The notes under the pieces: model-generated
What the model was told of the DNA's origin: nothing
The model's input: only the letters and a program-made list of their open reading frames with translations
Databases searched by the model: none
Made by a program: the position numbers and the translations under genes
Shown: positions 1-64,000 of the stretch, one piece after another
How positions within the stretch are numbered: position 1 is the stretch's first letter
Layout: every line of letters starts with the position of its first letter
Source: a virus
Length of the DNA: 64,000 bases
Strand: one strand, 5' to 3'
Virus record (IMG/VR): IMGVR_UViG_3300042869_001172
Span: 1 to 64,000 of that record

Positions 1-1344
1 GTAGGTGTTCAACAATTACCAACAATCGAGATTGAAAGACATGAAGTAGGGGTAAGTGCAAAAATATCGACTGACATAACTAAAGAATTAGATAAAGACA
101 AAAAATCTCTTCATTTTACTTGGAAGATTAAAAACATGGAATTCCAAACATGGGAAATTGGTCATTTTAGATTATTAGGTGACGACAGAAAACTTCCTTA
201 TGGTACTTCTATGTTAGAGAAAGCAAGAAGAATTTGGAAACAATTATTACTATCAGAAGATGCGATGTTAATTTATCGTACATCAAGAGCACCTGAAAGA
301 AGAATGTTTAAAGTATTTGTTGGTAATATGAACGATGACGATGTCGAGGCATACGTACAAAGAGTTGCAAATAAATTTAAAAGAGAACAGGTTGTAGATA
401 ATAAAACAGGTAATGTTGACATGAGGTTTAACCAAATGGCGGTAGACCAAGATTATTTCATCCCAGTTAGAGACCCTTCAGCACCTGACCCGATTACTAC
501 ATTACCAGGGGCGACCAACCTTTCAGAAATTGCCGATATTGAATATATCCAAAAGAAACTATTAACAGCTCTTCGTGTACCTAAAGCATTTTTAGGTTTT
601 GAAGAAGTTGTAGGAGATGGTAAAAATTTATCTTTACAAGATATTCGTTTTGCTAGAACAATTAATAGAATTCAAAAAAGTATGGTTGCAGAATTAAATA
701 AAATTGCAATCGTCCATTTATTTTTATTAGGATTTGAAGACGAATTGGATAATTTCACATTAGGATTAAGTAATCCATCAACCCAAGCAGATTTATTAAA
801 AATTGACGTTTGGAAAGAAAAAGTTTTATTATACAAAGATTTAGTTGCGGACCCAGGAAATGGTATTCAAGCGACTTCAGCAACATGGGCTAAGAAACAT
901 ATTTTTGGATGGTCAGATGAAGAAGTTCGTTTGGATTTACAACAACAAAGAATTGAAAGAGCGGTAGGGGAAGAGCTTAAGGCAACTGCTACGGTTATCA
1001 CTAAAACAGGTTTATTTGATAATATCGATAAACTTTATGGTAGTACCTCAGGAGGAACCCAAACAGCTTCAACTGAAACATCTGAACCACCTCCATCATT
1101 TGGCGGGGGAGAATTTGAAACCTCCGATTTAGGCGGCGAAGAATTACCACCGGCAGGGGAAGAAACAGTTCCACCTCCACCAGTCGGAGGAGAAGCGGAA
1201 ATAACCCCGGAATCTCGAATTAATAACTTAAATATGTTGGTTGAGAATAACTTAATAGAAGGGGCTCAAATGATTAATTTAGGTCATGGACAAGAATCTT
1301 TAGGAGAAATTTCAAAAGAATTGGATAAGTTACTAAATTCCTAA
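1..1344 (+). CDS. Portal vertex protein, gp20-like (5' partial)
   Basis: Dodecameric portal of the capsid vertex, through which DNA is packaged and ejected. The reading frame is open from base 1, so the N terminus lies outside the window; the first internal Met is at 136. Visible portal signatures include RAPERRMFKVFVGNM (from about nt 286) and TTLPGATNLSEIADIEYIQKKL (split here only by wording: TTLPGATNLSEI then ADIEYIQKKL, about nt 496-560), which match the conserved core of T4-type portals. The last ~100 residues are rich in Pro, Gly and Glu and look disordered. It heads the order portal, unknown, unknown, protease, unknown, scaffold, capsid, close to the T4 gp20-gp23 order. Assignment is firm at family level. 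Confidence 0.93.
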   Translation, partial: VGVQQLPTIEIERHEVGVSAKISTDITKELDKDKKSLHFTWKIKNMEFQTWEIGHFRLLGDDRKLPYGTSMLEKARRIWKQLLLSEDAMLIYRTSRAPERRMFKVFVGNMNDDDVEAYVQRVANKFKREQVVDNKTGNVDMRFNQMAVDQDYFIPVRDPSAPDPITTLPGATNLSEIADIEYIQKKLLTALRVPKAFLGFEEVVGDGKNLSLQDIRFARTINRIQKSMVAELNKIAIVHLFLLGFEDELDNFTLGLSNPSTQADLLKIDVWKEKVLLYKDLVADPGNGIQATSATWAKKHIFGWSDEEVRLDLQQQRIERAVGEELKATATVITKTGLFDNIDKLYGSTSGGTQTASTETSEPPPSFGGGEFETSDLGGEELPPAGEETVPPPPVGGEAEITPESRINNLNMLVENNLIEGAQMINLGHGQESLGEISKELDKLLNS

Positions 1345-1351
1345 TATTTAT
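1345..1351 (+). promoter_or_regulatory. TATTTAT element upstream of 1370
   Basis: TATTTAT begins immediately after the portal stop codon and ends 18 nt before the next ATG. It is one of a set of same-oriented elements found before many genes in this window. Confidence 0.4.
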
Positions 1352-1369
1352 TTAATAAAATTACATATA

Positions 1370-2068
1370 ATGACCTTCGGAAACCTAAAATCCATAATCG
1401 AAAAAAATCTACTTGAGTCATATAATGACGAGAAAGATTTTAAAAAATCTCTAAGAGAGTTCAAACATAATGTATTGAACAATAAATCTATGTCGAAAGC
1501 CTATGCTTTATATGACCAATTAAGTACTCCTCAAGGTTTATCTGAACAGGATGCTAAAGAATTCTTAGAAGAAGGTATTAATCTGTTACATAAAATTTTA
1601 CCGACAATAAAATTACCTAAATCATTAATTGAATCCGTTAAAAATAATTACGAGGATTTAGATACTTTAGTTTATTCCAATAAGTTGGACTTAATCGAAA
1701 GATTAACAGTTAAGAAACAAATAATTAATGTTTTAAAAGAAAATAAAAAAGTAGTTAAAGGGTCAATTAATATACCAATTAAATCAATGGTTAGTATTGC
1801 TAACCAAACATTAAGAGGATATATTGATAATTTAGATGAAACAACAAAAAAAGAATTTTTCCAACTAATATCCGAAGATACTAAATCACTTGAAACCAAA
1901 TTTGAAGTTTTACGTGAAACCACTATTAGTAAATTAAAAGTGATTTTAGAAAAGGAACAAGAGTTTGAAATAAAAACAAAAATCTCCGAAACAATTGATA
2001 GATTGGGGGATGAAAAGTTCGACCAAATGAATTTTTTAAAACTTAAAAGTTTAGAAGAATCTATTTAA
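1370..2068 (+). CDS. Head-cluster protein of unknown function
   Basis: A 232-residue protein, Lys/Glu/Leu-rich and predicted mostly helical. It sits between portal and prohead protease, where T4 encodes the small core proteins gp67 and gp68, so a prohead-core role is possible but is inferred from position only. The start follows a TATTTAT element, and a strong intrinsic terminator lies just downstream at 2094-2134. No motif recognised. Confidence 0.7.
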   Translation: MTFGNLKSIIEKNLLESYNDEKDFKKSLREFKHNVLNNKSMSKAYALYDQLSTPQGLSEQDAKEFLEEGINLLHKILPTIKLPKSLIESVKNNYEDLDTLVYSNKLDLIERLTVKKQIINVLKENKKVVKGSINIPIKSMVSIANQTLRGYIDNLDETTKKEFFQLISEDTKSLETKFEVLRETTISKLKVILEKEQEFEIKTKISETIDRLGDEKFDQMNFLKLKSLEESI

Positions 2069-2093
2069 TTTAACATATTTTATCAAAAAAGAT

Positions 2094-2134
2094 AAGTGTT
2101 TTTACTATTCAATTAGTAGAAACACTTTTTTTTT
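2094..2134 (+). terminator. Intrinsic terminator after 1370-2068
   Basis: The inverted repeat AGTGTTTTTACTA ... TAGTAGAAACACT is followed by a run of nine T. This is a long stem with one mismatch/bulge and a U-tract on the + strand. Confidence 0.8.
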
Positions 2135-2180
2135 GACATCAATTATAATTTAACTTATATTTTCACTATAATCAATAAAC

Positions 2181-2189
2181 ATTTATAAT
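2181..2189 (+). promoter_or_regulatory. ATTTATAAT element upstream of 2201
   Basis: A CATTTATAAT variant of the recurrent element. It ends 11 nt before the ATG at 2201 and lies after a terminator, so a new transcript probably begins here. Confidence 0.4.
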
Positions 2190-2200
2190 GAAAAACATTA

Positions 2201-2641
2201 ATGAAAAAAGGAAAAAGTGTAAAATTAAACTTATACGCTCCAATTAAATCGGTTTACGGAACAGTAGATTCGAAAAATTTAAAATCAATATACATAAACA
2301 TTCAATCATGGGTAAACCCCAAAGATGAATATGACAATTGGAATCGGATAGTTTCTAATTTAAGTAGAGAAATAAAACATTCCGTCTATAAATCAATTGA
2401 TACCAATATCTTCCAAGATAAAAGTATTGTTGATTTAGACTTAAGGACAAGTGGCATTTCTCATGGAAAAAAATCATTTTTTAATTTAGAAATAAATTTA
2501 TATACCACAAATGAATTTGATTTCAAATCCGTAGAAATTAAAAATTCTGTAAAAAATATTGTCCAATCAATCTTTAATAATAATATTACCACCAATAAAT
2601 ATTTTGAATTTTCTACTACAAAAAAAGAGGAATCCTTGTAA
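2201..2641 (+). CDS. Hypothetical protein in head cluster
   Basis: A 146-residue protein, not recognised. It alternates basic and hydrophobic segments with many Asn, Lys, Ser and Ile, and has no signal peptide or membrane segment. It is bracketed by a terminator upstream and a recurrent TATTTAT element just downstream (before the protease gene), which suggests a single-gene transcript. The AUG at 2201 is preceded only by A-rich sequence, as for most genes here. Confidence 0.6.
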   Translation: MKKGKSVKLNLYAPIKSVYGTVDSKNLKSIYINIQSWVNPKDEYDNWNRIVSNLSREIKHSVYKSIDTNIFQDKSIVDLDLRTSGISHGKKSFFNLEINLYTTNEFDFKSVEIKNSVKNIVQSIFNNNITTNKYFEFSTTKKEESL

Positions 2642-2657
2642 AGTACCATAATCGATA

Positions 2658-2664
2658 TATTTAT
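2658..2664 (+). promoter_or_regulatory. TATTTAT element upstream of prohead protease
   Basis: TATTTAT followed by CTTAAAAAGAATTA; it ends 14 nt before the ATG at 2679. Confidence 0.45.
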
Positions 2665-2678
2665 CTTAAAAAGAATTA

Positions 2679-3395
2679 ATGAAACAATTAAGAATATTAG
2701 AAGCGACTGAAGTAGGACATGGTATATTAGTTGAAGCGGATGCCGGTTGGGTGTCTCCTAAAGACAAACATAATGAAAAAGTTTTACAAGAAGCTAAAGA
2801 CATGGATTATAGAAACCCATTTGAATTTTATGCTGTTTTACAAAAATACGATACACCAAATAGAAATGGTCGTTCATACCCTGAAAAGATATTAAGAAGA
2901 GAAGCGGACAATTATCAAAAAACAATTAACAAAGGTTTATCAACATCCGAATTAAACCACCCTGAGTCATCTTTAATCGATTTAGACCGAGTATCCCATA
3001 TTATCACTGAAATATGGTGGGACCGAAATATTTTAATGGGAAAACTAAAATTATTAACTTCTCCGGGTTTTCACGAATCAGGAGTTGTATCCACAAAAGG
3101 GGATATAGCAGCGAACTTAATGAGACAAGGAGTAACCTTAGGTATATCATCAAGAGGGGTTGGGTCGTTAAAAAAAGTTGGAGAAAGAAATGAAGTTCAG
3201 GAAGATTTTGAATTAATCTGTTTTGACTTAGTATCGTCACCGTCCACACCGGGAGCTTATTTATTTTCAAATGCGGATGATAGAGAAAAATATGAGGAAA
3301 ATTTAGACGAAGAAAAAAAACATAAACAAAAAGACGATTATGTTGAGAAGTCAGTTGATTTAATGAAAAAATTAAACGACTTTTTAGGAAAATAA
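2679..3395 (+). CDS. Prohead core protease, gp21-like
   Basis: Serine protease that digests the scaffold and trims head proteins during T4-type capsid maturation. The 238-residue protein shows the herpes/HK97-like protease layout: an N-terminal strand region with YDTPNRNGRSYP (residues 57-68), the His-containing ELNHPESS (H94), then GISSRG (S157/S158) as the nucleophile region, then a FELICFDLVSSPS segment. The length is close to T4 gp21 (212 residues). The tail is charged. Its position between portal and scaffold/capsid genes matches T4. Predicted substrates in this window are the capsid protein, the scaffold and proteins carrying L/I-x-E sites near their N termini. Confidence 0.92.
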   Translation: MKQLRILEATEVGHGILVEADAGWVSPKDKHNEKVLQEAKDMDYRNPFEFYAVLQKYDTPNRNGRSYPEKILRREADNYQKTINKGLSTSELNHPESSLIDLDRVSHIITEIWWDRNILMGKLKLLTSPGFHESGVVSTKGDIAANLMRQGVTLGISSRGVGSLKKVGERNEVQEDFELICFDLVSSPSTPGAYLFSNADDREKYEENLDEEKKHKQKDDYVEKSVDLMKKLNDFLGK

Positions 3396-3402
3396 AAAAC
3401 AC

Positions 3403-3612
3403 ATGGAAGAAAAGTATTTCGTAGCAAAAATTCAGTACGACTTACCTGATGAGAATACAGGTAAAATTAGAAAAATCAGAGAAGAAAAACTTGTAGAAGG
3501 GTATTCAGTAACAGATGTTGAGGCCAAGGTTACAAAAAAATATGAGGGGTTCACACACGAGTGGAGAATAACCGCAGTCTCTGAAAGTAAAATTGATGAG
3601 GTTATTCAATAA
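3403..3612 (+). CDS. Small hypothetical protein in head operon
   Basis: A 69-residue protein beginning MEEKYFVAKIQYDL, only 7 nt after the protease stop, so it is probably co-transcribed. It resembles a small single-domain alpha/beta protein (two beta strands, a helix with the motif SVTDVEAKVTKKYEGF, then a strand). No family recognised. It is followed by a clear terminator. Confidence 0.7.
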   Translation: MEEKYFVAKIQYDLPDENTGKIRKIREEKLVEGYSVTDVEAKVTKKYEGFTHEWRITAVSESKIDEVIQ

Positions 3613-3633
3613 CTGATTTAATCATCAATAAAC

Positions 3634-3664
3634 AAAAAGTAGTCGTATTCGACTACTTTTTTTT
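3634..3664 (+). terminator. Intrinsic terminator after protease/small gene
   Basis: Perfect stem AAAAGTAGTCG / CGACTACTTTT with loop TATT and eight T at the 3' side. Confidence 0.85.
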
Positions 3665-3728
3665 GCACTAAATTAAAGTTTATTTTGTCTATTAGTTAGA
3701 TAAAATAAACTTTTTTTGTTTTTGGTAA

Positions 3729-3735
3729 TATTTAT
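3729..3735 (+). promoter_or_regulatory. TATTTAT element upstream of scaffold
   Basis: GGTAATATTTATAATGAAAA ends with the element about 23 nt before the scaffold ATG. It lies after a terminator. Confidence 0.45.
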
Positions 3736-3758
3736 AATGAAAATAACAATAATTTTTC

Positions 3759-5261
3759 ATGCAAGAAAATAATAAATTAGTACAGGAGGCACTTATTCAA
3801 ATGAGACAAGTTGAAGAAGCTATAGCCGAAAACGCAAAAGGAATACTTGCTTCAACTATGAAGGAAGAAATCAATCAGCTAGTAAAAGAATCTCTTTCTG
3901 AACAAGAAGAAGACGGGATTGAATTAGATATGGATGTGGAAGACGATATGGATTCTGATGAAGAAGACATCGACTTAGATATGGACATTGATAATGAAGA
4001 CGAAGATGAAGATGATATGGACATGGATTTTGACATGGACATGGATTCTGATGAAAGTCCAATTGACTTAACAGGAGCTTCTGACGAAGAAATTCTTAAA
4101 GTGTTTAAAGCTATGGGTGAAAAAGATGGTATTATAGTTCAAAAAGACGGTAATGACATTCATTTAACTGATAACGATAATGACTCTGAGTATCTTGTTA
4201 AACTTGGGGAATCTGAAGAAGAAGAGGAAATGTTAGACGAAGAGGACGACATGGAATTTGATGAATTAGGTGAAATGGATGACCAAACTACAGATGACGT
4301 ACTTGATGCGATTTTTGCGGGTGGTAGTACGAATGACATCGATTTAGACCAAGATGATGAAGAAATTATGTTTGAAATCGAATTTGAAGATGACATGATG
4401 GACGACGAAGAAGAGGATTTAGAAGAGTCTTACAATTCAAGAAGAGCTGTGAGAGAAGCGAAATCAACAATCAAACCTAAAGGTGTTGGAATTGGAAATG
4501 GACCAGGTAAAACTGAAATTAAAAAAGTGGCTGGAGGATTCAATGAAAAAAGAAAACAAGGGCCTAAATCAGTAGGGACAGGTAAACCTAAATTCGAATA
4601 CAAAGCAGGGGCAAATATGGGGGGAAAATCCAAAGTTGTTAAGGTAGAAACAAAAGAAGGTGATTACGGAATGAATAAGGGTGATAAATCTAAAACCTTT
4701 AAAGGTGATAAAGATTACACTACTAAACAAGGTGACACTTTAAAAAGAAAAGCTTTTGAAAAAGAGGAAACTAAAGAAGCTGCCCACACTTATGGAATGG
4801 GTTCCAAAGAAGGTAGAGGATTAAGAAAAGGTATTACACCAAATCGTAATAAAGTTTATAAAGAATCTACTGAAGAAGTTTCGTTGTTAAGAGAGAAAAA
4901 TGAAGAGTATAGAAAAGCGTTAAATGTTTTCAGAGAAAAACTTAATGAAGTTGCAATATTTAATTCAAACTTAGCTTACGCAACAAGATTGTTCACTGAA
5001 CATTCGACTACTAAAAAAGAGAAAATTAATATCTTAAGAAGATTTGACGATGTTGAAACTTTAAAAGAATCTAAAAATCTTTATCAGTCAATTAAAGGTG
5101 AATTATCTAAACCAGAAATTAAAAAATCAATTAGTGAATCAGTAGGAAACAAAATTCAAAAAACAGTATCTACAGGTTCATCGACTACTCTACTTGAATC
5201 AAAAACTTATGAAAATCCTCAATTCCTTAGAATGAAAGATTTAATGAGTAAATTAGGGTAA
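3759..5261 (+). CDS. Prohead scaffold/core protein, gp22-like
   Basis: A 500-residue protein with a very acidic N-terminal half (long Asp/Glu/Met runs, residues ~50-225), a basic Gly/Lys-rich middle (~230-370) and a helical C-terminal third (~375-490). It lies directly before the major capsid gene, as gp22 does in T4. The N-terminal helix ends LVKESLSEQEED; the sequence LSE|Q after residue 48 fits the L/I-x-Glu cleavage rule of gp21-type proteases. The size exceeds T4 gp22 (269 residues), so the acidic part may be an addition. Function is inferred from composition and position. Confidence 0.8.
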   Translation: MQENNKLVQEALIQMRQVEEAIAENAKGILASTMKEEINQLVKESLSEQEEDGIELDMDVEDDMDSDEEDIDLDMDIDNEDEDEDDMDMDFDMDMDSDESPIDLTGASDEEILKVFKAMGEKDGIIVQKDGNDIHLTDNDNDSEYLVKLGESEEEEEMLDEEDDMEFDELGEMDDQTTDDVLDAIFAGGSTNDIDLDQDDEEIMFEIEFEDDMMDDEEEDLEESYNSRRAVREAKSTIKPKGVGIGNGPGKTEIKKVAGGFNEKRKQGPKSVGTGKPKFEYKAGANMGGKSKVVKVETKEGDYGMNKGDKSKTFKGDKDYTTKQGDTLKRKAFEKEETKEAAHTYGMGSKEGRGLRKGITPNRNKVYKESTEEVSLLREKNEEYRKALNVFREKLNEVAIFNSNLAYATRLFTEHSTTKKEKINILRRFDDVETLKESKNLYQSIKGELSKPEIKKSISESVGNKIQKTVSTGSSTTLLESKTYENPQFLRMKDLMSKLG

Positions 5262-5302
5262 TCAAAATAAATAAATAAAAATCAAAAACAAAATATTTTA
5301 AA

Positions 5303-7090
5303 ATGGGAGCATTATTAGAATCAGGATTAGTTGGTAACATCGGGTTAAAACACCTTAAAGTTATCAAAGAAGACACAATCAACAAATGGGATAAATTAGG
5401 ATTCTTAGAGGGTCTTAAAGGTCACATGAGAGAAAACGTTGCACAATTATATGAAAACCAAGCATCGTATTTAATTAACGAAGCATCATCTACATCTGAT
5501 ACAGGTGCATTTGAAACAGTGGTTTTCCCAATCGTTAGAAGAGTATTCTCTAAATTATTATCTAACGACATCGTTTCAGTACAAGCAATGAACTTACCAA
5601 TTGGTAAATTATTCTACTTCGTACCAAACATTCAAGCATACGAAACTCCGGGAGCTCACTACGCACCTTACGGAGCACCAAATGCAACTGAAGGTCAAAC
5701 ACCAAACAGTGGATATGACTACAATAATACAAAAGACCTTTATGACAGATTCTATGAAGGTAATGAACCAGCTTTAGACCCACCAGGTTTATATGACTAT
5801 TCAAAAGGACAATTTTCCGCTATTACTGCGTCTGTTGCAACTGTTGCGTGGGCTGGAGACCAATTAGTTGTTTCAGGATATGGAACATCTGATTACAGAA
5901 AAGTATTAATCGTTATGTCAGGTTTCGCATCTGATGGAGCAGGTAAATTAATCGGTCCTGACGGTCAACCAATGGATAACGAATCTTTCTTAGCTGATTT
6001 AACTATTAAAGGCGCTGCTGGTAACCCAACAACTGCGGCTAACGTAAATAACCCTTATTTATTTAGAGTTGTAACTCAAAAATATGGTAAAGGTATTGTT
6101 GAATACGGAAATAATAACTCTACATTAGTATTCCCTGATAGTAAAACAGGAGGTGGTCAATATGACAACGTATGTGATGCTCAAGGTAAAATCTACTTAG
6201 AGGTTGACTTACAAGTACCAGTTTGTATTACTTGTGGTGGTTCAATGGACGGTTACACAGGTTCAACATTCTCATCTTCAACTGCTAATGATGCTGCATT
6301 CACCGCATCTTATAAAATCTACAAAAACTTAGAGTTTGAAGATAAAATTGGTGAGGTTTCTTTTGACCTTATGTCAGTTACTGTTTCTGTAACAGAAAGA
6401 AAATTAAGAGCACAATGGTCTCCTGAAATGGCACAAGACGTTGCTGCATTCCACAACATCGATGCTGAAGCTGAATTAACAGCTTTATTATCTGAGCAAG
6501 TGGCGGCAGAAATTGACCGTGAAATCTTAAGAGATTTACGTAAAGGTGCTGCTTGGAACTTGAGATGGGATTACAATGGTTGGAAACGTTTAGGTTCTTC
6601 TGCTGTTCCTTATACTCAAAAAGACTGGAACCAAACGCTTATTACAGCGATTAACCAAATCTCTGCTCAAATCCACAAATCTACATTAAGAGGTGGAGCT
6701 AACTGGATTGTTGTTTCTTCTGAAATCTCTGCTATCTTTGACGATTTAGAATACTTCCACGTATCAAATGCTTCTCCTGAGCAAGACCAATACAACATGG
6801 GTATTGAAAGAGTTGGTACTCTTGCAGGACGTTACCAAGTTTACCGTGACCCTTACTTCCCACCAAACCAAGTGTTAATGGGACACAAAGGAACATCATT
6901 GTTAGACACAGGATACATCTACGCACCATACGTACCATTACAATTAACTCCAACAATGTACAACCCATTCAACTTTACACCGATTAAAGGTATAATGACT
7001 CGTTACGCGAAAAAAATGGTGAACAACAGATTTTACGGAAGAATTACTGTTGATGGTGTTAGAACATTCGATTTAAGAGAATTGAGATAA
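5303..7090 (+). CDS. Major capsid protein, gp23-like
   Basis: Forms the hexamers of the capsid shell (HK97 fold). The 595-residue protein is longer than T4 gp23 (521). An N-terminal delta-like segment of 60 residues ends ASYLINE|ASS, matching the L/I-x-Glu site of gp21-type cleavage at nearly the same place as the T4 site (after residue 65). The segment after it, DTGAFETVVFPIVRRVF, and the C-terminal part with RYAKKMVNNRFYGRI and the preceding YAPYVPLQLTP are typical of the family. Codon use is cleaner and less extremely AT-biased than in the neighbours, as expected for a highly expressed gene. A strong terminator follows. Confidence 0.95.
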   Translation: MGALLESGLVGNIGLKHLKVIKEDTINKWDKLGFLEGLKGHMRENVAQLYENQASYLINEASSTSDTGAFETVVFPIVRRVFSKLLSNDIVSVQAMNLPIGKLFYFVPNIQAYETPGAHYAPYGAPNATEGQTPNSGYDYNNTKDLYDRFYEGNEPALDPPGLYDYSKGQFSAITASVATVAWAGDQLVVSGYGTSDYRKVLIVMSGFASDGAGKLIGPDGQPMDNESFLADLTIKGAAGNPTTAANVNNPYLFRVVTQKYGKGIVEYGNNNSTLVFPDSKTGGGQYDNVCDAQGKIYLEVDLQVPVCITCGGSMDGYTGSTFSSSTANDAAFTASYKIYKNLEFEDKIGEVSFDLMSVTVSVTERKLRAQWSPEMAQDVAAFHNIDAEAELTALLSEQVAAEIDREILRDLRKGAAWNLRWDYNGWKRLGSSAVPYTQKDWNQTLITAINQISAQIHKSTLRGGANWIVVSSEISAIFDDLEYFHVSNASPEQDQYNMGIERVGTLAGRYQVYRDPYFPPNQVLMGHKGTSLLDTGYIYAPYVPLQLTPTMYNPFNFTPIKGIMTRYAKKMVNNRFYGRITVDGVRTFDLRELR

Positions 7091-7112
7091 TCAAAATCTT
7101 AAAATATTTAAT

Positions 7113-7139
7113 AAAAAGGGACTATATGTCCCTTTTTTT
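7113..7139 (+). terminator. Intrinsic terminator after major capsid gene
   Basis: AAAAAGGGAC / GTCCCTTTTT stem with loop TATAT and a T-tract. Confidence 0.85.
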
Positions 7140-7183
7140 ATTCCTTTATTTTCAATAATCGGTTTTTTGGTATAATTGTTGTA

Positions 7184-7190
7184 TATTTAT
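7184..7190 (+). promoter_or_regulatory. TATTTAT element upstream of HNH gene
   Basis: GTATATTTATATT ends only 5 nt before the ATG at 7196. Confidence 0.4.
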
Positions 7191-7195
7191 ATTAT

Positions 7196-7876
7196 ATGAA
7201 AAAATTTATACCAACAGAAGAGGAGTTAAAAAATATACTTAAAATGTATAATCAAGACCTTTTAGGTTCACATACTATTTCTGAAAAAACGGGAATTAGT
7301 AAACCAACAATTTTAAGAGTATTAAAAGAAAATGGAGTTATAATGGGCCCATCCGGTAGAAGATTTCTTGGTGGTAAAAAAGAATCAGATAAACGAACTT
7401 ATCACAAACATAAAGAAAAAAAATTAGAATATCACAAAAAATGGTCTGAAAAAAATAGAGAATATTTAACAGAATATCATAAAAAATGGAGGACTGAAAA
7501 TGTTGATAAGTGGAGAAAAACCAAACGTGATTATGAAAAAAACCGTAAAGACTCAGACCCATTATATAAACTAATATCTAATTTCAGAACCGCCATTTAC
7601 ACAGTCTTAAAAGAAAGTAATGTGGATAAATACGGTCATTACTTTGACATCCTACAATATACACCGGAAGAATTAATTAATCATTTAGAAAAACAATTCA
7701 CGGACACGATGACTTGGGATAATTATGGGATTTGGCATGTTGACCATAAACTACCAATCACTTCTTTTAATATTCAAGAGATGGGAGATGATGAGTTTAT
7801 GAGATGTTGGTCGTTAAACAATCTCCAACCGATGTGGGGTGAGGAGAATATTCGTAAGTCAAATAAATTATTATAA
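7196..7876 (+). CDS. Free-standing HNH homing endonuclease
   Basis: A 226-residue protein. Residues ~1-50 form a helix-turn-helix-like DNA-binding segment (HTISEKTGISKPTILRVLKE). The middle is a run of Tyr/Lys/Trp-rich helices (HKKWSEKNREYL). The C-terminal HNH nuclease shows MTWDNYGIWHVDHKLPI and NNLQPMWGEENIRKSNK. This architecture is typical of phage free-standing homing enzymes. It lies just after the major capsid gene with its own promoter-like element, and looks like an insertion between the head genes and the internal-protein genes. Confidence 0.85.
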   Translation: MKKFIPTEEELKNILKMYNQDLLGSHTISEKTGISKPTILRVLKENGVIMGPSGRRFLGGKKESDKRTYHKHKEKKLEYHKKWSEKNREYLTEYHKKWRTENVDKWRKTKRDYEKNRKDSDPLYKLISNFRTAIYTVLKESNVDKYGHYFDILQYTPEELINHLEKQFTDTMTWDNYGIWHVDHKLPITSFNIQEMGDDEFMRCWSLNNLQPMWGEENIRKSNKLL

Positions 7877-7885
7877 AATATTGGA

Positions 7886-7892
7886 TATTTAT
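7886..7892 (+). promoter_or_regulatory. TATTTAT element upstream of 7907
   Basis: GGATATTTATAAATAAAAT; the element ends 14 nt before the ATG at 7907. Confidence 0.45.
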
Positions 7893-7906
7893 AAATAAAA
7901 TATTTT

Positions 7907-8545
7907 ATGGAAAAATTATATTTCTTGGATGAAGAGGAAAAAAATAGAATCTTAAGTATTCACGAAAGTGCTGCGAAGAAACAATACTTAACAGAACAAG
8001 AAACTGAGGCTCAAAAAATTGCTAGAAACTTATACGCCGGTTTTCGTGGACCTGGAACAAACACAACTTTAACATCAGGACTACCTGCTTGGATATCTCA
8101 AATTAAGGACATACCAACATATAATGCAGTAAATGCTCAATTAGCGTTACAAGGTGGTGGATATTCCGATATACCTTCTATGATTAATGGGGAGACAATT
8201 GATGTTCCGGGAATGAAATCAATTATCGCCCATTTAAAATCGATAGGAATTCAAAGTACTGCCGATATATCAAAAACTGGTGATTGGTTAAATAAAGGAA
8301 CATTTAAGGTGACTTCAACAACACCAATAACAAACCCTAAAAAAGAAAAACCGGCAACGAAAACAAAAACACAAGTAGTTGACCCTAAAATGGTTCAACA
8401 ACAAAAGATTCAACAAAGAAGACAACAAATAACACAACAAACTCAAAGAACAACCAAGGAAATTCAAAAATTGTTAGGTCAAAACCAAACAGGTAATCTT
8501 GATTCTCTTAATGTTGAAAAAATGATTGATTTGTTAAGCCAATAA
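7907..8545 (+). CDS. Candidate internal head protein with cleavable propeptide
   Basis: A 212-residue protein. Residues 1-30 contain EEEKNRILSIHESAAKKQYL and end in YLTE|Q. This 30-residue module recurs in the proteins at 9001 and 10826 and ends in an L-x-Glu site expected for the gp21-like protease, so it is probably a head-targeting propeptide like those of T4 internal proteins. The middle (residues 35-125) looks like a compact domain with no recognised family; the C-terminal part is Gln/Thr-rich and basic. The next gene starts 4 nt downstream, indicating an operon with 8550 and 9001. Confidence 0.7.
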   Translation: MEKLYFLDEEEKNRILSIHESAAKKQYLTEQETEAQKIARNLYAGFRGPGTNTTLTSGLPAWISQIKDIPTYNAVNAQLALQGGGYSDIPSMINGETIDVPGMKSIIAHLKSIGIQSTADISKTGDWLNKGTFKVTSTTPITNPKKEKPATKTKTQVVDPKMVQQQKIQQRRQQITQQTQRTTKEIQKLLGQNQTGNLDSLNVEKMIDLLSQ

Positions 8546-8549
8546 TATT

Positions 8550-8999
8550 ATGGAGATGAAAAAAATTATATCAGAAGAGATTGAAAATATGAAATACCTA
8601 TTAGGGTATAAAAGAGGTATTGTTGTTTCAGAACAATCAACTCCGGTTGCCGCACCTACAACTGCAGTACCCGCAACCACAACTACCACACCTGAGACAC
8701 CTGTGGCGCCTACACCACCACCTCCAACAAATAACGTTCAACCAATTAAAATGGGGGTTAAAAATCCAAGAGTTCAGGTATTACAACAATTATTAAACGA
8801 TAAATTTCAATCGGGATTAATTGCTGATGGTTTATATGGTCCAAAAACAGCAAATGCAATTTATAAAAATATTGTCGCAATCAACAAATTACAACTTAAA
8901 CCCGTTGAATCAGATTTAAAACCCGCCGAAACTACACAACAACCGGCACCACAAATTAACGCACCACAAATTCCAACAACAGTTTCAACACCAAAATAA
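8550..8999 (+). CDS. Peptidoglycan-binding domain protein, candidate head cargo
   Basis: A 149-residue protein. Residues 1-28 form a basic amphipathic helix ending VVSE|Q, a plausible gp21-type site. A Pro/Thr/Ala linker follows (~30-65). Residues ~68-115 match a PG_binding_1 domain: MGVKNPRVQVLQQLL, then GLIADGLYGPKTANAIY. This domain normally docks onto peptidoglycan. There is no signal peptide. It sits in an operon between two proteins with similar propeptides, so it is more likely delivered with the virion than secreted. Confidence 0.75.
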   Translation: MEMKKIISEEIENMKYLLGYKRGIVVSEQSTPVAAPTTAVPATTTTTPETPVAPTPPPPTNNVQPIKMGVKNPRVQVLQQLLNDKFQSGLIADGLYGPKTANAIYKNIVAINKLQLKPVESDLKPAETTQQPAPQINAPQIPTTVSTPK

Positions 9000-9000
9000 T

Positions 9001-10131
9001 ATGAATAATTTATTTTTAATTAATAATGAAGAAAAAGACCGAATTTTAAATCTTCACGAGTCTGCGACTAAAAGACAATATTTATCCGAACAACCTACTT
9101 TAGATATGGGACTACCCACACAACCACAAGTTGGTCCTCAAAATCTTCAAAACACTCAAGGAGCCATAATCAAAAAAGGTAATGTGGGAGACCCTTATGT
9201 TTACGGTAAAATGGGGAATGATTATTATTACGCTAAATCGTCGGATGGGGACAACCCTAATTGGGTCTTAGCAAATAACCCTAAGTCAATTAATTCAATA
9301 AAGGGTAAAATATATAATGAAAAAATTCCTGTTATAAACACAGTAACACCTCCCGTTGTTGGTCAAACTAAAGTACAACCAGTAAAGAAAAAAACTCAGA
9401 CATCTATAGGTTCAGATAAATTTAAACTTAAACCGGAATTAAATCCAACCGAAATTGATAATACTAGAGTTAGTTTAGGGAAAGATAGAAGATTAGATAA
9501 GATTAAAGGTAATAAAACTAATAAAGTAACTTCACCGTCAAAAAACGGTGGGTTTATGTTAATATGGGCATTCCCCGAATATCAACCTAAAATTGATGGG
9601 AAAAGTGGTTTATCTCAATTACTTGGTTCTTTAGTTAGAGTTACGTCAGGTGGTGGTAAAGAAGGTACTTATGGTAAATTAGGTCACGGTGGTTGTATTA
9701 TAATATCACCGGACGGTAATGCAACTTGTTATGAATTTGGTAGATACCCTGGTTCTAAAAAAGGGTATGGTAAAGTGTTATCCCACCCATTAGGTAGAGT
9801 AGGTAAAATTAAAGATGGTCAACTACTAAACCCTAAACAAGTATCAAAATTGGCAAAACAAAAAACTTATCCACCGGGACCAACAATGTCAATGACTGTT
9901 GCGGTCGTTAAATTACCAAACCCATCCGGGGCAATTGATTATGCATCGGTAAAGCAAAGAGAATACAGTGCTCTTGATTTCTCTATTGGTGACGAGGACG
10001 CTAATTGTGGTACGTTCAATCGTGATGTAGCTAAATCAGGAGGGATTCAAACGGGGTCTTTTTGTTTCCCAACCCCAATTTCAGTGGTAAATAGTTTTAA
10101 AGACCAATCAGATAGTTTCTTCCAAGTTTAG
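9001..10131 (+). CDS. Candidate head cargo with permuted papain-like (NlpC/LRAT-type) domain
   Basis: A 376-residue protein starting one base after the previous stop codon. Residues 1-30 repeat the module EEKDRILNLHESATKRQYL and end YLSE|Q at exactly the same residue (E30) as the 7907 protein. The C-terminal half carries LGHGGCIII (H229), ATCYEFGRYPG and DANCGTFNRDV (C336). Catalytic His before Cys is the order of circularly permuted papain-fold enzymes (YiiX/LRAT type), which cleave amide or ester bonds. The substrate cannot be told from sequence; peptidoglycan or lipid would fit. Domain call is by motif only. Confidence 0.65.
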   Translation: MNNLFLINNEEKDRILNLHESATKRQYLSEQPTLDMGLPTQPQVGPQNLQNTQGAIIKKGNVGDPYVYGKMGNDYYYAKSSDGDNPNWVLANNPKSINSIKGKIYNEKIPVINTVTPPVVGQTKVQPVKKKTQTSIGSDKFKLKPELNPTEIDNTRVSLGKDRRLDKIKGNKTNKVTSPSKNGGFMLIWAFPEYQPKIDGKSGLSQLLGSLVRVTSGGGKEGTYGKLGHGGCIIISPDGNATCYEFGRYPGSKKGYGKVLSHPLGRVGKIKDGQLLNPKQVSKLAKQKTYPPGPTMSMTVAVVKLPNPSGAIDYASVKQREYSALDFSIGDEDANCGTFNRDVAKSGGIQTGSFCFPTPISVVNSFKDQSDSFFQV

Positions 10132-10730
10132 TAATTATCGTATATTGTATTAAGTTCAGAACTTTGATATATATCAACAGGTGTAATAACCATTTCATTT
10201 AGATTAATAGAATCCCCATATCTTCTCTTGATTGCGTCTTTAACAATTTTATTGTTTAAGTTGTAATCGGAGAATTTTTTTGCTCGTCCAATAAATCGGT
10301 CTCCAGCAACAAATACTTTATAAACTAATTCTGAGCAATACATGTTTTTATCCGACCATTCAAACTTAATATCATAATTTTTACCAAGTAAAGATTTGGA
10401 ATATCCGTACATTTCCTTTAATTGATTATTAGTTAATGGGAGTTTAACTCTAGATACAATATATTTTTCATTAAAACCACGACTAATCCATTTTTGTAAA
10501 GGTGTTATTTTTACAGGTTGAACCGCTTCAAATACGTAAGGTTTTCCGTTTTGATAAAAAATTATACCACAATGAGTTAATTTTGATTCGGTAATAATTT
10601 GAATCATTTTACTTTGAGACGATTTTGATGTTTGGAATATGATATCACCATTTTTAAATTTTTGGGAGATACAAGATTCTGAAACTAAACTTAGAACACC
10701 AATAACGAATAATAAAATTTTTTTTTTCAT
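10128..10730 (-). CDS. YiiX/C92-type permuted papain-fold protein, predicted lipoprotein
   Basis: A 200-residue protein if started at the Met before KKKILLFVIG; an upstream Met at 10751 would add seven residues before the signal and is less likely. The N terminus is a signal peptide followed by SLVSESC, a loose lipobox with Cys20. The body has FKNGDIIFQ, LTHCGIIF (His53), YVFEAVQPV and MYCSELVYKVF (Cys132), the conserved parts of peptidase family C92 (YiiX-like). It lies on the strand opposite to its neighbours and overlaps the 3' end of the 9001 gene by 4 nt. It looks like a host-derived accessory gene; location would be periplasm or outer membrane. Confidence 0.75.
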   Translation of the reverse strand: MKKKILLFVIGVLSLVSESCISQKFKNGDIIFQTSKSSQSKMIQIITESKLTHCGIIFYQNGKPYVFEAVQPVKITPLQKWISRGFNEKYIVSRVKLPLTNNQLKEMYGYSKSLLGKNYDIKFEWSDKNMYCSELVYKVFVAGDRFIGRAKKFSDYNLNNKIVKDAIKRRYGDSINLNEMVITPVDIYQSSELNTIYDNY

Positions 10731-10804
10731 ATCTATTATTTTAGAGTACAAAGATAATGATATTATGGTAATTCACAAAATAAAATTAATAAGATAATTT
10801 AAAC

Positions 10805-10811
10805 TATTTAT
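10805..10811 (+). promoter_or_regulatory. TATTTAT element upstream of 10826
   Basis: AAACTATTTATAATTAAAAA; the element ends 14 nt before the ATG at 10826. Confidence 0.45.
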
Positions 10812-10825
10812 AATTAAAAATAAAA

Positions 10826-11959
10826 ATGATTAAACAAACTTGGGATATTAACAAGGATGAAAGAAATAGAATTCTTAATTTACATGAAAGTGCGACTAAA
10901 AATTTATATTTAATTAACGAACAATTAATTTCAAAAAATATTAATAACACACCCGTACAAAAAACTTTCCCAACTCAAAATATTGGAAATAATTTTGGAT
11001 TTGGTGAGTATGATTCTGAAAAAGTTAAAAATGTTATATTATCATTAAAACCTAAAATAGAAGAGTTTATTAAAAATTCTGGCGGTGGTCAATTTGTTGT
11101 GAATATTTCATCCGGAGAATCTAATGTTACAAACCCTAAAGGTTTTGAGACTAAAGGTAGTTTAGGTTTGGCAAGGGCTAATTCCGTTAAAAAATATTTT
11201 GATGAAATATTTCCTGATTTAATAAAAAAGAATGTTTTAACAATTAACACTCCAAAATCCGAATCAGATGTTAAAATAGGGTCAACCCCATATGATAAAA
11301 CAAAAGGGGATAATAGAAATCCTGATTTAATTAAAAAATATCGTCAAGAACAATTTGTAACCTTTGATATTAAAGGTGGAGGTACAAAATGTAATTTTAA
11401 TTTAGGAATTAATGCAGGTCAGGGAGACCCAAAATTAAATTATGTTTTAACTGATGAGTTCTTGAATGGTAAAGGGGAAATGGTATTTACTCCAGGCCAA
11501 ATACCTGATAGGTTAATTATCACGACAAATGATGGTAACATTGAAACAGACACTGGTTATATCACAAGTGAGGTTAGCAAATATAAAGATTGGAAATATA
11601 CTCCATTATCTGTTTTTTTCTTAACTAAATTAAAAATTAATAATTCAGTGGCCGTTTCAGGAAGTAAGATTTTAACAATAACAGTTACTGATTATAATGA
11701 TTTGGTTAGACAATTATTAAATAACTCAAATTCAATTCAGTATCAAAAATCAGGTGATGAAATTGGACCACCATTGTTGAAGATGAAAAGAATGATAGAA
11801 CAAGGTCAGACTGAGTTTGTTATTTATAATTTATCTAATAAAGGCATTACCATACCATTTGACTCACCATCAGGGGATAAAAAAGTTAAAGTATTTTCCC
11901 CAATAGGTACGGATAAAATTAAAACAGGATATGGTTTAATTGGGCGTTGTATTAGTTAA
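10826..11959 (+). CDS. Candidate head cargo with OmpA-like domain
   Basis: A 377-residue protein. The N terminus repeats the cargo module (DERNRILNLHESATKNLYL) and ends LINE|Q at residue 32; LINE is also the cleavage sequence of the capsid protein here. Residues ~62-180 resemble an OmpA-type peptidoglycan-associating fold: a helix, then VVNISSGESNVTNP, KGSLGLARANSVKKYF, and a later strand FVTFDIKG. The C-terminal half is of unknown type. No export signal, so direct binding to host peptidoglycan would need delivery by the virion. OmpA assignment is tentative. Confidence 0.65.
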   Translation: MIKQTWDINKDERNRILNLHESATKNLYLINEQLISKNINNTPVQKTFPTQNIGNNFGFGEYDSEKVKNVILSLKPKIEEFIKNSGGGQFVVNISSGESNVTNPKGFETKGSLGLARANSVKKYFDEIFPDLIKKNVLTINTPKSESDVKIGSTPYDKTKGDNRNPDLIKKYRQEQFVTFDIKGGGTKCNFNLGINAGQGDPKLNYVLTDEFLNGKGEMVFTPGQIPDRLIITTNDGNIETDTGYITSEVSKYKDWKYTPLSVFFLTKLKINNSVAVSGSKILTITVTDYNDLVRQLLNNSNSIQYQKSGDEIGPPLLKMKRMIEQGQTEFVIYNLSNKGITIPFDSPSGDKKVKVFSPIGTDKIKTGYGLIGRCIS

Positions 11960-12206
11960 TACGTTTTACTTCAATCAATTCGTGGTATAATTTATCATCT
12001 TTAATGTACCCAATATATCTTTTTAATGTGTCATTTATAATAAATGTTTTTACCACAAGAACATTTTTTTTATAAATTTTGGAAAGTGAATCTAAAGAAA
12101 GATTAACCTCTTTATCCAAATTTTTGGGTTTAGGGGTTTTTTTCTTTACTTGTGAAAATGACGATAAACTTCCCATAAGTAGAATCAATAATAATAACTT
12201 TTTCAT
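11952..12206 (-). CDS. Small secreted protein, host-like
   Basis: An 84-residue protein with a clear N-terminal signal peptide (MKKLLLLILLMGSLSSFSQ, cleavage near residue 18-19), then a Lys/Pro stretch and a short domain containing KNVLVVKTFIINDTLKRYIG. Function unknown. It is on the opposite strand and overlaps the 3' end of the upstream-facing cargo gene by 8 nt, like the C92 lipoprotein at 10128. Its promoter-like element is at 12229-12235. Confidence 0.65.
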   Translation of the reverse strand: MKKLLLLILLMGSLSSFSQVKKKTPKPKNLDKEVNLSLDSLSKIYKKNVLVVKTFIINDTLKRYIGYIKDDKLYHELIEVKRIN

Positions 12207-12228
12207 AATTTAAATATTTCCTACAAAA

Positions 12229-12235
12229 ATAAATA
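12229..12235 (-). promoter_or_regulatory. TATTTAT element (minus) upstream of 12206
   Basis: Reads TATTTAT on the minus strand, ending 22 nt before the ATG of the small secreted protein. Confidence 0.35.
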
Positions 12236-12267
12236 TTTTTTACTTCACTGCAAAATTTTTTCAGATA

Positions 12268-12274
12268 TATTTAT
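12268..12274 (+). promoter_or_regulatory. TATTTAT element with long leader before 12379
   Basis: TATTTAT lies about 104 nt before the ATG at 12379, much further than usual. The leader between them contains the inverted repeat AGTCAATTTGACT (around 12301-12314), a possible operator or hairpin. Confidence 0.35.
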
Positions 12275-12378
12275 TAATAGATTTTAGATTATTGGTCCCG
12301 AGTCAATTTGACTTTAGAGTATTCACGGACACAAAGGTATCAGTAACATAGTCATTAACTATTATAAAATTAAGTAAA

Positions 12379-13227
12379 ATGAATTACACAACTGCGGTGA
12401 GCAAACCAAATGCTCACATCACTAAGAAAAAATCGCGTCTAAAAGTTTATAACGGACACGTAGTCTTCATGGAAGACAATGACAATTTTGAATTCGAAAT
12501 TCATAATCCAACCCAAAACACTATTCTTTGTAAAATAAAATTACATGGTGATTATATCTCACAAAGTGGTTTAGTTTTAAGACCCGGAGAAAGAGTGTTT
12601 TTAGAACGTTTCTTCGACACAAATAACAAATTTCAGTTCAGTACCTACACTGTTAATAATACTTCGGAAAATCAATCGGCAATTGCCTTAAACGGGGACA
12701 TACGAATTGAGTTCTACAATGAGAAACGAAATAACCATTTAACATTGAGTAATAATTATCGTTACGGTACCACCAATCTAAATCAATTGAATAGTACATA
12801 CAATCCAACCTTTATTTCAACAACAACAGATAATTCAATTTTTGGGACTTGTGGTAGTTCAACTTTCACTAATGGCATTTCTTCAACGGCATTTAACACA
12901 TCGTCAAATGTTAGTGGGGTCATAAATACTGCCGGTATAACTAATACTGCCGGTATAACTAATACGGCATTTTACAATTCATCCCAAACCCCAATAAGTA
13001 AAAGTATTGAAACCGGAAGAGTTGAAAAGGGTGAAAAAACAAATCAACATTTTCAAAACTCAAATAAAGAATTTGAGTATTATGCGTCTCATCAGATTCG
13101 AATTCAAATACAACCTTTGAGTACTAAAAACAAAACAAGTTCTGACATAAGAAATTACTGTACGGAATGCGGGGTCAAAACAAAAAGTAATTTTAAATTT
13201 TGTCCTTCTTGTGGAAACAAACTATAA
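12379..13227 (+). CDS. Hypothetical protein with C-terminal zinc ribbon
   Basis: A 282-residue protein. The N-terminal ~120 residues look like a beta-sandwich (VVFMEDNDNFEFEIHNPTQ, GLVLRPGERVFLERFF). A low-complexity Asn/Thr/Ser middle follows, with a tandem repeat of INTAGITNTAGITNTA (~181-196). The C terminus is a zinc ribbon with paired cysteines CTECG (261, 264) and CPSCG (275, 278). Cellular role unknown. The first domain resembles structural phage domains in character only. A bidirectional terminator separates it from the convergent gene downstream. Confidence 0.7.
   Translation: MNYTTAVSKPNAHITKKKSRLKVYNGHVVFMEDNDNFEFEIHNPTQNTILCKIKLHGDYISQSGLVLRPGERVFLERFFDTNNKFQFSTYTVNNTSENQSAIALNGDIRIEFYNEKRNNHLTLSNNYRYGTTNLNQLNSTYNPTFISTTTDNSIFGTCGSSTFTNGISSTAFNTSSNVSGVINTAGITNTAGITNTAFYNSSQTPISKSIETGRVEKGEKTNQHFQNSNKEFEYYASHQIRIQIQPLSTKNKTSSDIRNYCTECGVKTKSNFKFCPSCGNKL
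12925..12960 (+). repeat. Two 18-bp direct repeats inside 12379-13227
   Basis: AATACTGCCGGTATAACT occurs twice in tandem, followed by a partial third copy. It encodes the NTAGIT peptide repeat. Confidence 0.85.
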
Positions 13228-13232
13228 TTAAA

Positions 13233-13266
13233 TAAAAAAAGGTCCCGTGAGACCTTTTTTTTTTTA
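13233..13266. terminator. Bidirectional intrinsic terminator
   Basis: AAAAAAAGGTC / GACCTTTTTTT stem with loop CCGTGA, between two convergent genes. A U-tract results on either strand. Confidence 0.8.
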
Positions 13267-13509
13267 TTCAGTTGTTTCTGATTCATTATTACCCGACATT
13301 ACTTTATGTAGTATCCTTAACGATTTTGAAACTAATTCAGTTTCTTGCATCGTAAATAATCGAGAACTATGAACATAGTGTAACGATTGAGTTAAGATAT
13401 AAAAAGATTGTTCAATAGTCATGTCATCTATTAATCTATCAACATCTTCAGGGGAGTTATATCCCACGCTATCAAATAATAACCCTAGTGGTTGTCTTTC
13501 TTGTTCCAT
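13264..13509 (-). CDS. Hypothetical small protein
   Basis: An 81-residue, mostly helical, acidic protein (SPEDVDRLIDDMTIEQSFYILTQ). No family recognised. It is divergent from the gene at 13542; the shared 33-bp intergenic region holds one TATTTATAGTTAA-like element that is nearly palindromic and could serve both directions. Confidence 0.6.
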   Translation of the reverse strand: MEQERQPLGLLFDSVGYNSPEDVDRLIDDMTIEQSFYILTQSLHYVHSSRLFTMQETELVSKSLRILHKVMSGNNESETTE

Positions 13510-13524
13510 TATTCTTTAATTGTA

Positions 13525-13531
13525 TATTTAT
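13525..13531 (+). promoter_or_regulatory. TATTTAT element between divergent genes
   Basis: GTATATTTATAGTTAAGTAT; the element ends 10 nt before the ATG at 13542. Its complement also offers TATAAATA toward 13509. Confidence 0.4.
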
Positions 13532-13541
13532 AGTTAAGTAT

Positions 13542-13985
13542 ATGAAAAAAAATAGAATAAATGAAGCAACAGGTTCCGGAAGTTCCGGAAATTATAAAAC
13601 ACCAATTGTTTTAGCCCCTCAAATATGGGAAAAAAAACAATTAGACCCATTTACTGATGAAGTTTACCACTATACAAATGCAGAATTGGCTTATGAAGAG
13701 GCGGATGGAGATTATAAGGAAACCCCCCAAAAAAGAAAAGAGATAGAGTCTAAGACTAAAAAAATGTCTCATTTGTTAATGAAACAAAAACAAAGTTACC
13801 GAGGTCAGAATGATGAAGAGGGTTCCGCTGTTAATCCCACTTTAAGTGGTAATCCAATTAAAGAGTCAGAATCGGTGTGGAATGGGACTAAAAAAAGATT
13901 AATTAAAACCCCAATAAAAAAACCTCAAAATGAATCATTAAGAGGTTTAATTTTAAAAGTGATTAAAGAACAACTATCTACATAA
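13542..13985 (+). CDS. Hypothetical protein, possible head-associated
   Basis: A 147-residue protein. The start at 13542 was chosen over the longer frame at 13488 because it follows the TATTTAT element and avoids overlap with the divergent gene. The N terminus is MKKNRINEATGSG; INE|A resembles a gp21-type site, but is very near the end. The middle is charged (YHYTNAELAYEEADGDYKE, EIESKTKKMSHLLMKQKQ). The C terminus SLRGLILKVIKEQLST is an amphipathic helix like the N-terminal modules of other proteins in the window. No known family. Confidence 0.6.
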   Translation: MKKNRINEATGSGSSGNYKTPIVLAPQIWEKKQLDPFTDEVYHYTNAELAYEEADGDYKETPQKRKEIESKTKKMSHLLMKQKQSYRGQNDEEGSAVNPTLSGNPIKESESVWNGTKKRLIKTPIKKPQNESLRGLILKVIKEQLST

Positions 13986-14376
13986 GTTTTTCAAGTATTG
14001 TGGTAAGAGAATGCTTAATTTGACTTTTAATTTCAGTTTCAAAAGTTTGTCTTAACAATTCAACTTTATTATCAAACATATCGTTTAATTTATCGGAAAT
14101 TGCTGGACTTAAATTAACATCATAGTTATATATGTGATTAGTGATGTTAATTCTATTGTTTGATAAAACAATAAACATCCCTAATGGGTCGTTTTTAATA
14201 TATCTTTTATGGGATAATGGAGCAATTAAAAATTTAGAATCCGGGTGAGATATTAAACGCCGACAAATCGCAGAAGATTTTATCTCATTCTTATCAACAG
14301 ACGACATTTTAATTCGGGTAATCCCCCTAAATTTCAAGTAAATTTTTAATCTCGTTTTTCTAAAAAAATGCCTCAT
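13978..14376 (-). CDS. Hypothetical protein
   Basis: Up to 132 residues; a start at the Met of MSSVDKNEIKSS (14307, 109 residues) is equally plausible because the upstream 23 residues are very basic and may be untranslated. It is helical toward the C terminus (DKLNDMFDNKVELLRQTF). Its 3' end overlaps the convergent gene by 8 nt. No family recognised. Confidence 0.5.
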   Translation of the reverse strand: MRHFFRKTRLKIYLKFRGITRIKMSSVDKNEIKSSAICRRLISHPDSKFLIAPLSHKRYIKNDPLGMFIVLSNNRINITNHIYNYDVNLSPAISDKLNDMFDNKVELLRQTFETEIKSQIKHSLTTILEKLM

Positions 14377-14435
14377 AGTTTATCGTGTTTTAACTCGACA
14401 AAGGTAAACATATTTTTTTGAATACACCAAACTTT

Positions 14436-15344
14436 TTAAATTAAAATTTTTGTCACATATTCACATCCCCAACCTTTATAATGTTTAATTTCTCCTTTTC
14501 CCACTTTTTGTAATGCACTATCATTAAGGTTGTTTTCATTACAAAATTTTCGTAATGATTGAACCGTGTATTTATTACCGTTTGGTGATGTTAATAGATA
14601 CATTCGTTTTTCCACGGTCTCTTTTTTACTTCGATTTAATATAATTAATCCTTTTTGAATAACTCTATTTATTTTTTTCCGACTTGAATGTATAGTATTT
14701 ACGCTAATATTATTATCTCTAGCATATTGATTTAAATTTTTAACTACAGTACAATTTAAATTTTCATCATAAATTGCGAACTCGTCCCTGTCATCGGTTT
14801 CCTCAATTTTTTTATTTAATTTAATTACTTCGTTATTTATCTTTTTTTCAGTTTTATTAACACCATTAAACAAGACCTCTAAAAAATCAGACCAAATTTC
14901 ACTTGAAGTTTCATTTCTTCCGATATTAGCAGCATAACAGGATAATACAACATTTTCTTTTGTATAACCTTTTAACCCATCTATTCTATCTAAAGATGGT
15001 TTTTGAGGGTGTTTTTTAATAGTTGAAGGGATTAAAGGGATTTTAAACCAATAACATTTACCCTCTTGTTTGTTATATATCTCTAAAATATCTTCAACAG
15101 TTAAATTATTTTCATAATTTCTTTTTTTGGTTGAGGATAGGAGATAATTTGCCCATAGTCTAACTTTTCTTTCGTGATAGTTTAATCTCTCTTTTTCTTT
15201 GTTTTTCGGGTCTTTTCGATATTTTTTTTTATTATTTCTACCAATCTCATTATGATGGTATTTACACAATGAAGAATTTTGTGATTGATGAAATTCACCG
15301 ATAGGGATAAAATTATCACATTTTTTACAATATTTTGTTTCCAT
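14436..15344 (-). CDS. HNH-type homing endonuclease with zinc finger and NUMOD-like tail
   Basis: A 302-residue protein. The N terminus has a Cys/His zinc-binding segment (KYCKKCDNFIPIGEF, then SSLCKYHH). The centre resembles an HNH-family core (EGKCYWFKIPLIP, PSLDRIDGLKGYTKENVVLSC). The C-terminal part has NUMOD-type DNA-recognition repeats: FAIYDENLNCTVVKNLNQYA and YLLTSPNGNKYTVQSLRKFC. The first residues METKYC resemble those of the other HNH enzymes at 51283 and 55532. It has its own TATTTAT element 4 nt before the ATG. It is inserted between small genes and does not visibly interrupt one. Confidence 0.8.
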   Translation of the reverse strand: METKYCKKCDNFIPIGEFHQSQNSSLCKYHHNEIGRNNKKKYRKDPKNKEKERLNYHERKVRLWANYLLSSTKKRNYENNLTVEDILEIYNKQEGKCYWFKIPLIPSTIKKHPQKPSLDRIDGLKGYTKENVVLSCYAANIGRNETSSEIWSDFLEVLFNGVNKTEKKINNEVIKLNKKIEETDDRDEFAIYDENLNCTVVKNLNQYARDNNISVNTIHSSRKKINRVIQKGLIILNRSKKETVEKRMYLLTSPNGNKYTVQSLRKFCNENNLNDSALQKVGKGEIKHYKGWGCEYVTKILI

Positions 15345-15348
15345 ATAT

Positions 15349-15355
15349 ATAAATA
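15349..15355 (-). promoter_or_regulatory. TATTTAT element (minus) upstream of 15344
   Basis: On the minus strand, CATATATTTATATATATG; the element ends 4 nt before the ATG. Confidence 0.4.
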
Positions 15356-15400
15356 TATGGTTTTTGGGTAAAGTGTCTAAGTATGTAATTTTTTACGGAA

Positions 15401-15426
15401 AAAAAAGAGTATTATTACTCTTTTTT
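15401..15426 (-). terminator. Intrinsic terminator at end of frameshifted gene
   Basis: Perfect stem AAAAAAGAGTA / TACTCTTTTTT with a four-base loop. On the minus strand it includes the stop codon of the -1 frame of the gene at 15415-15860. Confidence 0.75.
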
Positions 15427-15860
15427 CCATTTACCCCCCTTAGAATTGTATCGTTTGACGGCAGCACCATTACAATAAGCGCTAGGACAAACGTCATATC
15501 GTTGCCTCGCCCAATCTAAAGATTGTTTCCATAATTTTTTATTGGTTGCAACATTTTTTTTTTACCTTCGTTTACCTCCTCATAATCGATATATTCTTTT
15601 TTGGTTTCATTCATTAAAAAATCAAATACTTGGTCCATATTATTTTTGGCTTCAGTTACATGGTCATCCGCCCAATCATGCCCCCCTTCATTAATAATTT
15701 CATCGATTTGTTGAGGGTCCATTTCTAATAAGACTTCACATTGTCTTTTAATTTGTTGAAGATTACTAAAAAACATATAATCAGCAACTTCTTGTTCTTT
15801 AAGAACTTTCTTTACGATTCTATTTAAATCGGATTCCGTTAGTTTAACTATTTTATTCAT
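15415..15860 (-). CDS. Small phage protein read through a -1 frameshift (or broken by an A-run indel)
   Basis: The zero frame (15516-15860) gives 114 residues, starting KLTESDLNRIVKKVLKEQ and ending in a poor tail after an A10 run (T10 at 15554-15563 on the + strand). Slipping back one base on that run continues for about 48 codons to a stop at 15415, giving LWKQSLDWARQRYDVC, PSAYCNGAAVKRYNSKGGKW and a short charged end. This second part resembles the PSAYANaAAvKwYkkKGGkW tail seen in many phage proteins and stops exactly at a terminator. So the full product is probably ~147 residues. The N-terminal motif ends LKE|Q, a possible propeptide. A homopolymer sequencing error is the alternative. 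Confidence 0.65.
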
Positions 15861-17362
15861 TACTTGTGATTTACAATATTAAAGGTTAATTGTTTTTTAT
15901 AGGTGTCTTTTTCACCTGATGTATTTACTTGAATATCAACATAATATTGATTTGGTATTTTATCTCTCATGTCAAACATAAAATAATATTCATTCGGTGT
16001 TCTATTAATTGGGGTCCAATCTTGAACTAAAACTTCAGTCGTCCCTTCTTTTACATATACTCGATAATATGAAGAAACATCTAATAACATTTGTTGAGCG
16101 GTATACGCCTTTTTAATGGTTACCCCAACTTTCCTGATGTCGGTATTAAGGATATTTTCATTTTGTAATATACCATAAAAATTAAATCCATATTTTTGAG
16201 GCTCCTTAGATGTTGACCCAATTTGTATTCCTGAAGTATATTCTTGGAGAATAAATTGATTTTCTACATTTGGTATTCCTTGTCCATTTATTGAAAGGTT
16301 TGACCATACATCGTAAAAAACACATGGGGCGGCACATCCTGAAAATACATTAGGAATAGTGACTTCATATATTCCTTTTGTAATTAGACAAGAAGTTAAT
16401 CCGGTCGCACCTGACCAAAGTGAATTATCTCGAGTATAAACGTTTACAATAGGGTTTCTATCTAAATTTACAAAATTCCCATTTTGGTAGATATATAGAT
16501 AAAGTTTATTAACTTGGTTTTTTAGAAATTGATTTCTATCGTCTTGAATTAAATCATTATATGTTGTTTGTAGGAATGGTTGGTAAAACGTCTGGGTTTG
16601 TCTTGAAAAGAATGCAACACTATAACTATCGGTAAGACCTGAAATATTCTCAATTTGAGGGAGATACGCCAATCCCCACCCGGTAACTCCTGTGATACTT
16701 CCATTTAACACTCCATTAATTTCGGCGGACATATCCATATATAAGTCTTCATTACCTAATTCAAAATGTTGTCGACTAACAATAGTTAATCCCGAATAAT
16801 TAACAACCCCTTGATTAGTGTTGTCATATATTCCCGGTTGAGACCAATTATCTATTGTGGTTGTTTGAAACCAGTTAGATGGTCTTGACGAATATGCACG
16901 ACTATCAACATAGGTAAGTGGGGTTGAAGAACCATTTGAGGTTCCTTTACTAACATTAAAATCACTATAATCAAATCCAACACCTTCATCCCATAGTTGA
17001 GGTCCTCCGGTAGTTCCGGAAATCTCAGGGATTCTAAATAGGATTAAATCAAATGAGGTTGCCCTTCTTCTTTCGTTTGACATGAAAGTATTTAATAATT
17101 CGTTATCAAATGAAGAGGTATTAGTCATGTTTAATGTATGTGTCATTCCGGTAGTACAACCTGTTGAGATTACACCCGATTGAATGTTTTGACGTAGTAA
17201 AGATAAATCTAAATCGAAGATGAATCTCGTATACCCAAAGTTTGGAACAATTAAATCAGAAGCACCAAAATTTAACTCAATAACAGGGTTCCTTCCTGTA
17301 TTAACATAAGAGTTTGAAATAATGGTATTGTTTTTATCTATATAAGACCTTAAAATTGACAT
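15860..17362 (-). CDS. Virion structural protein, unknown (tail/baseplate cluster)
   Basis: A 500-residue protein, beta-rich with many Asn, Thr, Gly and Tyr and few charged residues, as in phage fibre or baseplate proteins. The C-terminal ~100 residues (VYVKEGTTEVLVQDW, FMFDMRDKIPNQYYVDIQV) look like Ig-like beta domains. It follows the gp5-like gene by 21 nt and its stop overlaps the next start by one base (TAATG), indicating an operon. Exact component not recognised. Confidence 0.7.
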   Translation of the reverse strand: MSILRSYIDKNNTIISNSYVNTGRNPVIELNFGASDLIVPNFGYTRFIFDLDLSLLRQNIQSGVISTGCTTGMTHTLNMTNTSSFDNELLNTFMSNERRRATSFDLILFRIPEISGTTGGPQLWDEGVGFDYSDFNVSKGTSNGSSTPLTYVDSRAYSSRPSNWFQTTTIDNWSQPGIYDNTNQGVVNYSGLTIVSRQHFELGNEDLYMDMSAEINGVLNGSITGVTGWGLAYLPQIENISGLTDSYSVAFFSRQTQTFYQPFLQTTYNDLIQDDRNQFLKNQVNKLYLYIYQNGNFVNLDRNPIVNVYTRDNSLWSGATGLTSCLITKGIYEVTIPNVFSGCAAPCVFYDVWSNLSINGQGIPNVENQFILQEYTSGIQIGSTSKEPQKYGFNFYGILQNENILNTDIRKVGVTIKKAYTAQQMLLDVSSYYRVYVKEGTTEVLVQDWTPINRTPNEYYFMFDMRDKIPNQYYVDIQVNTSGEKDTYKKQLTFNIVNHK

Positions 17363-17376
17363 CTATCTTTTTAATT

Positions 17377-17383
17377 ATAAATA
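17377..17383 (-). promoter_or_regulatory. TATTTAT element (minus) upstream of 17362
   Basis: GATATTTATAATTAAAAAG on the minus strand; the element ends 14 nt before the ATG and lies within the gap after the gp5-like gene stop. Confidence 0.4.
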
Positions 17384-18904
17384 TCAATTAAGTCGAATAT
17401 TTTCATTAAGTATTTTAGTATAGGCATTTTGCATTTCAGTAAGTATGTTTGCAACGTTAGAACCATCTTGAGTGACATTAACAGGGGGTAATCCTGGATA
17501 AGCGTGTGTGTGACTAACCAAGAATCTAACAATTAAACTGATTAATTCTAAAAGTTCTTCACCTCTAACCATACTTGAAGTATTAGGTTCAATGTCATCT
17601 GCGAATTTTTTAGTATCAATTCCATATAATGTATTATCAAAATTTATTTTTGATTTACCCGGTATTTGAGATAGATGAGACAACAAATATAATTTATCCG
17701 CACCAATAGCGCCATATGTTGACTCTGTACTAATATAAGTATCTTGTGGGACAACTACTTTAACAGGAACTAAAGGAGTACGTAAAGTCACTTTACCTTT
17801 AACATAAATAAATCCATAACCTCCTGGGTCTGCAGAGTTTAATTTAACCTCTTTATATATTTGAGAAATATTAATTGATTCAATGCTAGATGAGGTTGAA
17901 TTAATTAATGAATACATTGAATTTGATGGTCTAAAAAATATTGGGAAATTGGTGTCTTGAGCATTAGATGAAAAAGTTACAACTCCCCCAATTGAAGGAC
18001 TTTTATCATTACATTTTTTAATAAATGCGTTAATGAATTTAATTGTGTCCGATTTAGTTAATAATGAAAAATCTTGTGTTGTTATTAATTGTTTTAGATT
18101 TTCATTAATAGGACTACCAACTGTTAAATTTTTTGTATTAACAGAAATATCTGATTTTAATTGATATAAATAAACGGAACCTCCAAACTTATCTTGACTA
18201 TTTTCAGGATTATTAACAACCCATTCTATTAGATATTTGGTTAAAAGAACATTTTCTTTAAGTTCAAAATAAGTTTTTGGTGCCAAACTTTGTTTAACAC
18301 TATTAAATTTGGTAAGTTGGAAAAATCCTCTTTGAGAATTACCGACAGGTACTACATTCGGTTGTAATGTTTCACCTTTAAATTTTCCCGCCCTTAATAA
18401 AACCTCATCTTGTTTTATAACAATATCGGCACTACCACGTCCTAATAAAGCGTTATCACCTGGTTGAGGAAATACCCCCTCATGAATACCATTATCGGTG
18501 TAAGTCCCATTTTGATTTTTTAGTGGTCTTGGGTTCTCAATCTGAAAACCGGTCCCAGTGAATTTATTTGCACCAAAATTAAATTCTTTAAATGTGGATG
18601 TCGGACTTGAGAAATTATTCTGAACGTAATATTGATTTTGATATTTAAAATCAACATTTAAAAACATTACTTGAATTAACTCGTCAACCTTTGGAACTTG
18701 ATAAACAAAATAAGGTAATAATGAATTAAACACTAACGGGTCCCTTGAAGTCCATGGGTCTTTTTCAGGATTCCATTTAGGACTATCAATACTCTTAAGA
18801 ATATCTTCGTAATTGTCCGTAACTATTCTAGCCCTTACTCTCCCAAGCATTAGAGGGTCTTGATTATCTAAGACAATACATTGATAAAATATAGGTTTAC
18901 TCAT
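17384..18904 (-). CDS. Baseplate hub/spike protein with gp5-type OB domain
   Basis: A 506-residue protein. The N terminus FYQCIVLDNQDPLMLGRVRARIV (shown in parts: FYQCIVLDNQDP, LMLGRVRARI) with LPYFVYQVPKVDELIQVMF matches the gp5/VgrG-type OB fold that anchors the central spike in contractile tails. The middle and end lack a visible lysozyme active site; residues ~440-500 include a His/Pro segment (FLVSHTHAYPGLPPVNV). Length is close to T4 gp5 (575). It is coupled to the 68-residue gene upstream through TAATG. Confidence 0.75.
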   Translation of the reverse strand: MSKPIFYQCIVLDNQDPLMLGRVRARIVTDNYEDILKSIDSPKWNPEKDPWTSRDPLVFNSLLPYFVYQVPKVDELIQVMFLNVDFKYQNQYYVQNNFSSPTSTFKEFNFGANKFTGTGFQIENPRPLKNQNGTYTDNGIHEGVFPQPGDNALLGRGSADIVIKQDEVLLRAGKFKGETLQPNVVPVGNSQRGFFQLTKFNSVKQSLAPKTYFELKENVLLTKYLIEWVVNNPENSQDKFGGSVYLYQLKSDISVNTKNLTVGSPINENLKQLITTQDFSLLTKSDTIKFINAFIKKCNDKSPSIGGVVTFSSNAQDTNFPIFFRPSNSMYSLINSTSSSIESINISQIYKEVKLNSADPGGYGFIYVKGKVTLRTPLVPVKVVVPQDTYISTESTYGAIGADKLYLLSHLSQIPGKSKINFDNTLYGIDTKKFADDIEPNTSSMVRGEELLELISLIVRFLVSHTHAYPGLPPVNVTQDGSNVANILTEMQNAYTKILNENIRLN

Positions 18905-19110
18905 TATTTAGTTCTTTCTTGATAAACTTTTAAAGTGTTATTATATAACTCCTCGACTTTATCTAAATAAAGTGTTGAGTTTATTATACTTTGTTTAGTA
19001 CCTTCAAAATCTGAAGATAGTAAATCCATGAACTCAACTAATTTTTGGTTAGGTAAGTTTTTGAGATTAGATTGCTCCTTAATTATATTTTCAAATTCTT
19101 CTTTTTTCAT
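18904..19110 (-). CDS. Small helical protein in baseplate operon
   Basis: A 68-residue protein starting MKKEEFENIIKEQSN. A longer in-frame start at 19194 would sit inside the neighbouring structural gene, so the Met at 19110, one base after that gene's stop, is preferred. It is coiled-coil-like throughout (LVEFMDLLSSDFEGTKQ, DKVEELYNNTLKVYQE). Possibly a tail assembly chaperone or baseplate accessory; no family recognised. Confidence 0.6.
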   Translation of the reverse strand: MKKEEFENIIKEQSNLKNLPNQKLVEFMDLLSSDFEGTKQSIINSTLYLDKVEELYNNTLKVYQERTK

Positions 19111-19111
19111 A

Positions 19112-21181
19112 TTATACTGGTTTTCCGACACCTGTGGCGGGACTTGTAATGGCGACTTGCACCCATTCATTTTCTGCTCTTTCCGTATCAACACCTTTAT
19201 TCGCCATTAAATTATATAATAACATTAAATTCGGGGAACCGTCAGGTAATGTACCTGTTGGTATTCCTATCCCTTGTAGTAATTCAATAGTATTAATCGA
19301 AGCTCTTTCAGGTGAAAATCCCGGTAAAAATTGAGCCATGTATAATAATGGTAGGGGTATAGCATTCCTACTAATTAATTGTTTAGGACCTAATCCGTTA
19401 ATTGTGTTAAGTAATAATAAAATGTTACTCATTAATGACTTACATTTTCGATAGTCATTGATTAGTTGTGATACAATTAATGCCAACTGAACTAATTTTA
19501 AAATAATTGCGTATTTTTTTAATCTTTGAGATTTTGTCACATCCTTTAAAATTAATACGACTAAATTTAAAATATCTTTTTTTAATTCTTGAAATAACAC
19601 TTTTAAGAATTCGCTATTAATTAAAGATATAACTTCGATTGAGAATTTTTTATATTTCTTTAAAAAATCAGCACCATCTGCAACAATATTACTCCCTTGT
19701 GTTGTATTACTATTACCTGATTGAATAACTTGATTTACTGAAGTTACCTGTTGGTTATAAGTATAGGTCGCCCCTGATTGAACAACTGAGAGTAAAGTAT
19801 AAAGTGGTAATAAGACTTTGGGAGATAAAACTCCAGATGCAACCGCCAAAGGTATTTTTTTAATTATATTTTTATCAATTGCAACACTAGCATTAAAATT
19901 AGATGGAATCATCAGAGACCACTGAGGGTTTTGTGAAATTGAATTAACAATTGTATTAATAGTGTTAACTTGTTGTTCAGTTGTTTGATTATCAACATTA
20001 TCTCGAAAATCAACAAGCTGAGAAACCAATGATTCTGTATCAACAGGTAATTTAACGTTATCACAATCAACAAATTCCATTACCCCGTTTTGAATATTTG
20101 AAATTTCAATTTCTATATTTCTTAAATCAATCTCCGTTAATTCAAAAAAACTATCATCAACCCCATCTAATTCCGCAATTTTAGCGGTACCACTAACATC
20201 AATTTCTTGCCTTGAATCAAAACAAAGTCCTAAAATTCGTTGAGCGATTAGCATAAATTTTGATTGATTAGTTATTTCCCCACTACCAATTTGAGAATTT
20301 ATACTGATTGCGCCTGAAACAATATTAACTAATTGCATTCCAACATCAACTGGGTCAATTAATTTAATAGTACTATAATAATCCGATAAAAATTCACCAA
20401 CATTATTTATATTATTTTCTCGATTAAGTAACAATACTCTATAATAATCTCCGGTTACTTGAAAGCTATTTTGTTTAGTGTATTGGAAATCAAATAAATT
20501 TTGACCGGATTTACCTAAGTAATTTTTACCGTTAATTTGTGAAAATGATTTACCTAAATTTTGAGTCTCGGTAAGTTGATACATTTGTTTGTTCATTGGA
20601 AATGACTTTGTCCCACCATACGGTTTAAATATCGTACTAGCGGACGGAACCGGTTTTTCATAAAACATTTTACCAAATTTAGTGTCTGGTGAATTTTTTA
20701 AATTAGAAAAGAAATCAATCGATTGTATAGGAATGTAAATACCTTCAGATTGAGGTAATGTGGATAATGGACTTATTTGAAGTCCGTTAAGATTAAAACC
20801 TGTATAGGTTTGTTCCTGAGAACACCCCAAAGCCTTAATTGTTTGTTCTTTAACTATTGCTGCAATTGTTGGTTCAATTTTAACCGCAACTTCGAGTACT
20901 TTTTTTTTAAGGTATCCTAATGACTCAGACCCATTTCCTTTAGTTGTCCCTAAAAAATTTAATAATTTGTCAGTTGAATTTAGAGGGTCTTTTAAATACC
21001 TTTTTTGTAAGTCTTTAATTTTATTAAGTTGTGTCGATATTTCTGCGGTAGATTTAGATAATGAATTACCCGCATTTTTAATTAAAGACTTTTCCGATTG
21101 AGACACATCATTAAATGTCTTAATTGCGTTAAGTCTACTTTGAATTTTTTGTTCAGAATTTACTAAATCAGGTATTGCCAT
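19112..21181 (-). CDS. Large tail/baseplate structural protein
   Basis: A 689-residue protein. The N-terminal ~100 residues are helical (LNAIKTFNDVSQSEKSLIK, AEISTQLNKIKDLQKRYL). The centre is mixed alpha/beta, and residues ~535-610 form a hydrophobic helical stretch (DILNLVVLILKDV, YAIILKLVQLALIVSQLI). The end is ATSPATGVGKPV. It lies between a small helical gene and the 121-residue gene in the late minus-strand operon containing the gp5-like hub, so a baseplate or tape-like role is inferred. No family recognised. Confidence 0.65.
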   Translation of the reverse strand: MAIPDLVNSEQKIQSRLNAIKTFNDVSQSEKSLIKNAGNSLSKSTAEISTQLNKIKDLQKRYLKDPLNSTDKLLNFLGTTKGNGSESLGYLKKKVLEVAVKIEPTIAAIVKEQTIKALGCSQEQTYTGFNLNGLQISPLSTLPQSEGIYIPIQSIDFFSNLKNSPDTKFGKMFYEKPVPSASTIFKPYGGTKSFPMNKQMYQLTETQNLGKSFSQINGKNYLGKSGQNLFDFQYTKQNSFQVTGDYYRVLLLNRENNINNVGEFLSDYYSTIKLIDPVDVGMQLVNIVSGAISINSQIGSGEITNQSKFMLIAQRILGLCFDSRQEIDVSGTAKIAELDGVDDSFFELTEIDLRNIEIEISNIQNGVMEFVDCDNVKLPVDTESLVSQLVDFRDNVDNQTTEQQVNTINTIVNSISQNPQWSLMIPSNFNASVAIDKNIIKKIPLAVASGVLSPKVLLPLYTLLSVVQSGATYTYNQQVTSVNQVIQSGNSNTTQGSNIVADGADFLKKYKKFSIEVISLINSEFLKVLFQELKKDILNLVVLILKDVTKSQRLKKYAIILKLVQLALIVSQLINDYRKCKSLMSNILLLLNTINGLGPKQLISRNAIPLPLLYMAQFLPGFSPERASINTIELLQGIGIPTGTLPDGSPNLMLLYNLMANKGVDTERAENEWVQVAITSPATGVGKPV

Positions 21182-21187
21182 AATATC

Positions 21188-21553
21188 TTATTTCATTTTA
21201 TATGTTTCCAAATCATCAGAAACATCCTTTTCAATAAGATTCTGTATTAAATCATCGTCTAAGTCAGCCATTGAAAATGACTCAGTATTATTACTAGATT
21301 TTTCCCAAATACTTGACTGTAGTTTAGAAAGACTAATTTTTTTCTCGACGCAATCATTAACAATTTTTTGTTGTTTTTCAATTACCGGACCAATAGTAAT
21401 CATATCGGAAGGGTCCTTCAACATTGCCAACATTTTGTTTTGAATTCTAATCGCGGTTTGTCTTTGCTCAACAAGTTCATTGTAGATTTCTTGCATAAGA
21501 GATAATATAGAGTCTTTTGAAAAATTAATTTCTTTTCTTGTAGGTCTTGCCAT
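21188..21553 (-). CDS. Hypothetical helical protein in late operon
   Basis: A 121-residue, largely alpha-helical and coiled-coil-like protein (SILSLMQEIYNELVEQRQTA, VIEKQQKIVNDCVEKKISL) with an acidic C terminus. It lies 6 nt upstream of the large structural gene and 19 nt downstream of the sigma factor gene. It may be a baseplate or tail accessory, but this is positional only. Confidence 0.6.
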   Translation of the reverse strand: MARPTRKEINFSKDSILSLMQEIYNELVEQRQTAIRIQNKMLAMLKDPSDMITIGPVIEKQQKIVNDCVEKKISLSKLQSSIWEKSSNNTESFSMADLDDDLIQNLIEKDVSDDLETYKMK

Positions 21554-21557
21554 ATTA

Positions 21558-21564
21558 ATAAATA
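21558..21564 (-). promoter_or_regulatory. TATTTAT element (minus) upstream of 21553
   Basis: AAGTATTTATTAATATG on the minus strand; the element ends 4 nt before the ATG of the 121-residue protein. Confidence 0.45.
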
Positions 21565-21572
21565 CTTCCCAT

Positions 21573-22319
21573 TTAGTTTTTCATTTTTACCTGAATAATT
21601 AGGTAAAGTTTTTTAAATCGTTTAATTGAACTACGAATTTCTTTAGTACTCAAGTTAGTCATTTCTCTTAACGAAAGAAGTATAACATTTTTATTAAATT
21701 TGTTATTATCCGCCCCTGAAAAAATCTGTTCATAATTATCAAATAAATCAATAAGAGCGTAACCTAATTTTTTTTCATTATCGTTTAATGATTCTTTCTC
21801 AATGAAGTCTTTTAATTCCTTAAGATACTCATTGATGATGGCATGACTTTCAACAATATCATCATCAATTCTATAAATCATATCCGGTCTTTCTTCAATA
21901 CTGGTGGAAATGTCTTCATAAGATACTCTCCTATTAGTTTCTTTTTGGTCTTTAATTATTTGACCCATTAAATAATTTTTACAAATGGTACCAAAATACG
22001 AATACGCTTTTTTCTCTTTTGATGGTTTGAATTTATCAACTTTTGTCATCAAAAATGAGTGAGTGTCCGTATGAATTTCAGTAAAATTCATATCTTTACG
22101 ATATAATTTGTATCGTCTAATAATAGAAGATATCATTTTATCTAAAGGCCCTCTTAAAAATTCATTATAAATTTTATTTTTTTCCTCAAAGGTTTCCGCA
22201 ATTAAAAAATTCCTTACGGCTAATTCTTCTCTTACATCAAAATAGTTTAAATTAACGGTTTTCCTACCTCTTTTTTTCGATAAAACATCTTCTGTTGACG
22301 CAGATAGAGTTTCTTGCAT
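21573..22319 (-). CDS. Late-transcription sigma factor, gp55-like
   Basis: A 248-residue protein. Residues ~100-140 contain KEKKAYSYFGTICKNYLMG and QIIKDQKETNRRVSYED, the region 2-like core-binding and melting segment shared by T4 gp55 and small sigma-70 proteins. The C-terminal part has a helical region 4-like segment (VILLSLREMTNLSTKEIRSS, then IKRFKKLYLII) that could read DNA. In T4, gp55 directs late promoters of sequence TATAAATA. Here the candidate target is the TATTTAT element found in front of many genes. The length is close to gp55 (185) plus an N-terminal extension. Confidence 0.85.
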   Translation of the reverse strand: MQETLSASTEDVLSKKRGRKTVNLNYFDVREELAVRNFLIAETFEEKNKIYNEFLRGPLDKMISSIIRRYKLYRKDMNFTEIHTDTHSFLMTKVDKFKPSKEKKAYSYFGTICKNYLMGQIIKDQKETNRRVSYEDISTSIEERPDMIYRIDDDIVESHAIINEYLKELKDFIEKESLNDNEKKLGYALIDLFDNYEQIFSGADNNKFNKNVILLSLREMTNLSTKEIRSSIKRFKKLYLIIQVKMKN

Positions 22320-23126
22320 TTACTCATTTAATGGTTCATACTTTATGGCTCTATCCTCAACGAAAAAGTATTCTCGTTTTGCCGTTTGAATCCAAAATTT
22401 TACCTCATCTTCAGTCATTACTGATTCACCAAACTTATAGTTCCAAAAAATAGAACCTTCTCTCATATTAATATGTTTGTATCCAAGCTTTGGGATGGTC
22501 ATAATTGAAACTGAATTATAAGTTAACCTTAATAAAAATTCATAGATAAATGTTAATTTAATTGACGATTTAAATCCTCCAAAATCTTCAATAATTTCTT
22601 TTTTAAAAACTGACCCGGCAGTTTGGAAATTTTGATAATTCTGCAATGTTTCATTTGTCAAAAATCCCATCTCTTGTGTAAAATTTGCCGCAAAAGTAGC
22701 CTCATTGGTGAATCCTGCGAACACTCCTTTATCGTCAGTCTCAACAACTACCGGTAAAAACATTTGTATTTCGGGGTAAGATTCTGTATATTTTTTAACA
22801 TTTTTAAACCAAATTGAAGAATATTCATCATCAAACTCAAATAATGAAATCCACTCACCTTTAGCGTTTTTAATACCATGGTTAACTTGGTCCATATAAC
22901 TCGGGTCTTTATCCCAAACTAATTTATTAATCTTTAATTCTCCAAAGTCGTATCCGCTAATGAAAGACACTAATGATTCTTCAGGAGTATGTACTATTAC
23001 TAATTCTTCAATACTGACTTGTTGATTTTTAATAGACTCAATTGCCTTATTAAAATAGTCTTCAAAGTCTTTTACTTTTGAAGATTTGATTGGTAATATA
23101 ATTGAAAGTGATAATTTGTTTTCCAT
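22320..23126 (-). CDS. Glycosyltransferase family 2-like
   Basis: A 268-residue protein starting at MENKLSLSIILPIK; the Met 13 residues upstream would run into the preceding gene, whose stop is at 23128. GT-A features: LSIILPIKSSKV at the N terminus, NAKGEWISLFEFDDEYS with the Asp-rich (DDE) metal/nucleotide-sugar site, and a C-terminal acceptor part with a later WNYKFGESVMTEDE. Co-transcribed with the GT at 23128 (1 nt apart). The likely role is sugar transfer to virion or host glycan; the acceptor is unknown. Confidence 0.8.
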   Translation of the reverse strand: MENKLSLSIILPIKSSKVKDFEDYFNKAIESIKNQQVSIEELVIVHTPEESLVSFISGYDFGELKINKLVWDKDPSYMDQVNHGIKNAKGEWISLFEFDDEYSSIWFKNVKKYTESYPEIQMFLPVVVETDDKGVFAGFTNEATFAANFTQEMGFLTNETLQNYQNFQTAGSVFKKEIIEDFGGFKSSIKLTFIYEFLLRLTYNSVSIMTIPKLGYKHINMREGSIFWNYKFGESVMTEDEVKFWIQTAKREYFFVEDRAIKYEPLNE

Positions 23127-23127
23127 A

Positions 23128-24180
23128 TTATTCTTCTGTTTTAGTGATTTGTTGTTCGAACGCATCCGCTCTCGTATTTAGGTAATTTTCAAATAATGAA
23201 ACTACTGATGATTCAAATTTTTGTTTGTCCGAAAACTGTTCTGATGTTTTTTTCATTTCATCATAAAGTTCAGGTTTAATATTATCCTCTAACCAATTTT
23301 GAATAAAATCTGAAATAACATCAGCAAGTAATGTATGGTCTGTTATCCAAATACCGTTATCTTCATTCATCCAAGTCGGAGGTAAGTCGGGAACTTTACC
23401 TATCACAGGAACATTTGATTTCATAGATTCTAATGGAAATGTACCAAATCCACTTTCATTATCTACCCAAACACTAACAAAACAATCTTTAAGAGAATTA
23501 GCAAATTCTACTTCAGATAAACCTCTTAAATCTCTAAAGGTAAACCAACGATACTGAGGAAACCTCAAATAAAATGTTTTAATTAGATTGACTGCATCAC
23601 TTTGGTCTTTAGTATGAATACCAATGATTGGCATTGCGGGTAATAATTTAGGTGTAAAAACTTCACTAATATAAGGTTCAAGAATATCAAAAGAACAACT
23701 TCTCATAACTTTCTCAATATATTCTTTTTGTTTATTATTAGTTGTGATACATTTCATAAACCCAAATTGAGACCAAGTTTGACCTGGTTGTAACGTTTCT
23801 AACATATATGAGTATGATTGAGTCAACACAATTTTAGCACATGGTAATTGTTTAACTTGGTCCATTATGTAACCAAATACTTCTGGAATAATCAAAAAAT
23901 CTTCAGGAGATATCTCCAAATTTTGACCTTCAATTGCCTTGTGAGGTAACTCCATATAAGATTCGTCTAACCATGCAACAACTCCGGCATAATCTACCTT
24001 TTCATGAAGTATGATTGGGTTGAACCCATTGTCTTTTAATGTTTTGCCCATTTGATACATAAAACGAACAGATGCTCTTGCATTACCTTTAGTGTCTTGA
24101 ACTAATAGATAAATTCTTGATTGTTTGTCTCTTAATGTTTGGATGGATTGTTTTACTTTTTCTTCTAACGAATTTTCCAT
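23128..24180 (-). CDS. GT-B glycosyltransferase (GT4-like)
   Basis: A 350-residue protein with a GT-B layout. The N-terminal Rossmann half has QSRIYLLVQDTKGNARASVR. The C-terminal half has RWFTFRDLRGLSEVEFANSL and GFGTFPLESMKSNVPVIGK, which matches the nucleotide-sugar-binding E-x-M-x(3)-P-V motif of GT4-type enzymes. No membrane segment. Part of the minus-strand glycan block. Confidence 0.8.
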   Translation of the reverse strand: MENSLEEKVKQSIQTLRDKQSRIYLLVQDTKGNARASVRFMYQMGKTLKDNGFNPIILHEKVDYAGVVAWLDESYMELPHKAIEGQNLEISPEDFLIIPEVFGYIMDQVKQLPCAKIVLTQSYSYMLETLQPGQTWSQFGFMKCITTNNKQKEYIEKVMRSCSFDILEPYISEVFTPKLLPAMPIIGIHTKDQSDAVNLIKTFYLRFPQYRWFTFRDLRGLSEVEFANSLKDCFVSVWVDNESGFGTFPLESMKSNVPVIGKVPDLPPTWMNEDNGIWITDHTLLADVISDFIQNWLEDNIKPELYDEMKKTSEQFSDKQKFESSVVSLFENYLNTRADAFEQQITKTEE

Positions 24181-24183
24181 ATT

Positions 24184-24462
24184 TTAATAGTGATTTATAA
24201 GTTTTTTGTTTAATAGGCTATTGAAGGCAATTCTAAATGGTATACTGGTATTTGATGTTTGTTTCATACCTAATGTTTCGTCAAGCTCATCATGCTCTGA
24301 TAATACCGTGTCTAACATCATTTTTACTAAGTCAAACTTAACAATATTTATTTTCACTTCGGATGTGTCTCCTGACAGTGTCTCATTATCATTGGAGATT
24401 CCAATGTATTCTTCAACTAAGTCTAAGTCAATATAATAAACTTCTCCTAATACATTAATCAT
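24184..24462 (-). CDS. Hypothetical small protein
   Basis: A 92-residue acidic protein (YYIDLDLVEEYIGISNDNE; LDTVLSEHDELDETLGMK). Its start overlaps the end of the HAD-like gene by 8 nt and it precedes the GT4-like gene, so it is in the same operon. No family recognised. Confidence 0.6.
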   Translation of the reverse strand: MINVLGEVYYIDLDLVEEYIGISNDNETLSGDTSEVKINIVKFDLVKMMLDTVLSEHDELDETLGMKQTSNTSIPFRIAFNSLLNKKLINHY

Positions 24463-25054
24463 AAATTTTTTCGATTTTAGATTTGAGCTCTTTAATACTT
24501 GATATTGAGTGCTCGATGTTAATTTCTGAGTTATAAATGGTGTTAAACTTTATTATCGTTTTACCCTCAGGATAGTCTAATAATAGTTTAGGATTTGCGG
24601 TAAGTAAAACGTCTATTGAATCCCACATCAAATTTATTGTTGATTCGCTATAAAATTTTATAGTTTCGACTAAACAACCAAATTTTGAAATAAAAAATAA
24701 TGAAGCTGGTTTTGATTTACCCATTTCATCGGAAACAATTAAAACATCATGATTATCCCTAATGTCCAAATAAAATTCGTTAAAGTCGGACATACTCGAT
24801 ATTTCAACAGACCCCGAATGACCGAAAATCTCCATTGTATGTTCTTTATAAAGAAAATCATATAATTCGTCCTCATTTTTAAATTTAAGGTGAGTCATGA
24901 TATTCAAAGTTGTCAAATCAGAGATTACTTGATATTCAAATCCCTCTTCACCTTCTTCTTTAAATGGATTTTCAATATACCATTTTTCGTACTCTTGTTG
25001 TATTTTTTTAAGGGTATCTCTCAACACCCCATTTAACTCTATCCCAATTCTCAT
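24455..25054 (-). CDS. HAD-like protein, apparently without catalytic aspartate
   Basis: A 199-residue protein. The N terminus MRIGIELNGVLRDT has the shape of the HAD motif I (DxDGVLxDT), but both aspartates are replaced (E-L-N). Later segments HDVLIVSDEMGKSKPASLFF resemble the motif II/III region with a conserved Lys, and SIDVLLTANPKLLLDYPEGK resembles motif IV. The fold therefore looks HAD-like but phosphatase activity is doubtful. It overlaps PhoH by 4 nt (ATGA) and the next gene by 8 nt. Confidence 0.6.
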   Translation of the reverse strand: MRIGIELNGVLRDTLKKIQQEYEKWYIENPFKEEGEEGFEYQVISDLTTLNIMTHLKFKNEDELYDFLYKEHTMEIFGHSGSVEISSMSDFNEFYLDIRDNHDVLIVSDEMGKSKPASLFFISKFGCLVETIKFYSESTINLMWDSIDVLLTANPKLLLDYPEGKTIIKFNTIYNSEINIEHSISSIKELKSKIEKIYD

Positions 25055-25794
25055 GGTTCGTATCTTTTTAATATTTTAGAAATTAATGGATTTCTCACAA
25101 TATCCTCAGAACTAAATTCAAATGTCCCAACATCTTCTAAATCTTGAAACTTTTTAAGAGCATCCCATAACCCGGTTTGTGTTCTATCTTTATGTCTATC
25201 AAATTGTTCCAAATCCCCTGAAATAAAGAATTTTGAATTAAATCCAATTCTTGTTAAAAGAAGTTTCATTTGACTTGGGGTGGAATTTTGGGCTTCTTCA
25301 AAAATTAATATTGAATTGTCGATATTCATTCCTCTCATGTAAGCCAATGCAAATACTTCAATCGCTTCAATTTCTTTTAATTTTTCCCTTGTCTCTTTAC
25401 CTATAATTTTATTTAAAAGATAATAAGATGGAAAAATATAAGGGTCTAATTTTTCTTCTACTCCACCTGGTAAACTACCAAGTTTTTCTTCTGCTTCAAC
25501 GGCTGGCCTAACAATTATTATTTTTTCATAAAAATTTGTTTCATCTAACAATAAATCAACAGCTGCTTTCATTGCGATATAACTTTTACCTACACCTGCG
25601 GGTCCGGAACAAATTGTTATCTGATTGTTGTTAAGAATATCGTAATATTTTCTTTGACCCTCTGATAAAAATTTTTCTTTAGTTTTCTTTTTAACCAACG
25701 AACAAATTAATTGTTTTTTAGTTTTTTTATCAACTTTGTCACCTGTAACATCAGATGTTGGTTTTGGTTTAATTCCTTTTGTAGGTTTTTGCAT
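25051..25794 (-). CDS. phoH: PhoH family P-loop ATPase
   Basis: A 247-residue ATPase/helicase-like protein widespread in phages. Walker A is CSGPAGVGKSYIAMKAA (residues ~62-78), Walker B is NSILIFEEAQNSTPSQMK, and further PhoH hallmarks are VRPAVEAEEKLGSLPG, TRIGFNSKFFISGDLEQ and the Arg-rich end VGTFEFSSEDIVRNPLI. The N-terminal ~40 residues are basic and poorly conserved. Its precise role is not known; RNA-linked activity is suggested in bacterial relatives. Coupled by ATGA overlap to the HAD-like gene. Confidence 0.92.
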   Translation of the reverse strand: MQKPTKGIKPKPTSDVTGDKVDKKTKKQLICSLVKKKTKEKFLSEGQRKYYDILNNNQITICSGPAGVGKSYIAMKAAVDLLLDETNFYEKIIIVRPAVEAEEKLGSLPGGVEEKLDPYIFPSYYLLNKIIGKETREKLKEIEAIEVFALAYMRGMNIDNSILIFEEAQNSTPSQMKLLLTRIGFNSKFFISGDLEQFDRHKDRTQTGLWDALKKFQDLEDVGTFEFSSEDIVRNPLISKILKRYEP

Positions 25795-25796
25795 TT

Positions 25797-25898
25797 TTAG
25801 TTTTTATTTGATTTATAGTAGTATAGTATTATAAACTTATTCTTATCACATATCTCTCTAATAAGTTCTTGGTCGGTTCTTTCTGTTATAAATTTCAT
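25797..25898 (-). CDS. Candidate micro-gene, 33 residues
   Basis: A short open frame encoding MKFITERTDQELIREI, CDKNKFIILYYYKSNKN. Its ATG overlaps the stop codon of the dehydrogenase-like gene (TAATG), as at other coupled junctions in this genome, and it fills almost the whole gap to phoH. No family recognised. It could equally be a leader. Confidence 0.4.
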   Translation of the reverse strand: MKFITERTDQELIREICDKNKFIILYYYKSNKN

Positions 25899-27055
25899 TA
25901 TAATTTGATTTTATATCCTTCAGGCGTCGTACCTGATTTATAAAATTTAAGTCTATTATTATAAAATAAACATAACTCATGGAATTGAATACCAAGTTTA
26001 TTGTCATCAATCACATTAATATAATACCCCTCCTTAAGTAAATCAAGACAAAGATTCCATTGTTGTGAATTCATTAAATTTTCAGTCCCTTTTTTAAACC
26101 CAATATATTCAACAACAAAAGGGGTTTCTTTATTCGGATTTTGAGATATGTAATGTTCTTTTAAGAATTTTAAATGATTTTCATTACTATTTTTAATCGA
26201 TGATATTAATGTATCATCGATTTCATATTTTTTTATAAATTCAGTTAGTGTTTTAGAATCTCTTGGGAGATTAAGTCCTCCATATCCGAACCCATATTTA
26301 AGTGATTTTGAACCAATCCTCGAATCTCCCCCAATAGCATTTAATATCACACCACATTCTTCTTTTAATCCGGATTTAATAAATAAATCACCTAACATAT
26401 TAACGAAACTAATTTTCATAGACAAATATGCATTTATTGATAATTTAGAAATCTCTGCCGCTTTAGAAGACATTGTATGAACATTAAGTCCGTTTGGTTG
26501 AATTTTACTAAACAAATAAATTAAATGATTCGAGAGTTCTTGGTGTTCAGTCCCAATTATTATAATGTCAGAACTATAATACCCGTTAATTATATTACCT
26601 TCAGATGACATTGTTGGGCAATACCCAACTTCTATATTGAACATATGTAATTTTTCTTGAATCTGTTCTGTTTCACCAGGATTCATTGTTGACCCAATTA
26701 TGAATTTTTTATTATGAATCGGTATATCTAATTGTGACGCTGTGAAAAAATGATTTGACACCTCAAAAACTTTTGTAGTATCATTTCCACCATCAATGGT
26801 TGGTATTGTGTCGACGAATGTAAATATAAAATCACATCTCTCTATTAATTCAATAACATTTGTAGTTCCGGAAAACTCATATGAGTCGAATAACATTTTT
26901 TGAATTAATGGTTCGGTTGTGTTGTATATTTCTTGATTCAGATTCGAAATAACGTCTTCATTTTCATCATAAATCGTGACATCGTATCCAGCTTTTTCAC
27001 ATATTAATGAAAAGGCAACTCCTAACGTGTTTGCCCCAATAACTCCAATTTTCAT
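25898..27055 (-). CDS. UDP-glucose/GDP-mannose dehydrogenase-family protein lacking the catalytic Cys
   Basis: A 385-residue protein with an N-terminal Rossmann nucleotide-binding domain (MKIGVIGANTLGVAFSL), a middle domain with AAEISKLSINAYLSMKIS where K204 and N208 fit the conserved Lys and Asn of the family, and YGFGYGGLNLPRDSKTL around 254-270. In the family this last segment is GFGGSCFPKD; here the Cys position holds Asn (N262). Without it, the two-step oxidation to an acid should stop at the aldehyde or not occur. It lies in the glycan block and may act on a nucleotide sugar. Same polarity as neighbouring GTs. Confidence 0.8.
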   Translation of the reverse strand: MKIGVIGANTLGVAFSLICEKAGYDVTIYDENEDVISNLNQEIYNTTEPLIQKMLFDSYEFSGTTNVIELIERCDFIFTFVDTIPTIDGGNDTTKVFEVSNHFFTASQLDIPIHNKKFIIGSTMNPGETEQIQEKLHMFNIEVGYCPTMSSEGNIINGYYSSDIIIIGTEHQELSNHLIYLFSKIQPNGLNVHTMSSKAAEISKLSINAYLSMKISFVNMLGDLFIKSGLKEECGVILNAIGGDSRIGSKSLKYGFGYGGLNLPRDSKTLTEFIKKYEIDDTLISSIKNSNENHLKFLKEHYISQNPNKETPFVVEYIGFKKGTENLMNSQQWNLCLDLLKEGYYINVIDDNKLGIQFHELCLFYNNRLKFYKSGTTPEGYKIKL

Positions 27056-27166
27056 ATTATAATATATTTTTGTTTTATTTATTTAGTAACATTTGATGAG
27101 TAATACTTTTCTTTATTTATTATAACCCCACCACGGTTTTGTGTGTAACTCTATTCTCATTTTTTT

Positions 27167-28678
27167 TTAATTAATAATTTGAATTTTATCTTTTAAATGA
27201 TTAAAATGTTTAATTATGAATGGTAATAAATTATTGTGGTAATCTGACATTAATTTTTTTATATTATCTTCATCTTCATTTCTTGTACTGCTTTCATAGT
27301 GATACGCAACTATATTTCCGTCATACACATTAGAGTAGCCTAACAAGTTAGTTTTTAAATTTAATTCAACATCTTCAAAACAATTGATGTAATTTTCGTT
27401 AAAATATCCGGATTGTTCAAATACTATCTTTTTTATCATTAATAACGCTCCGGTACTTCCGAGAATAGTTTTCTTACTAATCGAATCACCATAGTAACTA
27501 CCTAAATTATTATGGGTGACACCTAAAATATTATTACCATTAATTAACATTGTAATACCTCCATGTTGTATTGTATTATCTTTAAAGTGAAGTCTAGCAC
27601 CTACGGTCCCAACTTTTTTATTTTCTTTGAAGATTTTTAACATTCCGTAAATCGCATTATTACAAACCTTAATATCATTATTACAAAATAAAATGAACTC
27701 ATGAGAGTCAGTTAAATGATTTTTAACGACATCATTATTTATTTTCGCAAAATTGTAATAATCATATTCAATTAACTTTATGTTTTGTTTAAATGAAATA
27801 AAATTTTTAATTTCATTTTTTTCTTCTTCTGATGAACCAGTGTCTGATATGAATATTTCAAATAAATTTTCGTTACAATGTTCGTAAAATGATTCGATAC
27901 AAGGTAATAATAAATCTAATTTACTTTTGGTCGGAATAATAATGGCAACTTTACCAATATTTTTAATTGGTTTTTCTTTAATTTCGGGGACATATATTTT
28001 TTCAGGTTTCAAATCTAAGGGTAATTTTTTTCCCCACTTTAAAATAAATTTATCTTTTGATTCAAAAAATTCTTGATTCGGTTGTCCTACGGATTCATGA
28101 GTAATTTCAAATGATGAGGTTACACCAATTTTAACACCGTCTAAATAATTTGGTATACAAAATAAATGGTCATAAAAGTGAAATTTACCAATTGTTTCAT
28201 CAAATTGGTTCTTAACTTTTAATTTATTAAACGATATAAATAATCCATCAATAGTTACGACAGGGATTAAATACGGTAATTTTGATGAATAAGTATTTAA
28301 CCATTTTTTCCGACCTTCAGGGTGATGATAAACTTGACCAACCATTGTCTGACGCATTTTTTCCCAATAAATTCCGGATTCCGGAAAATAACAAGAACCA
28401 GCTTTACCTATAATCCCATAATCAGGATTTTTATCAAAATCATTAAGTAATTTTTTACCCCAACCATTTTCAAGTTTTATATCGTTATGACAACATACAA
28501 TGATGTCGTTTTCTGATTCGGATATACCTCTATTGTATAATTCAGATAAACTATATTGATTGTGATTAATGTATTCTAATATTTGAATATCTTTTAGCCC
28601 GGAACTTTGTAACAAATGTTGTCTAAATTTGTTATTATAAATTTCGTCTTTATGTGTTGAGTAAATTATTGTTATCAT
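27167..28678 (-). CDS. Two-domain family 2 glycosyltransferase
   Basis: A 503-residue protein with two GT-A domains. Domain 1 (~1-240) opens MITIIYSTHKDE and contains NDIIVCCHNDIKLE and a galactofuranosyl-transferase-like WLNTYSSKLPYLIPVV. Domain 2 (~245-500) opens VAIIIPTKSKLDLLLPCIES and contains EFILFCNNDIKVCN (DxD-like) and SGYFNENYINCFEDVELNL, hallmarks of rhamnosyl/GT2 enzymes. It overlaps the next gene by 29 nt. Probably builds an O-glycan or capsule-like chain; substrate unknown. Confidence 0.85.
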   Translation of the reverse strand: MITIIYSTHKDEIYNNKFRQHLLQSSGLKDIQILEYINHNQYSLSELYNRGISESENDIIVCCHNDIKLENGWGKKLLNDFDKNPDYGIIGKAGSCYFPESGIYWEKMRQTMVGQVYHHPEGRKKWLNTYSSKLPYLIPVVTIDGLFISFNKLKVKNQFDETIGKFHFYDHLFCIPNYLDGVKIGVTSSFEITHESVGQPNQEFFESKDKFILKWGKKLPLDLKPEKIYVPEIKEKPIKNIGKVAIIIPTKSKLDLLLPCIESFYEHCNENLFEIFISDTGSSEEEKNEIKNFISFKQNIKLIEYDYYNFAKINNDVVKNHLTDSHEFILFCNNDIKVCNNAIYGMLKIFKENKKVGTVGARLHFKDNTIQHGGITMLINGNNILGVTHNNLGSYYGDSISKKTILGSTGALLMIKKIVFEQSGYFNENYINCFEDVELNLKTNLLGYSNVYDGNIVAYHYESSTRNEDEDNIKKLMSDYHNNLLPFIIKHFNHLKDKIQIIN

Positions 28679-29381
28679 ATAAAAAGTTCATTGCTGTTAA
28701 GTCTTCAATTTCATTGAAATTATTGTCGTTAAAATCGGAAATGTCTCTATGTGTTCCATTGTCGGCCCTACCCCTATTTAATTTCTCGATAAACTCATCT
28801 TTTGTTTTACAAAAATAATGATTTATTTGTGCGACATCTATAGGTCCATTATAATTAAATGGTGAATTGTCAATTCTTTTATAATTGGTATCAACACATT
28901 TACCACTATGGTTATGTACCGACATATATCCAGCATTTTTTAAATTAATTATTGATTTAATGTGGTGATTTGGTGAATTTTGTCTCATTGTAAAACGATT
29001 AATCATTCCGTAGTCGTCACTTTTAGTTAAATTATTGTCACCGAACAAAACCCAATTAACCCCAATAGAATCATTGTCTTTGTAGTCCTCAATAAATTCG
29101 TGAATTGTTTTATGTTTTTTTAATACCAAAAACTCATCAACATCTAAAAACGCTGCCCAATCATAACTGTTTTTATGTTTTGAAATAAACTCATTATAGA
29201 CGGGAATTTGTTGTTTAACTCCCACAACAGGGTATTTAGTGACTTTATGATTTTCAATTTTTGAGTCCCAATCATTTTCGTAAATAAAAATATTATCAAA
29301 CCCTAATTTTAAATGATAATTAATCCATTCCTGAATATAATTATCCTCATTTTTCGCAATACAAACTAACGATATTTTCAT
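28650..29381 (-). CDS. GT2-like transferase (GT92/Glyco_tranf_2_4 type)
   Basis: A 243-residue protein. The N terminus MKISLVCIAKNEDNYIQEWI and the following NYHLKLGFDNIFIYEND, then WAAFLDVDEFLVLKKH with a DxD-type DVDE, are hallmarks of this group. Later HIKSIINLKN and YMSVHNHSGKC match the family's conserved His region. It overlaps both the GT upstream and the FkbM gene (4 nt ATGA). Acceptor unknown. Confidence 0.82.
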   Translation of the reverse strand: MKISLVCIAKNEDNYIQEWINYHLKLGFDNIFIYENDWDSKIENHKVTKYPVVGVKQQIPVYNEFISKHKNSYDWAAFLDVDEFLVLKKHKTIHEFIEDYKDNDSIGVNWVLFGDNNLTKSDDYGMINRFTMRQNSPNHHIKSIINLKNAGYMSVHNHSGKCVDTNYKRIDNSPFNYNGPIDVAQINHYFCKTKDEFIEKLNRGRADNGTHRDISDFNDNNFNEIEDLTAMNFLYDNNNLLNT

Positions 29382-29941
29382 AAATTACATTTTTTAGTTG
29401 CCAAATTGGTATATCCATTATAAAAAATATTTTTATGGACTTCATATCCCCTTGTATTTAAAAAATTAATAAAAGATTCGTCATCTATGTGAGAAAATTC
29501 GTAGTAAATTTGTTTTATAGAAACTTTATTAAAATCAATACTTGATATTATTTTGTCGTCCATACCTTCAACATCAACAAATAAAATATCCAAATCAACC
29601 ACATTATATTTTTCAAATAACTCATTCAATGTTATTGATTCGTAAACAACCTCTGATATTGGAACACCTAAACCATGATTTTCAATGTTTTCTTTTTTTA
29701 AACTGCTTAAATGTTTATGAATACAAGTATAAAAAATTTCAGATTTTTTACTTTCGTCTAAATTTATAATTTTATTTTCAATATTAAAATTATAATCTTG
29801 ATATATATTTTTAATACTACTATTAAAAATTTCTTGAGGTTCAACTAAAACCAAAAGTTCAATGTCCGATGGTTTATACGACATAACTATTTTTGTTAAA
29901 TCATCCTGGCCATCATTTGTTCCTAACTGTATTATTTTCAT
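29378..29941 (-). CDS. FkbM-family methyltransferase
   Basis: A 187-residue, rather short SAM-dependent methyltransferase. N terminus MKIIQLGTNDGQDDLTKIVM holds the glycine/Asp SAM-binding loop. ELLVLVEPQ is the second acidic strand, and SITLNELFEKYNVVDLDILF with VDVEGMDDKIISSI is the FkbM signature. Such enzymes often O-methylate sugars, which fits the surrounding GT genes. It lies just downstream of the dUTPase C-terminal fragment, 7 nt apart. Confidence 0.85.
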   Translation of the reverse strand: MKIIQLGTNDGQDDLTKIVMSYKPSDIELLVLVEPQEIFNSSIKNIYQDYNFNIENKIINLDESKKSEIFYTCIHKHLSSLKKENIENHGLGVPISEVVYESITLNELFEKYNVVDLDILFVDVEGMDDKIISSIDFNKVSIKQIYYEFSHIDDESFINFLNTRGYEVHKNIFYNGYTNLATKKCNL

Positions 29942-29948
29942 GATTGTT

Positions 29949-30254
29949 TTAAATTAAACCTGTTGACCCAAATCCGTTATTTCCTCGTTCCCCTTCAGTT
30001 ATTGAATCAACTTGAATTAAGTTGACATATTTTCCATTAACCACTGGACATAAAACTGCTTGAGCGATTTTTGTCCCTTTAGGGATTGATTTTGTTATAT
30101 TATTTGTGTTGAAGACGATTACTTTAATTTCTCCATTATAACCACAATTGTGTATTAGATGTTTATTACAAAAAAAATTATGATTGTTTTTTACTGTTAT
30201 ATCATAAGTTTGTTTTTCCGTTTTGGTGATTTTTTTAATTTTACTTGTTTTCAT
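29949..30254 (-). CDS. dUTPase C-terminal fragment preceded by split-intein C part
   Basis: A 101-residue protein. Residues 1-36 form IntC: KIKKITKTEKQTYDITVKN with block F YDITVKNNHNFF and block G HLIHN. Cys37 is the +1 residue. The C-extein (37-101) begins CGYNGEIKVIVFNTN (dUTPase motif 3-4 region), continues PKGTKIAQAVLCPVV, and ends VDSITEGERGNNGFGSTG (motif 5). It overlaps the endonuclease gene by 14 nt. It should be joined in trans to the N fragment (31169-31885) to give a working dUTPase, which hydrolyses dUTP to dUMP and keeps uracil out of DNA. Confidence 0.9.
   Translation of the reverse strand: MKTSKIKKITKTEKQTYDITVKNNHNFFCNKHLIHNCGYNGEIKVIVFNTNNITKSIPKGTKIAQAVLCPVVNGKYVNLIQVDSITEGERGNNGFGSTGLI
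30147..30254 (-). other. Split intein, C-terminal part (IntC)
   Basis: 36 residues with intact block F (Asp of YDITV and the NHNFF motif) and block G penultimate His and terminal Asn (IHN), followed by Cys+1. Length equals typical naturally split IntC segments. Confidence 0.88.
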
Positions 30255-31128
30255 ATATGAATTTTTTTAAATCGTCGACTGAATAAAATAGTTTATAGTT
30301 TGGGTATTGTTTTAATGTATATTTTTGTTTAATTAAAACTTCTTCGGTTTCCCATCCCTTCATTTCAATAATAAATTTATTACCATTTTCTAATTCAACA
30401 TAGAAATCAGGAATATAGTATCTATTCATATTATTATAATAATATTTGATTCTTATTCCGTGTTTATTTGTCCATGTTTTAACATAATCTATAGAGTCCA
30501 AAAACTTCATAGAATCTAACTCGTATGATGATGAATAATAAAAAGTTTCTTGTTTATTTGATGTGTATGTTCCTGTTTTATATCTATTACTGTCATTAGA
30601 GAACTTACCTGAACTATATAATTTTGATATTATCTCCGACATTTTTTCTTTAAAATCGTCACTTTTTTGACATCTCCCATCATTTAATCTCTCTTTAATT
30701 GTTTGTATAGTTCTTTTTCGATAATCATCATCTTCCCATCTTTCTTTTGAACTTTTTGATATTTTTTTAATTCTTTCTTCAGATTTAACCCATTCTTTAA
30801 ACCTTTCACTTTTAGACCACGATGTAAAACCGGAGTAAATTTCAGGAGTTTCCTTGTGTTTTTTTTTCACAATTTCACTCATTTTTTCAATAAATTCTGG
30901 TTTATTATGTGAAATTTTTCTTGAAATTTTCATCTTTTCTTTAAACTCAGGTTCCGACCATTTTGACTTCATATTATTTGAATTCATTTTAAAAAATTCA
31001 ACTGACTTAACATTAGATTTAGGAAACCTTTCTTTATATTCTTTTGAGGTTATTTTGTGTTCGTACTTTAAGTGTTCCACTATTGAGTATTCTTTCTCAA
31101 CCCCGCATATTTGACATTTTACCGACAT
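30241..31128 (-). CDS. Homing endonuclease inside fractured dUTPase locus
   Basis: A 295-residue protein. The N-terminal zinc-finger-like segment has CQICGVEKEYSIVEHLKYEH with a CxxC...H...H layout. The middle has NUMOD3-like repeats (MKSKWSEPEFKEKMK, HNKPEFIEKMSEIV). The C-terminal nuclease is of PD-(D/E)XK type: ETFYYSSSYELDSMKFLDS, NRYYIPDFYVELEN, then KFIIEMKGWETEEV and a following Lys/Tyr helix. Such VSR/EDxHD-like enzymes are the ones described with split-intein fractured genes in marine metagenomes (Dassa and colleagues). It lies exactly in the gap between the two dUTPase halves. Confidence 0.85.
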   Translation of the reverse strand: MSVKCQICGVEKEYSIVEHLKYEHKITSKEYKERFPKSNVKSVEFFKMNSNNMKSKWSEPEFKEKMKISRKISHNKPEFIEKMSEIVKKKHKETPEIYSGFTSWSKSERFKEWVKSEERIKKISKSSKERWEDDDYRKRTIQTIKERLNDGRCQKSDDFKEKMSEIISKLYSSGKFSNDSNRYKTGTYTSNKQETFYYSSSYELDSMKFLDSIDYVKTWTNKHGIRIKYYYNNMNRYYIPDFYVELENGNKFIIEMKGWETEEVLIKQKYTLKQYPNYKLFYSVDDLKKFIYENK

Positions 31129-31134
31129 ACTCTA

Positions 31135-31156
31135 TATCTATCTTTATTGATAGATA
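31135..31156 (-). promoter_or_regulatory. Hairpin just upstream of endonuclease start
   Basis: Inverted repeat TATCTATC / GATAGATA with a six-base loop, beginning 7 nt upstream of the endonuclease ATG. It could restrain translation; stem is AT-rich and weak. Confidence 0.4.
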
Positions 31157-31168
31157 GTATACTGGTGA

Positions 31169-31885
31169 TTAAAAGATTATAATTTCATCATTTTCTTTTA
31201 AATTTTTGGCTAAAATAATTCCGTTAGTCGTATATACCTCGGAATTTGGTGTGACTTCTAGCACACCTAATTCCGTTTCAATAATAAGAACTTCTTGAGT
31301 TTCTGTATCAAATATGTTGGATACGACATCTTTTTCAATCTCAAAAGTTTTTTCATTAACTGAAAAAACAACATCGTTTATTTTTAATTCCGATAATAAT
31401 TTCTCACCATCAACTGTAAGTATTTTCATATCCTCAGAGAAACAATCTACAGTTCCGGGAGTATTTAATACTGTTAAACCTTGATTAATCGCTAAACCGC
31501 TTTTTGGTCTTACTTGTATTTCAAATTCATCAGGGATTGATAATTTAATACCTGTTGGGACTAATCCCCGACCAAATGGAGGTAGAATAACTTCTTCCGT
31601 CGAAAATAGGTCAAATCCTGAATCACTTGGGTAAGCGTATTCAGGAAACTTCGCATCCTCATTTAATAATTCCACTTTTAAATTTTTAGTCTTAATTGCT
31701 TTTAACGCGTCTTCGTTCATCTCCTCATACGTCATACCAATCAATTCTTCCAACTCTTTTTGGTATTCGTCGTCTTCGTCAATCTCAACACCTGATTCTT
31801 CCTGTATTTTTTTAAAATGATTTTGAATATCATTTAATATTTCAGGGTCAAACCCTAAACCATCTAAACCATCAAATCCTCCCAT
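31169..31885 (-). CDS. dUTPase N-terminal fragment fused to split-intein N part
   Basis: A 238-residue protein. Residues 1-~68 are an acidic N-terminal extension not typical of dUTPases. The N-extein carries motif 1 AYPSDSGFDLFS (85-96), motif 2 QVRPKSGLAINQGL (124-137) and motif 3 start VLNTPGTVD (139-147). IntN begins at Cys148 (CFSEDMKILTVDGEKLL) and runs 91 residues to the stop. The break lies inside motif 3, so the catalytic Asp is in this half and the Tyr in the other half. Starts one base overlapping the exonuclease stop. Confidence 0.9.
   Translation of the reverse strand: MGGFDGLDGLGFDPEILNDIQNHFKKIQEESGVEIDEDDEYQKELEELIGMTYEEMNEDALKAIKTKNLKVELLNEDAKFPEYAYPSDSGFDLFSTEEVILPPFGRGLVPTGIKLSIPDEFEIQVRPKSGLAINQGLTVLNTPGTVDCFSEDMKILTVDGEKLLSELKINDVVFSVNEKTFEIEKDVVSNIFDTETQEVLIIETELGVLEVTPNSEVYTTNGIILAKNLKENDEIIIF
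31172..31444 (-). other. Split intein, N-terminal part (IntN)
   Basis: 91 residues beginning Cys1, block A CFSEDMKILTVDG, block B VLEVTPNSEVYTTNG, ending LKENDEIIIF. The block B position usually occupied by His (TxxH) holds Ser. Confidence 0.88.
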
Positions 31886-32586
31886 TATTTTAATTCTTTT
31901 AATTTTTTAATTACTTCCACTAGTACCTCAACATCTTTTTCGCAGTATTCTACAATACCTTTAATGTCTTTTTTAATCCAAAAGGCTTCATGAACTTTAT
32001 TTCCTGTTACTTCCATATTTTTAGACGATTCAACACCTAAACACACACACATTAACTCTAATGAGGCAATTGACCCATAACCACCATATTGCCACACTTC
32101 TTTAGTATCAAGAGCTTTAATTTCCCAAGGTTTAGTATCGTGACCTGGTAAAATTTTTGGAGGTAGTAACCCATTCATTATCATTCTTTTAGCAAGAACA
32201 GGAATATCAAAACCTTTAACATTATGTCCGCAAAGAAAAAACCCTAATTCACCGGTACGATAAAGCATTTTTTGAACATCTATTAGTAATTCTTTTTCAT
32301 CAAGATTACTAAATGACTGCATTTTTGTTTCACCATCAGGCCCAATAAAGGCAACACTAACACAAGCAATTCTTAAGAATTCAGGGACTAGTGCTGCCCG
32401 ATTAACAAACATTTTTCCCGGACCTTCATCGGCATCTTCGGGGAACCTTTTTTGAAACCAATCAAAATATTTTTCAAACTGAAAGGAAAGTTCCGGTCTA
32501 TTCGTACATAACGATTCCCAAGTGGGTTCAATCCCAACGGTTTCAATATCTAAAAATAAAATCTTATTTAATGGAATGTTTATCAT
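31885..32586 (-). CDS. DnaQ-like 3'-5' exonuclease
   Basis: A 233-residue RNase H-fold exonuclease. Exo I is ILFLDIETVG (D13, E15), Exo II is FFLCGHNVKGFDIPVLAKR, Exo III is IVEYCEKDVEVLVEV; KALDTKEVWQYGGYGSIASL lies between. The layout resembles the stand-alone PolB-type exonucleases. Roles could be DNA proofreading or repair alongside the family B polymerase at 52628. It is coupled to the dUTPase gene by an overlapping stop/start. Confidence 0.87.
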   Translation of the reverse strand: MINIPLNKILFLDIETVGIEPTWESLCTNRPELSFQFEKYFDWFQKRFPEDADEGPGKMFVNRAALVPEFLRIACVSVAFIGPDGETKMQSFSNLDEKELLIDVQKMLYRTGELGFFLCGHNVKGFDIPVLAKRMIMNGLLPPKILPGHDTKPWEIKALDTKEVWQYGGYGSIASLELMCVCLGVESSKNMEVTGNKVHEAFWIKKDIKGIVEYCEKDVEVLVEVIKKLKELK

Positions 32587-32587
32587 A

Positions 32588-33805
32588 TTATTTAATAATG
32601 CTTAAGTAAAAATCTCTTCTATCTTTTGTTACTATATTCAAATCGTATCTGTCTTTAACGGTTTCATATAATCTTTCCCCCATATCTTTAACTAAATTAG
32701 GGTTCTTCATCAGTTTTTCAATACATTTTGCCCAATCAGAATGGTTTCTAACCTCATCAACTAACATCGCATTTCCATCAACAAATTCCCCATTTTTTAA
32801 ACAATGTTTCAAATCAAGAGTGTATGGTCCAATGTTAGACGCGATTAACGCCTTTTTATAGAATCCCGCCTCAATAACTTTTAATTGAGATTTCATTCTA
32901 TTAAACATATGATTCTTAATTGGAGACAAAGATACATCAAATTTTGAATAATTCTTAGCATAAGATGTAACTGGTTTAGTCCAAACTCTTAAGTATGATT
33001 CAGTCATTTCATCCGGAAACGAATTAGTATTATAATTTACTAAATGTTTTTTGTATTCTTCAGAAATATTTCCGTAATTCTGTGTAAAAATCTTTTCATA
33101 TTGAGCCCAAACTGTTTCTTCCGGTCTAATATCTCTTTTTACGTGCTCCCCTGTTTGAGAATTGATTTCTGTGACAGTTCCCCTAACATCAAATCCACAA
33201 AGAACATATTGTAATTTATCTTTGTGTTGTGCTAATTTACCAAATGATGGATTTAAAATATCTAAATCATGTAAGTGAGATGAACCGCCTAACCAACCAA
33301 TTCTCAATCTATCTGACTCTAATGTTGGTTCTTTAAATTGTGGTTCATTTGGATTTATCGCGTTGGGGATTACAAAAACATTTTTATTTATTTTTTTAAT
33401 TTCATCCGCAAATAAAGTTGTTGTTGTTGTAACGTATTTTGAAACCTTAAGATTCTCGACAATTTTTTCATTTATTTTATTAAATTTAATAATATCGTGA
33501 ATTGGGTGTTCTTTACCCGGCATCCAATAATCGTCAATATCACAAACAGTAACAATACCCATGGAGTTTAAAATTCTGATAAGGGCGTTTGCTCTTTCAA
33601 AATCTGCTCCAATACTCCTATGGTATGAAACTATTTGATATTGTTTCCAAAAGTTCATATCATCGTATGGTGGGTCATAGACGATATCGATATGAAATTC
33701 ATCTTTATAAAGATTTTGAAGAAAGACATGAGGGTCAACAGAACGAAATTTTCCAACTCCACTTTTATCGCTGGGTATTACTACAACATTAATTTTTTGT
33801 TTCAT
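32588..33805 (-). CDS. GT-B glycosyltransferase (GT4-like)
   Basis: A 405-residue protein. N terminus KINVVVIPSDKSGVGKFRS, middle VCDIDDYWMPGKEHPIHD, and the C-terminal nucleotide-sugar half with LRIGWLGGSSHLHDLDIL and QLKVIEAGFYKKALIASNIG (the E-x(7)-E-type region). Typical of phage GT4-like enzymes with an Asp-rich DIDDYW motif. Its 5' end overlaps the VSR-like endonuclease gene by 17 nt. Confidence 0.83.
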   Translation of the reverse strand: MKQKINVVVIPSDKSGVGKFRSVDPHVFLQNLYKDEFHIDIVYDPPYDDMNFWKQYQIVSYHRSIGADFERANALIRILNSMGIVTVCDIDDYWMPGKEHPIHDIIKFNKINEKIVENLKVSKYVTTTTTLFADEIKKINKNVFVIPNAINPNEPQFKEPTLESDRLRIGWLGGSSHLHDLDILNPSFGKLAQHKDKLQYVLCGFDVRGTVTEINSQTGEHVKRDIRPEETVWAQYEKIFTQNYGNISEEYKKHLVNYNTNSFPDEMTESYLRVWTKPVTSYAKNYSKFDVSLSPIKNHMFNRMKSQLKVIEAGFYKKALIASNIGPYTLDLKHCLKNGEFVDGNAMLVDEVRNHSDWAKCIEKLMKNPNLVKDMGERLYETVKDRYDLNIVTKDRRDFYLSIIK

Positions 33806-34550
33806 ATTTTTTAATTATATTTTGAATTGTGGTTTTTTCATTAAAATTAGATTCCCAAACCACTTCCAAATTATAATCATAATCAATGATGTTGTCAATT
33901 CTTATTTTATCCTCACACCATATTTGAGATGAGGGTTTTTTCTTATGAGGGTGGACATAATTAGAATCATATTTATTTGGATTACAATGCCAATAATCCC
34001 CATTATATTCAATTATTAGATTAAATTTAGGTATGTAGATATCACAAATATATTCATTGACTTTATATGTTCTCTTAACCTCATACCCAAGACCTTTAAT
34101 AATTTTTTCAATTTGTTTTTCGGGTTTTGACGATGAACTAAATTTTCTTGGGTTGTCCGATAATGTTTTTGACAATTTATTAAGAGATTCTTTTGTGTGT
34201 TTTTTTCCGTAAAATGGATTTCCCTCACCTGTTTGTAATTTTATAGAACATGTCTTACAAGGAGTATTATTATTAATTTTTCTATAATGGTTCCTACAGG
34301 CAATTGCCCTATCTATTGATTTAGTTTCAACATTTTTGTTGCATATAGGGCATATTCGATTAACTATAAAATAATTTTCGGATTTCACAATATTTAAAGA
34401 ATTGCATCTATCTCTTTTTCTAACAATACCTTCATTGTTAAGAATTAATAATATTGTTTTTTTTGAAACTTTTAATTCCCTCTCAATTGTTGTAGAACCC
34501 TTACCTTTTAGATATTCTTTAATTATCTTATTTTTAATTTTAGTATCCAT
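33789..34550 (-). CDS. VSR-like homing endonuclease with NUMOD3
   Basis: A 253-residue protein. N-terminal HTH (GKGSTTIERELKVSKKTIL), a zinc-binding centre (ICPICNKNVETK; CKTCSIKL), NUMOD3 motif GEGNPFYGKKHTKESLNKLS, and a C-terminal VSR/DUF559-like nuclease core (EKQIEKIIKGLGYEVK, EYICDIYIPKFNLIIEYNGD, YWHCNPNKY). It is free-standing, placed after the GT gene start. It has its own TATTTAT element (34556-34562). Confidence 0.85.
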   Translation of the reverse strand: MDTKIKNKIIKEYLKGKGSTTIERELKVSKKTILLILNNEGIVRKRDRCNSLNIVKSENYFIVNRICPICNKNVETKSIDRAIACRNHYRKINNNTPCKTCSIKLQTGEGNPFYGKKHTKESLNKLSKTLSDNPRKFSSSSKPEKQIEKIIKGLGYEVKRTYKVNEYICDIYIPKFNLIIEYNGDYWHCNPNKYDSNYVHPHKKKPSSQIWCEDKIRIDNIIDYDYNLEVVWESNFNEKTTIQNIIKKYETKN

Positions 34551-34555
34551 ATTTT

Positions 34556-34562
34556 ATAAATA
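34556..34562 (-). promoter_or_regulatory. TATTTAT element (minus) upstream of 34550
   Basis: GAAATATTTATAAAATATG on the minus strand; ends 5 nt before the ATG. Confidence 0.42.
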
Positions 34563-34595
34563 TTTCGTTCTGTCAGACGGAACATTTTTTATATA

Positions 34596-34616
34596 AAAAA
34601 ACCCACAAAAGTGGGC
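34596..34616 (-). terminator. Intrinsic terminator after 34636-35265
   Basis: GCCCAC TTTT GTGGGT followed by T-run on the minus strand. Confidence 0.75.
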
Positions 34617-34635
34617 TCTAAATTATTTTAGTTTC

Positions 34636-35265
34636 TTATGCTAATTTTTTAATTTTTGTTACTTTACCCTCGAATATGTGTTTTCCAACTTTAAAACTAA
34701 ACACTTCATTAGATTTTTCAGAACTTTCAGCAATTAACCCATTTTCTCTTAATGATTTGGTTACTGCCTCATTAATCATTTTTTGAATTAATTTATAATC
34801 AATTCCTGTGTTTGATGGTTGTGATTGGGGTTGTGATTGTTGTGGTACTGTTTTTGGTCTTGCGGATTCAGGTAAGTATCCTGCGTCTGAATTACCCATT
34901 AATCTTCTCGACTTTTCAATCAACTCATTTGACATAGTCATTGTTTGTTGTTGTGCGGGTTGACCAATTGGATGTTCCATCATTAATTTTTTAATTTCAT
35001 CCGGTAATTTTGAATTTTTAATAGCGTCAACTGTTGGAACACCAACAGGTTTAGTATTTTCTACCGGTAATGATGATAGATACGGTTGTGAAGATTGTTG
35101 TGGATTTTCTTGTAAGTACTCTTGAGGTATATTATATTTAATATTTGGGACTTCAAATTCTTGAACCATTGATTGACGAGATGAATCCATTCTTTTTGGA
35201 CTATCTGTTTGGCCCATAAGGGTTTTAGCATTTGACATTGCTAATTTTTGCATTAAATCACTCAT
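34636..35265 (-). CDS. Hypothetical Gln/Pro-rich protein with conserved C-terminal strand domain
   Basis: A 209-residue protein. The first ~150 residues are Gln/Ser/Pro-rich and probably disordered; a short helical region (YKLIQKMINEAVTKSLRENG) precedes the C-terminal VFSFKVGKHIFEGKVTKIKK, a likely small beta fold. No family recognised. It is followed by a good terminator. Possibly virion-associated, by position in a block of structural-looking hypotheticals. Confidence 0.6.
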   Translation of the reverse strand: MSDLMQKLAMSNAKTLMGQTDSPKRMDSSRQSMVQEFEVPNIKYNIPQEYLQENPQQSSQPYLSSLPVENTKPVGVPTVDAIKNSKLPDEIKKLMMEHPIGQPAQQQTMTMSNELIEKSRRLMGNSDAGYLPESARPKTVPQQSQPQSQPSNTGIDYKLIQKMINEAVTKSLRENGLIAESSEKSNEVFSFKVGKHIFEGKVTKIKKLA

Positions 35266-35326
35266 AAGTTTTTAATTTTAATTTAATCATAACCGATATT
35301 ATTATTTTGTCACTATAAGGTTAAAA

Positions 35327-35986
35327 TTATTTTTGTAATTTGTTTGTTATTGTTGTTCTTAATGTTGTTCTTTCGGTATCAGTTAATCGATTTCCGGTTT
35401 CTGACTCTATTGCCGAGTAGATTCGTTTGAAAGCTTCAGCTGATTTAGATAAGTCAAATCCTCCTTCACCGTATTTTTGTGTAAATTCTGTTGTTAATGA
35501 ATCAATTGTTTTATTAATGATTTCATCAGTATTTACTTGTGGTGTTTCAGGTGTTTGTTGAGGTTGTTGTAACTCTCGTGGGATTATTGATGGTTGTGCT
35601 GGTTGCCCAAAATTCGCTAAGGTTATTATAGACACCATACTTTTATCTCCATTTGGATTAAAGTTTGGTCTCATTTCATTAAAGACTTGTCCATTTGGTT
35701 TGTATGAGGTTATTTTATCTAATCTAAAAAGTCTCCATCCCGGTAATGGTTGGGTACCTAATGTTGCCGTATGTGAGGCTCCTTCATAATCCCAAGCCCG
35801 TAAAACTTTATTACCTGCTTTACTAACCCCAAGACATACAGGCTCAATGGTTCTTAAACCATCTCCACCCGGAGCGTCACCGGTGTAATATAAAACAATA
35901 ACTTGTTTTCTTTTGATTGAGTCCACGACACTTTCAATAGAAGCAATTTCTAAGATTAAACCTTTAAGGGATTCTTGTAATTTCAT
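35327..35986 (-). CDS. Hypothetical protein with WYL-like domain
   Basis: A 219-residue protein. Residues ~25-115 look like a WYL/SH3-type beta domain: QVIVLYYTGDAPGGDGLR, TIEPVCLGVSKAGNKVLRAW, GWRLFRLDKITSYKPNGQ. A Pro/Gln linker and a helical C terminus follow. WYL domains usually bind ligands or nucleic acid in bacterial regulators. The N terminus MKLQESLKGLILEIASIE resembles the short amphipathic helices at the N termini of other proteins here. It overlaps the next gene by one base. Confidence 0.6.
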   Translation of the reverse strand: MKLQESLKGLILEIASIESVVDSIKRKQVIVLYYTGDAPGGDGLRTIEPVCLGVSKAGNKVLRAWDYEGASHTATLGTQPLPGWRLFRLDKITSYKPNGQVFNEMRPNFNPNGDKSMVSIITLANFGQPAQPSIIPRELQQPQQTPETPQVNTDEIINKTIDSLTTEFTQKYGEGGFDLSKSAEAFKRIYSAIESETGNRLTDTERTTLRTTITNKLQK

Positions 35987-36285
35987 TATAGTTGAAAATT
36001 CGGATAAGTATTAGAAGCATTGAACTTGTTTATTTTAATTTCACTTTTTCTTTCAACTACATCCGTTGATGTTCCTGCTGCCGTATTATAAACATCAAGA
36101 AATACTCCTGTCCCTCTACCTTTATTATCACCATCCGCAACGGCATCTCTATTCACTGAGGAATATTCATTACCCGCCGCATTGTAATCGTTTTTAGGTA
36201 TTAATTTAGCTCTCTCCATTTCAGCAATTGCTGTTAGGTTGTTTTCAACATTTTGTGATAAATCGATTGTTATTTCGTTAGCCAT
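35986..36285 (-). CDS. Hypothetical small protein
   Basis: A 99-residue acidic protein with ITIDLSQNVENNLTAIAEM and VFLDVYNTAAGTSTDVVER. Not recognised. Coupled with the WYL-like gene at its 3' end. Confidence 0.6.
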   Translation of the reverse strand: MANEITIDLSQNVENNLTAIAEMERAKLIPKNDYNAAGNEYSSVNRDAVADGDNKGRGTGVFLDVYNTAAGTSTDVVERKSEIKINKFNASNTYPNFQL

Positions 36286-36287
36286 AA

Positions 36288-36764
36288 TTATAATTTTAAC
36301 ATTATTTCATTTATTCTTTTCAAGGTATTCGTAACCGCTTCGTCATATCGTTCAACAGTTTTAGAATGTTCTTGAGATTTTCTTACATTTGTAAAGTCTT
36401 TTTTCTCGTGAGGTTTGATATAAGAATTTTGCATTCCCGTATCCATCTTATTTCTTTTAGTTAAATCTCCAAATTCCCTCATTTTTCTTAATTCATCATT
36501 AACCCAATTTTTCATAATGGCACCACCATTTAAAATAAATGAAGGTTCATTTTGATTACCTATGAAATTATCAAAGAAGTTTTTAATTCTTTTTAATTGT
36601 TTGTATTCTATGAAATTTTGATGTTGTAACTCCTTATTTCGATTAAAACCTTCAGTATTTTCGTCAGCTCCTTTAACAATGGAGAAACATTTTCTCATAT
36701 GTTCCTGTTTGTCTTTTGGGAATTCGATTTCACCTTTGGATGAATTGTATAGGTCTTTATTCAC
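36288..36764 (-). CDS. Hypothetical protein
   Basis: A 158-residue, charged, largely helical protein (EHMRKCFSIVKGADENTEGF, YDEAVTNTLKRINEIMLKL). It overlaps the upstream gene by 8 nt. No known family; likely in one operon with 36757 and 35986. Confidence 0.6.
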   Translation of the reverse strand: MNKDLYNSSKGEIEFPKDKQEHMRKCFSIVKGADENTEGFNRNKELQHQNFIEYKQLKRIKNFFDNFIGNQNEPSFILNGGAIMKNWVNDELRKMREFGDLTKRNKMDTGMQNSYIKPHEKKDFTNVRKSQEHSKTVERYDEAVTNTLKRINEIMLKL

Positions 36765-37569
36765 TTTTTAACATTTTAATTAAATCAGAAACTGAAATAC
36801 CTTCTTTTTCGGCTTGTCTTTTCAAAACCGTTAAATTTCTTTTTAACATTCTTGAGGTTTCTAAATCTTTTTTATTTACGTCTCTACTATCAGATGATTT
36901 TTTCTTAACTAATAAATCTTCAACAACTTTAATCGCCTTTTGTTTTTGAATCTCAGATAGGGTTGCTCTTGTGATAAAATTTGGGTCTTTATAATATGCC
37001 GACTTTTTATCTTTTTTTCCTGATGGGTCTTGTCCTTTTTGTTTTGTTCTTTCTTTGGCTTCTTCCGGTTCCATTCCCATATCTTTAACCAAATATTCAA
37101 AAGTTTCTTCACCATCCATATCTTCGGTTTCTTCGTATCCGAACGCTCCTGACATGTCAATTTCTTCAATTTCTTCAACTGATTCCCCATAATAAGTTCT
37201 ATAACCACGAGCAATCGGGTCATTAGTTATACGAGCCATGGATATTGTCTGGTCCATAGTTTTCTTTGGATGGAGTTTTGGGTCAAGGATTGGAATTGAT
37301 GAATTTGACATAGCCCCATCGGCATTTACTAATTCTTCCAAATCAGTTTTTAATGTTTTGGTTGACTTAACTTTTTTTTCTTTTGCCACTTTTTCTAAAT
37401 GATTTTTAACTTTTTTTCCTTTCTTTTTATCGAAATGAATTACCTCATCTTTTTTACGAGATTCAGTTAAAGTTTCCTCTACTGAGAAATATAATGAATA
37501 TTTGTCTCCTTTATCACGAAGGAGAAAATAATATGGTGACGAATAAAATTCTTTATCTACGGAAATCAT
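36757..37569 (-). CDS. Hypothetical basic/acidic mixed protein
   Basis: A 270-residue protein. The N-terminal ~35 residues form beta-like strands ([20 protein letters not shown]); then a Lys-rich stretch, an acidic middle ([20 protein letters not shown]) and a helical C terminus ([18 protein letters not shown]). No recognised domain. First gene of the minus-strand block, divergent from the fibre gene at 37594. Confidence 0.6.
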
Positions 37570-37584
37570 CTGTTCTTTTTAACT

Positions 37585-37591
37585 ATAAATA
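37585..37591 (-). promoter_or_regulatory. TATTTAT element (minus) between divergent genes
   Basis: AGTATTTATAGTTAAAAAG on the minus strand; ends 15 nt before the ATG at 37569. It lies in the 24-bp gap with the + strand fibre gene. Confidence 0.45.
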
Positions 37592-37593
37592 CT

Positions 37594-39999
37594 ATGAACC
37601 AAGGTATTTATCAATTGTATATGGCATATCAAAACATTAATCAGTATAATTTTAGACGATGGGGTCTAAAACCGGCGAATGAAATCACGGACATTTGTCT
37701 TGCTTCAGACGAAAAAGACTACGACCAAGAGGTTGTATTTTCACCTTTATTAATAGGGGAATTAGATGGTAACAGAATGCCATTTAAGTTTGATTTTAAT
37801 AGTTCAGGAACAACATTATGTCCAATAAGTGCCTGTACCTTTAATTATGACACCATTGTATCTGAAAACTATTGGAACCCCACTAATACTGACCCAAATC
37901 TTTGTCCAATTATTACTGATTTATGTGATGTTGGATTAACAGGTATTGATAATGGTCTTGTAAAAAATATGTCCGGAGAGACAATTCAAATCAATACAGG
38001 TCTTTATATTTCACAATCAGACAAATTTAGTAGATACAAGTACGATAGGAGAATGAAAATGCACCCTATTACAGGATTTACAACTTCTGAAAATAGATTG
38101 TGGAATGATAATTCATATTCATATGATTTATCTTATAGTAATGATGGTGGAGATGTAGGATATGTTGCGAAATTAAATGGAGGATTCTTCCAAGGATTTT
38201 ATAAAATTGCGGGATATGATTATCAAATTTTTCCACAAAGACCAAGTTTAGGTTGGAGTACGGAAATTATGTTAAGATATAGATGGACGGGCGACACTTC
38301 GGTTGGATTAAATTCTCGATACCCAAATAACAAAGGAACTTTCTTTTATATGGGTGCAAGGGCTGAAAATAAATTCTACCATTACCCTGACGGTTCCCCA
38401 ATTCAAGATTCAGGATATACAAGAGTTACCTCAGGTTTAACTTGTATGGACACTTGTGCGTGTGGTTTATTAGGCAGTGACCCTCATGATTGTTTAAAAG
38501 TTTATCAACAATCTGGTGGTACTTCATACAATTGTAGTTGTGGATGTCCTTGTTCTTGTGGTGTATCGGCACAGTATCCTGAAACAGACCCATTATATGA
38601 CGGAGTATCAAACGCATTATCGTTGAGATTAAGTGGTGACACCGGAAGTCCTAAACTATGTGTTAAAACCTATAGAATTACAGGTGGATGTGAGACAACT
38701 GGAACTTGTGTTACAGGAATTACATATACTACTGGAACATCGGTGACCGAATGGTGCTCAACAAGAGGTATTTTTGATGATTGTAGTGGGACAACTTATT
38801 CAAATGTGGAACATTGGGTTCAGATTGATGCAGTATTTCAAAGATATGAATGGTTAGATACTTGTGATTTAAATATCAAAGGAGGTCTTGGATTAATAGT
38901 TAAAGAAATTTATACCGCAACTACCGCTAATAATAGTATTAGTCTAATTGAACCTCCAATTACTCATCAAGAAACTTATGACCCGGCAACTACCGAAGTA
39001 GTAACATTTAATGATAATTGGACAGCAGAAGAGAAATATAGACTAGGAACTATGAAGTTCTATGTTAATGGTAAGTTGTTTATGGTTGCCGAAAACTTTG
39101 AGGAAATCATTCCAAGATTACTTAACACCCCAAAAGAAAAACAAATCGGTGTTGGTTATAATATTTCATTGGGGGGTGGAACCCAAGGTCTTCACGATAA
39201 TTTAACATTCTCAGGTGGATGCCCACCAAATTTAGAAGAAATGGTTTACCAACAAGACCCCGAATGCCTTACAACTAACGACCTCACACACACAGAATAT
39301 TCCGGTTTAACAACTAATATTAGATTAGAAGAAATATTTGGGGGAAGTATGATTGGAGATATTAGTTCATTTAGAATGTATACCGAACCATTAAATACCT
39401 CCCAAATAAAACACAATTTTAATTTATTAAAATTAAAATATAATTTATTAGACCCTAATTGTTTGAACTGTAGAATCACCATACCATCAAATGATTTATA
39501 CTATGAATTAATTGAACCTACACCAACTCCTACACCAACACCCACACCAACACCCACAAATACTGAAACTCCAACGAATACTCCAACGCCTACAAATACC
39601 GAAACTCCAACACCTACGCCAACAAATACTGAAACTCCAACGACTACTCCAACGACTACTCCAACGCCAACAAATACTGAAACTCCAACGACTACTCCAA
39701 CGCCAACAAATACTGAAACTCCAACACCTACTCCAACGCCAACAAATACTGAAACTCCAACACCTACTCCAACGCCTACTCCAACGCCTACAAATACTGA
39801 AACACCTACACCTACTCCAACGACTACTCCAACGCCTACAAATACTGAAACACCTACACCTACACCGACAAATACAAATACTGAAACACCTACACCTACA
39901 CCGACAAATACACCGATTGAAGACACAAATTTCTTATTACAAGAAAATCTTGCGTATTTATTACAAGAAGATTTAAATAAAATAATAATAACTTATTAA
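37594..39999 (+). CDS. Fibre/adhesin-type protein with LamG-like part and Thr-Pro linker
   Basis: An 801-residue protein. The N-terminal ~630 residues are beta-rich with a possible concanavalin/LamG-like region ([18 protein letters not shown], and [16 protein letters not shown] earlier). A cysteine cluster occurs at residues ~284-322 ([18 protein letters not shown]). Residues ~641-775 are a Thr-Pro-Asn-Glu linker. A short C-terminal helix ends the protein. First of five consecutive adhesin-like genes. No signal peptide, so virion-associated; possible tail fibre or head decoration. Confidence 0.7.
39513..39918 (+). repeat. Low-complexity Thr-Pro repeat tract inside 37594-39999
   Basis: Codons ACT/ACA/ACG CCA/CCT with interspersed AAT ACT GAA give [10 protein letters not shown]-type repeats. 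The tract is prone to length change and also yields spurious long open frames on both strands. Confidence 0.9.
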
Positions 40000-40000
40000 T

Positions 40001-42736
40001 ATGCCTAATTTACCAATATCTCAATTACCATTAGCAATATCAGGACAACCATCGTCTTTAATGGTGATTGTTAATTATGATGTAGAATCATCAGGAATTA
40101 CAAATTCAATATATTTTTCCTCATTAACCGAACAATTTTCAGGAAGTAGTGTTAATTCACCATTTAGATTTAATAGTTCAACACCAACCGGAATCGAACC
40201 TATTTCAGGTACTAATACATCGACAGGTTTTTATAGTACAATTGGTGGTGGTAAAGATAATAAAGCAACAAATGTGTTTGCAAAAATTGGTGGTGGAGCT
40301 TTAAATAGTGCTTATGGGGTTAATTCTACAATCGGGGGTGGTCAAGGGAACACCGCTTCCGGACATACAACAACAATCGGGGGTGGTTTTAGCAATATTA
40401 CTTATTGTAGTAGTTCAACAATTGGGGGTGGTTATAACAACACCACTTTGGGTAGTGGCTCAACAATTGGAGGTGGTTATCATAACATTGCTTCTGGAGA
40501 TTGTTCAACAATTGGTGGTGGTTATTGTAATAATGCTTATGGATGTTATTCAACAGTTGGTGGAGGGGGTAGGAACACTTCTTCCAGTACTTCATCAGTT
40601 GGTGGTGGTCTTTTTAATACCGCCTCTGGATTGTCGTCTATTGGCGGTGGTTATCGCAACATCTCATCTGGAAATTGCTCAACAATTGGTGGTGGTCAAA
40701 CTAATGTTGCTTCAGGTACTTGGACATCGATTGGAGGAGGTAGATGTAATAATGTGTCAGGTACTTATTCAACAGTTGGTGGTGGGGGTGGAAACACCGC
40801 TTCTTTAGGCCCTTCAACAGTTGCCGGAGGTTTTAATAACATTGCTTCTGGATTGTCGTCTATTGGCGGTGGTTATCGCAACATCGCATCTGGAAATTGC
40901 TCAACAATTGGTGGTGGCGGTTCTAATATTGCTAATGGTGATTATTCAACAATTGGTGGTGGTAGAAGTAATATTATTGCATTAGGTTACCAATCAACAA
41001 TTGGTGGTGGTTCTTATAATAATGCTACAGGACTTAATTCAACAGTTGGTGGTGGTTATTCTAATACTGCTTCCGGTAATACTTCAACAATTGGTGGTGG
41101 TCGTTGTAACATTACAAATTCAAGATATTCGGTTATTGCCGGTGGACAAAGAAATATAATTCAATCACCAATAAACGAATATTGTTCATTAGGCGTTACA
41201 ATTGGTGGTGGTATTGGACACAATACTTCAGGTGGAACATTTGATATGTATACAGGTATATTATCAGGGACAATTGTTTGTTGTAATGCTGGTAGACTAT
41301 CGACAATTGGAGGTGGATTTAGAAACTGTGCAACAGGAGCTAGTTCAACAATTGGTGGTGGTAGAGGTAATTGTGCATTAGGTTTTTCATCATTCATTGG
41401 TGGAGGTTCTTATAATTCAGCAACAGGTGCTACATCAACAATTGGAGGAGGTCTAAGTAATATCGCTTCTGGATGTTATTCAACAATAGGTGGGGGTCGT
41501 GACAATACTGCAACTGGGTATCTTTCAACCGTTGGCGGCGGTTCGTATAATACTTCTTCAAATAATTATTCAACAATTGGAGGTGGTCGTGATAACACTG
41601 CTTCTGGTACTTCAACAATTGGTGGAGGTCGTGGTAATACCGCTTCTTGTACTTACTCAACAATTGGTGGGGGTAGTTCTAATCTTGCTTTAGGTGATTA
41701 TTCAACAATTGGTGGTGGTTATCGTAATACTTCTTCTGGTAATAGTTCAACAATTGGTGGTGGGTATCTAAATACCGCTTATGGTGATTGTTCAACAATT
41801 GGTGGAGGAAAGAATAATTCATCACTTGGAAATTGGTCAACAATTGGAGGTGGTTATAGTAATTGCACTTCAAATGGTTATTCAACAGTTGGCGGTGGGT
41901 TTTTCAATCTTGCTTCTGGTTTTTGTTCAACAATTGGTGGTGGTTCGTATAATACTGCCTCTGGTTCTCATTCAACAATAGGTGGTGGTTTTGGAAATAG
42001 AGTTTGTTCTTCTTGTTCGTCAATTCTTGGGGGAATGTGTAATACCATATCATCCGCATTTACCCATACTAATATAATTGGTAGTAATATCACAGCAAAC
42101 AGAGCTTGTACAACATTTGTAAATGATTTATCTATTTGTAGTTTTACAGGTTCCTCAGGGAGTTCAGTTTGTGTTGGTTCAAATGGGTTGTTGGTAACTG
42201 CACCCGTTTCTCCATACCCAACGGCATATGGTTTATTTGCTCAAACAGGTGATAGTGCTACGGTATCAGCGACCACTGTCGAGACTAGTGTAATGGGACC
42301 AGGAGTTGGAACTTTGTCTGTTCCAGCAAATGGTTTCAAAGTAGGTGATTCGTTTCAGGCATCATTCGATGGTATTTTATCTTGTATTAACACTGCAACA
42401 ATCCATGTTCACGTTAGAACAACTGGTGGTGCATTACTCATTGACACAGGAGTAATAGATTTGGATACCTCAACCTCAAGACCTTGGTTGTTGACTTTAT
42501 ATTTCACAATAAGACAAATCGGAGGAACCACCGTTGCTTCAATATCATCCGGTGGACTATTCTCCTACCTTAAAGATTCTGGACTTACCTATGAAGGATA
42601 TCCGTTAAGTGAGATTAATAATACAACATTCGACACCACAATAATCAACACATTATCAGTGAATGTCCAATGGAATACCAATAATGCAGGAAATCAAATA
42701 TTTTCAAGAAATTTTACACTTACTAAAATTTATTAA
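40001..42736 (+). CDS. Fibre protein with ~39 GGG-type repeats (YadA-head-like) and C-terminal receptor-binding-like domain
   Basis: A 911-residue protein. Residues ~78-680 consist of about 39 units of ~15 residues, such as ASGDCSTIGGGYCNN, with core S-T-I-G-G-G-x-x-N. This matches left-handed beta-roll repeats of YadA/Hep-Hag adhesins and phage fibres. The last ~170 residues (FAQTGDSATVSATTVETSV, then SFQASFDGILSCINTATIHV) look like a globular C1q/TNF-type head. It starts 1 nt after the upstream fibre stop. Probably host recognition. Confidence 0.8.
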   Translation: MPNLPISQLPLAISGQPSSLMVIVNYDVESSGITNSIYFSSLTEQFSGSSVNSPFRFNSSTPTGIEPISGTNTSTGFYSTIGGGKDNKATNVFAKIGGGALNSAYGVNSTIGGGQGNTASGHTTTIGGGFSNITYCSSSTIGGGYNNTTLGSGSTIGGGYHNIASGDCSTIGGGYCNNAYGCYSTVGGGGRNTSSSTSSVGGGLFNTASGLSSIGGGYRNISSGNCSTIGGGQTNVASGTWTSIGGGRCNNVSGTYSTVGGGGGNTASLGPSTVAGGFNNIASGLSSIGGGYRNIASGNCSTIGGGGSNIANGDYSTIGGGRSNIIALGYQSTIGGGSYNNATGLNSTVGGGYSNTASGNTSTIGGGRCNITNSRYSVIAGGQRNIIQSPINEYCSLGVTIGGGIGHNTSGGTFDMYTGILSGTIVCCNAGRLSTIGGGFRNCATGASSTIGGGRGNCALGFSSFIGGGSYNSATGATSTIGGGLSNIASGCYSTIGGGRDNTATGYLSTVGGGSYNTSSNNYSTIGGGRDNTASGTSTIGGGRGNTASCTYSTIGGGSSNLALGDYSTIGGGYRNTSSGNSSTIGGGYLNTAYGDCSTIGGGKNNSSLGNWSTIGGGYSNCTSNGYSTVGGGFFNLASGFCSTIGGGSYNTASGSHSTIGGGFGNRVCSSCSSILGGMCNTISSAFTHTNIIGSNITANRACTTFVNDLSICSFTGSSGSSVCVGSNGLLVTAPVSPYPTAYGLFAQTGDSATVSATTVETSVMGPGVGTLSVPANGFKVGDSFQASFDGILSCINTATIHVHVRTTGGALLIDTGVIDLDTSTSRPWLLTLYFTIRQIGGTTVASISSGGLFSYLKDSGLTYEGYPLSEINNTTFDTTIINTLSVNVQWNTNNAGNQIFSRNFTLTKIY
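40234..42042 (+). repeat. Degenerate 45-bp tandem repeats encoding GGG units
   Basis: About 39 units with core TCAACAATTGGTGGTGGT. Two units (around 40620-40690 and 40845-40905) are nearly identical over more than 70 bp, indicating recent duplication. Confidence 0.92.
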
Positions 42737-42747
42737 CAACGTCATAT

Positions 42748-43317
42748 ATGGTCAATTGTAATTATTTTAGAATAGTAAATTATAATAATATTCAAATAGG
42801 GTATTATACATGGACAGGGTGTACTGGAATTGTAAATGTCTCACAAATTAATCCATTACAAACGGATTATGTTTGTGCCAACGAATTAGTTCAGGAAGAT
42901 TATGGTGCACCTTTAACAATCGCTAATATTGGATTATGTCCAACATCTACTGCAACTTCTACGGTAACTCCTACGGTTACCCCTACGGTTAGTTTATCTG
43001 CAACTCCAACGACACAAACTCCAACCCCTACAAATACCGTAACACCGTCGATTACACCATCACCATTGTATGTTCAAAATTTAAGAACGGGAGGTTGGTA
43101 TCAAAATGTTTGTGAGTCAGTTAATTCATTTGCCAATCCCGCAAATGTTGCGGTATATTCGACGAAACCTTTTTCATTATTGACTGTTGGTGACCACGTA
43201 TTTGGAGATAAGACTATGACATTCCCTCCAATTAACGCCAATTTTACAATATCTGATGGTGCTAGGTTTATACAAATATCCGGAACATTAATAATAAATC
43301 AGGGTCTTTGTTTTTAG
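42748..43317 (+). CDS. Adhesin-like protein with Thr-Pro linker
   Basis: A 189-residue protein. The N-terminal ~65 residues contain conserved-looking cysteines (WTGCTGIVNVSQI, GLCPTSTATS). A Thr/Pro/Val linker follows (~66-108). The C-terminal ~80 residues (GWYQNVCESVNSFANPANV, VFGDKTMTFPPINANFTI) may be a small beta domain. Same Thr-Pro linker style as 37594 and 43355. Role probably in adhesion. Confidence 0.6.
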   Translation: MVNCNYFRIVNYNNIQIGYYTWTGCTGIVNVSQINPLQTDYVCANELVQEDYGAPLTIANIGLCPTSTATSTVTPTVTPTVSLSATPTTQTPTPTNTVTPSITPSPLYVQNLRTGGWYQNVCESVNSFANPANVAVYSTKPFSLLTVGDHVFGDKTMTFPPINANFTISDGARFIQISGTLIINQGLCF

Positions 43318-43343
43318 AAATAAGATAAAATAAAATAATTGAG

Positions 43344-43350
43344 TATTTAT
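43344..43350 (+). promoter_or_regulatory. TATTTAT element upstream of 43355
   Basis: GAGTATTTATTGATATG; ends 4 nt before the ATG. Confidence 0.4.
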
Positions 43351-43354
43351 TGAT

Positions 43355-44215
43355 ATGCCAATTGGAATAAGGATTTTAAGTAATAATTTAAGTGGACAAA
43401 CCACTGATGTAACATTTTTACCTCTATCAGGGGGGACAGTTAATCTTGGGACTCAAGTATTTCCATTTAATTACCTCTCAGGATATATCTATGGGACTTA
43501 TAATTGTTATGTTCCTACATATGGTTACACATATAGTTTAGAAGTTCCGGAACCGACTCCAACACCTACACCCACAACAACACCAATACCAACTTGTCTC
43601 GATGGTTGGATGACCGAAAATTTCAACGGTACAACGTTTAGAAATGGGGATATAATACCACAAGCAATAAACAGTACAGAATGGGCTGATGCTAACACTA
43701 ATCAAACGCCTGCTTGGTGTTATTATAACTTTGATTTTGATATTGGTATAATTTATGGTAAACTATATAATTGGTATGTTGTTGAGGATAGTAGAGGAAT
43801 TGGTTCGGTGGGTTATATAGTTCCAAGTGAATCTGATTGGGATACTTTTGAGATATGTTTAGGGGGTAATTCTATTGCTGGTGGGAAGTTAAAAACAACG
43901 GGTACAATAGAAGACAATAACGGATTATGGTACGCTCCTAATGCAGGTGCAACAAACGAAATCGGTTTCTCAGGCGTTCCTAGTGGTGTTATGTCCGATG
44001 GAGGTTTTCCAGATTTACTTAATGAACGTGCAAGTTTTTGGACGACCACAGAAATTGGTGGTTCAGTAATGGTTATGAACTTAAATTACGGGCGTACCGA
44101 TGTTTATCACGGACCTGATAGTAAAGGTAAAGGATATTCTATTAGATTAAAACAAGGTATTTCCCCTACTGGTTCAACTCCAACCCCAACAGTAACATCA
44201 ACTAATATTAATTAA
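43355..44215 (+). CDS. Adhesin with FISUMP (Fibrobacter major paralogous) domain
   Basis: A 286-residue protein. The N-terminal ~70 residues are beta-type, then a Thr-Pro linker ([12 protein letters not shown]). Residues ~85-275 match the FISUMP/Fib_succ_major domain: YGKLYNWYVVEDSRGIGSVG, YIVPSESDWDTFEICLGG, AGGKLKTTGT, PNAGATNEIGFSGVPSG, ASFWTTTEIGG, and final GKGYSIRLKQ. This domain is common in Bacteroidota and Fibrobacteres surface proteins. Probably an acquired receptor-binding module. Confidence 0.82.
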   Translation: MPIGIRILSNNLSGQTTDVTFLPLSGGTVNLGTQVFPFNYLSGYIYGTYNCYVPTYGYTYSLEVPEPTPTPTPTTTPIPTCLDGWMTENFNGTTFRNGDIIPQAINSTEWADANTNQTPAWCYYNFDFDIGIIYGKLYNWYVVEDSRGIGSVGYIVPSESDWDTFEICLGGNSIAGGKLKTTGTIEDNNGLWYAPNAGATNEIGFSGVPSGVMSDGGFPDLLNERASFWTTTEIGGSVMVMNLNYGRTDVYHGPDSKGKGYSIRLKQGISPTGSTPTPTVTSTNIN

Positions 44216-44311
44216 AAATTAACCCACAGACCCTACGGTTCATTAATCTCGGTGATAAGGGTCAATTATATTTTTTTTTAGCATAAAAACATAAAATCAA
44301 TACTATCGTAG

Positions 44312-44318
44312 TATTTAT
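44312..44318 (+). promoter_or_regulatory. TATTTAT element upstream of 44336
   Basis: GTAGTATTTATATTTAAATAG; ends 17 nt before the ATG. Confidence 0.42.
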
Positions 44319-44335
44319 ATTTAAATAGAAATAAC

Positions 44336-44557
44336 ATGGCATGTAGCAAATATACTTTAACGAACACCGGTTCAACTTTAGTGAACTTTAATTACCGAAG
44401 ATGTGAAGATTCACTATGGGAATACCAAGTTGAATTAAATCCATCCCAATCAAAAAATATATGGTTGATAGATAATACGTATTCAATTGCACCATTTTTT
44501 AAAAATTCGGTCTCTTTAGTGAATCAAGGGGTTTTCCCACCGGTTAGTGTAACTTAA
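44336..44557 (+). CDS. Short adhesin-like N-terminal domain, possibly truncated
   Basis: A 73-residue protein with ACSKYTLTNTGSTLVNFNYR and later EYQVELNPSQSKNIWLIDNT, a fold like the short C-Y/T-N beta domains that precede Thr-Pro linkers in related fibre genes. After the stop codon the same frame continues with ACT CCA ACG CCG ACA AGA (TPTPTR), then more stops. The gene therefore appears to have lost a linker and C-terminal domain. Confidence 0.55.
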   Translation: MACSKYTLTNTGSTLVNFNYRRCEDSLWEYQVELNPSQSKNIWLIDNTYSIAPFFKNSVSLVNQGVFPPVSVT

Positions 44558-44743
44558 ACTCCAACGCCGACAAGAACCTAATACACCAACTTTAACTAAT
44601 ACTCTAACATAAGTTTTAGGGTTATAACACCTTATGGTCATTATTCGAATGACACTCACGGTATTTAATTACCGGTGGTGTGAGAGAAATTAATTTAAAT
44701 AATTTTAATCAATGCGCATAACATTTTAATTTAAAATATATTT

Positions 44744-44776
44744 TAAAAACCCTCGACTTATCTCGGGGGTTTTTTA
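44744..44776 (+). terminator. Intrinsic terminator before GT60-like gene
   Basis: AAAACCCTCGA / TCTCGGGGGTTTT with loop CTTA and a T-run. It ends the adhesin block. Confidence 0.75.
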
Positions 44777-44799
44777 TTTTTAAACTAAAAAGTAGTAAT

Positions 44800-46065
44800 A
44801 TGAAAATATTTGTTCAAATCGCGTCGTATAGAGACCCACAATTAGAACCAACAATCAAAGATATGTTGTCAAACGCAAAAAAACCTAAAAACATCACGTT
44901 TGGGATTGCAAGACAATTTAGTGAAGAAGACGGATTTGATAAATTAGAAGACTATAGAAAAGACAAAAGATTTAGAATACTTGATATTCCTCACGAAGAT
45001 TCTAAAGGAGTTTGTTGGGCAAGAAATCTAACTCAACAATTATACGACGGTGAAACATATACCCTTCAAATAGATTCCCATATGAGATTTGTAAAAAATT
45101 GGGACGACATTTTAATTAAAATGATTAAGGGGTTACAAAAGGATGGTTATGAGAAGCCTCTACTTACGGGTTATGTTCCATCCTTTGACCCTGAAAATGA
45201 CCCTGCTGGTCGAGTAAATGAAGCTTGGAGAATGGTGTTTGATAGATTCATCCCTGAAGGGGCAGTATTCTTTTTACCTGAGACAATTCCGGGATGGAAA
45301 GAATTAAAAAAGCCTGTTACAGCAAGATTCTATTCTGCTCACTTTTGTTTTACTTTAGGTGCCTTTTCAATCGAAGTTCAACATAATCCGGAATATTACT
45401 TCCATGGTGAAGAGATTTCAATTGCAGCAAGAGCATATACTTGGGGTTATGATTTATTTCACCCACAAATTCCGGTGGTTTATCATGAATACACTAGAAA
45501 AGGTAGAACCAAACAATGGGATGACGATAAGAGTTGGGGGGATAAGAATAAACATTCTCATCATACAAATCGAAAACTATTTGGTATGGATGGAGAAGTT
45601 CAAGAAGGTCATGATGGTCCATATGGCTTTGGGCCTGTTAGGACATTAACTGAATATGAAAAATATTCAGGACTTTTATTTGAAAAACGAGCAATTGATA
45701 AACATACTTTAGATAAAAATTATCCACCAAATCCATATAATTTTGAAACAGAAGAAGAATGGAAAAATAGTTTTTGTATGGTGTTTAAACATTGTGTTGA
45801 TGTTGGATATACTAGTGTTCCTGAAAAAGATTATGATTTTTGGGTGGTAGCATTTCACAATAATAAAGACGAAACTTTATTTAGAAAAGATGCGGATAAA
45901 AACGAAATTACTAATATGTTGAGAGACCCTGATGGTTATTGTAAAATTTGGAGAGAATTCCAAACGGATGCATTACCTGATTATTGGGTTGTATGGCCTC
46001 ACTCTGAATCTAAAGGATGGTGTGATAGAATAACAGGAAGAATTACACACAATCATGTTAGTTAA
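44800..46065 (+). CDS. GT60-like GlcNAc transferase (PF11397 type)
   Basis: A 421-residue protein. Start MKIFVQIASYRDPQLEPTIK, then VCWARNLTQQLYDGETYTLQ, IDSHMRFVKNWDDILIKM (the DSH metal motif), FYSAHFCFTLGAFSIEV and HGEEISIAARAYTWGYDLF. These match the UDP-GlcNAc:polypeptide alpha-GlcNAc transferase family. This enzyme type modifies Ser/Thr or hydroxyproline in proteins. First gene of the second glycan block. A possible target is the Thr-rich linkers of the neighbouring fibres. Confidence 0.87.
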   Translation: MKIFVQIASYRDPQLEPTIKDMLSNAKKPKNITFGIARQFSEEDGFDKLEDYRKDKRFRILDIPHEDSKGVCWARNLTQQLYDGETYTLQIDSHMRFVKNWDDILIKMIKGLQKDGYEKPLLTGYVPSFDPENDPAGRVNEAWRMVFDRFIPEGAVFFLPETIPGWKELKKPVTARFYSAHFCFTLGAFSIEVQHNPEYYFHGEEISIAARAYTWGYDLFHPQIPVVYHEYTRKGRTKQWDDDKSWGDKNKHSHHTNRKLFGMDGEVQEGHDGPYGFGPVRTLTEYEKYSGLLFEKRAIDKHTLDKNYPPNPYNFETEEEWKNSFCMVFKHCVDVGYTSVPEKDYDFWVVAFHNNKDETLFRKDADKNEITNMLRDPDGYCKIWREFQTDALPDYWVVWPHSESKGWCDRITGRITHNHVS

Positions 46066-46076
46066 TAAATAATAAT

Positions 46077-46784
46077 ATGAGTTACGCAATTGCAACATTT
46101 TGTTATGGGGAAAGATATTATAACCAAACAAATAGAATGATAGAATCATTTAAAAACCTTAAAGATAAACCAAAAATTTTTATTGTAACGGATAGTCCGG
46201 AATCAATTACTAAAGAAGATTTTGTATTTGTTGCCGATATTAAAGAGTACGATGAAAAATACTCAACATATAATACTAATTACTATGATTTTGATTTCTC
46301 GGTTAAAAGATTTTCAGTAAAATTTGCATTAGATAATGGGTTTACTAAGATAATTTTAACAGATACAGATATTATTCCAAATCAACAATTATTCAATCGG
46401 GAAAATATTTTAGAATGTTTCATTCCTAATAGTGTATCGGGGCAAGTAACATATCTTTTTGAAAAAGAAGTTGAGACTAATAGTATGTTAGGTAGACGAT
46501 TTACCCATTACGAATCAAAATTTGGTGTTAATTACGACAAAAAAGATATGTGGATGCCGGAAGACTGTATTCAATTTTTGGATATTGAAAAAGAAAAATT
46601 TTACTCTTTTTTATCCACTTGGGATAAATGTATTGAAATTAAATATTCGGATAAATTACATAATATACCCGCAGGAAATATTGACGAAATGTGTTTTTCT
46701 GCATTTAATAATGGGGTTGAATTACATAATAACTCCAGTAAACATATAAACTTATTAATTCCCAATCACGATAAATGGTACTAA
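46077..46784 (+). CDS. GT-A-type glycosyltransferase
   Basis: A 235-residue protein. MSYAIATFCYGERYYNQT at the N terminus, the DxD motif in TKIILTDTDIIPNQQLF (~100), and MWMPEDCIQFLDIEKEKF. Resembles GT8-type enzymes in layout. It overlaps the next gene by 10 nt. Confidence 0.72.
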   Translation: MSYAIATFCYGERYYNQTNRMIESFKNLKDKPKIFIVTDSPESITKEDFVFVADIKEYDEKYSTYNTNYYDFDFSVKRFSVKFALDNGFTKIILTDTDIIPNQQLFNRENILECFIPNSVSGQVTYLFEKEVETNSMLGRRFTHYESKFGVNYDKKDMWMPEDCIQFLDIEKEKFYSFLSTWDKCIEIKYSDKLHNIPAGNIDEMCFSAFNNGVELHNNSSKHINLLIPNHDKWY

Positions 46785-48235
46785 AAATAGTGACATCAGT
46801 TTACGAGTTAAACTATGAAGACGCAAGAGGAGGTATGGTATATAAATCATACCCATTATTAACTCAAACATTACGAAATATTATTTTTGATGATTTTGAG
46901 TATGTGATTTACACAAACCAATACACTTATGATAAGTATCATTTGGGTGACCAATTTAATCAACCTAACATAACCATAAAATTTCATGAATTAAACTCTG
47001 AAAACTATCTTAATAATATAAATCCAATTAGAAACCTTAAATTTTCTGAAGGGGAAATTCATGATAGAATTTATAGTGTTAAAAATTATATTGAAGTTAT
47101 TTTTAATAAATTACAATTTTTACTTGATGAGTGTGAAGATAATAAAAACGTTGTATGGATTGATTCTGGTTTATTTGGGACTAGTTGTCATGATAGATGG
47201 AGAGATTATATCAATGTTTTCGCCCATTCAGAACTATTTTTAAATAAAATAAATGAAAAAATATCGGATAATGGGTTTATTTGTTTAAGAGGAGAATCAA
47301 TTCAAGTAAATTATGAACTTAAAGCGGTTTTAGTTGATATGTTCAACACTGATTTTAAATTAGTACCCGGTGGGTTATTTGGTGGGGACAGTGAATCCGT
47401 TAAAAAAGTTTTATCTAATTATTCGTCAATTTTTGAAACATACTACACAAAAACAAATAAATTAATTAGTGAACAAGAAGTTTTATCGATTCTAACTCAT
47501 ACTAACGATGTTAAATTTTTTAATTTTGAGGATTGGTTAGATTTACAAAAAGGTATATTAGACCTTATGGATTTGTTAGATAACAATAAATATAAGATAG
47601 ATAGTATTTTGGGATATACAACGGATACAAATATAGAAAATATTTTAGATGAGGACATTACTTTTAATAGTTTTACCGAATTATCTGATAAGTTGGGTAT
47701 TGATAAAGGTTCTATATATGAAAACCATATGTATAGTGAGGTTTATGAAAAAATGTTATCAAAGTATATCAATAAAACTCCAGTAATAATTGAAATTGGG
47801 GTACATGATACAAGATTTCCTGGTGGATGTTTAAAATTTTGGGATTTAATTTTCCCTAATATGGAATATTATGGGTTTGATATAGTAGACTGTAACCATT
47901 TAAAATGTAATAGAGAAAAAATTACCACAATTATAGGGGACCAAAATAAACCTGAAGATTTAATGAGGATGATTAAAACATATGATTTATCGGGTAAGGT
48001 TGATTTTATTATCGATGATGGTAGTCACATTTCGGAACATATTATAACTAGTTTTAAAACATTATATCCTCATATAAAAAAGGGGGGTTATTACTTTATT
48101 GAAGATTTACACCCTGAATATGCTAATAGAGATTACACTATATCAACTATAAACTCAATTATAGATGAATATAAGTTTGAGGTAACTAATAAAGAATTAG
48201 TTAATAACGATAAATTATGGATAATAACTAAATAA
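46775..48235 (+). CDS. HtrL/YibB-like transferase fused to SAM methyltransferase
   Basis: A 486-residue two-domain protein. Residues 1-~255: MVLKIVTSVYELNYEDARGG, NVVWIDSGLFGTSCHDRW, FKLVPGGLFGGDSESVKKVL, the WIDSG and GG[LF]FGG pattern of HtrL/YibB. A ~45-residue linker follows. Residues ~305-486 are a class I methyltransferase: PVIIEIGVHDTRFPGG, YYGFDIVDCNH, KVDFIIDDGSHISEHIITSF, KGGYYFIEDLHPEY. A fused sugar transferase and methyltransferase suggests capping of a glycan. One-base overlap with the next gene. Confidence 0.82.
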   Translation: MVLKIVTSVYELNYEDARGGMVYKSYPLLTQTLRNIIFDDFEYVIYTNQYTYDKYHLGDQFNQPNITIKFHELNSENYLNNINPIRNLKFSEGEIHDRIYSVKNYIEVIFNKLQFLLDECEDNKNVVWIDSGLFGTSCHDRWRDYINVFAHSELFLNKINEKISDNGFICLRGESIQVNYELKAVLVDMFNTDFKLVPGGLFGGDSESVKKVLSNYSSIFETYYTKTNKLISEQEVLSILTHTNDVKFFNFEDWLDLQKGILDLMDLLDNNKYKIDSILGYTTDTNIENILDEDITFNSFTELSDKLGIDKGSIYENHMYSEVYEKMLSKYINKTPVIIEIGVHDTRFPGGCLKFWDLIFPNMEYYGFDIVDCNHLKCNREKITTIIGDQNKPEDLMRMIKTYDLSGKVDFIIDDGSHISEHIITSFKTLYPHIKKGGYYFIEDLHPEYANRDYTISTINSIIDEYKFEVTNKELVNNDKLWIITK

Positions 48236-48918
48236 TGAAAATACCAATAATAATAAATAATAGAAATTTACTTACTTGGCCGTCAAAAATGGTTGAAGAT
48301 TTACAGACTTTTGAAAATGTTGGTGAAATTATTATCTTAGATAATGGGTCAACTTACGAACCTCTTTTAGAATGGTATAAGACAAATCCTTGTACAATAA
48401 TTTATTCTGAAAATTTAGGTCAAGGAGCTCCATGGATTTTAAATTTACCAAATAAATTAGGGTTTGATTATTACGTGGTCACTGACTCTGATTTAGACCT
48501 ATCTAAAACACCTAAAAATTCATTACTCCAATTGAAAGAAAAATTAGATTCCCATTTGGAATATTCAAAAATTGGATTATCACTTTATAATTGGAATGTA
48601 TCTGAAGAATCCCCTTATCATCATTTTTTAAAAACTTGGGGTTTAAATAATTGGGGTGAAGATACTATCATTGATGGATTATTGACAAAACAGTTAGTTG
48701 ATACAACATTTGCATTATATCATATCGATAGACATCCTCATGGACATAGTTGTGCCACTAATTTACCATATAGCGCAAGACATATTCCTTGGGAAATTAC
48801 TAAGGACATTATACAGGATATGCCAAATAAAAATTTCGAATTCTATAATTATTTACTAAATGCCACCAATGCCTCATCATATAAATCGTTTATATCATTT
48901 AACACAATTTATGGGTAA
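48235..48918 (+). CDS. GT2-like glycosyltransferase
   Basis: A 227-residue protein. MKIPIIINNRNLLTWPSKMV, then IIILDNGSTYEPLLEWY, VVTDSDLDLSKTP (DxD), and LVDTTFALYHIDRHPHGHSC. Similar to short phage GT2 enzymes. Start shares one base with the previous stop (TAATG), and its stop overlaps the next start. Confidence 0.78.
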   Translation: MKIPIIINNRNLLTWPSKMVEDLQTFENVGEIIILDNGSTYEPLLEWYKTNPCTIIYSENLGQGAPWILNLPNKLGFDYYVVTDSDLDLSKTPKNSLLQLKEKLDSHLEYSKIGLSLYNWNVSEESPYHHFLKTWGLNNWGEDTIIDGLLTKQLVDTTFALYHIDRHPHGHSCATNLPYSARHIPWEITKDIIQDMPNKNFEFYNYLLNATNASSYKSFISFNTIYG

Positions 48919-49594
48919 AAAAATACAAATATTTTATCACATTTTTTTAATTAATAATTGGGTTAATATTGTAAAAGAACAAATTGAATCATTAACTAAT
49001 TCAGGATTATTAGAAGTATCAACATTAAATATTGGTGTTTTTTTTGACAAAAAAATTGATAACGAAGAAGAAACATTAATGGAACTTTTATTAAAAATAC
49101 CGAGTCTTAATTTAATGTTCATTAATGAAAATAATTCATTTGGAGAATCAAAAACTTTAAGTAAACTTAAAGAATTTTCTATGTCCGATAATGATAATAC
49201 TAATATTCTTTATCTTCATACTAAAGGTGTTACACAATACGAGTCAATACGAGAAAAACCTGTTAAAGAGTGGAGATTAATGATGGAACATTTTTTAATT
49301 ACTAATTGGAAAATCTGTGTTGAAACATTAGATAACGGATTTGATTGTTGTGGAATTAATTACCAAGACCATGCCGGTAATGTTAGAGGTAAAACAAAGT
49401 TGATTCAAATATTTAATGGTAACTTTTTTTGGACCAAATCTAATTATGTTAAAAAATTAGACGAATCTATTTTATTTGAACATAGATATTCTTCGGAAAA
49501 TTGGATTTTAAGTTCGGAACACAAAGTACACTCATTTCTTAATGTCCCCCCTATTTTTAACCTATATTATAATATATACGAAAATTATAAATAA
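48911..49594 (+). CDS. Glycosyltransferase-like protein
   Basis: A 227-residue protein. The start at 48911 (MGKKIQIFYHIFLINNWVNI) was chosen because ATGGGTAA overlaps the previous stop; a longer start at 48860 would lie inside the previous gene. TNILYLHTKGVTQYESIRE and INYQDHAGNVRGKTKLIQIF are family-like. GT-A layout without a clear DxD. Presumed sugar transferase of the same block. Confidence 0.68.
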   Translation: MGKKIQIFYHIFLINNWVNIVKEQIESLTNSGLLEVSTLNIGVFFDKKIDNEEETLMELLLKIPSLNLMFINENNSFGESKTLSKLKEFSMSDNDNTNILYLHTKGVTQYESIREKPVKEWRLMMEHFLITNWKICVETLDNGFDCCGINYQDHAGNVRGKTKLIQIFNGNFFWTKSNYVKKLDESILFEHRYSSENWILSSEHKVHSFLNVPPIFNLYYNIYENYK

Positions 49595-49612
49595 AAATAA
49601 CTAAAAAATAAT

Positions 49613-51286
49613 ATGAATAAAATAACATTAGTAACCGGAATTTGGGATATTGGTAGAGGTGACTTATCTGAAGGTTGGTCTAGGTCTTATCAACATTATT
49701 TAGATAAATTTGAACAATTATTAGATGTTCAAGAAAATATGATAATATTTGGTGATAATGAACTTAAAGAGTTTGTTTTCAAAAAAAGAAATGAATCAAA
49801 CACTCAATTTATTGAAAGACCTTTATCTTGGTTCACAAATTCTGAGTTTTACAATATAATTCAAGTTATTAGAACAAGACCAAGTTGGATAGACCAAGTT
49901 GGTTGGTTAGGGGAATCAACCCAAGCAAAATTAAAAAACTATAATCCTCTTGTGATGTCCAAAGTGTTCTTACTACACGACGCAAAAATAATGGATAAGT
50001 TTGAATCGGAATATATGTTTTGGATTGATGGAGGTTTAACCAATACTGTACATCCGGGTTATTTTACTCATGATAAAGTTCTTGATAAATTATCAAAATA
50101 TGTGTCAAAGTTTTCATTTATCAGTTTTCCATATGGAGCTGAGACCGAAATACACGGGTTTGAATATGACAAATTAAATTCAATTGCAGGTGATGAAGTA
50201 ACTAAAGTTTCTCGAGGTGGATTCTTTGGTGGTCCCAAAAGTTCAATAAGTGATATTAACGGAATTTATTATGGATTGTTAAAATCAACTTTAGAAGAAG
50301 GGTATATGGGTACTGAAGAATCAATCTTTAGTATTATGACATATAAACATTCTGATTTAATTAATTATTTTGAAATTGAGTCAAGTGGACTAATTGGAAA
50401 GTTTTTTGAAGATTTAAAAGACGATAAGTTAATACCAAAAAATGAGGGGAAAGTGTCTGTCGAGAATACCTTGGATACCAACAAAGTTGGACTTTATGTT
50501 ATTACATTCAATAGTCCTAATCAATTTGAAACCCTAATTAAATCAATGTTGGAATACGATAAGGACTTCATACTTAAACCAAAAAAGTTCTTACTTGATA
50601 ACTCAACTGACCTATCGACAACTTCAAGATATCAGGAACTATGTGAAGAATATGGATTTGAACACATCAAAAAAGATAATATTGGAATTGTTGGTGGTAG
50701 AGTATTTGTTGCCGAACATTTCGATGAAACTGATTTGGATTTTTATTACTTTTTTGAAGATGACATGGCGTTTTACCCTAAAAAAGGTGAAGTGTGTAAA
50801 AACGGTTTTAATAGATTTGTTTCAAACTTATATTCAAAATCATTACAAATTATTAAAAATGAAAATTTTGATTTTTTAAAATTAAGTTTTACTGAATTTT
50901 ATGGTTCAAATGACATACAATTTTCATGGTACAATGTACCCCAAAATGTTAGGGTAGAATTATTCCCCGAAAAACCATTATTACCTGTTCAAGGATTAGA
51001 CCCAAACGCACCAAGAACTAAATTCAATAACATTAAAACACATCAGGGGTTACCTTACGTTGATGGTGAAATCTATTTATCCAACTGGCCAATTGTGTTA
51101 AATAAAATAGGTAATTATAAATGTTATTTAGAGACACAATGGGCGCACGCATTCGAGCAGACTCTCATGTCTCATTGTTATCAGGAAACTGTTAAAGGTA
51201 ATATTAAACCAGGTATTTTGTTATTAACTCCAACTGAGCATGACCGATTTGACCACTATGATGGTTCTTTAAGAAAAGAATCTTAA
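49613..51286 (+). CDS. HtrL/YibB-like domain fused to GT2-like domain
   Basis: A 557-residue protein. N-terminal half: KITLVTGIWDIGRGDLSEGW, FLLHDAKIMDKF, YMFWIDGGLTNTVHPGYF, SRGGFFGGPKSSISDI, the HtrL/YibB pattern. C-terminal half (~290-557): KVGLYVITFNSPNQFETLI, KPKKFLLDNSTDLSTT, DLDFYYFFEDDMAFYPKKG with EDDM metal site. Second HtrL-type fusion in this block. Convergent with the HNH gene, overlapping 4 nt. Confidence 0.8.
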   Translation: MNKITLVTGIWDIGRGDLSEGWSRSYQHYLDKFEQLLDVQENMIIFGDNELKEFVFKKRNESNTQFIERPLSWFTNSEFYNIIQVIRTRPSWIDQVGWLGESTQAKLKNYNPLVMSKVFLLHDAKIMDKFESEYMFWIDGGLTNTVHPGYFTHDKVLDKLSKYVSKFSFISFPYGAETEIHGFEYDKLNSIAGDEVTKVSRGGFFGGPKSSISDINGIYYGLLKSTLEEGYMGTEESIFSIMTYKHSDLINYFEIESSGLIGKFFEDLKDDKLIPKNEGKVSVENTLDTNKVGLYVITFNSPNQFETLIKSMLEYDKDFILKPKKFLLDNSTDLSTTSRYQELCEEYGFEHIKKDNIGIVGGRVFVAEHFDETDLDFYYFFEDDMAFYPKKGEVCKNGFNRFVSNLYSKSLQIIKNENFDFLKLSFTEFYGSNDIQFSWYNVPQNVRVELFPEKPLLPVQGLDPNAPRTKFNNIKTHQGLPYVDGEIYLSNWPIVLNKIGNYKCYLETQWAHAFEQTLMSHCYQETVKGNIKPGILLLTPTEHDRFDHYDGSLRKES

Positions 51287-51939
51287 TTTATTATTTTATT
51301 ACTTTTTTTCAAATTATCTTCAGCCCATAGTGGCTGAAGATTTGTATAATGACAAAGTTTATATATTTCTTCTTCGGTATTGGAGGAAGATAATGGTATT
51401 TTGTGGTCAATGTGCCATCCGTACAATCCTTGATTACCCCAAGACATTCCTTCCGTGAATTGTTGTTCTAAATGTTCTTTAAGGAATTCCGGAGAACATC
51501 CTACAATATCAAAAGTTTTATTTGTTTTAGTTAGATTTTTTAATTTAAGAAATGTTCTAATTCTATTTCTTATGATGTGAGATAATCTAAATAAATTATT
51601 ATTAACGTATTTAAACATTACATAATCAGAAAAATAATCCTTATTATTAACATAATAATTTTTATTATAATCCGGGTTTAAACCGTTAAATTTTATTTTA
51701 TACTCTAAAAATTTTTTTTCATTATTTTTATAATATTGTTTATAATAAGAAGTATTTTTAGAAAACCACTTGTTATTATATTCTTGTTTTTTTTGTGGAA
51801 ATTTTTTAATATAATTTTGGCTTTTTAAATACCAACAAATTTTACACTCATTTCTATGACCGTCTTTCGAATCTTTTCTTTTATTAAACTCACAAAATTC
51901 CTTTTCTTCTTTACACTTACTACAAATCTTTTTTTCCAT
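51283..51939 (-). CDS. HNH homing endonuclease of RHH-HNH module, copy 1
   Basis: A 218-residue protein. N-terminal zinc finger KKICSKCKEEKEFCEF with KDGHRNECKICW, a long Tyr/Lys/Asn helical region (residues ~45-110), then the HNH core TEGMSWGNQGLYGWHIDHKI, PLSSSNTEEEIYKL and NLQPLWAEDNLKKSNK. Homologous in order and sequence to the enzyme at 55532. Its ATG overlaps the last 20 nt of the upstream ribbon-helix-helix gene. Confidence 0.87.
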   Translation of the reverse strand: MEKKICSKCKEEKEFCEFNKRKDSKDGHRNECKICWYLKSQNYIKKFPQKKQEYNNKWFSKNTSYYKQYYKNNEKKFLEYKIKFNGLNPDYNKNYYVNNKDYFSDYVMFKYVNNNLFRLSHIIRNRIRTFLKLKNLTKTNKTFDIVGCSPEFLKEHLEQQFTEGMSWGNQGLYGWHIDHKIPLSSSNTEEEIYKLCHYTNLQPLWAEDNLKKSNKIIN

Positions 51940-52072
51940 AATGTTCTTTAAGTAAAGTTTCGATTAGTCTCGATTTATTTGTGATATCATCTTCCATTCG
52001 TTTAAATAATTTAGGGTCTAAACTAATGGCAAATTTAATCTTTTTCTCTTCTTCTTTTTTTCTTGGTTTCAT
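51920..52072 (-). CDS. Ribbon-helix-helix (RHH) protein, copy 1
   Basis: A 50-residue protein: MKPRKKEEEKKIKFAISLDP then KLFKRMEDDITNKSRLIETL, ending in LLKEHYGKKDL. The basic strand KKIKFAISLDP, helix A and the turn NKSRLIETLLKEH match RHH transcription factors (Arc/MetJ type). Same layout as the gene at 55390. TATTTAT element 5 nt before the ATG. Probably represses its own unit. Confidence 0.78.
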   Translation of the reverse strand: MKPRKKEEEKKIKFAISLDPKLFKRMEDDITNKSRLIETLLKEHYGKKDL

Positions 52073-52077
52073 ATACT

Positions 52078-52084
52078 ATAAATA
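52078..52084 (-). promoter_or_regulatory. TATTTAT element (minus) upstream of RHH copy 1
   Basis: AAGATATTTATAGTATATG on the minus strand; ends 5 nt before the ATG. Confidence 0.5.
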
Positions 52085-52132
52085 TCTTGTAAAGTATGAA
52101 AAGTTATACTTTATTAAAACAAAAATACGATA

Positions 52133-52139
52133 TATTTAT
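52133..52139 (+). promoter_or_regulatory. TATTTAT element upstream of 52155
   Basis: CGATATATTTATTAATAAAC; ends 15 nt before the ATG. Confidence 0.45.
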
Positions 52140-52154
52140 TAATAAACAAAAAAA

Positions 52155-52532
52155 ATGGAATTTTTTATTAAACAGAATTCAAACTTACCGGTCTTAAAAT
52201 TTCAAATTGTAAAAGATGGGCGCTCAGGGTATGAACAACTTATGAGAGATTTGGAAGTTTCTACAATATTTTTTACAATGATTGACGTGGAGACGGGAAT
52301 ACCTAAAATCGTTTCGGCTCCTTGTAGTATAGTTTCTTTAATATTACCTGACGGTGCACCAACTGAATATTATGTATATTATAAATTTACTTCAAGAGAT
52401 ACAAATACTCCGGGAAGGTTTCAAGGTCAGGTGCTGATTAAAAATGATGAGGGTAATCTAATACTTCCAATTAGAGAAGAACTCTATATTAATATCCAAC
52501 CAAGTTTTATTTCGGAAACCGCTTGTTGTTAA
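52155..52532 (+). CDS. Hypothetical small virion-type protein
   Basis: A 125-residue beta-rich protein with MEFFIKQNSNLPVLKFQIVK, FTMIDVETGIPKIVSAPC, EYYVYYKFTSRDTNTPGR and FQGQVLIKNDEGNLILPI. The layout resembles an Ig-like N-terminal domain of baseplate or fibre proteins, but no family is recognised. Single gene between the RHH gene and the polymerase. Confidence 0.6.
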   Translation: MEFFIKQNSNLPVLKFQIVKDGRSGYEQLMRDLEVSTIFFTMIDVETGIPKIVSAPCSIVSLILPDGAPTEYYVYYKFTSRDTNTPGRFQGQVLIKNDEGNLILPIREELYINIQPSFISETACC

Positions 52533-52557
52533 TTTGATTCTTAAATTTAATTAACTA

Positions 52558-52564
52558 TATTTAT
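52558..52564 (+). promoter_or_regulatory. TATTTAT element with leader before DNA polymerase
   Basis: ACTATATTTATCTACGATG; it lies 63 nt before the polymerase ATG. The leader contains a nine-codon open frame (MSKVNFTTK at 52570-52599) with hairpin GTGA-ACT-TCAC. Confidence 0.4.
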
Positions 52565-52627
52565 CTACGATGAGTAAGGTGAACTTCACAACTAAGTGAT
52601 TGCTAATATACCACTCCAAGATAATAT

Positions 52628-55342
52628 ATGATAGACAGTAAAGAAATTGAGTCATTCCTCCACGGAAATGACCCGGAAGAATTTATAGTTGCCATCGAGT
52701 ATGACTACCGAGACAACTGTATTTACAAAGTACGTGAAGTTCCTGGCAAAGGAAAAGAAATCCGTAAAGACACTTTTACCCCGTTCGCTTGGGTGGGTGA
52801 TTTAAAACAACTAAAATTTTATAACGATTCAAGGGCTGCTCAGAAAGAAGCCATGTCCAAGTATGGAATTCTGATTGAGAAATTGGAAACTCATGGAAAT
52901 GAACGTCTTGAAAAGGGCTTAACCTATTTGGTTAAATCCATGAAAGGATATAGAGAACTTATCCAATTCTTTAGAGATGGAGGATGTGACCCATGGGGTG
53001 ATAAAGCCAAGGATAAAATAACTCTTTTATCTCCGGTGGAACAATACCTTGTATCCAAAGAAAAAAGATTATTCAAAGGGTTTGAAAACTATAACGAGGT
53101 TACTCGAATGGTTTATGACTTGGAGACGACCTCCCTTGAACCTAAGGATGGTCGTATCTTTATGATTGGAATCAAAACCAATAAAGGATTCCATAGAGTG
53201 ATTGAGTGTACTGATGAAAACGAAGAAAAGGGGGCAATCATTGAATTTTTTAAAGTAATCAATGAACTTAAGCCATCAATTATTGGTGGATATAACTCGG
53301 CAAACTTTGACTGGCATTGGATATTTGAAAGAAGTAAAATATTGGGGATTGATTTGAAAAAGGTATGTAAATCATTAAACCCTAACCATTCTTATACTCG
53401 TAAAGATGGTATGTTAAAATTGGCTAATGAGGTTGAGACTTATACTCAAACTTCTATTTGGGGTTATAACGTTATTGATATTATCCATGCGGTTCGTAGG
53501 GCTCAAGCAATCAACTCAAGTATTAAAGCGGCTGGTTTAAAATATATCACCAAATACATTAATGCGGAATCTCCAAGTCGTGTTTACATTGACCACTTAG
53601 ACATTGGTCCATTTTATGCCAACAAGGAAGATTTTTGGTTAAACACTACTAATGGTAATTACAAGAAAGTTGGTGTTGACCCTAAGATTGATGAAATATG
53701 TAAAAGACGAATTGATACTTACGAGAAAACTAGTGGAGATAAGTTAGTAGAGATGTATCTTGACGATGACTTAGATGAAACCCTTAAAGTTGACCAAGAG
53801 TTCAACCAAGGTTCATTCTTATTGGCGGCAATGATTCCAACAACATATGAAAGGGTTTCAACAATGGGTACTGCAAGTCTGTGGAGAATGTTACTTTTAG
53901 CGTGGTCATATAAATATAATTTAGCCATTCCAGTTAAAGAACCTAAGACTGACTTCGTAGGGGGTCTTTCAAGACTCTTAAAAGTTGGTTATAGTAAGAA
54001 TGTACTAAAACTTGACTTTAGCTCCCTATATCCCTCAATTCAATTGGTACACGATGTATTTCCTGATTGTGATGTTACGGGAGCAATGAAAGGTATGTTA
54101 ACCTATTTCCGTAATACTCGTATCAAATATAAACAATTAGCTGAGGAGTTTTATGAAACAGACAAAGCAAAATCTGAGTCATATGGTAATAAGCAGTTAC
54201 CAATTAAGATTTTCATTAATTCGTTATTTGGTGCTTTATCGGCTCCACAAGTATACGCTTGGGGAGATATGAATAAGGGTGAAAAAATTACCTGTACCGG
54301 TAGACAATATTTAAGACAGATGTTAAAGTTTTTTACCAAAAAAGGTTATACTTCTTTGGTTTGCGATACTGATGGTATGAACTTTACAATCCCCGATGGA
54401 GTTGAAACTCGTAGATATATTGGTAAAGGGTTAAATTGGAAAGTAAAAAAAGATAAAGTTTATGAGGGTTATTACGCCGATGTTGCTGAATATAACGATA
54501 TTTTCCAAAAAGGTGAAATGGCCTTAGACTGTGACGGAACTTGGGTGAGTTGTATTAATCTCGCTCGAAAAAATTATGCCGTAATGGAAACTAATGGTAA
54601 AATTAAACTAACCGGAAATTCAATTAAATCTAAAAAACTACCTTTATATATTGAGGAATTTTTAGACAAAGGTGTTAAATTATTATTAGAGGGTAATGGT
54701 CAGGGGTTTGTTGAATATTACTATGAATACCTACAAAAGATTTATAATAAAGAAATTTCATTAAGTAAAATTGCTCAAAGGGCTAGAGTTAAATTATCGT
54801 TAGATGATTATAAGAAACGATTGACGACTAAAACAAAATCTGGAAATAGTATGTCACGCATGGCTCATTTGGAATTAGCAATACAAGAAAACTTAAAAGT
54901 TAATTTGGGTGATGTTATTATGTATGTTAACAATGGGTTAAGAGCTTCTCATGGAGATGTACAAAAAAAGAATGACGGGGTTCAATTGAATTGTTATTTA
55001 TTAGATAAAGATATTCTAACGGATAACCCTGATTTAAAAGGTGATTATAATGTCGCAAGGGCTGTTGTTACTTTCAATAAAAAACTATTACCACTAATGG
55101 TTGTATTTCAAGATGAGGTCAGAAATAATTTATTAGTCAATGAACCTGAAAAAAGAGGTATATTTACCAAGTCTCAATGTGAATTAATTAGTGGGAATCC
55201 GTTAAAAGATGGTGACCAAGACACTGTGGAGGAGTTATTAGAAATTACAGACTTAGAACTAAAATTTTGGGACAGAGTTGGTGTTAGCCCTGATTACATT
55301 TATGATTTGGCGGAAGAAGGGTGGGAAGAATATATAAAATAA
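52628..55342 (+). CDS. Family B DNA polymerase, gp43-like
   Basis: Replicative polymerase, 904 residues (T4 gp43: 898). Exo I VYDLETTSLEPKDGR (D164, E166); Exo II IIGGYNSANFDWHWIF; polymerase motif A LKLDFSSLYPSIQ (D463); motif B KIFINSLFGALSA; motif C VCDTDGMNF (D580, D582), then a thumb region with TGNSIKSKKLPLYIEEF. The usual YGDTDS is CDTDGM here, with both metal-binding Asp kept. No intein at the motif A-C sites. Flanked on either side by RHH-HNH modules on opposite strands. Confidence 0.96.
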   Translation: MIDSKEIESFLHGNDPEEFIVAIEYDYRDNCIYKVREVPGKGKEIRKDTFTPFAWVGDLKQLKFYNDSRAAQKEAMSKYGILIEKLETHGNERLEKGLTYLVKSMKGYRELIQFFRDGGCDPWGDKAKDKITLLSPVEQYLVSKEKRLFKGFENYNEVTRMVYDLETTSLEPKDGRIFMIGIKTNKGFHRVIECTDENEEKGAIIEFFKVINELKPSIIGGYNSANFDWHWIFERSKILGIDLKKVCKSLNPNHSYTRKDGMLKLANEVETYTQTSIWGYNVIDIIHAVRRAQAINSSIKAAGLKYITKYINAESPSRVYIDHLDIGPFYANKEDFWLNTTNGNYKKVGVDPKIDEICKRRIDTYEKTSGDKLVEMYLDDDLDETLKVDQEFNQGSFLLAAMIPTTYERVSTMGTASLWRMLLLAWSYKYNLAIPVKEPKTDFVGGLSRLLKVGYSKNVLKLDFSSLYPSIQLVHDVFPDCDVTGAMKGMLTYFRNTRIKYKQLAEEFYETDKAKSESYGNKQLPIKIFINSLFGALSAPQVYAWGDMNKGEKITCTGRQYLRQMLKFFTKKGYTSLVCDTDGMNFTIPDGVETRRYIGKGLNWKVKKDKVYEGYYADVAEYNDIFQKGEMALDCDGTWVSCINLARKNYAVMETNGKIKLTGNSIKSKKLPLYIEEFLDKGVKLLLEGNGQGFVEYYYEYLQKIYNKEISLSKIAQRARVKLSLDDYKKRLTTKTKSGNSMSRMAHLELAIQENLKVNLGDVIMYVNNGLRASHGDVQKKNDGVQLNCYLLDKDILTDNPDLKGDYNVARAVVTFNKKLLPLMVVFQDEVRNNLLVNEPEKRGIFTKSQCELISGNPLKDGDQDTVEELLEITDLELKFWDRVGVSPDYIYDLAEEGWEEYIK

Positions 55343-55368
55343 TTTTGTGAATCATCACACTTTTACTA

Positions 55369-55375
55369 TATTTAT
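55369..55375 (+). promoter_or_regulatory. TATTTAT element upstream of RHH copy 2
   Basis: ACTATATTTATAGATATTTATTATTATG; the sequence contains two TATTTAT cores before the ATG at 55390, the second 4 nt before it. Confidence 0.48.
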
Positions 55376-55389
55376 AGATATTTATTATT

Positions 55390-55551
55390 ATGGGAAGAAA
55401 ATTAAAATTAGAAGAAGAAAGGAAAACTAAAGTATCGGTGGCGTTAGACCCTGAACTATTAACTTATTATCGAGGACTTCACATTAATTTATCATCATTA
55501 GTGAATCAATTACTTAAAGATTATAGAAAAGATGGAAACAAAAACTTGTAG
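55390..55551 (+). CDS. Ribbon-helix-helix (RHH) protein, copy 2
   Basis: A 53-residue protein: MGRKLKLEEERKTKVSVALD, PELLTYYRGLHINLSSLVNQ, LLKDYRKDGNKNL. The pattern K-x-K-x(3)-A-L-D-P-E-L then NLSSLVNQLLK is that of an RHH DNA-binding protein and aligns with copy 1 (EEE-x-K-x-K, LDP-x-L, S-x-L...LLK). Its last 20 nt overlap the HNH start, as in copy 1. Confidence 0.8.
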   Translation: MGRKLKLEEERKTKVSVALDPELLTYYRGLHINLSSLVNQLLKDYRKDGNKNL

Positions 55552-56131
55552 TAAATGTAAAGAAGAAAAAAATGTTTGTGATTTTTATAGAAATGGGGAT
55601 TCTCATGATGGATTAAGGTCTAACTGTAAAAAATGTCAAAATAAGAACAGTGAGAATTGGAGAAAAAATAATCAGGAAAAATCTGACGACATTAAAAAAA
55701 AATTTCTTAAAAAAAATCCGGGAAGATTATACGAATATAATAAAAAATGGAGAGATAAAAACAAAGATAAAATTAGGAATTATCAGTCAAAGAAAAATAA
55801 AGAAAGATATAACAATGATATATTATTTAAATTAATTACAAATTATCGAAATAGGTTAAAAGATATTTTTAGAGATAATAATCTTATTAAAAAAAATCGC
55901 TCGATAGATTATTTAGGGTGTGATACAACATTTTTGAAAAAATACTTAGAAGATAAATTTAGTGAAGGTATGACTTGGGATAACAAGGGATTTTACGGGT
56001 GGCATATTGACCATATAATTCCATTATCTTCGGCAAAAAATGAGGAAGACATTATCAGACTATCTAATTATACTAATCTACAACCATTGTGGGGAAAGGA
56101 TAATATGAAAAAGGGAAATAGAGTGACATAA
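55532..56131 (+). CDS. HNH homing endonuclease of RHH-HNH module, copy 2
   Basis: A 199-residue protein. METKTCSKCKEEKNVCDF and RSNCKKCQ zinc finger, a Lys/Asn helical middle, then SEGMTWDNKGFYGWHIDHII, PLSSAKNEEDIIRLSNYT and NLQPLWGKDNMKKGNR. Same order and motifs as the enzyme at 51283; also related to that at 7196 in the HNH part. Ended by a bidirectional terminator. Confidence 0.87.
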   Translation: METKTCSKCKEEKNVCDFYRNGDSHDGLRSNCKKCQNKNSENWRKNNQEKSDDIKKKFLKKNPGRLYEYNKKWRDKNKDKIRNYQSKKNKERYNNDILFKLITNYRNRLKDIFRDNNLIKKNRSIDYLGCDTTFLKKYLEDKFSEGMTWDNKGFYGWHIDHIIPLSSAKNEEDIIRLSNYTNLQPLWGKDNMKKGNRVT

Positions 56132-56158
56132 AAAAAGTGGATATAATCCACTTTTTTT
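56131..56158. terminator. Bidirectional intrinsic terminator
   Basis: AAAAAAGTGGAT / ATCCACTTTTTTT with loop ATA, between convergent genes. Its right end overlaps the stop region of the minus-strand gene. Confidence 0.85.
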
Positions 56159-56492
56159 ATGATTGTTTAAGTCCATCTGAGCTCAACACGTACCAATTAC
56201 CTCCAACAAACCTAAATTCAATACAAGCATATTGGTCGGCAACTATTTCATCATAGTCTTCATCTATTTTTCCAATGTCCGGTTTTATCGTAACTTTAGT
56301 CATTGATTTAATTACAATATGGTCAGTTGTTTTTGAGTCTAAAATAATTATTGATTCTGAGACACCTCTAACAATAATACAACTTTCTCCATTTGTCCTA
56401 TAATCCGATTCAGACACTACAGATATTTCCGAGGTGTCAATTACCATTCCATTTATAATCCTTCTTGAAGGAATTGATTTTACTATTGCCAT
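56157..56492 (-). CDS. Hypothetical structural-type protein
   Basis: A 111-residue beta-rich protein with IINGMVIDTSEISVVSESDY, SCIIVRGVSESIIILDSK and CIEFRFVGGNWYVLSSDG. Probably a small virion surface or fibre-tip protein, judged by composition only. It starts 1 nt after the 56494 gene stop, so they form an operon. Confidence 0.6.
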   Translation of the reverse strand: MAIVKSIPSRRIINGMVIDTSEISVVSESDYRTNGESCIIVRGVSESIIILDSKTTDHIVIKSMTKVTIKPDIGKIDEDYDEIVADQYACIEFRFVGGNWYVLSSDGLKQS

Positions 56493-56493
56493 A

Positions 56494-57621
56494 TTATATT
56501 ACGTAAATTTGTCGAGGCATTGCTCTAAATTTCATTTGTTTGTTTAAGTTTTCAGCAATTAATGCTTCTCTTTCCATTACTTTTTCAGGTCTTAATCTTG
56601 TTAACCAACCTTCAGCACCTGTTAATTCTTCAATTAATTTTGATTTTTCATCTTTTGATTCAGTCGATAATGATTGATAATCCATTGTTAATTCACTATC
56701 AGGTGTCTTAAGATTACCACTATACTTTCCTCTAACTCTTGCCAATGTTTCTTTACAATATGCAGTAAACCATCTTCTAACCCATTGTTGACCCGGTATA
56801 TTTAACTCTTCCCAAGTTAAATTATCCATTGGAACATCTGACGGTAATTTAATTACATCAGGATTATTTTTTAAACAATCGGCTCTATTATCAGGAGACA
56901 CATCATAATACCAATACCACACGGCTTTACCCACATAACCATTAATATTATTCCAATTAAATCTTCCTCCCGGTGTATTGTATAAATGAATATTTTTCTT
57001 ACCATCAGGTAATCCGGTAATTCTATAGGTAAGCGAACCTCCTAAAATTCTACTCATGACATTTGCTTCTTGCATTCTCGATAAATAATCAAAACCTGAC
57101 ATCATAAAGTAAGAACCTTGATTTCCCATTTGGGCGAACCCCGCCTCACTAGCACCAAGACCCATACCCATACCAAATCCACCGGCAGCCCCTCCTAATC
57201 CAAATGCGTTCCATGGTCTATCACTAAACCATAATAATTCATTAACCTCTCGACCCGCTGGAATCTCATAAGTTTGAGTGTTTGCACTTAATACAAAATA
57301 GTCCTTCTTTAGAACCCAAGGACCTTCTGTTTGAAGACCCACAATTTTTGAATATGAATAACTAAATTGTTGTTCAAAGTCCATTGTTCGAGTAATCAAT
57401 GCCTTCGCAACTGATTTCTCATTCATGTTTAGATTAACTAAATTAACCCATTGACTATCTATCAACCACTGAAGAACATATTCTTCGTAATCTCCAATAG
57501 ATAATTCCATTAACGAATCCATCATTTCATCTTCAAGTTCAACACTTCTAAGTGGTGCTCCTAATTGATGTTTGACCCTCGTATATATTTTACTTCTTTC
57601 TGGTTCCGGTATAACTGCCAT
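56494..57621 (-). CDS. Head-tail connector-type structural protein (possibly gp13-like)
   Basis: A 375-residue protein. The start is at MAVIPEPERSKIYTRVKHQL, just after the TATTTATAATT element; the longer frame uses a TTG. N-terminal ~100 residues are helical with LRSVELEDEMMDSLMELSIG and EEYVLQWLIDSQW, typical of connector/neck proteins. A Gly-Met-rich stretch (GGAAGGFGMGMGLGASEAGF) occurs at ~150-170, and residues ~190-330 are Trp/Tyr-rich. Assignment to gp13 is tentative; near gp14- and gp15-like genes. Confidence 0.55.
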   Translation of the reverse strand: MAVIPEPERSKIYTRVKHQLGAPLRSVELEDEMMDSLMELSIGDYEEYVLQWLIDSQWVNLVNLNMNEKSVAKALITRTMDFEQQFSYSYSKIVGLQTEGPWVLKKDYFVLSANTQTYEIPAGREVNELLWFSDRPWNAFGLGGAAGGFGMGMGLGASEAGFAQMGNQGSYFMMSGFDYLSRMQEANVMSRILGGSLTYRITGLPDGKKNIHLYNTPGGRFNWNNINGYVGKAVWYWYYDVSPDNRADCLKNNPDVIKLPSDVPMDNLTWEELNIPGQQWVRRWFTAYCKETLARVRGKYSGNLKTPDSELTMDYQSLSTESKDEKSKLIEELTGAEGWLTRLRPEKVMEREALIAENLNKQMKFRAMPRQIYVI

Positions 57622-57625
57622 AATT

Positions 57626-57632
57626 ATAAATA
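57626..57632 (-). promoter_or_regulatory. TATTTAT element (minus) upstream of 57621
   Basis: TTGATATTTATAATTATGGC on the minus strand; ends 4 nt before the ATG. It sits over the stop codon of the upstream gene. Confidence 0.5.
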
Positions 57633-58469
57633 TCAAGAAAGACTATAAATTAAATTTTGTTCTGGAAAAACAAAATTACCTTCGTCAATTTTAATATTTT
57701 TATTTTCAAATATTAAAATTTCTTTATTATTTTTTGCGAATATCAACCAATTAGTATCATATCGTTTAACATTTCCGGACCCCATTATTGTAGTAGCACC
57801 ATTTTCGGTTTTAAAATGAGTAAATGGTTTAATTTGAGAGGTTTTTAAAACACCATCGACAGTTATTTTACAATCAACACCACCAATCATATCTTCACTA
57901 CTTCCAAGTTTACCAATTGGTATAATATTATTACCCCCGAATCGTTTTTTAAGTATTTCAATTGTGGTGTCTTCTCGTTTTTGACCCCAAGCGTGAGTTT
58001 GATTCAGAACCATCATTAAAGATTGGAATGTAGGGGAAGTGGTATTGAATATTCTATTTTTATATTCGTAGATAAATTGATTTAATCTTTTAACTTCACT
58101 AATTTGTCCTTGGGCTGTTTGGAATTGGAATATGATTATGGGTTGTTGTAAGGCCGAGAGTACTTTATTAACATCTCGTAATAATACACTAAACGCACTA
58201 TAGTTTGTGTTTAGTTTGTTAATTACTGACCGACCCGGCATTTCTAAATCATAAATACCATAAGATTCTCCCGGAGAATACTTATCTTTTTCATAGTAAT
58301 ATTGGTGAAAAACTTCTTTTAAGATTTGGTTAATACTATTTTTAAATAGATTCTTAACGGTGGGATTATTATTAAATAATAATCTACATTCTTCCACTTT
58401 GGATGGAGAACATTTTTCGGCTTTTTCAGTCAGTAAAATTAAATATGTACTTGTCTTAACAGTTGTCAT
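57633..58469 (-). CDS. Possible PD-(D/E)XK nuclease-like protein
   Basis: A 278-residue protein. The C-terminal part has GKLGSSEDMIGGVDCKITVD and GVLKTSQIKPFTHF, with Asp...Asp-x-Lys and later Gln-x-Lys spacing like a PD-(D/E)XK core. Before it, RLNQFIYEYKNRIFNTTS and LKEVFHQYYYEKDKYSP are helical. It is the only gene here with this arrangement. Function is uncertain; DNA end-processing is possible. Assignment is tentative. Confidence 0.5.
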   Translation of the reverse strand: MTTVKTSTYLILLTEKAEKCSPSKVEECRLLFNNNPTVKNLFKNSINQILKEVFHQYYYEKDKYSPGESYGIYDLEMPGRSVINKLNTNYSAFSVLLRDVNKVLSALQQPIIIFQFQTAQGQISEVKRLNQFIYEYKNRIFNTTSPTFQSLMMVLNQTHAWGQKREDTTIEILKKRFGGNNIIPIGKLGSSEDMIGGVDCKITVDGVLKTSQIKPFTHFKTENGATTIMGSGNVKRYDTNWLIFAKNNKEILIFENKNIKIDEGNFVFPEQNLIYSLS

Positions 58470-58535
58470 ATAGGCTTGTTTTTATAATTAGGGAACAAAT
58501 ATATATAAATAAAAACAATAATCAAAATTATTCAA

Positions 58536-61424
58536 TTATTTTTTTCTTAAACTATTAATTTTTGTCATAATTTCTTCAGCTGCGTCAGCAGTATTTTGAT
58601 TATCTCCCATGACGGTTGCAATCACTTGTTTCTTATTATGAAGTATGTCGTAGATAATTCCCTCAATTGTATTTTCAAAAATTGGGTAATAAACTAATAC
58701 GTTGTTTTTTTGTCCATATCTATATGCCCGGTCTTCTGATTGTGCATGGTCGGAAGGTAAAAACGATAAATCATTAAAAATTACCGCTTCAGCAGATGTC
58801 AATGTAATACCAACACCGGCAGCTTTAATATTACCGACAAATACTTTTATCTTATCATTTTCTTGGAATTGGTCCACACTGAATTGTCTCTCAACTTTAG
58901 ACATTGAACCATCGAGTTTAACCGCCGCTTTTCCAAAATGTTCTGTAATTTTATTTAATGAATCGGTAAAGTTACAAAAAATTATGACTTTTTTATCTTG
59001 TTCGATAATATTTTCCGCAATTTCTATTGTTTGAGTAATTTTTTCATCTGCAATAATTTGACGAATTTTAGTAAGTTTTGTGAATTGAACTGTTAAGGAT
59101 TTTGATTCTTCAGGGTTCTTTTCATACCAATTGTAATAATCACCCATTACTTCTTCATAAAGTTTAGACTTTAATCTTAAGTAAACCGGAGTAATAATTT
59201 TATCTGGTAAATCTAAAACATTTTCTTTCAACCTTCTCAAAGTAAGACCTGCAGTTCTATCTCGTAATTCTTCAAGATTAGATGCCCCTTGAACATTCCA
59301 AATTTTTCTTGGACCAACTTTAAATTGAAAACCAGAACAATAACGAATAACATATGCCATCCAATTCTTGGCTACAGGTGAATCAATTAAACTAAGTAAA
59401 TTAAAATAATCGATTGGACGGGAAGTCATTGGTGTACCAGTTAATAACCACAACCTATCAACACTTTTTGTAATGTCATTAATAAGTTTTGTTCGTTGAG
59501 CTTGAGCATTGTTAATATAATGAGCTTCATCAATAATAATTAAATCAAATTTTGACATTAAGATTAAAGAATCATCTTTCTTTTTTGGGTCGTGAAAATT
59601 CTTCATAATATCGTAATTAACGATAACAAAATCATCTTCGGTACTAAATTGTTTTCCTTCTGAGATATAGATACTTCTATCCGAATAATTTTCAATTTCT
59701 CTTTTCCAGTTAATTTTAAGAGTTGCGGGACAAATAATTAAAATTTTCTTCGCTCCCGTTTCTAAAGCGGCAATAATGGTAGAAGTTGTGTTATGTGTAA
59801 CAATTGCGTGTTCAGTTACATATAATTTATCAGGAGAATCTACTGAAATACAAATAGCCTCACCATTACCCTCAAATTTAATATCTTTAATATATCTACC
59901 AACCTTATATTTTTCGGGAGTATTGTATAAATCGTATTTTCTTTTAAGTTTAAATGGATTCATCCCTGATGGTAATTTTATGTTAACTCTATAAGATTTT
60001 TTACCTTCTTTTTTTTCACCCTTGTATGTATAGTTAGTTGTTCTACTTTTTTTTTTGGCAATACCACCTAAACTATGTACGATTTCAATAACATCATCAC
60101 ATAATCTTTCCGATACAGTTGAAAATTCAGTCCCTTCAAAATTTCCTTTTTTATTGAGGCAACAAGTTCCATCAGTATCCATTAAACCTTTTAAAATTTC
60201 TAATCTATTTTCAATTGAGGTATATTTAAAACAATCCGGGACAAATTTATTATGAGAAGTACAACCCATTAAATTTAAATTTTTAAGAATTTGTGTGATA
60301 GGATTATTGTGACCATTTTTTTTTGTAATGGAATAATCATATTTAGTATTTTTCTTTTTAATTATTTGAGTATTTTCAGGTAATAATTCTTTAATATATT
60401 CTATGATTTCATCATCTGCGGAACTAAACATAATACTTTTTTGACTGATACCTCCATCACCTAAAATTAACCCAAGTAAATAAGGATTTACCGGGATTTC
60501 ATTATCAACAAATTCAATTGGTTTAACAATAGGTATTTGCCACTTACTATTACCTCCTTTTTCCTTAAAATAAGTTTTAAATTTATAATTTCTATTAATA
60601 TTATTTTTCTCACCTGAGACTTCTAAAAATAATTCTTCATCAATCATTTGACCAATAGATAAAACAATGTTTTTTTTATTACGAGAATTTTTAGTATTAT
60701 GACCAAAACTTCGCGCCCTAACAGAAAATAAATGTTCTTTACAGACTAAGACAGAAACTCCATCGTTAAATGTTACTCTATATAAATCTTTAATTCCTTG
60801 AGGATAAACACCTTGAACATTACATTTCTTACCATCACTACCAATAACTTCATCACCAATTTCTAAATCTCCAATTCTTTTTCTACCATATGGGGTAAAT
60901 ACTTTATTCTCAACAAATTCAGCTTTACCCAACCCCATATCGTCAGCAAGAATAAACTTCTTATTCTCAACTAATTTTTGGACGGCTTCTTTTTGATGTT
61001 CAAGAGGAGGACGATTAGAGTATTTTGAATAATCAATTACAACGTTTTTAACGGTGTTATCTTTAATGATTGCCGCTTTAGGTAACCAAAAATGATGGAA
61101 CTCTTCGGTTTCAAATACTCTACCCCAAATATGATACGCTTTTTCTTTATCCGATAATAATTTCTCAACCCATACCTTTTGTGGTATTTCAGTATACAAT
61201 TTATCATCCGCAAGTTTCTGTGCGAAGTAGGTATCAAGAATTACCCATTTCTTGGCAACTTTGGGTTGTTTATCGTGATTGTTAATTATGTATTCTGATT
61301 GACTCCTTGTTGGGTAAAACTTTCTATTTAATTGTGACTTTCGTTTTAATTCAATAAGGTAGTTATTACCACCTTCATAGGTTTCCAATAAGGACAATGC
61401 TTTTGACTCGAGACTTACATCCAT
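58536..61424 (-). CDS. SNF2-family DNA helicase/ATPase interrupted by intein
   Basis: A 962-residue precursor; 584 residues without the intein. N-terminal ~140 residues are of unknown type. Motif I AXXGK is FILADDMGLGK|TTSTIIAAL, split after Lys167. Motif Ia ILIICPATLKINWKREI; motif II DLIIIDEAHYINNAQA; motif III LLTGTPMTSRPIDYF; motif IV-VI KVFVGNIKAAGVGITLTSA and SEDRAYRYGQKN. It is related to the UvsW/SNF2-type repair helicases in role, though sequence is SNF2/HepA-like. The likely role is fork repair or recombination. Active only after splicing joins GK to T. Confidence 0.9.
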   Translation of the reverse strand: MDVSLESKALSLLETYEGGNNYLIELKRKSQLNRKFYPTRSQSEYIINNHDKQPKVAKKWVILDTYFAQKLADDKLYTEIPQKVWVEKLLSDKEKAYHIWGRVFETEEFHHFWLPKAAIIKDNTVKNVVIDYSKYSNRPPLEHQKEAVQKLVENKKFILADDMGLGKAEFVENKVFTPYGRKRIGDLEIGDEVIGSDGKKCNVQGVYPQGIKDLYRVTFNDGVSVLVCKEHLFSVRARSFGHNTKNSRNKKNIVLSIGQMIDEELFLEVSGEKNNINRNYKFKTYFKEKGGNSKWQIPIVKPIEFVDNEIPVNPYLLGLILGDGGISQKSIMFSSADDEIIEYIKELLPENTQIIKKKNTKYDYSITKKNGHNNPITQILKNLNLMGCTSHNKFVPDCFKYTSIENRLEILKGLMDTDGTCCLNKKGNFEGTEFSTVSERLCDDVIEIVHSLGGIAKKKSRTTNYTYKGEKKEGKKSYRVNIKLPSGMNPFKLKRKYDLYNTPEKYKVGRYIKDIKFEGNGEAICISVDSPDKLYVTEHAIVTHNTTSTIIAALETGAKKILIICPATLKINWKREIENYSDRSIYISEGKQFSTEDDFVIVNYDIMKNFHDPKKKDDSLILMSKFDLIIIDEAHYINNAQAQRTKLINDITKSVDRLWLLTGTPMTSRPIDYFNLLSLIDSPVAKNWMAYVIRYCSGFQFKVGPRKIWNVQGASNLEELRDRTAGLTLRRLKENVLDLPDKIITPVYLRLKSKLYEEVMGDYYNWYEKNPEESKSLTVQFTKLTKIRQIIADEKITQTIEIAENIIEQDKKVIIFCNFTDSLNKITEHFGKAAVKLDGSMSKVERQFSVDQFQENDKIKVFVGNIKAAGVGITLTSAEAVIFNDLSFLPSDHAQSEDRAYRYGQKNNVLVYYPIFENTIEGIIYDILHNKKQVIATVMGDNQNTADAAEEIMTKINSLRKK
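59790..60923 (-). other. Intein (378 aa) with LAGLIDADG endonuclease, class 3-like
   Basis: The intein runs from Ala168 to Asn545 of the precursor. N terminus AEFVENKVFTPYGRKRIGDL (Ala1, not Cys/Ser). Block B has CKEHLFSV with H231 and F233. LAGLIDADG motifs are PYLLGLILGDGGI and RLEILKGLMDTDGTC. Block F is EAICISVDSPDKLYV with Cys525 where class 1 has Asp; block G is IVTHN with Thr543, His544, Asn545. +1 residue Thr. The Cys and Thr match two of three class 3 marks. Confidence 0.87.
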
Positions 61425-61466
61425 TTATACAAAAAATATTTTAATTAAATATAGTTGATATTGAAG

Positions 61467-61473
61467 TATTTAT
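61467..61473 (+). promoter_or_regulatory. TATTTAT element upstream of 61480
   Basis: GAAGTATTTATCAAGATATG; ends 6 nt before the ATG. Confidence 0.42.
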
Positions 61474-61479
61474 CAAGAT

Positions 61480-61797
61480 ATGAGTATGAATCAAACACAA
61501 TTAGAAAAAATGATAGGTAAAATGATGAATGTCATTAAACCTAATGGTGTATCCGATATGGGTTTTAATTTAAAACCAATGGAAACTTATAAGGATGAAT
61601 ACTATATGATGGTTACATATGTTGTCCCTGATGGAAGTGAATTTTTAAAAAGAGACAACATGAAAAAAACTGATGTTTATAGAGACCAATGGAATCGTGA
61701 GATTAAAAATACAATTAAAAATTATTTTAATGTTAATGTTGTTATTAGTTCATCGTCTATTGAATCTGAGTCATATCATAATAGATTAAAACAGTGA
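61480..61797 (+). CDS. Hypothetical protein near neck genes
   Basis: A 105-residue protein, MSMNQTQLEKMIGKMMNVIK and later DEYYMMVTYVVPDGSEFLKR, with an alpha/beta layout. Not recognised. It shares the style of a head completion accessory. Next gene starts 4 nt downstream. Confidence 0.55.
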   Translation: MSMNQTQLEKMIGKMMNVIKPNGVSDMGFNLKPMETYKDEYYMMVTYVVPDGSEFLKRDNMKKTDVYRDQWNREIKNTIKNYFNVNVVISSSSIESESYHNRLKQ

Positions 61798-61801
61798 TAA
61801 T

Positions 61802-62314
61802 ATGCAAAAATTAGTTCCAATAACAAGATTAGGTAAGTTCTTCGGAGCCGAAGATTATTCTCTCGACATAGGTATGGGTGAGGAATGGTTATTGGGAGAT
61901 ATGAACTTTACCGTTATTCTTTATAGAGTTGATAGATATAAAACTAAAACTGATGATGTTTATGGTGAGGTGACCGAAGATGGAATCCAATTCATGGCAC
62001 CGGTTGAATTACAAGGTTTGGTTCAAGTAATGGCTCCAACCTCTAAACTAATTGCCAGTTCTAAACTTGAGAGTCAGGAACCTGGTAATATGAAATTTTC
62101 GGTGTATCAAAAAACACTTGATGAATTAGGTGTTGAGGTATTTTTGGGAGATTATCTTGGGTATTATGAAACTGAAGACCGAGTTAGATATTATGTTGTG
62201 AGTGATGATGGATATGTTAGGTCAGATAACCGCCATTCGTACGCGGGTTACAAACCTTTTTACAGGACTATCATAGCGACATATGTTAGTGAAAACGAAT
62301 TTAGAGGGATATAA
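61802..62314 (+). CDS. Structural protein, possible neck (gp14-like)
   Basis: A 170-residue beta-rich protein. MQKLVPITRLGKFFGAEDYS, TKTDDVYGEVTEDG, MAPVELQGLVQVMAPTSKLI, VYQKTLDELGVEVFLGDYLG, YYVVSDDGYVRSDNRHSY. The DDVYGE segment recalls gp14-type neck proteins, but this is weak. It precedes a gp15-like gene. Shares one base of its stop with the next start (ATAATGA). Confidence 0.5.
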   Translation: MQKLVPITRLGKFFGAEDYSLDIGMGEEWLLGDMNFTVILYRVDRYKTKTDDVYGEVTEDGIQFMAPVELQGLVQVMAPTSKLIASSKLESQEPGNMKFSVYQKTLDELGVEVFLGDYLGYYETEDRVRYYVVSDDGYVRSDNRHSYAGYKPFYRTIIATYVSENEFRGI

Positions 62315-62619
62315 TGAAATACATAATAACAGAAAGTAGGTTAAATTCAATTATTGAAAATTGGTTAAATGAAAACTATGGTGACTTAGAAAAATTTAAT
62401 CGTACTGAATTTAGAGAAATTTATTTATCCAAAAATGGGAGGTTTAAATTTATGTATAATATAAAGGCAAAACGATTATATATTCTTAGTGAGGTATGGA
62501 ATTTTATTACAGATATGTTTGGATTAGATTATGATGAGACGGAAAAAATTCTATTAAATTGGTGTAGTAATAAATTTGGGTTTAGGATAAAAAACCTTGC
62601 TAAGGTAGATGAAATATGA
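62314..62619 (+). CDS. Hypothetical protein with TES-type N-terminal module, 1 of 3
   Basis: A 101-residue protein starting MKYIITESRLNSIIENWLNE. The module MK-x(2)-ITES-x-LN-x-II recurs in the next two genes and in the gene at 15415-15860 (LTESDLNRIV). Rest unrecognised (MFGLDYDETEKILLNWCSN). It overlaps the next gene by 4 nt (ATGA). Confidence 0.6.
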   Translation: MKYIITESRLNSIIENWLNENYGDLEKFNRTEFREIYLSKNGRFKFMYNIKAKRLYILSEVWNFITDMFGLDYDETEKILLNWCSNKFGFRIKNLAKVDEI

Positions 62620-63011
62620 AAGTATTAATAACAGAAAGTAAATTATTTAACGCCATCTATCAGTATATTGATAGTTATTTAAACTCAAACGAAATTAATT
62701 GGGTTTATGGTAGAGATGGGGATGAAGATAATGACGAGTATCCTGATAATGAAGACTCTTTAGTCTTTTATAAAGGAGGTACTTGGACGGGAGAAGATTA
62801 TAGTGATATAGTTTTTAATTACTTTATGGTAGATTATTATGAAGATACCCCCGGAAGCTACAAAGACGAAGCTCCAATTTTAGAAGTTATGGGTGAATAT
62901 GGAGAACATTTAGACAGTATGTTTAATAAACATTGGGAAGAACCTATGAAAAAATGGTTTGAAGATAATTTTAATTTACCGGTTAATACGGTGTCAACAT
63001 ATTACGAATAA
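62616..63011 (+). CDS. Hypothetical protein with TES-type N-terminal module, 2 of 3
   Basis: A 131-residue acidic protein starting MKVLITESKLFNAIYQYIDS. Rich in Asp/Glu (GRDGDEDNDEYPDNEDS). The C-terminal half has DEAPILEVMGEYGEHLDSMF. No family recognised. It overlaps the next gene by one base (TAATG). Confidence 0.6.
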   Translation: MKVLITESKLFNAIYQYIDSYLNSNEINWVYGRDGDEDNDEYPDNEDSLVFYKGGTWTGEDYSDIVFNYFMVDYYEDTPGSYKDEAPILEVMGEYGEHLDSMFNKHWEEPMKKWFEDNFNLPVNTVSTYYE

Positions 63012-63454
63012 TGAAAGTATTAGTAAAAGAATCACAGTTAAGAAGGATATATGAAATTGTTATCAATAAAGAAGAAGATGACTTTATTGGTAAACGAGTT
63101 ATGGCGTACTATAATTTACACAAACATACATTTTCAGTTAGATATAATAATAAAATAATTTTACATGCCGATTACGTCAAGTTAGAGAATGTTGAATTTA
63201 GAGTTAGACCGGGAGGAAAAGAAAGAGTTCGTTCTGAAAAACAAAAAAATGTCCATGCGTTTGTTATTGGAGATTTAATTGATTTTTGTGAATACCCGTG
63301 TGAGGATATGCCAATTCCACCATCTGATGTGGTGGCGACTTATAATCCATATAAATATGATTCGTTTGTTTATAAAGGAACTGATGAACCAGTTTATAGT
63401 GCGGGTGAAGTAGAAATGATAAATTTAAAAGACAAAATATATATAACTAAATAA
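63011..63454 (+). CDS. Hypothetical protein with TES-type N-terminal module, 3 of 3
   Basis: A 147-residue protein starting MKVLVKESQLRRIYEIVINK; a beta-rich body with RVMAYYNLHKHTFSVRYNNK, GGKERVRSEKQKNVHAFVIG and DLIDFCEYPCEDMPIPPSDV. Not recognised. Precedes the gp15-like gene by 1 nt. Possibly a virion-linked protein. Confidence 0.6.
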   Translation: MKVLVKESQLRRIYEIVINKEEDDFIGKRVMAYYNLHKHTFSVRYNNKIILHADYVKLENVEFRVRPGGKERVRSEKQKNVHAFVIGDLIDFCEYPCEDMPIPPSDVVATYNPYKYDSFVYKGTDEPVYSAGEVEMINLKDKIYITK

Positions 63455-63455
63455 T

Positions 63456-64000
63456 ATGCCATTACCAAAAAAAGTTATACCAACATTACCTTTAGTTCCA
63501 CAGAAGACCTTGTCAGCTCGTAGGGAACAACTATTGGAATATATTAATGAGGATGGAACATATCTTCCTAAATCAGTGTTGCATGCAGATTTGGATAGAG
63601 GAATGTTAGATTTTGTTAAAACTGATTTAGAGGTCATTACCGCAGGAAAAACAGTTCCAATGGTTGATATTATAATCACATCACAAAATTGGTCTCAATA
63701 TGTTGAAACTGCTTTATTTGTGGATTTAGATTATAATCCATCCCCGCCCTTCATCACAGTGGTTAGAAGTCCCGAAGTTAAATTTGGAACCAACCCTGCT
63801 TTGAAATATACGATTCCGGATAGAAAACAATTTTATTACGCATCCGTTCCGACTTGGAATGGAAATGTTCAAGGTATGGACATTTACACAATACCTCAAC
63901 CGGTTCCTGTAGATATTAATTACAGTGTAAAAATTATTTGTAATAGAATGAGAGAACTTAATCAATTGAATAAAGTGATTATGCAGAAATTCTCATCAAG
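63456..64000 (+). CDS. Tail/neck completion protein, possibly gp15-like (3' partial)
   Basis: Starts MPLPKKVIPTLPLVPQKTLS at 63456, the frame is open to the end of the window (181 codons). GRPITSQNW-like: IIITSQNWSQYVETALFVDL, then FITVVRSPEVKFGTN, QPVPVDINYSVKIICNRMRE, LNQLNKVIMQKFSS. The end resembles the T4 gp15 region where a PxPxxxxY strand precedes a helix with Met/Asn. Homology to gp15 is suggested but not proven. The rest lies beyond the window. Confidence 0.55.
   Translation, partial: MPLPKKVIPTLPLVPQKTLSARREQLLEYINEDGTYLPKSVLHADLDRGMLDFVKTDLEVITAGKTVPMVDIIITSQNWSQYVETALFVDLDYNPSPPFITVVRSPEVKFGTNPALKYTIPDRKQFYYASVPTWNGNVQGMDIYTIPQPVPVDINYSVKIICNRMRELNQLNKVIMQKFSS

Follow-up and report, generated by a model that had tools for sequence, protein, structure and literature searches.

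How can a viral dUTPase gene that lies in two separate pieces still give a single enzyme, and how did it come to be interrupted at this point? In the window, that is, the whole 64,000-nucleotide stretch analysed here (positions 1 to 64,000 of IMG/VR record IMGVR_UViG_3300042869_001172), three minus-strand open reading frames follow one another at 31169-31885 (238 aa), 30241-31128 (295 aa) and 29949-30254 (101 aa), and their features are collected in Table 1. The best explanation, to which we give a probability of about 86%, is a mobile split-intein module, in which the dUTPase would be made by protein trans-splicing and the module would spread by homing. We infer that the two half-genes are translated separately and that trans-splicing follows once the acidic intein N part has paired with the basic intein C part; Asp(-1) would then be joined to Cys(+1), and the motif 3 so restored would differ from the empty allele by one Ser-to-Cys scar. 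The predicted target of the endonuclease encoded in the gap is motif 3 of dUTPase genes that lack the intein; once these are cut, the module would be copied in by recombination (homing), and an RNA hairpin at the endonuclease start codon probably holds back translation of that gene.

Table 1. Features of the interrupted dUTPase locus, in window positions; the whole virus record has 177,648 bases.
Feature	Position	Strand	Remarks
dUTPase N half	31445..31885	-	147 codons; motifs 1-2 and the motif 3 Asp; Pfam match
Intein N part	31172..31444	-	91 aa, Cys1 to Phe91; block B VTPNSEVYT (Ser, usually His)
Predicted RNA hairpin	31121..31166	-	pairs over the endonuclease start codon; z -3.03
Free-standing homing-type endonuclease gene	30241..31128	-	295 aa
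Endonuclease zinc finger C5-C8-H19-H24	31057..31116	-	ROS/MucR-like; invariant in 18/18
TnsA-like PD-(D/E)XK nuclease domain	30268..30660	-	residues 157-287; E203, D241, E255, K257
Intein C part	30147..30254	-	36 aa; ends HLIHN; Cys29 in NHNFFCN
dUTPase C half and stop	29949..30146	-	from the +1 Cys; motif 3 Tyr, motifs 4 and 5

A dUTPase gene interrupted in motif 3

Both outer reading frames are recognized by the Pfam dUTPase profile, with residues 77-138 of the 238-aa frame matching profile positions 2-63 (E 1.6e-9) and residues 38-99 of the 101-aa frame matching positions 71-129 (E 2.5e-10). The tail of the N half and the head of the C half match the Intein_splicing profile with E-values of 4.3e-4 and 1.7e-5, respectively, the scores of both matches falling short of the Pfam cut-off. 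The gene is broken as NTPGTVD / C...N / CGYNGE, so that the interruption falls inside motif 3, directly after its conserved Asp, and, in an alignment with solved dUTPases, the Asp of NTPGTVD falls at their conserved motif 3 Asp. This motif 3 Asp is a catalytic residue of dUTPases. The locus has the make-up of a fractured gene: two enzyme reading frames are flanked by intein N and C parts, and an endonuclease gene occupies the gap. A preliminary description of this DNA, made from the letters and a list of reading frames, had given the same coordinates and the same dUTPase halves, which agree with the reading-frame list and the Pfam matches; its intein parts of 91 and 36 residues are borne out by the position of the break and the Intein_splicing matches, and its placing of the break between the Asp and the Tyr of motif 3 by the junction itself. 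Its central claim, a split-intein dUTPase with an endonuclease in the gap, finds support in the profiles, empty sites, intein residues, low dN/dS values and 54 contigs described here.

A Pfam search of the whole record, which may be incomplete, returned these two halves as its only dUTPase matches. The ATG of the N-half reading frame overlaps the stop codon of an upstream exonuclease-like gene (31885-32586). The next gene downstream of 29949 is FkbM-methyltransferase-like, and similarity to nine relatives with an uninterrupted dUTPase falls to about chance level just past the end of the C half. The same phage carries a second intein-like element at 58536-61424, where the insert that interrupts a SNF2-type helicase is intein-like and fused, bears LAGLIDADG and has a weak Hint-type match.

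Breadth of the module and its nearest known relatives

The module, whole or partial, is found at the same site in 54 distinct IMG/VR contigs, each with at least one half. The interrupted set comprises 23 distinct versions of the intein N part and 20 of the intein C part, and some of the 23 differ by only a few residues and are therefore not 23 independent cases. The N half of the window recurs at 100% identity in five other contigs (L005, one of the five, ends before its C half is complete); because of these five contigs and the divergent versions at the same site, the arrangement is not a product of chance or of an assembly error. A first scan gave 42 loci, 28 interrupted and 14 uninterrupted at the same codon boundary; the residue at the +1 position is Ser in all 14 uninterrupted loci (L007-L013, L036-L042), and junction DNA was compared for 9 of them. 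The N halves of ten divergent members are only 40-51% identical to that of the window, and the site has therefore been kept or invaded in dUTPases that differ widely.

Every locus with both halves is split, and no fused (cis) version occurs among the 161 overlapping loci, the window included, some of which have one half only; the viral and genome scans were pattern-based, and other versions could escape them. Among genome contigs, the interrupted form is in none of the best 80 of at least 580 relatives, judged at table level. In named phage records (369 records; 308 records), the N-half query gave no match covering 80% of its length; the intein N part alone gave weak matches only (27 records, best E 9e-3), whose hosts are genes such as RNR, helicase, terminase and thymidylate synthase. 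The C-half query matched 3 named phage records at a coverage of at least 80%, and a divergent C half at a stricter E-value matched none at that coverage. The intein C part alone reached 71 named phage records; among the 60 matches listed, none is annotated as dUTPase, and the hosts are mainly polymerase, RNR and helicase.

Fractured genes with split inteins were reportedly described by Dassa and colleagues in 2009, in eight types of DNA synthesis and repair enzymes from metagenomes, and the new endonuclease family named there is said to be Vsr-like. The arrangement reported there has in common with the present locus a split intein that interrupts a phage gene for nucleotide or DNA metabolism and a free-standing endonuclease between the halves; the present locus differs in its dUTPase host gene, in the absence of the block B His and in an endonuclease with a TnsA-like domain and a zinc finger. 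It is unlikely that the dUTPase arrangement is already among those eight types: as DNA synthesis and repair enzymes they leave room for it, but no intein-bearing or split-intein dUTPase was found in the available portions of the literature on dUTPase and inteins, a search outside which the 2009 paper lies. Fractured genes are a known kind of arrangement, for which dUTPase seems to be a new host gene.

When the two intein parts are joined, the resulting 127-residue intein is similar in parts to NrdJ-1 (8ubs; E 1e-5), gp41-1 (6qaz; E 2.2e-4) and Npu DnaB (4o1r; E 3.9e-8), and the gp41-1 chain, at 128 residues, is almost the same length. The gp41-1 and NrdJ-1 inteins are split at the same place. 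A further relative in organization is the split PolB of Pseudomonas phage MIJ3, likewise a large phage, in which, according to the accessible part of PMC6892783, a split intein also has an endonuclease reading frame between its halves; unlike the dUTPase module, MIJ3 has PolB as the host gene, an HNH endonuclease and a block B with His (VTEDH).

Endonuclease, transfer and decay

The free-standing gene in the gap had been put down in the preliminary description as a PD-(D/E)XK/VSR-like endonuclease with NUMOD3 repeats. Its free-standing state and its PD-(D/E)XK nature stand; the NUMOD3 repeats and the kinship with Vsr were not confirmed, as Pfam gave no NUMOD3 match in the endonuclease and the nearest solved fold is TnsA (Foldseek E 7.7e-4; Z 9.8, rmsd 3.5 over 127 residues). 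There is no Vsr fold among the matches listed and no Vsr profile among the Pfam families, an absence that excludes nothing. The structure model has a mean pLDDT of 83 and a pTM of 0.50. At E up to 0.1, 14 of the 18 members match the TnsA-like Pfam family (the best at 1e-6; the match of the window copy lies below the curated cut-off) and 10 of them match ROS/MucR, while C5, C8, H19 and H24 as well as E203, D241, E255 and K257 are invariant in all 18. With both the fold match and the E...D...E-x-K residues of TnsA-like nucleases present, the enzyme is better described as a ROS/MucR-like zinc finger joined to a TnsA-like PD-(D/E)XK domain. Weak relatives of the endonuclease occur in L158 and L291-L297, and one distant phage relative is annotated as NUMOD3-bearing.

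The RNA at the endonuclease start is more stable than its shuffles in 16 of 17 loci (z -2.67 to -6.87), the exception being L074; the set of 17 leaves aside L109, where the spacer is so short that it gives no fold, and L025, which is nearly identical to L026, and its core loci are close relatives. In the distant L071, L073 and L115 the stem ends just before the start codon, whereas in the window it pairs over it. Covariation in the hairpin was not above that of shuffles, and the case for the hairpin is for this reason one of stability and recurrence; Rfam at gathering thresholds gave no match in the window. Hairpins that hide the start of T4-type endonuclease genes are known, according to the available text of PMC2988022.

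Five natural states of the module were found at this one site. The empty state is that of the 14 uninterrupted loci; in L157, the dUTPase is intact and an endonuclease lies 53 nt downstream; the window and most other loci are split with an endonuclease; L107 is split with a frameshifted endonuclease; and L116-L121 are split but lack an intact endonuclease (L119 being truncated by the contig edge). Past the N-half stop of L116 it is 65 nt to the next ATG, and the gap holds a 38-residue remnant that differs at two positions from the end of the endonuclease of L107. The state of L157 is as expected for collaborative homing, a term taken from the accessible portion of PMC2988022, or for intein loss. 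Damage also reaches other parts of the module: L025 has deletions in the endonuclease and the dUTPase C half, and in L024 the C half is cut short by an early stop. Since the states at one site are graded, from empty, through empty with an adjacent endonuclease and split with an endonuclease, to a broken endonuclease and a remnant, the origin and decay of split inteins can be read directly.

Across ten core-locus pairs, dN/dS was computed for the intein N part, the intein C part, the endonuclease and the two dUTPase halves; of the 50 values, the 45 for which dS is finite range from 0 to 0.32, and, because dS is infinite in the other five and in many cases above 1 or near saturation, the ratios are rough. 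As far as sequence comparison goes, these values show purifying selection on the intein, the endonuclease and the enzyme halves.

The module has also moved between dUTPase genes. In the dUTPase tree, the window stands among uninterrupted genes, and the distribution of interrupted and empty sites needs three changes. L006 has a dUTPase of the window type together with an intein and endonuclease of the L024/L028 type. Holding L006, L024 and L028 together is rejected on the dUTPase data (AU p 3.1e-5), and holding the window and L006 together is rejected on the intein (p 0.0066) and the endonuclease (p 1e-64), the AU groups having been chosen after the trees were seen. Silent divergence between L006 and L028 is 0.65 in the intein N part, 0.51 in the intein C part and 0.55 in the endonuclease, as against 2.23 and 2.06 in the dUTPase halves. 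Upstream of the junction, the window and the uninterrupted L041 agree at 98 of the nearest 100 nt and at 144 of the next 200, and nine other empty genes agree with the window at 81-86 of the nearest 100 bases; the 100-nt match to L041 may be read as a co-conversion tract. The tree conflicts together with this conversion-like tract indicate probable lateral homing.

That the endonuclease is instead an independent selfish gene, which entered a split intein already in place and plays no part in the mobility of the intein, is distinctly unlikely. Split forms do persist with no intact endonuclease in L116-L121, and in L157 the endonuclease stands beside an intact dUTPase; but the L157 copy still adjoins a dUTPase, its presumed target, and in L006 the intein and the endonuclease have moved together into a different dUTPase background. 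In addition, the end of the endonuclease gene overlaps the start of the intein C part in all nine core loci compared, by the first 14 nt of that part in the window, but not in the distant L074.

Near the module, other elements were noted. In L282, a RecA-like gene upstream of the split dUTPase (2028-2984) has, by eye, an apparent intein C part at its front and is preceded by an endonuclease-like reading frame. L115 has a second, different PD-(D/E)XK-like reading frame (3533-4447) just downstream of the split dUTPase, and L067 has what looks by eye like a GIY-YIG endonuclease reading frame (718-1551) two genes upstream of it.

Intein residues and the first splicing step

The nucleophile, the terminal Asn and the +1 residue of a canonical class 1 intein are all present in the dUTPase inteins, and the His of the block B TxxH motif is absent. 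Cys1 and the Thr of TxxH occur in 23 of 23 distinct intein N parts, and the His position (position 68) is occupied by Thr in 15, by Ser in 8 and by His in none; the -1 residue is Asp in all 23. In control phage inteins caught by the same profile, TxxH is found in 11 of 11, some of these matches being weak (E up to 0.008) and some rows near copies, with a twelfth row, a dUTPase intein, excluded. Among the 20 distinct intein C parts, the terminal Asn and the block F Asp are invariant, the penultimate residue is His in 19 (Gly in L073), and block F position 29 is Cys in 19 and Ala in L071; control intein C parts, for which one of the retrieval patterns permitted either C or A at position 29, have Ala there in 22 of 22. 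Similarly, the NrdJ-1 and Npu DnaB alignments have TxxH and a block F Ala, in contrast to the Ser/Thr and Cys of the dUTPase family. Elsewhere in block F, L156 has Ser for His. On the extein side, the +1 residue is Cys in 18 and Ser in 2, and the +3 residue is Tyr in 20 of 20. The net charge in the window is -13 for the intein N part and +6 for the intein C part, within family ranges of -13 to -3 and 0 to +6. The absent block B His, the family-specific Cys and the hairpin described above are new here and were missing from the preliminary description; the make-up of the endonuclease, a zinc finger plus a TnsA-like domain, is likewise new.

It has been reported that no other intein residue is as highly conserved as the block B His, with a small group of inteins lacking it (PMC6333167, in the part available), and that it is essential in many inteins (PMC6333167, PMC7765530, likewise in part). 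The same portion of PMC6333167 reports that a bulky -1 residue can compensate for the His in a mutant, and for natural inteins offers speculation only. According to the accessible text of PMC6333167 and PMC7765530, Tko CDC21-1 shares with the dUTPase inteins a natural loss of this His; it has a compensating Lys there and Leu at -1, where the dUTPase inteins have Asp, and it is not described as split in that text. That the dUTPase intein is catalytically dead, its block B His lost and its halves either decaying or working unspliced by non-covalent association, is very improbable, since, against the loss of the His in all 23 intein N parts, the naming of one His-less intein as a degraded pseudogene (PMC7765530, as far as available) and the damaged copies L024 and L025, there stand the low dN/dS of the intein parts and of the two dUTPase halves alike, the retention of Cys1, the terminal Asn, the block F Asp and Asp(-1) even where N halves share as little as 40% identity, the lack of a second dUTPase match in the record, and the activity of the His-less Tko CDC21-1 (PMC6333167, PMC7765530, in the same portions).

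If the dUTPase inteins do splice, as the mobile-module reading has it, the first step would have to proceed with no block B His. Our hypothesis, put forward tentatively and at well below even odds, is a rewired active site, in which the block F Cys (NHNFFC), the -1 Asp or both would aid the first acyl shift in place of the His. The Ala of L071 counts against the Cys being indispensable. If Asp(-1) took this part, the intein would borrow the catalytic Asp of its host enzyme and would be tied to this one site; no case of a natural intein borrowing a catalytic residue of its host was found in the available portions of the intein literature examined. Lys38 was considered as a compensating base (Lys in 20 of 23, Arg in 2 of 23) and rejected as weak, Npu DnaB having Lys there together with TxxH.

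A natural family of split inteins lacking the block B His offers a test case for the catalysis of the first splicing step and may yield orthogonal splicing tools; since dUTPase is easily assayed, splicing can be scored by function. Both types of intein meet on one contig, 3300031884_000002 (353,772 bases, a large phage), which carries L123 in dUTPase (TPGT, Cys) and L138 in another gene (TPDH, Ala). The host gene of the L138 split intein, with NPC...EI junctions, appears RNR-like by eye.
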